A DNA stretch of 35,409 nt. Source: a bacterium (GTDB lineage: Bacteria; Myxococcota_A; UBA9160; SZUA-336). The position numbers and the translations under genes were made by a program. Where the stretch lies: contig JAAELY010000478.1 in the NCBI GenBank assembly GCA_024226335.1, forward strand, positions 1 to 35,409, written 5' to 3'. Below are positions 1 through 35,409 of this stretch, one piece after another. Under the pieces are notes generated by a model that was given only the letters and a program-made list of their open reading frames with translations, made no database searches and was not told the origin of the DNA. Positions within the stretch are counted from its first letter, which is position 1; each line of letters starts with the position of its first letter.

Positions 1-126
1 ATGAGTTCCATACCTGGGAATCTACAATGGACGGACCGGTCAGAGCGAGTCGGTTGCCGACAGGCTCGACCGGCCGCTGTTCAGACCTGGGGGGCCGTCG
101 TCCGAAGAAGCACCCAGGGAGAAAGC

Positions 127-1563
127 GTGAAGACCGGAAAAAGCCAGGGCCCCTTCGCTTTGATCCTCGTCGCATTGTTCGGTTTACCGTTCGCGGCGGC
201 CGGTCTGTTCGCGCTCTACCAGGCCGGCCAGATATCGGGTCCTCTCGGGAAATCTCTGGGCCTCGGAGCCATCGGCCTGGTCTTTTCAGTTCTGGGGCTC
301 GGCCTGCCCCTGTTCTACCTGTGGCTGAGTCGGCAGAACGGCGCCATGCTCGCCCGCTATCCCGACCAGCCCTGGATGTTGCACAAGAAGTGGCGAGACG
401 GCCGAATTTCCGGCTCCACGCGCACGGCGATGCTCGTCGCCTGGATGATGACGATCGTATTTGGCGCCTTCTCGATCCCTCTGCTCACTGCCCTGCCGAA
501 AGAACTGGCCAGGGGAAACCACGCGATTCTGATGACGCTGATGTTCCCCGCGGCCACGCTCGGCCTTCTGATCTGGGCTGTGCGTGCGACTCAACGCTTC
601 CTACGCTTTGGCAGCGCGTTTCTTCAGCTATCGACACTCCCCGGGATCATCGGCGGTCGACTTGAGGGCACCTTCGAGCTGGCTTCGGATCTACGGCCTG
701 AAAAGGGCTTCGACCTCAAGCTGGCGTGTGTTCGGCGCACGCGAAATCGACACGGGGATTCCACCTCGCACGAGTCCGTAGTCTGGGAAACGCTACAGAC
801 CGTACCGTGCAGCTCGATCTTCATCGGACCCCGTGGAAGTCAGGTTCCGGTTTCGTTCGTGATCCCCTACGACCTGCCGTCCAGTGACGTCGAACACTCT
901 CGAGACATGATCATCTGGCGGCTGCAGATCCGCGCACAGGTCCCAGGCGTCGACTTCAGCGAACTGCTCGAGGTTCCCGTATTCAAGACCCCCGATAGCT
1001 CCGCGGAAGTAGTCGAAGAAAAGCTGGAGACTCCCGAAATGGTTGGCGTCTCTGCAGATGAGTTCCGTATCGAAGGTTCGGAAGCCCGTATTCGCGGGTT
1101 CGGCGCCGCGGGCCGCGAGTTCGAATTTGGCGCGGCGCGAAACAAGGGCGTTGCGCTCAGCGTGACTGCGGTCGCTCTCTTGCTGGGAATCATGGTTGGC
1201 GTCTCGGGAAGCAATGGTGTTCCGAACATGCTTCAGGGATTGATCGGAATCGTCGCCTCCTTATGCGCCTACGCAAGCATCGTGCTCTGGCTACGCAAAA
1301 CGAGGATTCGCGTCGATGCTGCCGGGTTGAGTGTGCGCAAGAGCTTATTAGGTGTGGGTCGATCGCAATTGATACCGGCGGATCAGATCGAGAAGATCCA
1401 GATCGACATGGGCATGGTCGGAAACGGCCACCAGTACTACGATATTTGCGTGCACGAACGACACAACGGCCGCACACGAAAGCGGAAGATCGCAGGCTCG
1501 ATCGCAGACAAACGAGCCGCCGCGGGCATCGTCGAACAGATGTGCGTCTTTCTCGGCCGCTGA
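127..1563 (+). CDS. Membrane protein of unknown function
   Basis: I do not recognise a named family. I start it at GTG 127 because AGGGAG lies 6 bases upstream and the protein then opens directly with a hydrophobic segment; the frame is open back to base 1, but that extension is Arg-rich and looks non-coding. The 478-residue product has two N-terminal membrane segments (about residues 8-30 and 45-70) and two more near residues 100-150. A soluble, beta-rich stretch of about 200 residues follows, with a Val/Pro pattern. A second hydrophobic pair lies near residues 345-390, and a C-terminal basic domain of about 80 residues resembles bacterial PH-like membrane-anchored domains. Its function is unknown. 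It may be followed by the decarboxylase-like gene in the same transcript (46-base gap). Confidence 0.8.
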   Translation: MKTGKSQGPFALILVALFGLPFAAAGLFALYQAGQISGPLGKSLGLGAIGLVFSVLGLGLPLFYLWLSRQNGAMLARYPDQPWMLHKKWRDGRISGSTRTAMLVAWMMTIVFGAFSIPLLTALPKELARGNHAILMTLMFPAATLGLLIWAVRATQRFLRFGSAFLQLSTLPGIIGGRLEGTFELASDLRPEKGFDLKLACVRRTRNRHGDSTSHESVVWETLQTVPCSSIFIGPRGSQVPVSFVIPYDLPSSDVEHSRDMIIWRLQIRAQVPGVDFSELLEVPVFKTPDSSAEVVEEKLETPEMVGVSADEFRIEGSEARIRGFGAAGREFEFGAARNKGVALSVTAVALLLGIMVGVSGSNGVPNMLQGLIGIVASLCAYASIVLWLRKTRIRVDAAGLSVRKSLLGVGRSQLIPADQIEKIQIDMGMVGNGHQYYDICVHERHNGRTRKRKIAGSIADKRAAAGIVEQMCVFLGR

Positions 1564-1609
1564 GTGTACACTGAGCCCTCGGGATCGCGGAAGGCCCGAG
1601 GAGAATGCG

Positions 1610-2311
1610 GTGACCGAGTACACGATCCAGGGACGCAAGGTAGGCATGCCGGTCGAGGTGCGCGATGCTTCGTCGGGCAATGCGATGTTCCTGGTGGAAT
1701 CGGCGGGCGTAGAAAAGCTGCTTCCGGGTGATTCGTTCGAGCCCGTCGAAGCTGCAGCAGGCATGACCCAGGTCCTACTCGGAATCATCGACTACCGGGA
1801 CAACGACCTCGGCGACTACAACGAAGCGGCCATCATCTTCTTCGTGAAGCCGCGGGGTGGAAGTCCCGAACAGGCTGGCACTTTCATCTATCGCCTTCCC
1901 GTCAATCAGGATTTCACCTGCGAAGCGGGTTTCAGGATCTGGGGGTTCCCCAAGACCGTCGAAGAAATCGACCTCAACTACACCGATACTTCGGCGACGG
2001 GAAAGCTGGTCATGGACGGGCGTCACGTATTCACGCTCACCCTACCGCGCAAGCAGGTTGCAGCCGAGAGCGGTGTCGAACCCTTGGAGATCTTCACCTA
2101 CACCTACATCGAAGGCCTTCCGCATCGAAACAGCATGAGTCAGGGCGGCGGAACCTTCACAAGCCCTGGAGCCGAGGGCTTTCGACTGGTTCTGGGCGAT
2201 CATCCACTTGCCGATGAGCTGCGTGGCCTGGGACTCGACCACGCGACTCCGTTATTGTGCACGTGGACTGAGAGCATGAGCGGAGTGTTCGAGGCGCCGC
2301 AGCCGATCTGA
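1610..2311 (+). CDS. Acetoacetate decarboxylase family protein
   Basis: A 233-residue protein of the acetoacetate decarboxylase (ADC, PF06314-type) fold. The start is GTG 1610, with GAGGAG 6 bases upstream. The family hallmark is the central FRIWGFPKTVEEI segment (about residues 104-116): in true ADC this is a Pro-Lys-Lys site where the first Lys forms the Schiff base and the second lowers its pKa. Here the Lys after Pro is kept but the next residue is Thr, so the decarboxylase chemistry may be altered; many homologues are ADC-like lyases or hydrolases of unknown substrate. The family call is good, the exact reaction unknown. It is probably cotranscribed with the membrane gene upstream. Confidence 0.8.
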   Translation: MTEYTIQGRKVGMPVEVRDASSGNAMFLVESAGVEKLLPGDSFEPVEAAAGMTQVLLGIIDYRDNDLGDYNEAAIIFFVKPRGGSPEQAGTFIYRLPVNQDFTCEAGFRIWGFPKTVEEIDLNYTDTSATGKLVMDGRHVFTLTLPRKQVAAESGVEPLEIFTYTYIEGLPHRNSMSQGGGTFTSPGAEGFRLVLGDHPLADELRGLGLDHATPLLCTWTESMSGVFEAPQPI

Positions 2312-2365
2312 TTCGAGTTCTCGCTGCTCCTTCATCCACCGGCAGAAGAGCTCGCAAGCCCTCTC

Positions 2366-2388
2366 GATTCTTCGCTGAGGCGAGAATC
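2366..2388. terminator. Possible hairpin after the ADC-like gene
   Basis: GATTCTTCGC and GCGAGAATC can pair around a TGAG loop with one bulged T, 55 bases after the stop of the acetoacetate-decarboxylase-like gene. There is no T tract after it, so it would not be a classical intrinsic terminator. It could be a Rho-associated or 3'-end-protecting hairpin, or chance. Confidence 0.3.
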
Positions 2389-2489
2389 AGCGCAGAACGA
2401 CTCTCGGGGACCGGACGTACCGACTTGGGTATCGAGAGCTCATTGCTGAAGAAGAGAATGACGGAGTTCACTCGCAGGGATACCCGACC

Positions 2490-2711
2490 ATGCCGCGACT
2501 CATCCAGACTCTCCTGTTCACGCTGCCCTTCCTTGCACTGGCCGAACCGGCCCAGGGAAGGTCTGCACACGGGGCGCTGGGAGGGCCGTGTGCGGCGAGC
2601 GGATCGGTCGAATCGGCATTGAGGGGCGTGTTCTGGCCCCAATGGGGCGTTCGAGGTTGCATTCGCGTCGATCGGCCGATCACAGGACGCACGTCTGCCC
2701 TGGTGGCATGA
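2490..2711 (+). CDS. Possible truncated secreted protein (73 codons)
   Basis: This short ORF begins with a plausible Sec signal: MPRLIQTLLFTLPFLALAEP, a basic residue, a hydrophobic run and a small-residue region. AGGGA lies 9 bases before the ATG. After about residue 25 the sequence is low-quality Gly/Ala/Arg with no recognisable domain. Its 3' end runs into the decayed transposase on the other strand. The simplest reading is that a secreted-protein gene was cut off by the insertion and only its 5' end remains. It could equally be a spurious ORF in a gene-free region. Confidence 0.3.
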   Translation: MPRLIQTLLFTLPFLALAEPAQGRSAHGALGGPCAASGSVESALRGVFWPQWGVRGCIRVDRPITGRTSALVA

Positions 2712-3020
2712 GTTCGTGGCGTAGGGCGTAGAGGTTGGCGCGCGCAAACACCGTCTCGCGCCAGGTTCTTCGCGATCCTCAGGTAGCGGGTCTTGTCGAA
2801 GCCTCAGAGATGATTCACGACCCGAAACGGGGGCTCGCAGCGAGCCCGCGTCCTTGAACGCGCGCGGTTGATCTTGCGCCAGCGTGCATTCAGGTTCTTG
2901 TTGCCGCCGGGCGCCCGGCGGTTGACTCGATAGCGAATGCCCTTCGCCTCAAATGCTTGGCGGTCCTCTTCCTTCCAGTACGCCTGGTCGCCGTACTCGA
3001 AGGTCGAATTCCTCGCATCA
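2680..3020 (-). pseudogene. Decayed IS5-family transposase, C-terminal remnant
   Basis: On the minus strand this region translates to the C-terminal third of a DDE transposase of the IS5 type. Readable segments are FEYGDQAYWKEEDRQAFEAK, then Arg-rich residues, then RARCEPPFRVVNHL, a stop, and GFDKTRYLRIAKNLAR. The family usually reads RAKVEHPFRVVK..W/FGF.KVRYRGLAKN, so the TGA at 2804-2806 probably replaces a Trp or similar codon. Near 2755 the frame shifts and continues as TVFARANLYALRHELM, matching the usual FALANLY end, with a stop at 2680-2682. The catalytic Glu position is kept, but the N-terminal two thirds with the two Asp residues are absent. No terminal inverted repeats were seen. 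The remnant abuts the stop of the LtaS-like gene. Confidence 0.75.
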
Positions 3021-3028
3021 GACGTTTC

Positions 3029-4984
3029 TCAGTTAGCTCGTGCTGCTGAGCGCAAAGCGATCAGTTCGCGCTGCAAGCGGTGGTCGAGCATATCTTCGAT
3101 GAGCTGGCGTTCGAGTGTCGGCCCTTTCGGTCCTGGCACGGGCCTTTGGGGTGTCAGTCCGGGTTTGAGGGGTAGGAAGCCTCCCGGTCCGTGGAGCATG
3201 TGATCCCAGACGTAGAGATCAGCGGGACCGGGAATCGGCAAGGGATCTCGTTCAGCTTGAGGAACGAACAAATGTGTACCCGTCACACCCAGAGGAGGGT
3301 CTTCGCCGAGCAGGTGCACGATCGTCGGAAAGAGATCGTGCAGACCGCCGATGGTATCGCGGTAGGTGTCGCCGACACTCGCCAGGCGCGCCTCTTCGCC
3401 CGGAATGTGGATCAGGAGCGGAATGCGGTCGGCGGATGGACTCGAGACGTTCTGGCCGAGTTCCGGAATTCCGCGCTTCATCGCCAGACCGCCCATATCG
3501 TGATCCCCGTAGATCACATAGAGCGTCTTCTCGTGCAGGCCCTTGCGCTTCATCTCGTCGATGAACTCCCCAAGAGCCCAGTCGGCATAATGCACGGCTC
3601 GCAGGTACGCACCCATCAGACCGTAGCCCTGGGACGGATCCATGTACGCGAATAATTTTTCGTATTCCCGGGGTGTGTAGATGTACGGGTGATGGGAACT
3701 CAGCGACAGGACGAAAGACATCGCGGGCTGGTCGCTGCTGACAAGCTTCTCCGTCACGAATCTGAACACCGCGCGATCCGAAGCACCCAGACCCAACTGC
3801 TCTTCCTCGCGGAACGCCTCCTCGAAGTACATCTCTTCGATGCCCCATTCAGGGTGCGTGTAGGCGCGATTCCAGAATGCGCGGTCGTATCCGTGGTAGG
3901 AGGCCGTGCGATAGCCCATGCGCTTGAGCGTGCGCGGCATCGAGACAGCGATACTGCCCAGATGGAAGAAGGAAGCCGGTTTTCGCACATCGGGAAGCAG
4001 GCCAGTGTGAACTGCGAACTCCGCATCTGAAGTTCGACCGAGATGGGTCACGTCCATCATGTAGTCGAAACGAAGACCTTCGCGAGAGAGCGCGTTGAAA
4101 AACGGCATGACTTCAACGCCATCGATCTTCAGATCGACGAGGAACTGCTGCCAGCTCTCCATCTGCAGAATGACGACATGACGTCCTTCAGCAATTCCTC
4201 GAAGCGGACTCGAGCTTTGGTTGAGCTCGAACTTGCGTTCCAAGAGGTTCCTGATTTCGCCGCGCCGTTCCCGGGTCGGCGGCGCTGGTGCGAAGATTCG
4301 CGAGCGAGACCAACGTCCTAGATCGTTCAGGTGATAGTTGACGACGCCAAATGTGGCAGCAAAACGCACGGGCGAATACCGCGATCCCCAGTGCTCACTC
4401 GGCAGGCGCTTGGGCTGATTCCCGATATGGTGCGTATTCTCCATTACGGGTGTTCGCCAGGCGATCCACCAGACAACAAGCGACAACGCGGCCAGACCCG
4501 CAGACCAGGCGCGCGCGGACGTCAGCAATCCGGGCGACCTCGGAGCCTTCCCCAGCGCTCCAAAGAGTGCGAGCCCGATGAATGCGACGACGAGAACCAA
4601 TTGGGCAGGCTCGACCAGGTGGAAGACACTGTCGCGAACGTCCCAGAGCTGGTGGAGAGAGACCGCGGCCCGAAGTGACGTGACAGAGTGAAAGAACGAG
4701 AAGTAGGCGCTGTCGGCCGTCATGATCAGCGAGGCGGCACTTCCGACCAGCCCCAGAAAGATCCAGCGAAGCCGCCACGGCAGAAGCAGCGCGAACGAGA
4801 GAGCGGCCAGGGGTGATAGCAGCCGCCACGGCCAGGTCACCATGGATTGCGAATCGGGGGTGATTTCGAGGAGGAGCCTGGACTCCTGCGTGATCAGAAG
4901 TCCGGCAAAGGCGGTACACAGCACAGGTGTGAGCCATGGGCGCGAAGTCGGCGCACCTGTCGTAACCGGTGTAGAGTCCTGCAC
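3029..4984 (-). CDS. LtaS-like sulfatase-fold phosphoglycerol transferase
   Basis: A 651-residue membrane enzyme of the LTA synthase / alkaline-phosphatase superfamily (PF00884). Five membrane segments fill the first 180 residues, followed by the extracytoplasmic catalytic domain. The metal-ligand Glu276 lies in ILQMESWQQFL, the nucleophilic Thr318 in HLGRTSDAEF, and later ligands in HGYDRAFWNR and YGDHD. These match the LtaS/YfnI pattern closely, including K/RIDG before PFFNAL. In Gram-negatives such enzymes move phosphoglycerol or phosphoethanolamine onto periplasmic glycans or lipids, so the acceptor cannot be stated. The first codon is GTG with no clear ribosome binding site, so the start is uncertain. 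It is the last gene of the minus-strand cluster, 86 bases after the LPG-synthase-TM gene. Confidence 0.88.
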   Translation of the reverse strand: MQDSTPVTTGAPTSRPWLTPVLCTAFAGLLITQESRLLLEITPDSQSMVTWPWRLLSPLAALSFALLLPWRLRWIFLGLVGSAASLIMTADSAYFSFFHSVTSLRAAVSLHQLWDVRDSVFHLVEPAQLVLVVAFIGLALFGALGKAPRSPGLLTSARAWSAGLAALSLVVWWIAWRTPVMENTHHIGNQPKRLPSEHWGSRYSPVRFAATFGVVNYHLNDLGRWSRSRIFAPAPPTRERRGEIRNLLERKFELNQSSSPLRGIAEGRHVVILQMESWQQFLVDLKIDGVEVMPFFNALSREGLRFDYMMDVTHLGRTSDAEFAVHTGLLPDVRKPASFFHLGSIAVSMPRTLKRMGYRTASYHGYDRAFWNRAYTHPEWGIEEMYFEEAFREEEQLGLGASDRAVFRFVTEKLVSSDQPAMSFVLSLSSHHPYIYTPREYEKLFAYMDPSQGYGLMGAYLRAVHYADWALGEFIDEMKRKGLHEKTLYVIYGDHDMGGLAMKRGIPELGQNVSSPSADRIPLLIHIPGEEARLASVGDTYRDTIGGLHDLFPTIVHLLGEDPPLGVTGTHLFVPQAERDPLPIPGPADLYVWDHMLHGPGGFLPLKPGLTPQRPVPGPKGPTLERQLIEDMLDHRLQRELIALRSAARAN

Positions 4985-5034
4985 GTAGTTTCGAGTCGGC
5001 CTCGTGCGTGCCTAACCTGAGGCAGTTTGCCTGC

Positions 5035-5048
5035 AACTGCGCGCAGTT
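5035..5048. other. 14 bp perfect palindrome
   Basis: AACTGCGCGCAGTT is its own reverse complement. It lies in the short gap between the LPG-synthase-TM gene and the LtaS-like gene, about 50 bases before the latter's start. It could be a protein-binding site for the LtaS-like gene, but a palindrome this short in GC-rich DNA may be chance. Confidence 0.3.
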
Positions 5049-5070
5049 CGCGCGAAATCCGTAACCCGGA

Positions 5071-6021
5071 TCAGCTCGTGCGCTCGAAGGCGAGCACCCC
5101 GATGCCAACGATTGCCGGAGGCACGAGAGCCAGAATCCAGACGACCGAGAGCGCGAGCGCGCGATCGCTCTCGATCCCCAGCAGGCCGAGCGTGACCACG
5201 AACAGCCCCTCCCGCACTCCGAAACCGCCGAAGCTGATCGGTACCATCGCGCCGATGATCGCGATCGGAACGCCGATGAGAATTGCGCTGACCAGATCGG
5301 GTTGCGACCACTCGGAACCAACGAGCAGGAGCATCGTCAGATTCAATCCGTGGACGATTGCGGACCAGAGAACCGTCTCGAGACGCGCAGACCAGGACGA
5401 CAGCCCGCCGCGAAGTGCATCGGTCAAGCGGTGAAGAAGAACTGCGATCCGCGGAATCGAACTCGCCATATGCCCAAATCGCTCGAGTACCCGATCGATG
5501 AAGAGCAGTGCCACCACGAGGTTGATGACGACGGCCCCGCAACCCCAGAGCCATATCTCGGGTACGTCGCGCTGCCAGATCAGGAGTGCCGCCGCCGGAA
5601 TCAAGGCGAGCGTGAGCAAACCCAGCATGCGTTCAAACAGAATGGATGCCCATGCATTGCGACTGCCGAGCCTCGCTTTCGCGCGCAGCCCGCGCACGAC
5701 GTCGCCACCGACCTGGGTCGGAAGCACGAGGTTCAAGGCGCGCCCCACCAGATTGTCGGCGAGCAGTCTCCGGAATGAATCCCGGCATTCCAGATGCGCC
5801 AGCACGCGCCACCAGCGAATATTGGAGACGATCACCTGCACGCAGATGATCGCGCCGATCCAGATCATGGTCGAAAGCGGGGTCGCACGCAGTTCCTCGA
5901 ACATCGCCTCGACGTCGAGTTGCCAGGCCAGAAGCACCAGTAGCGCCAGACTGACGGCGATCTTTGCGTAACCCATCCAAGGCCGAGACGCACGGGTCTC
6001 GGAGGAAACCGGATCAGTCAT
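5071..6021 (-). CDS. LPG-synthase-TM / UPF0104 family membrane protein
   Basis: A 316-residue polytopic protein with about eight membrane segments, matching the flippase-like membrane domain of MprF and AglD/YbhN (PF03706). The family signatures seen are NIRWWRVL near residue 67, NLVLPTQVGGDVVRGLRA near residue 97 (usually N..lPgr.GE..R), the FERMLGLL segment and the late SFGGFGVREG motif. There is no C-terminal aminoacyl-transferase domain, so it is not a full lysyl-PG synthase; stand-alone members are thought to move or handle lipids. Its start overlaps the stop of the acyl-CoA dehydrogenase upstream by 4 bases (ATGA), indicating translational coupling. Together with the LtaS-like gene it suggests an envelope-lipid task. 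Confidence 0.88.
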   Translation of the reverse strand: MTDPVSSETRASRPWMGYAKIAVSLALLVLLAWQLDVEAMFEELRATPLSTMIWIGAIICVQVIVSNIRWWRVLAHLECRDSFRRLLADNLVGRALNLVLPTQVGGDVVRGLRAKARLGSRNAWASILFERMLGLLTLALIPAAALLIWQRDVPEIWLWGCGAVVINLVVALLFIDRVLERFGHMASSIPRIAVLLHRLTDALRGGLSSWSARLETVLWSAIVHGLNLTMLLLVGSEWSQPDLVSAILIGVPIAIIGAMVPISFGGFGVREGLFVVTLGLLGIESDRALALSVVWILALVPPAIVGIGVLAFERTS

Positions 6022-7154
6022 TCTCGACGTCCGGAACTTGGAAAACCCAGACCCTCGGCCAGGCGCAGACGATGCGCAGTAGGAGTACCGCCGAGCATAT
6101 CGGCGCTGCGGGCCCGCTTGTAGAACAAGTGCGCGTCGTTCTCCCAGGTATAGCCCATACCACCGTGTATCTGGATGTTCTCTCGCGAGGCGCGCATGTA
6201 CCCGTCACCAACCATCGACTTTGCAATGCTGGCCGCTTCACCTAGATCGGCTTCGCGACTGTCGACCACCCACCAGCTCCAGTAGCCGACGGAGCGTGCG
6301 AGTTCGAGTTCCAGGAGCACCTCAGCAGCCTTGTGCTTGATGGCCTGGAAGGAGCCAATGGGCCGCGAGAATTGCATGCGCTGTTTTGCGTAGGCGACGC
6401 CCGCTTCCAGGCAGCTCTCGGTACCGCCCAGCCCATCGGCAGCCAGCCCGACGCTGGCGATGTCCTGGCATTCCTGCAGGAACGACCCGCGATCACCAGC
6501 CTCACCGACGCGAACAGCAGGGGTGGCATCAAGGACCAGATCAGCGAGTTTTCGCGTGGGGTCGAAGCCATCGACCGCAGCCACGTCGAGACCCACTGCA
6601 TCGCTGCGTACTGCGAACAAGCCCAGCGCCTCCCCATCTCGAGCGGCCACCAGGATCAGGTCGGCGTTCTGCCCATCGATCACGAAACGCTTGTGTCCGC
6701 TGAGCGCGAATTCCTCTCCCCGGGTCGAAGCAGACACATTGATTCCGCCTCGCGTCGCCGCATCTCCCGCATCGGCCAACGCCAAAGTGGCAATCAACTC
6801 GCCAGCTGCGATCTGGCCCAACCACTCCGCTTGTTGTTCTGGTGTCGCCAGTCTCTGGATCGCGGGAACCGCCATGCAGGTCGTGGACAGAAACGGCCCT
6901 CCGGAAAGCTGGCGCCCAAACTCCTCGAGCGCGATGCCGAGTTCAACGAAACCGAAGCCCTGCCCTCCGTGTTCCTCGGCGATCGCGATTCCCTGGAGAC
7001 CCAGGTCCTGCGCCATCTGCTTCCAGATCGTGCGCTCAAAACCTTCCGGCGTTTCCATCAGACGCCGGACTTCCGCGATCGGCCAACGTTCTTCGACAAA
7101 GCGACGGATCTCTGCGCGAAAGGCTTCCTGCTCTTCACTGAAGGCGAAGTTCAT
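6018..7154 (-). CDS. Acyl-CoA dehydrogenase, subunit A of a pair
   Basis: A 378-residue flavoprotein of the acyl-CoA dehydrogenase family, with an N-terminal helical domain (starts MNFAFSEEQEAFRAEIRRFV), a middle beta domain and a C-terminal helical domain. Recognisable sites are QAIKHKAAE near residue 275 and IQIHGGMGYTWENDAHLFYK near residue 330, typical of the family. Its start overlaps the stop of the next acyl-CoA dehydrogenase by 4 bases, and its stop overlaps the LPG-TM gene start. Coupled pairs of about 380 and 400 residues are typical of the heterotetrameric enzymes known from actinobacterial steroid side-chain oxidation (FadE28-FadE29 type), in which only one subunit type carries a full FAD/active site. 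The substrate is unknown. Confidence 0.92.
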   Translation of the reverse strand: MNFAFSEEQEAFRAEIRRFVEERWPIAEVRRLMETPEGFERTIWKQMAQDLGLQGIAIAEEHGGQGFGFVELGIALEEFGRQLSGGPFLSTTCMAVPAIQRLATPEQQAEWLGQIAAGELIATLALADAGDAATRGGINVSASTRGEEFALSGHKRFVIDGQNADLILVAARDGEALGLFAVRSDAVGLDVAAVDGFDPTRKLADLVLDATPAVRVGEAGDRGSFLQECQDIASVGLAADGLGGTESCLEAGVAYAKQRMQFSRPIGSFQAIKHKAAEVLLELELARSVGYWSWWVVDSREADLGEAASIAKSMVGDGYMRASRENIQIHGGMGYTWENDAHLFYKRARSADMLGGTPTAHRLRLAEGLGFPSSGRRE

Positions 7155-8350
7155 CGAGCCGACCTCGGCAACTGATCAAACGGTGTACCGCGCAGATCGT
7201 ATGGATCGCGGGGAAGGCCAAGTACACGTTCTGCAGCGGTGTTCTTCTGGATCTCGTCGGATCCTCCCGCGATGTGGAAAGCGGGTGAAGTCAGGAAATG
7301 CTTTTGCCATTCGCCCGCCTGAATGAGTGCCTCTGCACCCTGCACGCGCAATCCCAGATCGGAACACCGCGAATAGAGCCGAGCCATCGCCAGTTTCATC
7401 ACCGATGATTCCGCCGCCGGATTTTTCCCGAGTCGCACCTTCGTCATGATGCGCGCATTGAGCATGTCGAGGGCCTTTGACCAGGCCTGGACGCGGCCAA
7501 TCTCATCCAGCGTTACATCATCGAACTGAACCCCGCGTTCTCTCGCGTCGCGTAGGAGATTGTCGAACGAGAACTGATTGCCCATGCCGCCCATCATCAT
7601 GCGTTCGTGCAGGAGCGTGGTATTCGCGACGCTCCAACCACCCCCGACGGGCCCAAGCCGATTGGAGTCTGGGACTCGCACCTCGTTGAAGAAGACCTCG
7701 CAGAACAGTTCGCTGCCCGTCATCTGACGCAGCGGCTGGGTCTCGATTCCCGGCTGTTTCATATCGACCAGGAAATAGGAAATGCCTTCGTGCTTCGGCA
7801 AGCTCGGATCGGTGCGTACCAGCATGAAGCCCCAATCCGCGATATCCGCAAAAGAGGACCAGGTCTTCTGCCCGGTGATGATCCAGTCATCACCGTCGCG
7901 CACGCCGCGGGTCGCTAGACCAGCGAGGTCGGAACCGGCCCCAGGCTCGCTGAAGAGTTGACACCACATCGTGTCACCATTGAGAATTCCGGCGAGATGC
8001 TGCTCTTTCTGTTCCTCTGTACCGTGAGCGATGATCGTAGGGCCGACCATGCCGACCTGGGGAGAGAAGATCGACTCCGTCAGGTTTCTCTTGCTCTTCT
8101 CCTGATTCCAGATCATCTGCTCGATCGGGCCGAGCCCCCGGCCACCGTGCTCCACAGGCCAGAGCAGCACACCCCACCCGTCTCGGGTCTGGGTAGCGTG
8201 CCATTCGCGGGCGCCGGGCAAGGCCGCGAGTTGTGCCTCACGTGTCACCTGCTGATAAGGGTTGGGAACCTTCTCAGGTGCGTTCTCATCGAGAAACACA
8301 CTCGCCTCGGCGCGAAATGCCGCCTCTTCGGGGGAATCCGAAAAATCCAT
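7151..8350 (-). CDS. Acyl-CoA dehydrogenase, subunit B of a pair
   Basis: A 399-residue acyl-CoA dehydrogenase. The minus-strand frame is open to 8893, but I start it at ATG 8350 (MDFSDSPEEAAFRAE), which matches the normal N-terminus of the family; AGAGG lies about 10 bases upstream. Family sites: QLFSEPGAGSDLAGLATR near residue 128, TGQKTWSSFADIADWG (FAD/substrate loop), and AFHIAGGSDEIQKNTAAERV near residue 370, where the Glu side chain sits in the usual C-terminal position. It is probably the catalytically competent partner of the neighbouring subunit. The gap to the FkbM-like gene upstream is 94 bases. Confidence 0.93.
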   Translation of the reverse strand: MDFSDSPEEAAFRAEASVFLDENAPEKVPNPYQQVTREAQLAALPGAREWHATQTRDGWGVLLWPVEHGGRGLGPIEQMIWNQEKSKRNLTESIFSPQVGMVGPTIIAHGTEEQKEQHLAGILNGDTMWCQLFSEPGAGSDLAGLATRGVRDGDDWIITGQKTWSSFADIADWGFMLVRTDPSLPKHEGISYFLVDMKQPGIETQPLRQMTGSELFCEVFFNEVRVPDSNRLGPVGGGWSVANTTLLHERMMMGGMGNQFSFDNLLRDARERGVQFDDVTLDEIGRVQAWSKALDMLNARIMTKVRLGKNPAAESSVMKLAMARLYSRCSDLGLRVQGAEALIQAGEWQKHFLTSPAFHIAGGSDEIQKNTAAERVLGLPRDPYDLRGTPFDQLPRSAR

Positions 8351-8444
8351 GTACTCGAAGCCTCTACCGCTGGTGGTCCGATCGGCCAGCGCGCGAGATC
8401 TTACACTTCCAATCCCGAGCGGTCGCCGATCGCAGAAGATCCGT

Positions 8445-9392
8445 TCAGACTGAAACGAGCTCGAGTCCGTCGAGGCTTTTGCGTTGCTCTTCGACACTGG
8501 CGACTCGAGTCCTTCGGGCATCCGGGTAGTACGCCGCGGACGGCGACATGGCTTCAAATCGGTCCTTTGCCAGATCGTCGCGTACGAAGAACGCATTGAA
8601 CCCGCTCGATTCACAGGCAACCAATGTGTAGCCCTTGGCACGCCCCAGCGAGGCGAGAGCCGCCAGAGATGCGCCGTGGTACCAGCCCAGAGCGTGGTTC
8701 TGATAGCGATCGAAGTTTTCGTCGTACGGAGTCGTAAGAGCTTCGTCGGGACCCATCGACGCGTTGTACTCCGCAACGACAACCCGGGGCTGGACCACCG
8801 AGATCGCTTCCCAGAGCCAGTAGTCATTTCCGTCGACATCGACGGAGAGCAGATCGATCTCCCCTGCGAATCCGTTCGCCGTGAAGACTCCATTGATGTT
8901 CTGCGGCGTCAGCATTTCCCGCACCACACCTACCCGTTGTCCCTCGATGTGGACACGCTGGGCCGCTTCTACCTGGCTGGAATACGGATCGATGAGCAAA
9001 CCCCGCCAGCCAAAGTCCAGCGCGAGATGAGCGGTATTGCACTCCAGTGGGTTTCCGATGCCGAACTCGATAAAGCGCCGGTCGTGAGTCCCGATCGCAT
9101 CGAAGAGATGCAGGAGGAGTCCGTCTTCCCCGTTCTGGGAATAGACGCTGAACTCGTTCAGGCGCATGCGATGACGTGTACCGGCATCAGCTACGAGATC
9201 AGCGTGGCGGGCCGCCAGCAGATGTCGGACGTTTTGTTCCGCGCGATTGACCCGCTTTACCAGATCTCCGTGATCCTCAGGACGCAACGCTTTGCGGAGT
9301 GGCCGAAACCACTGCCGGACTAGCGCGCGAGGCTTTCGGATCCAGTTCTGCTTGGCTTTGCGCCTGATCTGTCGCTCGACGTCCCGGCCCAT
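8445..9392 (-). CDS. FkbM-like methyltransferase-fold protein
   Basis: A 315-residue protein with a Rossmann-type methyltransferase pattern: YSQNGEDGLLLHLFDAIG (84-101), FIEFGIGNPLECNTAHLAL (107-125), GWRGLLIDPY (128-137) and later DLLSVDVDGNDYWLWEAI. These match the FkbM / SAM-dependent group often found in glycan and lipid modification loci. The first 70 residues are strongly basic and may bind membrane or nucleic acid. The glycine-rich SAM loop is atypical (GIGNPLE), so activity is not certain. It is the first gene of the minus-strand envelope/lipid cluster and diverges from a small lipoprotein gene; the 114-base gap between them should hold both promoters. Confidence 0.7.
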   Translation of the reverse strand: MGRDVERQIRRKAKQNWIRKPRALVRQWFRPLRKALRPEDHGDLVKRVNRAEQNVRHLLAARHADLVADAGTRHRMRLNEFSVYSQNGEDGLLLHLFDAIGTHDRRFIEFGIGNPLECNTAHLALDFGWRGLLIDPYSSQVEAAQRVHIEGQRVGVVREMLTPQNINGVFTANGFAGEIDLLSVDVDGNDYWLWEAISVVQPRVVVAEYNASMGPDEALTTPYDENFDRYQNHALGWYHGASLAALASLGRAKGYTLVACESSGFNAFFVRDDLAKDRFEAMSPSAAYYPDARRTRVASVEEQRKSLDGLELVSV

Positions 9393-9506
9393 ACCCGATT
9401 CTCCATCGACTCTTCGGCAGACCTATACCATAGAATAGTGCCCGGAAGCCGGACACCAGGGATTCAAAACCACAGAGTCGATTTTCTCAACCGTCGAGGA
9501 GAAGCC

Positions 9507-9935
9507 TTGAAATCCTTCATCACGCCCCTGATCGCCTTCTTCATCATGGGCTGCACATCTGTAATACCTCCCAGAGCCTCAGGCCCGATCGACTGGGGGG
9601 CCGTCCAGGCGGTGGAAGTTCCGGAATTGCTCACTCTGGATGCGGACGGTAGCTCTCGCCGAACGAAGCTCTGGCTCGCAGTCGTTGATGATCGCGGCTA
9701 CCTGCGAACCTCGGACTCACGTTGGTTTGCGAATATCCAGCGCGATCCGAATATTGAACTATTGATTGGCGGAGCCACCTACCCCCTTAGGGCCAGTGTG
9801 GTCTCGGACTCGGATTCGGAACTTCGCACTCGAGTGAACCTCGCCTTCCGCAGCAAGTACGGTATTCCGGACCGCGTCCTCGGCTGGTTCGGGAACGAAG
9901 GCGGAAAGAATATGATGCAGCTGGAGCGTCGTTAG
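9507..9935 (+). CDS. Small lipoprotein, DUF2255-like
   Basis: A 142-residue predicted lipoprotein. TTG 9507 is chosen because GAGGAG lies 5 bases before it and it gives a compact signal peptide ending in a lipobox (FFIMGC, Cys at residue 15); the upstream ATG at 9438 lacks both. The mature part, with KLWLAVVDDRGYLRTSDSRW, resembles the DUF2255 / split beta-barrel flavin-binding family, in which this strand reads (T/L)W.VV.dG..YvRS..G. A flavin or F420 role is inference. Its stop overlaps the stop of the convergent MFS gene (shared TTAG). Confidence 0.75.
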   Translation: MKSFITPLIAFFIMGCTSVIPPRASGPIDWGAVQAVEVPELLTLDADGSSRRTKLWLAVVDDRGYLRTSDSRWFANIQRDPNIELLIGGATYPLRASVVSDSDSELRTRVNLAFRSKYGIPDRVLGWFGNEGGKNMMQLERR

Positions 9936-11296
9936 GCTCGTTCTTCCCCGGGCACGCGTGGAGGTGTGCGAGCCAGCAGTGAGATCACGATTGCGAGCGC
10001 GGGAAGTGTTGCACAGACCGTCAGCCCCGGCCGATAGGATCCGAGCAAGTCGCGTGACAACGCCAGAGCCATCGGACCGAGCGCGCTACCCCATACGATG
10101 CACATCAACATGACGCTATTGATGGCACCCAGGTGCCCTCGCCCGAAGAAGCGCGGCATCGCTACCGTCGACAAGGGCGGAAAACAGCCACCGCTGACAC
10201 CCATACCCATGACTGCGAGCCCACGCATCCACGGATTCCCGAAGCTTCCGATCGAGACGACTCCGATCACCTGAAACACCATCATGAAGACGACCAGGAA
10301 CTGCAGGCGCACGCGATTCGTGAGCCAGCCGACGACGATCGACGTCGTCACGCTGAATATCGCCATCATGGGAAAGATGCCCACGGCCGAGACCGAATCC
10401 AAGCCTTCCTGCGCTCCCAGATCCACGATGTGAAATGTAATGCCAGTGATGTTCAGCCCCTGTGTCGCCATGGCGAATGTCACGGCCCAGAACGCGAGCG
10501 TGCGCAGTGCTTGCGGACGCGTGTATTCGGGCTCTTTCTCCTGGCTCGGAACTGAGACGGCGTCGTCCGAGTGCGGGAGATCTGCCGGATCCCCGTCCAT
10601 CTGCAGCCCACAGTCCTCGGGTCGGTCGCGGTACACCAACCATCCGAGCAACGACATGCCACCACCAACCACGATCGCCATACCGAGGTAGGCACCTCGC
10701 CATCCGGCTTGTTCGATCCAGAGAGCGAGCCCCACAGGCGCAGCCGCAAAACCGAACGATACGAACGGCTGGGAGACACCCGCGACGATTCCGCGCAGGC
10801 GATCGAACCAGGTGCCGATCAATTGCCGACTCACCATGGTCAAAAGACCCTGGCCACTGAAACGCAGGCTGAAGAAGCCGAAGCCGAGTACGGCCAGGGA
10901 GATCGACGAGGAAGTCGGTGTACCGAGGGCTCCAGCAATCGCTTCCGCGATGTGATCAATCGATGCCATGTACCAGAGCGCGCAAGCCAGCATCAGCGAG
11001 GCAAATACGACAGTGGCACGAGTTCCGTAGCGATCGAGCGCGGAACCCGCCGCCGGCAACAAAAGACCGCTCATGAGCGTCCCCACCAGATAGGCACTGG
11101 AGAGTTGCGTGCGCGAGACCGCGGTCACCCGCATGAGATGGTCGGTAAAGACACTCACGCCCATCGTCTGGCCCGGTATGCTCAGAATGATGCCGATGGT
11201 CGAAACCGCGGCGATCAGCCAGCCGTAGAAAAACGGCAGCCGATCGGGCCGAAACGGAAAATCGGCGGCCAGGAACTTGACTGAGACGGAACTCAA
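9932..11296 (-). CDS. MFS transporter
   Basis: A 454-residue major facilitator with twelve predicted membrane segments and a central hydrophilic loop near residues 225-255. It resembles the OxlT / monocarboxylate-type MFS group: FYGWLIAAVSTIGIILSIPG in helix 1, GSALDRYGTRATV after helix 2 (the D-R-(Y/F)-G motif) and a matching GWLTNRVRLQF in the second half. The substrate is probably a small organic acid, but this is inference. It lies 92 bases downstream of the GDYXXLXY gene on the same strand and may be expressed alone or by read-through. Its 3' end overlaps the lipoprotein gene by 4 bases. Confidence 0.9.
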   Translation of the reverse strand: MSSVSVKFLAADFPFRPDRLPFFYGWLIAAVSTIGIILSIPGQTMGVSVFTDHLMRVTAVSRTQLSSAYLVGTLMSGLLLPAAGSALDRYGTRATVVFASLMLACALWYMASIDHIAEAIAGALGTPTSSSISLAVLGFGFFSLRFSGQGLLTMVSRQLIGTWFDRLRGIVAGVSQPFVSFGFAAAPVGLALWIEQAGWRGAYLGMAIVVGGGMSLLGWLVYRDRPEDCGLQMDGDPADLPHSDDAVSVPSQEKEPEYTRPQALRTLAFWAVTFAMATQGLNITGITFHIVDLGAQEGLDSVSAVGIFPMMAIFSVTTSIVVGWLTNRVRLQFLVVFMMVFQVIGVVSIGSFGNPWMRGLAVMGMGVSGGCFPPLSTVAMPRFFGRGHLGAINSVMLMCIVWGSALGPMALALSRDLLGSYRPGLTVCATLPALAIVISLLARTPPRVPGEERA

Positions 11297-11388
11297 GCGG
11301 GGGATCTTAGCAGCCAGTTCGTTCCCTGCTGCTTCTTCCGCGATCTGCTCAGGGGTTCAGTCGGATGACGGAGTTCCCCAGAAGACCG

Positions 11389-11934
11389 TCACTCGCGCAC
11401 TTCGCGAGCGAGTTGGGCCAGCGGTACGCCGTCGATGAAGACCTGCTCGATCAGGGTGTGACCGTAGCGGACCCGCAGTTCGGCCCAGGCGGAGCGGCCG
11501 CGCAGACGCGCATACTCGCGTTCGGCGATCGGTGCCAGACTCTCCTCCATGTAAAAGCGGTCCACAGGCAACACGAACTCGATCTCATTCGTTTCGGAGT
11601 CGAATTTGAGCATGTGGACCGTCATGAAGTTCACGGAGTCTGGTGGTACTTCCTGAATGGCAATGGCGCGCGCGAAACCCTCGGCGTCCCTTTCGAACAG
11701 CACGTGTGCAGCGCGATTGCGCTGAAAAAACTCTTCGCCCGTCATCTTGGCTCGCAAGGCTTCGAAGTCCAGTCGAACGTATCGGCCTCGAAACAGATCC
11801 TGCGGATCGACCGGTGCGGTGCGGAAGCGCATGACCTCACCATCAGCCAGCGTTCGTTCCGCCTCGCGAATCATGTACGCCGGAACTGCAAGCTGCCCCA
11901 ACGCAACGAGCGCGAATATCCAGAGTCTCGTCAC
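11389..11934 (-). CDS. GDYXXLXY domain protein
   Basis: A 181-residue protein with an N-terminal membrane anchor (about residues 3-22) and the GDYXXLXY-family signature in the form DPQDLFRGRYVRLDFEAL near residue 43; the usual Asp of GDY is Arg here. Proteins of this family (PF14345) commonly sit next to, or are fused with, DUF2157 membrane proteins, as here: its ATG overlaps the DUF2157 stop by 4 bases. Family function is unknown; the pair probably forms one membrane complex with this domain outside the cytoplasm. Confidence 0.85.
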   Translation of the reverse strand: MTRLWIFALVALGQLAVPAYMIREAERTLADGEVMRFRTAPVDPQDLFRGRYVRLDFEALRAKMTGEEFFQRNRAAHVLFERDAEGFARAIAIQEVPPDSVNFMTVHMLKFDSETNEIEFVLPVDRFYMEESLAPIAEREYARLRGRSAWAELRVRYGHTLIEQVFIDGVPLAQLAREVRE

Positions 11935-13244
11935 GCTCGTGTTCCCCGCTTTCGAATCCGCAGGTTCAGCAATAGGAATGCCACGCCCAATACGATGAAC
12001 GCCATTCCGCGAATCGTGAAGCTCCAGTGCATATCAGAGAAACGCGCGATGATCAGGCCACCTACGAACACCAGTCCGAGATTCGCCTTGCGCAGCTCGC
12101 CGTCGCGAATTCCTTCGATCATCAGCCTGAGCCCCAGCGTCAGCACATAGGCATTGAGCAGGAGAGTGGGAATCACCGGGGAGCCGCTGGCCAGCAAGAG
12201 TTCCTGAGCTACGAGCAGGATCGGAGAGATTGCCAGGAACAGCGCCTGCGAGAACTCGCCCGTCGACAGACAGCGCAATCCGACTCGCACTGAGTAAGCT
12301 GCACAGAGGAGCCCGATGCCAGATGTGAGCAGGGTCGGTAGACCCATTGAAACCTTTTGCGCTTCCTCGGCGAGTTCTTCCCAGGCATTGCCGTAACTGA
12401 ACACAAACGCAAGCGCACAGATCAGTATTCCACCGAGCTGACCGGTGATGGGCACGAAGGCATTGGGCCGACTGCTCCGCCGGTGCTGGATCGCGGATGC
12501 AAAAGCCGCGGAAGCCAGCGCAGCCAGGACGGGTAACGCGAAACGGTCTTGCCAGAATTCCAACGATATCAACCCGCCGAGAGGAATCGTGATAGCTGCG
12601 ACTGCCGCCAGTGCGTGATCTCGAAACGAGGCCTTTTGGCTGCGAGCGCACATCCACAAGAAAGGCAGGAGCGCAGCTACGAAGAGCGCGTAGGCGGATC
12701 CGGATTGCGCCACCGACCCGGAGCGGGCGGTCATCAGCCAGGCCAGCGCGCCAATCAGATAGAGAGCGGCCGCCAGACGAGAAGCGGTCAGATACGGAAG
12801 TGGAAGACAGAGACACAAACAGGTGAACAGGAAGTCGTCCAGATTACCCGTGAAGTGATAGGTCTGGGAAATCAAGGCGATGCTCGCCATGACCGCAAAC
12901 ACGATCGCCACCGCGCTGGCCTCACTCGCGCCGACCGATTCTGCAGTACGCCGCCTGAACAGCGTGATCGCACCGATCATCTGCGCAAGTGCGAGCAATC
13001 CGATGCTCAGGGCCGCCCGACTGCCCCGCGTGAGCTCATCCCAGTTGTGGGCGATGAGCAGGAGGACTCCCAGTCCAATGAACGTGGAACCCAGCACGGC
13101 AAAGATCGTAGGCGCTGAGTGATTGGGCCCCGATGTCTCGTAGTGCTCGCGAACCCGATCTGCGGTCCCTTCATCGATGACGCCCTCGCCTACCAGTTCG
13201 GGAAGCTCATCCAGGAGCCAGCGAATGTGTCGCTTCGACGCCAT
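11931..13244 (-). CDS. DUF2157 multi-spanning membrane protein
   Basis: A 437-residue protein with an N-terminal cytoplasmic DUF2157 domain (residues 1-40, MASKRHIRWLLDELPELV) followed by twelve to fourteen membrane helices. The track frame extends to 13424, but I start at ATG 13244, which fits the family and leaves a gap of only 2 bases after the phosphatase stop. Helix 1-2 residues GLGVLLLIAHNWDEL are typical of the family. Function is unknown. Tight spacing with the phosphatase upstream and the 4-base overlap with the GDYXXLXY gene downstream make a three-gene operon likely. Confidence 0.88.
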   Translation of the reverse strand: MASKRHIRWLLDELPELVGEGVIDEGTADRVREHYETSGPNHSAPTIFAVLGSTFIGLGVLLLIAHNWDELTRGSRAALSIGLLALAQMIGAITLFRRRTAESVGASEASAVAIVFAVMASIALISQTYHFTGNLDDFLFTCLCLCLPLPYLTASRLAAALYLIGALAWLMTARSGSVAQSGSAYALFVAALLPFLWMCARSQKASFRDHALAAVAAITIPLGGLISLEFWQDRFALPVLAALASAAFASAIQHRRSSRPNAFVPITGQLGGILICALAFVFSYGNAWEELAEEAQKVSMGLPTLLTSGIGLLCAAYSVRVGLRCLSTGEFSQALFLAISPILLVAQELLLASGSPVIPTLLLNAYVLTLGLRLMIEGIRDGELRKANLGLVFVGGLIIARFSDMHWSFTIRGMAFIVLGVAFLLLNLRIRKRGTRA

Positions 13245-13246
13245 CG

Positions 13247-14074
13247 TCAGCCCGAACTCGCGATATCTGCTGCAAGTTCTTGCAGGAACGCCCACTGGCC
13301 CCCGGCAAACGTGTAGCGAGGATTGCGCACGGTCAACTGTGACGCGACGTGTTCGAGTGACCCGCCCTGTACGAGATGCGCGGCCATCAGCATCGTACTC
13401 GTGCGTCCGATTCCGGCAAGACAATGTACGGCCAGTTTCTTGCCATCGGCACGGGCATTCTCGAGGACCTTGGCGAGGGCCTCGACCTGCGCGCGATTCG
13501 GGGGCGTAGTATCCCCCACGGGTAGGTGGTGCGTCTCCAGCGAACTCTGCTGAACGAGAGGGTCGGGGACCTGTTCGGTCAGGGACACCAGCACATCGAT
13601 GCAGTGATCACTCAAGAACCCGAGTTCTACCCGTACACGGTCTGAGTTCAGCTGTAGTCGCAAGGGTCGCTCGTCGGTGTCGGCCGACCAGATCGGATCG
13701 TCCAGCACATGGGTCTTCTCGTTCAGCACGTCCAGTTGCTTGCGCACGCCAGTCCAGTCATCGAGCAGGCTCCTGCGACGCGCCAGCTCTGAAGGCTCCC
13801 ACTCTTCGAACACGCAGATGATGTCGCGGTACCAGTCGAAGTGCTGCTGAAACTCCTCGAGGCTGGGGTCGGGCCGCTTCAGCTTGCCGATGAAGCTCAG
13901 AAGCATGGCTTCTTCGAGTTTGAGTTGATCCCAGTCGGCGCGATTGAAGCCGGGCCGCGCCATACCGGCGACACGATCCTCCTCAAACCACCAGAACGAC
14001 GAGAATTCGCGGGCAACAGGCACAGGTCGAGCTTCGCAGAAATGCCCCGGCTTCACCAGCCGTCCAGGCAGCAA
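13247..14074 (-). CDS. Dual-specificity / tyrosine phosphatase
   Basis: A cysteine phosphatase carrying the P-loop HCLAGIGRTST (nucleophile Cys218, Arg224) and a general-acid loop with Asp188 (PVGDTTPPN). The N-terminal FWWFEEDRVAGMARPG is the usual opening strand of this DSP group. Between that strand and the P-loop core there are roughly 100 extra residues (about 45-150), mostly charged helix. The longest frame begins at TTG 14074; GTG at 14056 or 14023 are alternative starts, and none has a clear ribosome binding site. Substrate could be protein phosphotyrosine, an RNA 5' end or a phosphoinositide-like lipid; the sequence does not decide. It is 31 bases downstream of the CDF transporter gene. 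Confidence 0.87.
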   Translation of the reverse strand: MLPGRLVKPGHFCEARPVPVAREFSSFWWFEEDRVAGMARPGFNRADWDQLKLEEAMLLSFIGKLKRPDPSLEEFQQHFDWYRDIICVFEEWEPSELARRRSLLDDWTGVRKQLDVLNEKTHVLDDPIWSADTDERPLRLQLNSDRVRVELGFLSDHCIDVLVSLTEQVPDPLVQQSSLETHHLPVGDTTPPNRAQVEALAKVLENARADGKKLAVHCLAGIGRTSTMLMAAHLVQGGSLEHVASQLTVRNPRYTFAGGQWAFLQELAADIASSG

Positions 14075-14105
14075 ACGGAGAATTCTTCAGCTCGAGCTTT
14101 CTACA

Positions 14106-15047
14106 CTACTCCATGTCGGCCGAAGACCTGTCCGTGGGGGACGCATCTCGGGATTCTGCTTCTACAAATAGCCTTTTGACATTCGGGAACTCCCGCTTGA
14201 TCGCGCGATCGAGGCGGTCGATCGTCGACTCGACACCCGAGGTGGTTTTCGAATCCGAAAAATCGACACTCAGATTCACGAGCACGTACTCGGGACCCAT
14301 GTGCATCGTCAAGACCTCGTTCAGGTGTTCAACACCTGGCTCGGCCTGTGCGATCCTCCGGATTCCTTCCACGACCTCTGGACTCGCGCTTTCTCCGATC
14401 AAGAGACTCTTCGATTCGTACGCCAGCCAGACTGCGGTTGCGCCCAGGATCAACCCGATGATGATCGAAGCCACTCCGTCGTAGATCGGGTTGCCGGTAA
14501 ACTGGACGAGCATCACGCTGACGAAGGCCACGAACAGCCCCAGCATCGCAGCAGAATCCTCGAACAACACGACGAACAGGGTCGGGTCCTTGCCGTGGCG
14601 CACGGCATGAAAGACGGACTGTTTGCCGCGCATGGCGTTGAACTCGCGAAATGCGAATCCCCAGGCAGTCCCTTCGAAGAGCATCGCGAGTCCGAGTACC
14701 AGGTAGTTGATCATCGGGCTCTCGATCGGCTTCGGATGAAGCACGTGTTCGATGCCTTCGAAGATCGAAACCCCCGCACCCACCGCGAACACCAGAATCG
14801 CAACGACGAAACTCCAGAAATAGACTTCCTTGCCATGGCCGAAGGGAAACTCCTCGTCCGCTGGCTGGCGAGAACGTCGCAACCCGTGCAGGAGCAGCAA
14901 CTGATTTCCCGTATCGACGAGTGAGTGCACTCCTTCGGAGAGCATCGCCGAACTTCCGGTGAGCGTGGATGCGATGAACTTGGTGATCGCAATCAACGCG
15001 TTCCCGATCAGCGCGGCGTAGATGACTTTTTTGGATCCGGATGCCAT
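14106..15047 (-). CDS. Cation diffusion facilitator (ZnT9-like clade)
   Basis: A 313-residue CDF exporter with six membrane segments and a C-terminal cytoplasmic domain of about 90 residues. The transport-site residues are HSLVD in helix 2 (about residues 41-45) and EDSAAMLG in helix 5, the HxxxD / ED combination typical of the SLC30A9 (ZnT9) branch rather than the HD-HD of FieF or ZitB. FPFGHGKEVYFWSF after helix 2 is the common CDF motif. Zn2+ or another divalent metal is the likely cargo. It is the first gene of the minus-strand run and diverges from the BrkB-family gene across 85 bases. Confidence 0.9.
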   Translation of the reverse strand: MASGSKKVIYAALIGNALIAITKFIASTLTGSSAMLSEGVHSLVDTGNQLLLLHGLRRSRQPADEEFPFGHGKEVYFWSFVVAILVFAVGAGVSIFEGIEHVLHPKPIESPMINYLVLGLAMLFEGTAWGFAFREFNAMRGKQSVFHAVRHGKDPTLFVVLFEDSAAMLGLFVAFVSVMLVQFTGNPIYDGVASIIIGLILGATAVWLAYESKSLLIGESASPEVVEGIRRIAQAEPGVEHLNEVLTMHMGPEYVLVNLSVDFSDSKTTSGVESTIDRLDRAIKREFPNVKRLFVEAESRDASPTDRSSADME

Positions 15048-15132
15048 GAACTCTACATGGGAACCAGCCCGCCCGGCGCTGTCAAGAAGCGGTCGTGTCA
15101 GCGGGACTTCACGGGGCTAGAATATCGGAGCC

Positions 15133-16476
15133 ATGATGCGAAGCGAACAGATCGTTGAACTAGGGCGCCGCGCCATCTGGGATCAGGATGTCGACTCCCT
15201 CCCGGCCTGGAAGGCGAACGGCCTGCGGGTAGCACGCCTCATCTACAAGGTCGTCCAGGACGTGTTGGACGGGGATCTCACGCTACGAGCGATGAGCCTG
15301 GTCTACACCACCCTGTTGTCGTTCATTCCGCTGCTCGCAGTGAGCTTTTCCGTGCTCAAGGGCTTCGGAGTCGGCGATCAGATCGAGATCTACCTGGATC
15401 CGCTGGTCGCACCGCTGGGCGAAAAGGGAGAGGAGATCTCGCAGAACATCATCGGATTCGTCGAGAACATCAAGGTGGGAACGCTCGGCAGCGTGGGCCT
15501 TGGCATGTTGCTGTACACCGTCATTTCCCTGGTGCAAAAGATCGAATCCGCGTTCAATTACACCTGGCACACGGCCCAGACACGGAGCTTCGGTCAACGC
15601 TTCAGTGACTATCTGAGCGTCATCATGATCGGCCCCTTGCTGATGTTCTCCGCCCTCGGACTGACGACTGCAATCATGAGCAATTCGTTCGTTCAGATGA
15701 TCATTTCAATCGAACCGCTCGGGTCGGTTTTTCACTCCCTCACACTGCTGGTCCCGTATCTATTGGTCATCGCGGCCTTCACCTTTGTATACACCTTCGT
15801 GCCGAACATCCGGGTCAAGATCGGCTCGGCCTTCGTCGGCGCGCTGGTGGCGGGAATACTCTGGCAGGCGCTCGGGTACATATTCGCTTCGTTCGTCGCG
15901 GGTTCGGGCAAATACACGGCGATCTACTCCGGCTTCGCGATCGTGATCCTCTTCATGTTCTGGTTGTACATCAGCTGGCTCATCCTGCTGATCGGCGCGA
16001 GCATCGCCTTCTACCACCAGCATCCCGAATACTTGATCTCGGCGTCGCATCACTTGCGTCTGAGTCCGCGCCTCAAGGAGAAGCTAGCCCTGATGGTCTC
16101 GTACCTGATCGGTCAGGGGTACTTTCGCGGTCAACCCGCGTGGACTCTGGACGGGTTGTCGACGCGTCTTGGCCTCCCCGCGGATGCAGTGGACGGCGTC
16201 GTCGTTGCTATGTGCGGCCAGGATTTGCTCACGCGAACAGACTCCGACCCTCCTGGCTACCTTCCGGCCCGGGCGCTGGAACGGATTCGCCTGATCGAGG
16301 TAATCGAGGCCGTTCGCAGCGCCGAGGAGAGTACGAGTCTGGACCTGGGACGCTTGCGAGCAGACCAGGTGGTCGACCAACTCTACAGTGGAATCGATTG
16401 CGCGTTGCGCGACTCACTCGCAGACCGAAACCTGCGCGACCTCGTTCTCGAAGGCACCTCGTCAGAGCGGAACTAG
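15133..16476 (+). CDS. YihY/BrkB family inner-membrane protein
   Basis: A 447-residue protein of the YihY / virulence-factor-BrkB family (PF03631). Six membrane segments lie between about residues 45 and 290, with family signatures AMSLVYTTLLSFIPLLAVSF near residue 50, ESAFNYTWHTAQTRSFGQRF, and FAIVILFMFWLYISWLILLIGA near residue 275. The last 140 residues are soluble and look like a winged-helix extension, as in many family members. Once thought to be RNase BN; no enzymatic activity is established. Two ATGs occur in tandem (15133 and 15136), with GGAG just upstream. Its 3' end overlaps a short minus-strand ORF by 15 bases. Confidence 0.92.
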   Translation: MMRSEQIVELGRRAIWDQDVDSLPAWKANGLRVARLIYKVVQDVLDGDLTLRAMSLVYTTLLSFIPLLAVSFSVLKGFGVGDQIEIYLDPLVAPLGEKGEEISQNIIGFVENIKVGTLGSVGLGMLLYTVISLVQKIESAFNYTWHTAQTRSFGQRFSDYLSVIMIGPLLMFSALGLTTAIMSNSFVQMIISIEPLGSVFHSLTLLVPYLLVIAAFTFVYTFVPNIRVKIGSAFVGALVAGILWQALGYIFASFVAGSGKYTAIYSGFAIVILFMFWLYISWLILLIGASIAFYHQHPEYLISASHHLRLSPRLKEKLALMVSYLIGQGYFRGQPAWTLDGLSTRLGLPADAVDGVVVAMCGQDLLTRTDSDPPGYLPARALERIRLIEVIEAVRSAEESTSLDLGRLRADQVVDQLYSGIDCALRDSLADRNLRDLVLEGTSSERN

Positions 16477-16578
16477 CCCGTGTTTTTCACCACCGTGCGG
16501 AGGCCGCGGCGGCTCGATCTCGACGTCGTCCCGCAACGTTAGCTGTTGCCCCTGCACTTCGAGAAACGCTGCGCACAT
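16462..16578 (-). CDS. Possible 38-residue protein with strong ribosome site
   Basis: A minus-strand ORF of 38 codons from ATG 16578 to TGA 16462. It is preceded by AAGGAG with an 8-base spacer, the best Shine-Dalgarno in this part of the window. The product begins MCAAFLEVQGQQLTLRDDVE and ends in a Pro/Gly/His-rich tail. The Met-Cys start followed by a short beta strand recalls the small RNA-binding CooT family, but that family is about 60 residues and I cannot claim homology. It faces the small secreted-protein gene and overlaps the end of the BrkB-family gene. Confidence 0.4.
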   Translation of the reverse strand: MCAAFLEVQGQQLTLRDDVEIEPPRPPHGGEKHGLVPL

Positions 16579-16672
16579 AGCGAATTCTCCTTCGGTAGAG
16601 ATCGACGTACAGGAGACCAGCAGGGAGTCTGGTACCCTACGGACGGGTGGTGAAGAACCGGAGTCTGATCTC

Positions 16673-16981
16673 ATGTCGAAGCCTGCCCTGCTCGCACTAT
16701 CTCTCGCTCTCATCAGCAGTTCTGCGTTCGCCGATTCCAGGCATCGGAATTCTCACTCGGAGCGAGTCGATTCCGGCGAAGTGGTGTGCGAGACGATCCA
16801 TGAACGCGTGCCCATCCGGCGAGGCGTCTACGTACTCGAACACTACACGCGTTGCTTTCAACCAGCGTCCGAGACCCGCATGGAGACGGCCTGCGGCGTA
16901 CTACTCGAAACGTATGGTGTGGTAGAAGGCGAGCGACGCTGCAATGAACTTCTGGCGCGCGCCTCGCGCGACGAGGGCTGA
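16673..16981 (+). CDS. Small secreted protein with four cysteines
   Basis: A 102-residue protein with a clear Sec signal peptide (MSKPALLALSLALISSSAFA, cleavage after AFA at about residue 20). The mature part is polar and has four Cys, in VVCETIH, YTRCFQ, TACGVL and ERRCNELL, enough for two disulfides. I do not recognise a family. The ATG at 16673 is chosen for the signal peptide; GGAG lies about 11 bases upstream, longer than ideal. The frame is open further upstream but runs through the BrkB gene end. Periplasmic or exported; function unknown. Confidence 0.65.
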   Translation: MSKPALLALSLALISSSAFADSRHRNSHSERVDSGEVVCETIHERVPIRRGVYVLEHYTRCFQPASETRMETACGVLLETYGVVEGERRCNELLARASRDEG

Positions 16982-16998
16982 GCGTCGGAATCCGAGAA

Positions 16999-17679
16999 TC
17001 AGTCGCCGCCAGATTCAGGCTGACTGTGTCCGATGTGGTTTGCCAGGACGTGAACCAGCCAGCTGCGAAAACGCTCCGGCATCGCAGCGCGGTTTTCGGG
17101 ATCGACGCTCCGATCGACGATCTCACCGACGACCGCATCTCCCAGTAGCGCAGTCGCCCCCAGGCGGACCACGAAATAGCTGTCCTCGAAGGTCGGCGCA
17201 GGCGAATCGTTCTCGGCAGCCCACTCGCTGCGGCGACGGTGCACGGCCTCGGTCACGTGGCGCAGCATGCTCTGTTCCACGGCCTCTGCTTGGTGCACAT
17301 CGGCTTGCATGGCCCGCCAGGCCAGAAGACGCGCATGCCCTGTACTGCCGAACTCCGAAAAGATTCGCTCGCAGATCCCGAGCACCGACTCTTCGGACTC
17401 GGTGCTCTCGAGGGCCGAGAGCAGATCCCGGTCCAGGTCTGCGATGGCTCGCGCGGCCAGAGCCTGGGTCAACCCATCGCGACTGCCGAAGTGGTGAAGA
17501 ATCGTGGGGTGGGAGATACCGGCGGCTTTCGCGATGTCCTGCAAGCGGACAGCCTCGGGTCCCCCCTCAGCCAGGCGCTCTTCCGCGGCGTCGAGGATGG
17601 CGGACTTGGCCTCTTCGGCGGTCCGGCGGCGCCTCGGGCCTGCGGAATCCGAGGTTCTTGTGCTCGTCTTGGGGCTCAT
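16999..17679 (-). CDS. TetR family transcriptional regulator
   Basis: A 226-residue TetR-type repressor. I start it at ATG 17679 (MSPKTSTRTSDSAG), although the frame is open to 17895, because the DNA-binding domain then sits at the usual place: RRRTAEEAKSAILDAAEERL at 17-36 and the helix-turn-helix LQDIAKAAGISHPTILHHF at about 46-64, followed by GSRDGL. The C-terminal ligand domain has no family-level signature I can name. A 35 bp palindrome ends 9 bases upstream of this start and is the obvious autoregulatory operator. Its target may also include the divergent short ORF. Ligand unknown. Confidence 0.92.
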   Translation of the reverse strand: MSPKTSTRTSDSAGPRRRRTAEEAKSAILDAAEERLAEGGPEAVRLQDIAKAAGISHPTILHHFGSRDGLTQALAARAIADLDRDLLSALESTESEESVLGICERIFSEFGSTGHARLLAWRAMQADVHQAEAVEQSMLRHVTEAVHRRRSEWAAENDSPAPTFEDSYFVVRLGATALLGDAVVGEIVDRSVDPENRAAMPERFRSWLVHVLANHIGHSQPESGGD

Positions 17680-17687
17680 TTTGAGAT

Positions 17688-17722
17688 TGACATTTCTGTA
17701 GATACTATATACAAATCTGTCA
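17688..17722. promoter_or_regulatory. 35 bp imperfect palindrome, TetR operator candidate
   Basis: The arms read TGACAnnTnTGTAnATA and its reverse complement around a central base at 17705, with 13 of 17 positions matching on each side. It lies between the TetR start codon (17679) and the divergent short ORF, in an AT-rich patch unlike the surrounding GC-rich DNA, as expected for an overlapping promoter and operator. The size is long for a single TetR dimer and would suit two dimers bound side by side, as with QacR. Repressor identity is inferred from position only. Confidence 0.7.
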
Positions 17723-17756
17723 GTAGGGTTTCGAAAGCCCGTACACCCTAGCAGGC

Positions 17757-17773
17757 CACCCGGCTTCCGGGTG
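17757..17773. other. Short GC hairpin
   Basis: CACCCGG and CCGGGTG pair perfectly around a CTT loop, 36 bases upstream of the 56-codon ORF start. It could be a leader hairpin affecting that ORF, or an early pause site. No T tract follows. Confidence 0.35.
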
Positions 17774-17808
17774 AGCTGGTTCGGGGTGAGGCGGGCCGGG
17801 AAGACACG

Positions 17809-17979
17809 ATGGCACAAGAGAATCGAGTCGAGTCCGTCTTCCAGTGCATGTTCGCCGAGGAACGCGTCCACTCGGCCCCCCCCCTGACCGTGCACGACGA
17901 AATCCAGCGGCTGTCTCGTATCCGTCTTCCCTTCAGATACGAGTCCGTCGATACGGCGCTGGCATCCGCGACTCCCTAA
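17809..17979 (+). CDS. Possible 56-residue protein divergent from TetR gene
   Basis: A plus-strand ORF from ATG 17809 to TAA 17979. It starts MAQENRVESVFQCMF and ends YESVDTALASATP; the composition (acidic and basic residues mixed, few Gly/Arg runs) looks more like a real protein than neighbouring chance frames. GGGAAG lies a few bases upstream as a weak ribosome site. I do not recognise a family; it might be the surviving N-terminus of a longer gene. Its position downstream of the candidate TetR operator makes it a possible repressor target. Confidence 0.4.
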   Translation: MAQENRVESVFQCMFAEERVHSAPPLTVHDEIQRLSRIRLPFRYESVDTALASATP

Positions 17980-18025
17980 GTCGTCCCTGATTCCCTCCTG
18001 TCGAGGACTGCCAGCGCCGTGATAT

Positions 18026-18083
18026 TCTCGTGAGGTAGCAACGCCATCCGCGGATCAGCGGGTGGCGTTGCTACCTCACGAGA
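18026..18083. repeat. Long perfect hairpin, 26 bp stem
   Basis: Bases 18026-18046 pair perfectly with 18063-18083 (21 bp). The stem continues through one T-G wobble (18047/18062) and four more G-C pairs to a six-base loop, GGATCA, at 18052-18057. There is no T tract on either side, so it is not a standard terminator. It lies between the 56-codon ORF and the sirtuin gene. It could be a small mobile inverted-repeat element, a bidirectional Rho-blocking or mRNA-stabilising hairpin, or the target of a specialised nuclease or transposase. No second copy was seen in this window. Confidence 0.85.
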
Positions 18084-18086
18084 CGG

Positions 18087-18100
18087 AATTCGCGCGAATT
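18087..18100. promoter_or_regulatory. 14 bp perfect palindrome before sirtuin gene
   Basis: AATTCGCGCGAATT is self-complementary. It starts 4 bases after the long hairpin and ends 55 bases before the sirtuin start codon. Its placement suits an operator for the sirtuin gene; the regulator is unknown. Confidence 0.35.
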
Positions 18101-18155
18101 TGGCGTCGCCCCCGGAAGACGACGTACTGTCGCGCACCGAACCTGAGCAGAGGCG

Positions 18156-18920
18156 ATGAACCCCGAGCAGACACAGGCCGTGCAAGTCTTACGCGCTTGG
18201 ATCGACGAAGCGCAGTCCGTCACGGTGTTGACCGGCGCGGGCATCTCGACCGATTCGGGCATTCCCGATTTCCGCGGCCCGCAAGGTCTTTGGACCAAGA
18301 ATCCGCAAGCCGAAAAAATGGCCACGCTTTCGCACTATATGTCGGATCCCGAAGTGCGCGAACGCGCCTGGCAGAGCCGGATCCAGATGGTCGGAACCGA
18401 ACGCCAGCCCAATTCCGGGCATTACGCCCTGGTCGAACTCGAGCGTCGCGGAAAGCTGAAGACACTCATCACGCAGAATGTCGACGGACTGCATCGGGCG
18501 GCTGGAAGCTCCCCGTCGATCTTGGTGGAGATTCACGGAACGGTTCGCGAGGTCACGTGCATGAGTTGCGGCGAACGCAGACCCATGCAATATGCGCTCG
18601 ACCGGGTGCGCGAGGGCGAGAAGGACCCGCCTTGCAGCAACTGCGGAGGCATTCTGAAATCCGCCACGATCTCGTTCGGACAGGGATTGGTGCAAGAGGA
18701 TCTGCTGCGCTCCGAAGAAGCCGCGAAGTCATGTGATCTGATCCTGGCAATAGGCACGACACTTGGCGTCTACCCGATCGCAGCCGTCGTGCCGATTGCA
18801 AAGAACTCGGGTGCTCGTGTGGTGATCGTGAACGGAGAAGCCACAGAGATGGATGAACTGGCCGATGCGCTGATCCGGGGTTCGATCGGCGAAGTTCTGC
18901 CGAGTATCTGTTCGGCTTGA
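18156..18920 (+). CDS. Sirtuin, NAD-dependent protein deacylase (CobB-type)
   Basis: A 254-residue SIR2-family enzyme that removes acyl groups from lysine using NAD+. The NAD site is TGAGISTDSGIPDFRG (26-41); ITQNVDGLH (105-113) and the catalytic His127 in VEIHGTV follow. The zinc knuckle has Cys135, Cys138, Cys160 and Cys163. SFGQGL replaces the commoner FGE.L. A C-terminal GTTLGVYPIAAVVP completes the Rossmann core. The Ala/Tyr-Arg pair that marks desuccinylases is not evident. AGAGG precedes the ATG. The gap to the DUF3604 gene is 46 bases, so the two may be cotranscribed. Confidence 0.94.
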   Translation: MNPEQTQAVQVLRAWIDEAQSVTVLTGAGISTDSGIPDFRGPQGLWTKNPQAEKMATLSHYMSDPEVRERAWQSRIQMVGTERQPNSGHYALVELERRGKLKTLITQNVDGLHRAAGSSPSILVEIHGTVREVTCMSCGERRPMQYALDRVREGEKDPPCSNCGGILKSATISFGQGLVQEDLLRSEEAAKSCDLILAIGTTLGVYPIAAVVPIAKNSGARVVIVNGEATEMDELADALIRGSIGEVLPSICSA

Positions 18921-18966
18921 TCAGCTCCGAACTCCGGTATCCGCACCTCAACTCCCAAGAGGACTC

Positions 18967-21234
18967 TTGATGATCCGATCGCTAGTTCTCGTTGTACTGG
19001 GGTTGGTCCTGATCAGTGTGGGATTGCTGGTCGGAATCCGCGACGGCGCCTTTGGCGTTCATTCGAACGCACGACGAGCGACACAGATGCCAGTACCCGA
19101 AGAACGGGTCACAGAACGAACAGAGTTTCGTGCGGCAGTTTCGAACTCGATGCGCGGTGCCGAAGCCAACGGAGGCACACAAATCCTGTTTGGAGACCTG
19201 CACGTACACACGACGTTCTCAGCTGATGCCTTCCAGCTTGCCATGCCGATTGCAGGCGGAGAAGGAGCCAAACCCGCTGCCGATGCTTGCGACTTTGCGC
19301 GCTTTTGCTCGGGTCTGGATTTCTGGGCGATCTCCGATCACGCCGAACAGCTCACGCCACGACACTGGTCTGAGACGATTGATGCCGTGCGACAGTGCGA
19401 TGCAATCGCAAGCGATCCCAACAATCCGGACCTGGTCTCGTTCCTGGGCTGGGAGTGGACCCAGATCGGAGAAACTCCCGAGACTCACTACGGTCACAAG
19501 AACATCATCCTGCGAGGACTGGAAGCCCGGGACATTCCCACTCGCCCGATCGGTGCGAGCGGACTTGCAGCCTCGTTCAGTCGCAATCGCAGTCCGCTGG
19601 CCAGCCGCGTCCTACCGTTGCTTTTAGACTGGCCGCACCGGCGCACCTACCTGGATCTGGCCCGCTATCAAGAGGATCTGCTCGCAATCGGCGACTGTGC
19701 CAGAGGCGTCGACGTACACGAACTACCGTCGGACTGCATGGAGGTCGCAGCCACTCCAGAGGAGTTGTTCGAAAAACTCGAACAGTGGGGAGTTGACGCA
19801 CTGGTCATTCCCCACGGCACGACCTGGGGCGAGTACACACCTCTGGGGCTGGACTTCGCGGACAAACTCACTCCTGCACAACACAATTCGGCTCGCGAGA
19901 AGCTGATCGAGGTGTACTCCGGTCACGGAAACGCTGAAGAGTATCGCTCCTGGCGCCACACCGACCTGGACGATGAGGGACGCGCCAGCTGTCCCGAACC
20001 TACCGATAATTTCCTGCCCTGTTGCTGGCGCGCGGGAGAGTTGATCGCGGAGCGCTGCGGAGAGATTTCTCCCGAAGCCTGCGGTGCACGGGTTCACGCC
20101 GCACGCCGCAATTTCCTGAACGCCGGGATCGAGGGCATGAGGACGGTTTCCGGTGCGACGGCCGAAGAGTGGCTCGGCTGTGGGTCGGATCGAACCCTGT
20201 TCAACCCCGCCGGACAGTACAGACCCGGGGGATCGGTACAGTACTCCCTGGCGATCTCCGGCCAGAAACAAAATGCCGACCCACTGCGCTATCGCTGGGG
20301 TTTCATCGCTTCGAGCGACACCCATCGCGCGCGTCCGGGCAATGGATACAAAGATCGGATGCGGCGTAGATACGCCGATATCGCAGGTGCACCTGATGAG
20401 CGCTTCAGTGGCCTGATTCCCGGCACCCGTGGCGAGCGATCTGCCAAATCCATACCAGCCGAACAACTAGCCGATGTTCCGCTTTTCGCGCGACCCGAGT
20501 TCGAGCGCCAGAGTTCGTACTTTTTGACCGGTGGGCTCGCAGCCGTACACTCGAAAGGTCGTGACCGGAACTCGATCTGGCAGGCCCTTCAGACACGCGA
20601 GGTGTACGGAACCTCGGGACCGAAGATTCTGCTCTGGTTCGATCTGCTCAACGGCCCCGACGGTCGGAAACCGATGGGGTCAGACGTTGCAATGCTCGAC
20701 GAACCGTGGTTTCGCGTGCGCGCGGCGGGTGCCCAGAAACAGAAACCCGGCTGCCCGGAACACGCAGAGCGCGCTCTTACGAGCGCTCGACTCGAACAGA
20801 TCTGCCGAGGCGAGTGCGACAACCCCGGAGATGATCGATACGTAATCACACGGATCGAGATCGTACGCATACGTCCGCAACTCGAAGCGAGCGAAGCGAT
20901 CCCACCACTGATCGAAGACCCCTGGTTGAAGCTCGCGTGCGACGGCGACAGTGAAGGCTGCGTGGTCGACTTTCGCGATCCCGAGTACATAAGTGGGAAG
21001 CGCGAGTTCATCTACTACGCACGTGCGATCCAGGAACCCAGCGCTGCGGTCAACGCTGCCGGAGAGCGCTGCGAGTACGACGAAGACGGCCGCTGCTTGC
21101 AGGTAAGTCCGTGTTACGGTGACTACCGGACGGATTTCGACGATGACTGCCTGGCCCCCAATGAAGAACGCGCATGGTCATCGCCGATCTACCTACGACC
21201 CGTTCGCGGCCCTGTTTCAAATGGAGAAATCTGA
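18967..21234 (+). CDS. DUF3604 family protein (PHP-like hydrolase fold)
   Basis: A 755-residue protein with an N-terminal signal anchor (residues 4-24), so the body is probably periplasmic. The DUF3604 core (PF12228) begins with ILFGDLHVHTTFSADAF (73-89), the metal-binding His-x-His of PHP-like enzymes. It continues with DFWAISDHAEQLTPRHWSE, GWEWTQIGETPETHYGHKN and the late ASSDTHRARPG. The set of His and Asp residues suggests a metal-dependent phosphoesterase-like site; substrate is unknown. At least four Cys pairs occur in the second half, consistent with export. The SDR start codon follows its stop by 3 bases. Confidence 0.9.
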   Translation: MMIRSLVLVVLGLVLISVGLLVGIRDGAFGVHSNARRATQMPVPEERVTERTEFRAAVSNSMRGAEANGGTQILFGDLHVHTTFSADAFQLAMPIAGGEGAKPAADACDFARFCSGLDFWAISDHAEQLTPRHWSETIDAVRQCDAIASDPNNPDLVSFLGWEWTQIGETPETHYGHKNIILRGLEARDIPTRPIGASGLAASFSRNRSPLASRVLPLLLDWPHRRTYLDLARYQEDLLAIGDCARGVDVHELPSDCMEVAATPEELFEKLEQWGVDALVIPHGTTWGEYTPLGLDFADKLTPAQHNSAREKLIEVYSGHGNAEEYRSWRHTDLDDEGRASCPEPTDNFLPCCWRAGELIAERCGEISPEACGARVHAARRNFLNAGIEGMRTVSGATAEEWLGCGSDRTLFNPAGQYRPGGSVQYSLAISGQKQNADPLRYRWGFIASSDTHRARPGNGYKDRMRRRYADIAGAPDERFSGLIPGTRGERSAKSIPAEQLADVPLFARPEFERQSSYFLTGGLAAVHSKGRDRNSIWQALQTREVYGTSGPKILLWFDLLNGPDGRKPMGSDVAMLDEPWFRVRAAGAQKQKPGCPEHAERALTSARLEQICRGECDNPGDDRYVITRIEIVRIRPQLEASEAIPPLIEDPWLKLACDGDSEGCVVDFRDPEYISGKREFIYYARAIQEPSAAVNAAGERCEYDEDGRCLQVSPCYGDYRTDFDDDCLAPNEERAWSSPIYLRPVRGPVSNGEI

Positions 21235-21236
21235 TC

Positions 21237-21980
21237 ATGGCAATTTCGGATCCGACAAGTTCGGCCATCGTGGTAGGCGTGGGACCAGAGTCCGGCCTCG
21301 GCGGTGCACTCTGCCGCCGCCTGGGGCGCGAAGGTCTACACGTATTCGTAGCCGGTCGAACGCCCGAGAACATTGAACGCGTGGCGGATTCGATCCGCAA
21401 AGACGGAGGCTCGGCAACTCCCGTGGTGACCGATGCTACCGTGGAAGAGGACGTGATTCGGCTCTTCGACGTGGCACAGGCTCAGGGTCCAGTTCTCGAA
21501 CTCGTGATCTACAACGCGGGCAACAACGCCTGGGGTAGCTTTGTCGAGATGGAAGCGGAGTTCTTCGAGAACATGTGGCGGGTCGGATGCTTCGGTGGAT
21601 TCCTGGTGGGTCGCGAGGCCGCGAGACGCCTGGCTCCACTGAAGAAGGGATCCGTGCTTTTCATGGGCGCGACCGCATCGCTGCGCGGCAGGCCCCCATT
21701 TACAGCCTTTGCCTCGGCAAAGGCAGGCCTGCGGGCGATTACCCAGGCCATGGCGCGCGAATTCGGCCCCCAGGGAATCCATGTTGCGCACGTCGTGATC
21801 GACGGCGCCGTCGACGGTGACAAGATCAACCGGAACCTTCCGGACTACGCGAAATCCAAGGGCGAGGACGGCATGCTCAATATCGAAGCCGTCTCCGACA
21901 CATTCTGGATGCTGCACAAGCAACATCGCAGCGCGTGGACCCTCGAACTCGACCTGCGTCCGTTCAAAGAGACGTTCTAG
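21237..21980 (+). CDS. SDR family protein with atypical active site
   Basis: A 247-residue short-chain dehydrogenase/reductase fold. The frame extends upstream, but ATG 21237 has GGAG 10 bases before it and gives the normal SDR N-terminus. The cofactor loop is GVGPESGLGG (14-23), a recognisable variant of GxxxGxG; YNAGN (92-96) is present. The active site is unusual: the YxxxK Tyr is Phe158 (FASAK, Lys162 kept) and the Ser position 13 residues earlier is Ala145. The following KAGLRAITQAMAREFGPQGIH is typical SDR. I recall relatives with the same FxxxK pattern, so this may be a conserved non-classical subfamily. Its stop overlaps the convergent hydrolase stop (CTAG). Confidence 0.88.
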   Translation: MAISDPTSSAIVVGVGPESGLGGALCRRLGREGLHVFVAGRTPENIERVADSIRKDGGSATPVVTDATVEEDVIRLFDVAQAQGPVLELVIYNAGNNAWGSFVEMEAEFFENMWRVGCFGGFLVGREAARRLAPLKKGSVLFMGATASLRGRPPFTAFASAKAGLRAITQAMAREFGPQGIHVAHVVIDGAVDGDKINRNLPDYAKSKGEDGMLNIEAVSDTFWMLHKQHRSAWTLELDLRPFKETF

Positions 21981-23038
21981 TCCGTCGGTTCACCGACTGG
22001 GAAGCAGTCCAGGATTTCGCGCATATACAAGTAGTTTCCACCGGCCTGGTCGGGCTCGGTTGCACCGTGGCGCACAACGATCACATCTCGCTCCGGTGAA
22101 AGCACGATGTACTGGCCGCGGTATCCGTTAGCGCTGAAAGTGCCGGTACCGTCGGTCGCAAGCCACCAATGCGCGCCGTACTCGCCCAGTTCGTTGGTCG
22201 GAGTCGGTGTGCGAGCATAGTCGACCCATCCTTCAGGAAGAAGTCGCTCACCTTCCCATATCCCATTGCGCAGGTAGAGGAGTCCGAACCGCGCAAAGTC
22301 CTCTGCACGCGCGAAAACGAAAGAGGACGCGACCCAGTTTCCGGCGTCGTCAAAGCGAGGATCCGCACTGCTCATGCCAATCCGGTCGAAAAGCCGGGAG
22401 TGCAGAAACCCGCGATACGCACTCGGGTCTCCACCGATCAGTCGACCGAGCAATGCCGCCAGAATATTCGTCGTTCCACTCGAGTACGGCCAGAAACTGC
22501 CGGGTGAATGCTCGAGGCTCTTGCTCTCAGCGTAGGCGGCTGCATCTGGCTTTCCGCTTCCGAATAGCATCTCGATTGCGTCCGAAGTCTCGGCGTCGAC
22601 GTAGTCTTCATTGAAACCCAGCCCACTGCTCATGCGAAGCAGCTGATCCACTGTGATTTGCCTACGTGGATCACTCTCATCCTGCCAGCCTGGCACCGCG
22701 GCAGGTGCCTGAACATCGAGCTTGCCGTCCCGAACCATCATGCCGAGGCAGGCGTGGAGCATGCTCTTGGCCATGCTCCAGGAGTAGAACGTCTCGTCGG
22801 CGTTCTTCCCCACTGCGTAGCGTTCGGCAACGAGTCGGCCGCGGTGGATGACCACTGTCGCGTGTGTCTCGCCTGTCGCCTGGACGTGTGGCGTGGCGAA
22901 CACGCGCGCCATCGTTCGCTCGAGTCGCTCGACGTCGACGTCTGGCCCCGGAGCCTCTCGAATCCACTGCTTCGTGGGCCACGGAACGCCGTCCGATTGG
23001 GGTGGAAGGGAAATCACTATACGGCCATGGTAGCCCAT
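21977..23038 (-). CDS. Serine hydrolase, beta-lactamase class C family
   Basis: A 353-residue serine hydrolase of the class C beta-lactamase / esterase / 6-aminohexanoate-dimer hydrolase superfamily. The SxxK nucleophile is Ser88-Met-Ala-Lys91 in SWSMAKSML. The second element is WPYSSGTTNILAALLG near residue 165, and GYRGQYIVLSPERDVIVVRHGA near the C-terminus holds the third motif (RHG). The usual Y-x-N is YSS here, as in the esterase-like branches. No signal peptide is seen, so it is probably cytoplasmic and unlikely to be a resistance enzyme. The start at 23038 has no clear ribosome site. Confidence 0.88.
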   Translation of the reverse strand: MGYHGRIVISLPPQSDGVPWPTKQWIREAPGPDVDVERLERTMARVFATPHVQATGETHATVVIHRGRLVAERYAVGKNADETFYSWSMAKSMLHACLGMMVRDGKLDVQAPAAVPGWQDESDPRRQITVDQLLRMSSGLGFNEDYVDAETSDAIEMLFGSGKPDAAAYAESKSLEHSPGSFWPYSSGTTNILAALLGRLIGGDPSAYRGFLHSRLFDRIGMSSADPRFDDAGNWVASSFVFARAEDFARFGLLYLRNGIWEGERLLPEGWVDYARTPTPTNELGEYGAHWWLATDGTGTFSANGYRGQYIVLSPERDVIVVRHGATEPDQAGGNYLYMREILDCFPVGEPTD

Positions 23039-23150
23039 GCTTGGTCGAAGCGGGCCGGGAGTCCTCGATCTTGGATTTGGAACTCTATGACCGTCGCACT
23101 GCTAAAGGGAGGGAAGCGCGGAGTCGAAGCGCCAAGAGAAGGGTACCGCT

Positions 23151-23939
23151 ATGTCTCCGACCCGTGTCCTAATCCTGATCGTCTTTCCCGCCATCGCGGG
23201 GCTCTGGATTCACTTCAGCGTGAACCGGGTCCCAGAGGAAACATGGGTCGAAGGAAGTTGCAAGCTCGACCTCGATGACATGAGCGAAACACCACCCGTC
23301 GGCGCTTCAAACCAGTGGGGGCAACACACGCCCAGGCGCGTCAGCGAGGCCTATCCCGCCGAAACGACACTACGACGCTCCCTGCCCGGTAACTCATTTC
23401 TGGATTCCCATTCCAGCCTGATCGGCAGCGTGGAGATCGGCGAGCGAGTCTTCGTGGCTCCGTTTGCGTCGATTCGCGCGGGCCATGAGTTTCCGGTGCG
23501 CATCGGCGACCGTTCAAACGTGCAGGATGGAGCCGTCGTCCATGCACTGGGTGCATCCGCAGAAAAAGGCTACGAGATCGACGGACGAACCTTCGCAGTG
23601 TACCTGGGCAACCGAGTCTCGGTATCTGCTCAGGCAATGATTCACGGGCCAGCCTGGATCGAAGACGACGTATTCATCGGCATGCAGTCACTCGTCTCTC
23701 ACTCGCGAATCGGAGTGGGTAGTGTCATCGAACCTGCTGCGAGAGTCATCGGTGTCGAAATTCCGCCCGGCCGCTACGTCTCGGCCGGTTCACTCGTAAG
23801 CACTCAGGAGATGGCCAATAGCCTGCCGCGGATCACCTTTTCGTACGACCTTCACGGGATCAATCGAGAGGTCGTGAGCCTGAATACTCAACTAGCGGAG
23901 AGCGGTGGAACTGACGCCGCAGCGGCCCGGAAGCACTAG
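23151..23939 (+). CDS. Gamma-class carbonic anhydrase-like protein, one metal ligand missing
   Basis: A 262-residue left-handed beta-helix protein closely matching Cam-type gamma carbonic anhydrases: ASIRAGHEFPVRIGDRSNVQ, QDGAVVHAL, VSVSAQAMIHGP, DDVFIGMQSLV, GRYVSAGSLV. An N-terminal signal anchor (residues 5-24) suggests a periplasmic location. Of the three zinc/iron ligands, His131 and His165 are present, but the second ligand, five residues before His165, is Ala160 (codon GCT, 23628-23630). The acidic loop of Cam is also changed: Arg109 is kept, the Asp-Glu pair is Gly-His, and the residue after HAL is Gly. AAGGG lies upstream of the ATG. The kinase gene follows with no gap, so the two are probably coexpressed. 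Confidence 0.87.
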   Translation: MSPTRVLILIVFPAIAGLWIHFSVNRVPEETWVEGSCKLDLDDMSETPPVGASNQWGQHTPRRVSEAYPAETTLRRSLPGNSFLDSHSSLIGSVEIGERVFVAPFASIRAGHEFPVRIGDRSNVQDGAVVHALGASAEKGYEIDGRTFAVYLGNRVSVSAQAMIHGPAWIEDDVFIGMQSLVSHSRIGVGSVIEPAARVIGVEIPPGRYVSAGSLVSTQEMANSLPRITFSYDLHGINREVVSLNTQLAESGGTDAAAARKH

Positions 23940-26180
23940 TTGAGCGAACCCGACACCGAACTGAATCGACGGATCCTGATCGTCGACGACAACGAGTCGA
24001 TCCATCGTGACTATCGTCGGGTCCTGGAAACAGACGACTCGAGTCACGAGATCGAAGAGATGGAAGCGGAACTCTTCGGAGAGCCGAGCAAGCCCAGCTT
24101 CCACATGCGGAGTTTTGAACTCGACTCCGCCTACCAGGGCCAGCAGGCCATCGAGATGGTCAGTCAGTCGTTGCTCAACGCCAATCCCTACGCACTCGCG
24201 TTCGTAGACATGCGCATGCCCCCTGGGCTCGACGGTCTGCAGACGATCAGCGCCCTCTGGGAAATTGATCCGGAGATCCTGATCGTCATCTGCACTGCGT
24301 ACTCCGACTACGAGTGGTCCGAGATGCGCGAAGTGCTGGGCGGAACCGACAAAGTCCTGATCCTGAAGAAGCCGTTCGACAACGTCGAGGTATTGCAACT
24401 CGCATCCACTCTGGCTGAAAAGTGGAAACTCGCACGCCAGGCCAACCTCAACACCGCGGAACTCGAATCAAAAGTCCAGATCCGGACGCGCGAGATCGAA
24501 CGCACCCGGGATGATCTGATCGAGGCAAACCGGGAACTGGAAGAGGCAAGATCAGAGGCGGAAAACGCCAACCGAGCGAAGAGCGAGTTCCTTGCGAATA
24601 TGAGCCATGAGATTCGTACACCAATGAATGGTGTATTGGGCATGGTTTCGTTGCTTCGCGATACGACACTGACCCGCTCCCAGTGCGACTACGTCGAGAC
24701 GCTGACTCATTCGGCCGACTCGCTCCTCACTCTGATCAACGACATCCTCGACTTCTCCAAGATCGAGGCAGGCAAGCTCCGATTTGAGCCGATCCCCTTC
24801 GACCTGCGCGCTTCCGTCGAAGAGGTTGCGGATCTGATGTGCCCAAAGGCGGTCGAGAACGGCATAGAACTGATCGTGCGCTACGCCCCGGACATGCCCC
24901 GCGACCTGATCGGTGATCCTGCACGGATTCGACAGATCGTTACGAATCTGGTCAGCAACGCGATCAAGTTCACACACTCCGGTCACGTCCTGATCGATGT
25001 ATCTCCCATTTCCCAGGAAAGCGATCACGTCACCTTCAGGCTGAAGATCGAGGATACAGGGATAGGAATCGGCGAAGAGAACTTGGGGCGGATCTTCGAG
25101 GAGTTCACACAGGCCGAGGCATCGACGACACGCCGCTACGGTGGAACTGGATTGGGCCTGGCGATTGTGAGCAGGCTCATCGGACTGATGGGCGGGTCGG
25201 TGCACGTGGAGAGCACGAGCGGCCAGGGTTCGTGTTTTTGGATCGAGCTCACACTTCGTCTCTCGGATTCAAAGCGAGGGACACTGCCCTCTTCCGCGCT
25301 TCAAGGTCTCCGAGCTCTCATCGTCGACCAGTATCAGGTCAACCGACAGGTCATCAGCGAACAACTGCGCGCAATGGGACTTGAAGCAGAGGTGGCAAAC
25401 TCGGGTGAACGGGCCCTGGAGATGCTCGAGCAGGCTCAATTGAACGAGATGCCGTTCCAGATCGCCTTGATCGATCACGTACTTCCCGCGATGAACGGCG
25501 AGATGCTCGCGCAGCACATAAAGAACAACGCGAGCTTCGAAGATCTGGTGCTCGTCCTCTTTGCATCCGCAGGCAGAACCGGGGATGCTCAACGCATGAA
25601 GGAGGCGGGCTTCGCAGCATATCTGACGAAACCGTTGGGACAACTACACCTCGAGCCGGTCCTGGAGATTGTCTGGGGCGCAAAACAACAAGGCATTGAA
25701 ATCGACCTTGTCACTCGACACACCGTGGCAGAAACCACTGGCGGACGCATGGTCTCGACTCCCTCCAAGCGCAAGCCCGGCACACATCGCATCCTATTGG
25801 TCGAAGACAGCGTCGTGAATCAGAAAGTTGCGGTACATTTGCTGAAGAAGGCGGGCTGTAGTATCGAGATCGCGGCCAACGGACGCGAAGCTGTCGAGAT
25901 GGCACAGGCCAATAGCTACGACCTGGTGTTCATGGACTGTCAGATGCCTGAGATGGACGGTTACGAGGCAACTCGATGCATCCGCGAAACAGAGAGCGGT
26001 CCCGAGCACCTTCCGATTGTCGCCATGACTGCAAATGCGATGGCCGGTGACAAACAGAAGTGCCTCGATGCCGGGATGGACGGATATCTTTCAAAGCCGA
26101 TCACACAGGGATCCGTCAGTGCCGAAATCGAACGATGGACATCCGCTCCAGCATCGAAGTCCGATCCAACAGCGGACTGA
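23940..26180 (+). CDS. Hybrid sensor kinase: REC-HisKA-HATPase-REC-REC
   Basis: A 746-residue soluble hybrid kinase starting at TTG 23940, immediately after the anhydrase stop, with GGAAG 6 bases upstream. REC1 (11-160) has the acidic pair Asp16/Asp17, acceptor Asp90, Lys144-Pro145 and an unusual insert of about 30 residues after the first helix. A coiled coil (170-212) leads to HisKA with His223 in FLANMSHEIRTPMNG, then the ATPase domain with its N box near 331-345 and DTGIGIG and GGTGLGL motifs. REC2 (457-580) has Asp512 and Lys564 but only one residue of the acidic pair (VDQ). REC3 (616-735) is complete (Asp666). No HPt domain is present here or nearby. With no membrane segment, REC1 is the likely input. 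Confidence 0.94.
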   Translation: MSEPDTELNRRILIVDDNESIHRDYRRVLETDDSSHEIEEMEAELFGEPSKPSFHMRSFELDSAYQGQQAIEMVSQSLLNANPYALAFVDMRMPPGLDGLQTISALWEIDPEILIVICTAYSDYEWSEMREVLGGTDKVLILKKPFDNVEVLQLASTLAEKWKLARQANLNTAELESKVQIRTREIERTRDDLIEANRELEEARSEAENANRAKSEFLANMSHEIRTPMNGVLGMVSLLRDTTLTRSQCDYVETLTHSADSLLTLINDILDFSKIEAGKLRFEPIPFDLRASVEEVADLMCPKAVENGIELIVRYAPDMPRDLIGDPARIRQIVTNLVSNAIKFTHSGHVLIDVSPISQESDHVTFRLKIEDTGIGIGEENLGRIFEEFTQAEASTTRRYGGTGLGLAIVSRLIGLMGGSVHVESTSGQGSCFWIELTLRLSDSKRGTLPSSALQGLRALIVDQYQVNRQVISEQLRAMGLEAEVANSGERALEMLEQAQLNEMPFQIALIDHVLPAMNGEMLAQHIKNNASFEDLVLVLFASAGRTGDAQRMKEAGFAAYLTKPLGQLHLEPVLEIVWGAKQQGIEIDLVTRHTVAETTGGRMVSTPSKRKPGTHRILLVEDSVVNQKVAVHLLKKAGCSIEIAANGREAVEMAQANSYDLVFMDCQMPEMDGYEATRCIRETESGPEHLPIVAMTANAMAGDKQKCLDAGMDGYLSKPITQGSVSAEIERWTSAPASKSDPTAD

Positions 26181-26203
26181 ACACCGGGTGAATCCGGAAT
26201 GGG

Positions 26204-27907
26204 CTAGTCGGACTCGGGCGAGCTTCCCTGGTCTGGGCCGCGAAATGGCAACTCCAGGGTGAAGATCGCTCCCGTGCCCGGACCGTCGCTCTCGGCGTTC
26301 AGCGATCCACCCAGCTGTTTTGCTGCCAGAGCGCCGCTGTGCAAGCCGAAACCGTGCCCCTCGACTCTCGTCGTGTATCCGTACTGGAAGATGCGCGTGA
26401 GTTTGTCAGGTTCCAGGCCCCCACCGTTGTCGATCACCTGCCAGCTGGCGGTCTCGTCGTCCTTCTGACGGATCCGGATCGTAATGGATCGATTGCCCTG
26501 TCTGTTTCCTTTGGTTGCATTCACCGCGTTGCTGAGCAGGTTTACCAGGATCTGGATTGCCTGATGCTTGTCGGTCTCGACCTCCCGAACTTCCTCGTAC
26601 TCGCGGAAGATCGCCATCCTGTGCCGGTCCAGGCTGGGCTGAATGATCGCAATGGAGCTCTCTGCGATCTTTGAAACGGCGATGGTTTCGATGAGCCCCA
26701 CGCTCTTCGCATGGCTCTGCTGCATGCTCACGATCGTCTTGATGTGCTCCAGACCTTCGAGCATCGCCGAGAGTTCCGTTAGCGCTTCCTTTCTTTCGAT
26801 GCCGAGCTGCTCGCCGAGTTGAGTCAGGTATTTCGGCAGCTTCTTGCCGCGCGGATCTTCATCGAGGAAACCGGTGAGATCTCCCTCGCGGTCTCGCAGC
26901 AATTCACTCGCTTTCTGCAAGCCCTCCACGCGGGGACTGTTCAGCTTTTCGTGAATCAGCGTGGCCGAGACATTGATACTGTTGAGGACATTTCCGACGT
27001 TGTGCAGAACGCCGGTTGCCACCTCCGCCTGACCGGCCTCGCGCGCCGCCTCCATCAACTGAGTCGTCAGGACTTGGCGTTCTTCTTCGACCTTTTCCCG
27101 TTCGCTGATCTCCGACATCAAGTCATGGTTGATGCGAGTGAGTTCGCCGGTGCGCTGCTCGACTTCTTCTTCCAGGCCTTCGCTGTGCTTCTTCAGTTCA
27201 TGATCCCGGGCTTCGATTTCGTGCAGCATCTCGTTGAATCCGGAAACGAGGCGGTTGAGTTCAACTCCGTTCTCCGTTGTTGCCCGGACCGAATAGTCCC
27301 TTGCCGCAGAGACGTTTCGCATCATATCGACCAGTCGCAGAATCGGAGCCGAGATGACCGTCTGAAACGATCTCGACAAGACCAGAGCGACCAGCAGAGA
27401 ACCGAGCATCGCCAATCCGACAATCGTCACGTTGATGACGAGGCTCATCCAGAACTCGTCCAGCCGGGAGTAGAGCATGACGGTTCCTACCCGTTCATTG
27501 GCCTGGTAGATACCTTCGATCACCTCGAGCCCCTGCATCGTCCAGTGGTGCCCCTCTCGACCGACCACATCAAAACGGTGCCCGTGAGCCAGTGATGGTC
27601 TGCGGCTGAACTCCGAGAACGCGTGCTCCTCCGCATCGAATAGATGCGCGCACATGACGCTGTCGTCCGCGATGACGGATTCCAGAGTCTCGGAGGCAGA
27701 CTCCGGATCCTGAAAGAGCAGAGCGGAAGCCACGTTGTTTCCGACGATCCGCGCAAGAACTTCCAACTGCGCAGTCTTCTCATCGCGAAGTCGTGCAAAG
27801 TCGCGCATGACGAATACGCTCGACGCAAGAAGCAGCGAAACTGCACTCGTCACCATTGTGATGAAGATCAGTTTGTTGCGAAGCGAAGTTGTCTGTAGCC
27901 AGCCCAT
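26204..27907 (-). CDS. Membrane sensor histidine kinase (CHASE8-like sensor)
   Basis: A 567-residue membrane kinase. Two membrane helices (11-33 and 155-178) enclose a periplasmic sensor of about 120 residues that looks like the CHASE8 type (RDEKTAQLEVLARIVGNNVA, ALLFQDPESASETL). A HAMP domain (178-232) and a long coiled coil (235-290) follow. The phosphoacceptor His302 sits in the variant H box GVLHNVGNVLNSINV. The ATPase domain has NLLSNAVNAT, DNGGGL and GHGFGLHSGA motifs. It converges on the hybrid kinase gene with a 23-base gap. The two could form a relay: this kinase could phosphorylate REC1 of the hybrid, but that is inference. Confidence 0.92.
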   Translation of the reverse strand: MGWLQTTSLRNKLIFITMVTSAVSLLLASSVFVMRDFARLRDEKTAQLEVLARIVGNNVASALLFQDPESASETLESVIADDSVMCAHLFDAEEHAFSEFSRRPSLAHGHRFDVVGREGHHWTMQGLEVIEGIYQANERVGTVMLYSRLDEFWMSLVINVTIVGLAMLGSLLVALVLSRSFQTVISAPILRLVDMMRNVSAARDYSVRATTENGVELNRLVSGFNEMLHEIEARDHELKKHSEGLEEEVEQRTGELTRINHDLMSEISEREKVEEERQVLTTQLMEAAREAGQAEVATGVLHNVGNVLNSINVSATLIHEKLNSPRVEGLQKASELLRDREGDLTGFLDEDPRGKKLPKYLTQLGEQLGIERKEALTELSAMLEGLEHIKTIVSMQQSHAKSVGLIETIAVSKIAESSIAIIQPSLDRHRMAIFREYEEVREVETDKHQAIQILVNLLSNAVNATKGNRQGNRSITIRIRQKDDETASWQVIDNGGGLEPDKLTRIFQYGYTTRVEGHGFGLHSGALAAKQLGGSLNAESDGPGTGAIFTLELPFRGPDQGSSPESD

Positions 27908-27992
27908 GGTGTTGTTTCGAAAGCTCCCGCGGCTAAGAATTCAATCGGACGTTCTCCGACCGAGACTGAGCACGGAAGCCGCGTTAGGCCAA

Positions 27993-28988
27993 CTACTTGC
28001 CGAGACGCTTCAATTGGTCGCGATAGCGTTCGCAGGGGTCCTCATTGTCGGTTCGTGGCGTAAACCAGAGGAGATCGAATTCGGGACGCTCGGAGACCTC
28101 GAGATACTCGCCCGCAGTCAAGCGCTCGTCATCGACCTCGAGCAGTCCGATGGCGAGCACGGAACGTTGTGGCGCTCGGCGACGCAGAAAGGCGGGGACT
28201 GCGGCCCGCAAGACATGTCCCGCGCCGGCGATCAAGACTGCGCCGGTATCGGTCCCGGTCTCGAGCAACGAATCGGCCAGATACGCATCGCGAGTGCGCT
28301 GCATGGCAATCATTCGATCAATGGTGCTTTCTTTGGCCATGCCGCAATGCGACTCCCGGATCGCAGCGGCAAAGAGCTCGCGCGGCGCAGATTCGAGTTC
28401 TTCATCGAGCCCGAGGCGCAAGAGTTCCTGTCTGTCCAGAAAGTCGAGCCCCTTCGTACGCATCTCGCGCAGAGTCGCGCGCGGCGGGTCTCCAGGTTCG
28501 ACTGGCAATCGATCCGCGAGGGCCGTCGCAAACACCGGACGATACAGATTCCAGGACGGCCAGCCGCTCGCAGCCCACCCCACCGCTTCTGCAAATGCGT
28601 CGACATCCGTTTCGTGTTCGCGGCGGTGCTGGTACACGACGTCGCGTTTGTCGAGTGCGAGCATCTCGAACACGACCGCAGGCCGGCGGTCGACCTCCTT
28701 TACACGATCGATCAACCAGGCCTGAATCCGGTGGTGGTCGGCGTTGTCGTGCTTTTCGCCGATTAGCAGGTAGTCGCTCGCCTGAGCCCGAAACCCGATC
28801 TGGTCGTATCCAATGAATTTGCCACTTCGCGGATCCCATACGCGGCCCACGAGCGGATGATCGAGCAGAACCTGACTTTGCCACTGATGCCAGGGAGAGT
28901 CACTCTGCTCGGGGGTGGGTGGATGATGCACTCCTCCCGCACAACCGAGCAACAGGACCGCCAGCCAGATGAACCTGCGCTGAAACAA
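27993..28988 (-). CDS. ChaN-like lipoprotein (DUF399)
   Basis: A predicted 331-residue lipoprotein of the ChaN / DUF399 family (PF04187), known from Campylobacter as an iron-regulated haem-binding lipoprotein. The core shows LLIGEKHDNADHHRIQAWLI, the family GE-H-N-HH motif, then EML..DKRDVV and a late AVLIAGAGHVLRAAVP. I choose TTG 28988 because the signal peptide then runs FQRRFIWLAVLLLGC, giving a lipobox Cys at residue 16, and the start falls 2 bases after the esterase stop; the frame extends to 29096 inside that gene. Haem or iron handling is known for the family only, not shown here. Confidence 0.82.
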   Translation of the reverse strand: MFQRRFIWLAVLLLGCAGGVHHPPTPEQSDSPWHQWQSQVLLDHPLVGRVWDPRSGKFIGYDQIGFRAQASDYLLIGEKHDNADHHRIQAWLIDRVKEVDRRPAVVFEMLALDKRDVVYQHRREHETDVDAFAEAVGWAASGWPSWNLYRPVFATALADRLPVEPGDPPRATLREMRTKGLDFLDRQELLRLGLDEELESAPRELFAAAIRESHCGMAKESTIDRMIAMQRTRDAYLADSLLETGTDTGAVLIAGAGHVLRAAVPAFLRRRAPQRSVLAIGLLEVDDERLTAGEYLEVSERPEFDLLWFTPRTDNEDPCERYRDQLKRLGK

Positions 28989-28990
28989 GA

Positions 28991-29881
28991 TCAGGCGAGG
29001 CGCTTGTTGAGAAACTCGCCAATCTGTTCGATCGCTTGATTGGCTTCGGGAAGCGCGGGCGCAAATGCCTGGAATACGTGAATCAACTCCTGCCACACGT
29101 CCAGAGTCACATCGACGCCTTCCCGCTTCGCCCGCTCGGCCAGGCGAATTGAATCATCGAGCAGAGTTTCGGCGGTTCCCACCTGGATCAGAAGCGGCGG
29201 AAGACTGCCGAGGTTTGCATACAAGGGGGCTGCGAGTGGTGTCCGCGCATCGGCTCCGCCTAGATACATCTCCGCCATCGAGAGCAACCCGTCGCGGGCA
29301 ACCATCGGATCTTCGTCCGCGCGGGTCGTCATGGACTCTCCCAGGCCCTCGAGATCGACCCACGGCGACAAACATACGGCCGCTGCGGGAAGTGCATCTC
29401 CCGCATCGCGCAGCGCGACCAGGGTCGCCACCGTCAGACCGCCACCGGCGGAATCTCCGGCAATCGCGAGTTTCTCGGCTTCGAAACCCTGAGCCAGCAG
29501 CCAGCGATAAGCGGCCGTTCCATCTTCGACCGCTGCTGGAAACGGGTTCTCTGGAGCCAGGCGATAGTCGATCAACAAACAGCGGGCATTGGCGTCTGCG
29601 GAAATGCGCGCCGCCAGACCGCGGTGGGTATTGATCGACCCGATCACGTAGCCACCTCCGTGCAGGTAGAGCACGGTGCGCTTCGAATCGACATCGGGAG
29701 CCGCAACCCACTCGGCTGGAATTCCCTCGAGGGAAAAGGCTTCGGCCAGCGTTCCCTCCGGCAACGGTGTGAGCGCGGTCATGGCCTCCATCCCGGCCCT
29801 CATGTCAGCGACCGACGCATCCGACAGTGGATTGTTCGCCCGAAGCATCTGGACGAGGTTGTTCAGTTCGGTACTGGCCAT
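28991..29881 (-). CDS. Alpha/beta hydrolase, HSL-type esterase
   Basis: A 296-residue esterase of the hormone-sensitive-lipase family. The oxyanion motif HGGG is at 74-77, the nucleophile Ser144 is in GDSAGGG, and the conserved DYRLAPENPFPAAVED lies between them. The Asp and His of the triad are expected in the QVGTAETLLDD region and at LIHVFQ. ATG 29881 is chosen over 29914 because GGGGGGAGAG lies just before it. It acts on short or medium-chain acyl esters by family; substrate unknown. It starts the minus-strand pair with the ChaN-like gene and diverges from the SUF operon. Confidence 0.9.
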   Translation of the reverse strand: MASTELNNLVQMLRANNPLSDASVADMRAGMEAMTALTPLPEGTLAEAFSLEGIPAEWVAAPDVDSKRTVLYLHGGGYVIGSINTHRGLAARISADANARCLLIDYRLAPENPFPAAVEDGTAAYRWLLAQGFEAEKLAIAGDSAGGGLTVATLVALRDAGDALPAAAVCLSPWVDLEGLGESMTTRADEDPMVARDGLLSMAEMYLGGADARTPLAAPLYANLGSLPPLLIQVGTAETLLDDSIRLAERAKREGVDVTLDVWQELIHVFQAFAPALPEANQAIEQIGEFLNKRLA

Positions 29882-29969
29882 GGCTCTCCCCCCTGGTTTC
29901 AGGCAGCTTATCACCCGGCTACCGGGCTTTTCCGGGCCGCTCGGAGACCTTCTTCCCGCTCTCCTTGGA

Positions 29970-30068
29970 ATCGAATTTTCGTTTTTATTTCATATACTTA
30001 CGAGATCGCTCCAGCTGACTTCCTTACAATCTTGACTTGTACGTATAGTTTATTACGCTGCTCGGACG
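29970..30068. promoter_or_regulatory. AT-rich divergent promoter region of the SUF operon
   Basis: The 187-base gap between the esterase and Rrf2 genes becomes strongly AT-rich from about 29970, unlike the rest of the window. TATACT (29993-29998) and TATAGT (30044-30049) are good plus-strand -10 candidates, and TTGACT (30032-30037) is a -35-like box; I cannot pair them at ideal spacing. The stretch around 30032-30050 (GACT, nine bases, AGT) is a weak inverted repeat and the most likely Rrf2-protein site. It does not match the E. coli IscR consensus. Confidence 0.4.
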
Positions 30069-30566
30069 ATGCAGCTTTCAGCACAAGAAGAGTACGGGCT
30101 CCGCTGCCTGGTCCAGGTCGCCCGACAGGGCGATGGTGATCCGCTTTCGATCCACACGATCTCCGAGTGCGAGGGCCTGAGCCCGGAGTACGGAGCGAAG
30201 TTGATGAGGGCCCTGCGCCAGGCTTCCCTGGTCGTCAGCATTCGCGGCGCCGCGGGTGGCTACCTTCTCGCCCGGCCCCCCGAAGCCATCGACGTCTGGC
30301 AGGTGATCCAGGCTCTCGGCGGTTCGTTTTTTCCCGATGGTTTCTGCGACACACATCCGGGACAACTGCGCGACTGCGTCCATTCCCTGGACTGCTCGAT
30401 CCGCGGACTCTGGCACAAGGTAGAGATTGCCGTACGTGAGGTTCTCGAACAGGTGACGCTCGCTGATCTGCTGCGCAACGAGAACTCGCTGCTGACGCTG
30501 CTCGAACCCCCGGCGATTGACGGAGATTCGCAGCCCGCGGGCGGGAACGAAAAGGATCCCAGATGA
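30069..30566 (+). CDS. Rrf2 family Fe-S-sensing regulator of the SUF operon
   Basis: A 165-residue Rrf2-type winged-helix regulator. The DNA-binding part is residues 1-70 ([38 protein letters not shown], wing [13 protein letters not shown]). Three Cys lie in the sensor segment, Cys93, Cys103 and Cys109, the arrangement that binds an Fe-S cluster in IscR-like proteins (there spaced about six apart; here 10 and 6). It heads the suf genes and its stop overlaps sufB by 4 bases, so it most likely senses cluster status and represses its own operon, in the manner of SufR or IscR. Confidence 0.93.
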
Positions 30567-32011
30567 GCAGCTCACGCGACCTGGAAGCGCTCACCAATCG
30601 CGAGTACGAACACGGTTTCGTTACGGATATCGATTCGGAAAAACTCCCACCGGGCCTCGACGAAGACGTCATCCGCGAGATTTCGGCCAAGAAGGAGGAA
30701 CCCGAGTGGTTGCTCGATTGGCGATTGAAGGCTTTTCGGCGCTGGCTGCAGCTGCGCGAAGAAGACGCACGCTGGGCTAATGTCAGTTTTCCTCCCATCG
30801 ACTACCAGGCCATCAGCTACTACTCCGCACCCAAACCGAAGAAGCAGCTCGAAAGCATGGATGAGGTCGATCCCGAGCTGCGCGCAACTTTCGAGAAGCT
30901 GGGCATTCCGCTACACGAACAGAAGGTGCTCTCAGGTGTCGCCGTCGATGCCGTGTTCGACAGTGTGTCGGTCGCAACCACCTTCAAGAAGCGGCTGGGC
31001 GAGCTCGGAATCGTGTTCTGCCCGTTTTCTGAAGCGGTCAAGGAACATCCAGAACTCATTCGGAAGTACCTTGGCTCGGTCGTTCCCTATTCAGACAATT
31101 TTTTCGCGACACTGAACTCCGCGGTCTTTACGGACGGTTCTTTCGTGTACATCCCCGAGGGTGTCCGATGTCCGATGGAACTATCGACGTACTTTCGGAT
31201 CAACGAGGCAAACACCGGGCAATTCGAGCGAACTCTGATCGTGGCCGACCGCGGCTCGTACGTGAGTTACCTGGAAGGCTGTACCGCCCCGATGCGCGAT
31301 GAGAATCAATTGCACGCAGCTGTGGTAGAACTCGTCGCGCTGGACGATGCGCAGATCAAATACTCCACGGTCCAGAACTGGTACCCCGGCGACAAGAACG
31401 GCAAAGGCGGTATCTACAACTTCGTGACCAAGCGGGGAGCGTGCAGAGGTCGCAACTCGAAGATCTCCTGGACCCAGGTCGAGACGGGATCCGCGATCAC
31501 CTGGAAATACCCGAGCTGCCTTCTGCAGGGCGACAATAGTGTCGGCGAGTTCTACTCGGTGGCCGTCACTAACAACTGCCAACAGGCCGATACGGGCACG
31601 AAGATGATCCACCTGGGCAAGAACACCAGTAGCACCATCATCTCCAAGGGAATCTCGGCCGGACGCGGGCAACAGACGTACCGAGGCCTGGTGAAGGTTC
31701 ACCAGAAGGCGAAGAACGCCCGCAACTTTACTCAGTGCGACTCGCTTCTGATCGGTAGCCGCTGTGGAGCCCACACCTTTCCCTATATCGACGTACACAA
31801 CGCATCGTCGACCGTAGAACACGAAGCAACGACATCGAAGATCAGCGAAGACCAGCTCTTTTACTGTCGTCAGCGCGGCATCGACACCGAAGGTGCGATT
31901 TCGATGCTGGTCAACGGATTCTGTAAAGAGGTGTTTCGCGAACTGCCCATGGAGTTCGCAGTCGAAGCATCGAAGTTGCTCGAAGTCACTCTCGAAGGCG
32001 CGGTTGGCTAG
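30563..32011 (+). CDS. sufB: SufB, Fe-S scaffold subunit
   Basis: A 482-residue SufB. It forms the SufBC2D scaffold complex on which Fe-S clusters are built. Near-invariant segments are [60 protein letters not shown] and [20 protein letters not shown]; the Cys of SRCGAH region and the Glu of VEHEATTS match the residues implicated in sulfur acceptance and cluster assembly in E. coli. Length is normal. Its ATG overlaps the regulator stop (ATGA) and sufC follows 12 bases later with AGGAGA before it. Confidence 0.98.
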
Positions 32012-32023
32012 GAGACAGAGAAC

Positions 32024-32794
32024 ATGGCACTGCTCGAAATCCGCGACTTGCACGCCAGCGTCGAAGACAAACCGATTCTCAAAGGGATCGATCTAGACGT
32101 CGAGGCGGGTAAGATCCACGCCATCATGGGCCCAAACGGCTCCGGCAAGAGCACTCTGGCAAATGTGCTGGCGGGCCGAGATGGTTACGAAGTCACCCGT
32201 GGCTCCGTGCTCTTCAAGGGCAAAAGCCTGCTTGACCTGGAACCAGAGGAGCGAGCACGCGAGGGGGTATTCCTGGCCTTTCAATACCCGGTAGAGATTC
32301 CTGGCGTGACGAATTCCTACTTCATGAAGGCGACGCTCAACGCGATCCGAAAACACCGCGGCGAACCCGAACTTGACGCGATGGATTTCCTGACGCTGGT
32401 CAAGGGCAAGATGAAAGTGCTCGAAATGGACGAAGCGTTCCTGCACCGTTCCGTGAACGAGGGTTTCTCGGGTGGAGAAAAGAAGCGCAACGAAGTTCTG
32501 CAGATGGCGCTGCTCGAGCCCGCACTCGGGGTGCTGGATGAGACCGACTCGGGGCTCGATATCGACGCACTGCGAATCGTATCCACGGGCGTGAACGCTC
32601 TGCGCTCACCGGATCGCGGATTCCTCGTGATCACCCACTACCAGCGTCTGCTCGACCACCTGGTTCCCGATTACACACATGTACTGATGGACGGCCGCAT
32701 CGTAAAATCCGGCGATCGCAGCCTGGCTCTGGAGCTCGAGAAGAAAGGCTATAGCTGGATCGAAGAGGAAGTCGCAGCGGGCACGGCTTCATGA
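32024..32794 (+). CDS. sufC: SufC, SUF ATPase
   Basis: A 256-residue ABC-type ATPase that powers conformational change in the SufBC2D complex; it is soluble, not a transporter. Walker A GPNGSGKST is at 36-44, the signature region reads NEGFSGGEKKRNEVLQM, and Walker B with the catalytic Glu is GVLDETDSGLDIDAL. Q loop and H loop (VITHYQRLL) are present. KGMKVLEMD-like insert residues typical of SufC precede the signature. Its stop overlaps sufD by 4 bases. Confidence 0.98.
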   Translation: MALLEIRDLHASVEDKPILKGIDLDVEAGKIHAIMGPNGSGKSTLANVLAGRDGYEVTRGSVLFKGKSLLDLEPEERAREGVFLAFQYPVEIPGVTNSYFMKATLNAIRKHRGEPELDAMDFLTLVKGKMKVLEMDEAFLHRSVNEGFSGGEKKRNEVLQMALLEPALGVLDETDSGLDIDALRIVSTGVNALRSPDRGFLVITHYQRLLDHLVPDYTHVLMDGRIVKSGDRSLALELEKKGYSWIEEEVAAGTAS

Positions 32795-34113
32795 CGCAGG
32801 GCAAGGCATACGCAAGCCTTCTTCAGTTGTTTGAGGAGCGCAAGAAGGTCAACTCCCGAGGACCCGCCTGGCTGGAACAGTTGCGAGCCGAGGCGCGCAG
32901 TGCATTCGAGGAGTCTGGCCTGCCGACACCTCAGAGCGAAGATTGGCGGTTTACAGATCTGGCGAAACTCTCGGACCTGGAGCTGCACCCGGCGGAAGAA
33001 GCCCCGGTTCTGGCATCGGAATGGGTGGAGTCCACACGCAAGGCCGCGGGCCCCGAACACCGAGTCGTATTCGCCCAGGACGTCTTTCAAGCCGAACTCT
33101 CGAGGCTGGGAAATCTACCCGCCGGGGTCCGCGTAGCCTCACTCGCGAAAATACTTCGCGAAGAACCGGAACGACTCAAGGGCAGGCTGGGAACTCTGGC
33201 CGACTTGAAACGCACGCCGCTGAGCGCACTGAATACGGCGCTTTTCCGCGACGGCGTATTGATCGAGATTGCCGACGACGTGTCCGTCAGCGAAGCCATC
33301 CATCTGGTTTTCGTGCAGACCGGCGGCGATCGGCACCTGGCGATCCACCCGCGAGTTCTCGTGGTTGCGGGCGGTGGCTCACGCGCCACGGTCGTCGAAC
33401 ACTTCATCGGGGAGACACCGCACAACGGATTGACGAACCCGTTGACGGAACTCCTCGTGGGAGAGAACGCGCACATCGACCATGTTGCATTGCAGGAGCG
33501 GCGCACCGGAAGCTTCCACCTTGCGAATCTTTTCGCGAAGCAACAGGCGGGTAGCCGATTCGCCTCTCATTCGATAGCGATGGGAGAAGGCCTGTCGAGG
33601 CTGGAAATTCGCACTTCGCTCGAAGGCGAAGGTGCGCATGCACAACTCAATGGCTTGTACATGGCCCGGGATCGACAGCTCGTCGACCACCACACGACGA
33701 TCGACCACGCCACACCACACACGACCAGTAGTGAGTTGTACAAAGGCATTCTGGACGGTCGCGGGCGCGGTGTATTTCACGGACGCATTCACGTTCGACC
33801 AGATGCGCAAAAAGCCGACGCAGCCCAGACGAACAGGGCCCTGCTACTTTCGGACTCGGCGTCCCTCAACACCAAGCCCCAACTCGAGATCTACGCCGAC
33901 GACGTGAAATGCAGTCACGGAGCGAGTATCGGAGAACTCGATCCCGATCAGCTTTTCTACATGCGCTCACGCGGCATGAGTCTCGAAGATGCTCGGTCAG
34001 CTCTGACTTTCGCGTTCGCCAGTGACGTGATCAATGCGCTTCCACTCGAAGCACTGCGCAACTACCTGAAGTACTCCGTGCTCAAATGGCTGCCCCGGGG
34101 GACGCACGCATGA
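32791..34113 (+). CDS. sufD: SufD, scaffold partner of SufB
   Basis: A 440-residue SufD, the paralogue of SufB in the SufBC2D complex, needed for iron acquisition during assembly. The N-terminal helical part has TPQSEDWRFTDLAKL, and the beta-helix core ends with KPQLEIYADDVKCSHGASIG, DQLFYMRSRGMSLEDARSAL, the most conserved region of the family with the His used in cluster assembly. Length is normal. It starts at ATG within the sufC stop and its own stop overlaps sufS (ATGA at 34110), so sufBCDS is translationally coupled. Confidence 0.96.
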   Translation: MTQGKAYASLLQLFEERKKVNSRGPAWLEQLRAEARSAFEESGLPTPQSEDWRFTDLAKLSDLELHPAEEAPVLASEWVESTRKAAGPEHRVVFAQDVFQAELSRLGNLPAGVRVASLAKILREEPERLKGRLGTLADLKRTPLSALNTALFRDGVLIEIADDVSVSEAIHLVFVQTGGDRHLAIHPRVLVVAGGGSRATVVEHFIGETPHNGLTNPLTELLVGENAHIDHVALQERRTGSFHLANLFAKQQAGSRFASHSIAMGEGLSRLEIRTSLEGEGAHAQLNGLYMARDRQLVDHHTTIDHATPHTTSSELYKGILDGRGRGVFHGRIHVRPDAQKADAAQTNRALLLSDSASLNTKPQLEIYADDVKCSHGASIGELDPDQLFYMRSRGMSLEDARSALTFAFASDVINALPLEALRNYLKYSVLKWLPRGTHA

Positions 34114-35360
34114 GCCGAACGAAGGACCTGCGAGTTCCCTCAAAGCTCGACGTGGAAGCCGTGCGAAGGGATTTCCCTATTCTGGGCCGCGAAGTTCACG
34201 GGAAACCACTGGTCTACCTGGACAGTGCTGCATCCAGCCAGAAGCCGAACCAGGTGATCGACGCGATCAGTGATTACTATCGCAACTCGCATTCCAATGT
34301 GCACCGCGGTGTGCATGCTCTCGCCGAGGAAGCGACAAACGCGTACGAACTGGCCCGCACCAAGGTTCAGCGGTTTCTGCGGGCTGAGTCTGAGCGCGAA
34401 GTGGTTTTCGTACGAGGAACCACCGAAGCCCTGAATCTAGTCGCACAGGCGTATGCAAGACCGATGCTCACAGCCGGAGATGAAGTCCTGCTCACCGAGA
34501 TGGAGCATCACTCCAATATCGTCCCCTGGCAGATCGTATGTGAGCAAACCGGCGCAAAGCTGATCGTGGCACCGATAGATGATCGTGGACAGCTGATCAT
34601 CGAGGAATTCGAACGCCTTCTGAACTCACGTACGAAGATCGTGACACTGACGCATGTTTCGAATTCCCTGGGGACCGTGAATCCGCTCACTGAACTCATC
34701 GCCCTGGCGAAGGAGCGCGGTGCAACCGTCATCATCGATGGCGCCCAGGCAGTTCCGCATCTTGCAGTGGACGTCCGAAAGCTCGGTTGCGACTTCTACG
34801 CATTCTCGGGACACAAGATGTACGGCCCTACCGGTATCGGGGTGCTCTGGGGACGACGAGAATTGCTCGACGGAATGGAGCCGTACCAAAGCGGTGGCCA
34901 CATGATCGTGCAGGTGAGTTTCGAAGGCACCAGTTATGCAGCTTCTCCCAGTCGTTTTGAGGCAGGCACGCCCAATATCTCTGGAGCCGTCGGGCTGGGA
35001 GCAGCCATTGATTACCTCACGGACCTGGGTCTCGACGCGGTTGAAGCACACGAAAACGCGCTGCTTCAGTACGGGATTGAACGGCTCGAGACAATTCCGG
35101 AGATAAGGCTGATCGGACGGGCTGATCAGCACGCGGGAGTTCTCTCCTTCCTTGTAGGCGATATCCACGCACATGACGTCGGCACGATCGTCGATTCCGA
35201 AGGCGTTGCGGTTCGTGCTGGGCATCACTGTTCTCAGCCCGTCATGGACCATTTCAAGGTCGCCGCGACGTCTAGAGCCTCACTCGCGGTGCACAATGAT
35301 CGAGATGATATCGACCGATTGGTCGACGCCATCCAGCGAGTCTTGGAGATCTTCGGCTGA
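34110..35360 (+). CDS. sufS: SufS, cysteine desulfurase
   Basis: A 416-residue PLP-dependent group II cysteine desulfurase that supplies sulfur to the SUF scaffold. I start at ATG 34110 (MSRTKDLRV), which overlaps the sufD stop by 4 bases; an upstream ATG at 34086 lies inside sufD. Landmarks: NSHSNVHRGVHALAEEAT, RGTTEALNLVA, EMEHHSNIVPWQ, DGAQAVPHLAVDV, the PLP Lys in FSGHKMYGPTG, and the catalytic Cys in RAGHHCSQP. Length is normal for SufS. With sufU next, sulfur is expected to pass from this Cys to SufU. Confidence 0.97.
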   Translation: MSRTKDLRVPSKLDVEAVRRDFPILGREVHGKPLVYLDSAASSQKPNQVIDAISDYYRNSHSNVHRGVHALAEEATNAYELARTKVQRFLRAESEREVVFVRGTTEALNLVAQAYARPMLTAGDEVLLTEMEHHSNIVPWQIVCEQTGAKLIVAPIDDRGQLIIEEFERLLNSRTKIVTLTHVSNSLGTVNPLTELIALAKERGATVIIDGAQAVPHLAVDVRKLGCDFYAFSGHKMYGPTGIGVLWGRRELLDGMEPYQSGGHMIVQVSFEGTSYAASPSRFEAGTPNISGAVGLGAAIDYLTDLGLDAVEAHENALLQYGIERLETIPEIRLIGRADQHAGVLSFLVGDIHAHDVGTIVDSEGVAVRAGHHCSQPVMDHFKVAATSRASLAVHNDRDDIDRLVDAIQRVLEIFG

Positions 35361-35409
35361 TGTCGGACCTGCGCGAACTCTATCAGGAGGTCATCCTCGA
35401 TCACAGCCG
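35360..35409 (+). CDS. sufU: SufU, partial (first 16 codons)
   Basis: Only the start is in the window: MSDLRELYQEVILDHS, which matches the conserved N-terminus of SufU / IscU-type proteins (usually LxxLYxEVILDHYxxPRN). Its ATG overlaps the sufS stop by 1 base (TGATG). In SufS-SufU systems SufU is a zinc-bound sulfurtransferase that accepts persulfide from SufS, rather than a scaffold. The SUF regulator, enzyme order and this gene are consistent with an E. coli-unlike, SufU-dependent pathway. The rest lies beyond the window edge. Confidence 0.8.
   Translation, partial: MSDLRELYQEVILDHS

Follow-up and report, generated by a model that had tools for sequence, protein, structure and literature searches.

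A canonical Rho-independent terminator forms a stable stem-loop in the transcript, with a T tract following the stem. The I-shaped terminator-like hairpins, which have no U tract, have been described from GC-rich bacteria (for example TtsaD of Mycobacterium tuberculosis, PMC5335608; hairpin clusters, PMC8355165). Hairpin clusters located within 80 nt of a stop codon, for which poly-U is not required, were reported as common (PMC8355165). In the alr-groEL1 operon of M. tuberculosis, a comparable U-less element cut downstream expression in vivo (PMC5335608). Whether U-less hairpins can bring about termination on their own is a matter of dispute (Czyz et al. 2014, cited in PMC5335608).

The hairpin analyzed here, termed H3, is located upstream of a sirtuin gene in a window of 35,409 nucleotides, which is the whole stretch of DNA that was analyzed. 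Like the I-shaped hairpins, H3 is a stable, GC-rich and T-less stem-loop with a neighbouring hairpin (H2), and the stop of a candidate ORF is located less than 80 nt ahead of it. It differs from them in that its upstream gene is only a candidate, and its 26-bp stem is the longest among the short-loop hairpins sampled from the same genome (G000). With the canonical terminators H3 shares the stable transcript stem-loop, but there is no T tract beyond the stem on either strand, in agreement with an earlier note on this DNA.

The hairpin and its genomic surroundings

H3 was identified at positions 18026-18083 of the + strand by reading of the sequence and by folding. Its 58 nt read directly as TCTCGTGAGGTAGCAACGCCA-T-CCGC, the loop GGATCA and GCGG-G-TGGCGTTGCTACCTCACGAGA, and the full arms are TCTCGTGAGGTAGCAACGCCATCCGC and GCGGGTGGCGTTGCTACCTCACGAGA. 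The stem is composed of 21 Watson-Crick pairs, one T.G pair (U.G in RNA) and four further Watson-Crick pairs around the 6-nt loop, exactly as the earlier note had described it. The + strand RNA was predicted to fold at -55.2 kcal/mol (z -12.8, reached by 0 of 200 shuffles), while the - strand RNA folded at -50.2 kcal/mol and the wobble became a C/A mismatch. The single irregularity of the stem therefore pairs in the + strand RNA only. H3 was the top-ranking inverted repeat of the whole window, and its hairpin score was 24.5, whereas three mononucleotide shuffles of a 0.92-Mb sample from the same genome peaked at 13-14. By both the score and the fold shuffles, H3 is real and far beyond chance, as had been claimed. 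An assembly artefact is unlikely, since H3 is a short palindrome in the middle of a 35-kb contig.

The gene downstream of H3 encodes a Sir2-family protein (sirtuin; 18156-18920, + strand; PF02146, E 5.1e-44) and starts 73 nt after the hairpin, so that both the coordinates of H3 and its site ahead of the sirtuin gene were given correctly in the earlier note. No separate sirtuin promoter was evident in 18084-18155. A divergent gene encoding a TetR-family regulator (16999-17679, - strand; PF00440, E 3.3e-14) starts about 350 bp from H3. Adjoining the tetR start, a possible promoter TTGACA-17 nt-TACAAA (17687-17715, + strand) was recognized by eye, and a weaker promoter-like match is located nearby (17681-17708). 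The possible promoter overlaps the palindrome TGTAGATACTATATACA (17697-17713), which is a plausible TetR operator as judged from its sequence, and 17687-17715 is possibly an autoregulated divergent promoter.

The stop of a candidate ORF of 56 codons (MAQENRVESVFQCMFAEERVHSAPPLTVHDEIQRLSRIRLPFRYESVDTALASATP; 17809-17979, + strand) is located 46 nt ahead of H3. Its codon-usage score was +7.7; among 1,205 shadow ORFs, whose median was -8.9, 3.7% scored as high. No homologue was found in the family or in 379 genomes of the phylum, and a Pfam search gave no match; the ORF could be a genuine gene specific to this lineage, or no gene at all. The region also contains two further + strand hairpins. H1 (CTCGTATC...GATACGAG, 17915-17943), a small hairpin found by sequence and folding, is located within the candidate ORF. 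H2 (17954-18019), which was found in both the MFE and centroid folds, is weaker than H3 and ends 6 nt ahead of it. The outer stem of H2 consists of 11 perfect pairs, CGGCGCTGGCA (17954-17964) with TGCCAGCGCCG (18009-18019), and encloses a loop of 44 nt with inner stems. For the 371-nt leader as a whole, folding predicted an unusual degree of structure (z -7.2). Elsewhere in the window, the translations of 30563-35360 were read by eye as an apparent sufB-sufC-sufD-sufS operon for iron-sulphur cluster assembly.

Hairpins at gene ends across the genome

Strong hairpins (score of at least 10, loop of at most 8) were surveyed in 921,607 bases (about 16%) of the genome, with H3 itself left out and the 3' zone defined as the 120 nt past gene 3' ends. 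Since the gene calls came from a home-made caller with a simple codon model, the densities obtained are indicative: 52 hairpins per 100 kb past 3' ends, 27 in overlapping 3'/5' flanks, 7 ahead of 5' ends, 5 in the remaining intergenic sequence and 4 within genes (3' versus 5' flanks, Fisher p=0.004). For 15 of the 20 surveyed hairpins outside genes, the 8 nt next to the stem contained fewer than 4 T on either strand. The T-less 3'-end type is seen cleanly between two convergent genes (L208 9439-9476), where a hairpin has a perfect 17-bp stem, a GAGA loop and no T tract. The T-tract terminator patterns within the window were no more frequent than in shuffles. Therefore, stable hairpins that are mostly T-less tend to mark gene ends in this genome.

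The earlier note had taken the missing T tract to exclude a terminator. The absence of the tract stands, but the exclusion does not follow, because most strong 3'-flank hairpins in this genome are T-less as well. H3 would fit the class of gene-end hairpins provided that a short transcript, be it that of the small ORF or another one, really exists upstream. The reading we favour, with slightly less than even confidence, is that H3 is the 3'-end hairpin of a short + strand unit, acting as a U-less pause site, terminator or attenuator, or as a stabilizer. The enrichment of similar hairpins in 3' over 5' flanks and the T-less 3'-end examples from the same genome argue for this reading. The position of H3 after the stop of the small ORF, with H2 directly ahead of it, corresponds to the published hairpin-cluster pattern (PMC8355165). 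The coding score of the ORF, the structured leader and the pairing of the stem irregularity in the + strand RNA only are also consistent with a 3'-end hairpin. However, the small ORF is without homologues or a Pfam match and is equalled by some shadow ORFs. Without this ORF, H3 would be a 5'-leader hairpin, a class that is rare in this genome. In addition, H3 is unconserved, its stem exceeds those of all other sampled short-loop hairpins, U-less intrinsic termination is itself disputed (PMC5335608), and the survey covered about 16% of the genome, using a home-made gene caller.

Copy number, conservation and a possible local inverted duplication

H3 is present once in its own genome (5.75 Mb, 556 contigs, 97% complete). 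The exact 16-base arm core occurred only in the two arms of H3, and near matches were at control level. The 90 further genomes searched from the class contained no copy, one 19-base match (G067) being at chance level, and none was found in phage and plasmid records. In IMG/VR the 16-mer was found in four contigs, each with a single arm and no inverted partner; one of them (L233) had 20 matching bases, and all four were judged to be chance matches. A search with the arm had been proposed in the earlier note, and this is its outcome.

The relatives available for comparison are rather distant: the family was represented by 11 genomes from 9 genera, with only one genome for the genus of H3 itself. 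A recognizable sirtuin gene is present in eight family relatives, and a hairpin comparable to H3 was absent upstream of the sirtuin at all eight loci. It was also absent upstream of the close sirtuins on two named Myxococcota contigs (L021, L049). The TetR homologues of the relatives were only 36-43% identical, and no comparable hairpin was found at their loci. Since the 90 further class genomes, none of them congeneric, yielded no H3 homologue, neither the conservation nor the compensatory changes typical of a conserved functional RNA were seen. H3 gave no match above the gathering score in Rfam 15. The DUF3800-IV RNA (24.7 bits, gathering 60.7) and mir-9456 (26.4 bits, gathering 80) share a long simple stem with H3, but their scores are far below gathering and were rejected as the chance matches that any long hairpin would give. 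A functional-RNA role of H3 is possible.

According to the earlier note, absence from close relatives together with the lack of other copies and of a transcript effect would point to a local inverted duplication without function. The first two of these were observed, the absence among rather distant relatives only, and absence from such relatives, none of them congeneric, does not prove a duplication. The note had also held that the near-perfect symmetry implies a hairpin that is recent or actively maintained. This is not forced, because template switching can create perfect stems in one event or repair them (PMC8794818), and the symmetry therefore needs no recent selection.

We regard as possible, but doubtful, that H3 is a functionless local inverted duplication, produced when replication switched templates within a tolerant intergenic stretch. 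Its single copy, a sequence common to nothing else, its absence in all compared relatives and its near-perfect arms, obtainable from one template-switching event (PMC8794818), would all be explained in this way. However, the strong hairpins of this genome are concentrated at gene 3' ends instead of being scattered at random, and the sole irregularity of H3 still pairs in the + strand RNA, although this is a single site.

Leader and operator alternatives

Duplexes longer than 20 bp are long enough for cleavage by RNase III. The 26-bp duplex of H3 could accordingly belong to the 5' leader of a sirtuin transcript under TetR control and serve there for processing or stabilization, setting the 5' end or the stability of the mRNA. 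We consider this unlikely: the location of H3 ahead of the sirtuin start codon, the lack of an evident separate sirtuin promoter and the possible upstream promoter are compatible with it, but the sirtuin leaders of the family relatives have no comparable hairpin.

It is very improbable that H3 acts as DNA, that is, as a palindromic operator or a cruciform for a dimeric regulator. Its intergenic position between divergent genes would suit this role, but H3 is far longer than ordinary operators and distant from the tetR start, and a palindrome of more typical TetR size is present at 17697-17713.

Mobile elements

The proposal of the earlier note that H3 may be a small REP/MITE-like mobile element did not survive and is highly improbable: H3 is a short intergenic palindrome as these elements are, with GTAG inside its arm, but it differs from them in its single copy in a 97% complete genome, in the lack of related copies in class genomes, phages and plasmids, and in its flanks (gtgatat / cggaatt), which by eye contain no direct repeats and no MITE target-site duplication. 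The many genomic copies of REP sequences and REPINs, and the multiple copies with terminal inverted repeats of MITEs, are not seen for H3.

The true multi-copy MITE-like family of this genome is a different sequence of 169 bp, which is unrelated to H3. Its copies are 97-99% identical and number at least 40, counted as main-orientation matches in one search; probably there are more, since only 40 of 137 candidates were scored in this first look. The inverted ends are about 24 bp long and begin with CTAG (CTAGGGAATCTCTGCACAGGGAGG). Copies were found at L164:19070-19238, C277:34891-35059 and C176:48507-48675, and a shortened copy of 104 bp at L169 9485-9588. Several copies are located at contig ends, where they probably break the assembly. 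Another hairpin with near-perfect arms of ~34 bp (AGTGTCCTGTTCCAGAAGTTCGCTGGCTATCC...) was observed at L184:3243-3326, at or just past the apparent end of a gene. It is repeated elsewhere, with partial copies in L210 12744-12905, and resembles the ends of an insertion sequence, or else a further small palindromic element.

Possible function as a 3'-end hairpin

If H3 is the 3'-end hairpin of a short unit, transcription of this unit would start at the putative TetR-controlled divergent promoter at about 17687-17715, and the RNA would carry the candidate 56-codon ORF and end at H2 and H3. At the U-less H3, the RNA polymerase would pause or be released, or the RNA would be trimmed back to the hairpin. 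H3 would thereby insulate or attenuate the sirtuin operon, which starts 73 nt further on, and protect the 3' end of the short RNA. The stem was probably weaker at first and may have been made near-perfect by template switching. A more far-reaching version, which we think very unlikely, is that the locus encodes a small RNA or a small-protein unit that is specific to the lineage and regulated by TetR, with H3 as an attenuator of the sirtuin operon that can be switched, and that the lineage largely uses U-less hairpins at transcript ends.

As one unconserved hairpin, H3 alone means little. The enrichment of T-less hairpins past gene ends in this genome provides a testable case for the disputed U-less transcript ends, and it comes from an uncultured lineage; Myxococcota MAGs are among the closest named relatives that were found for it.
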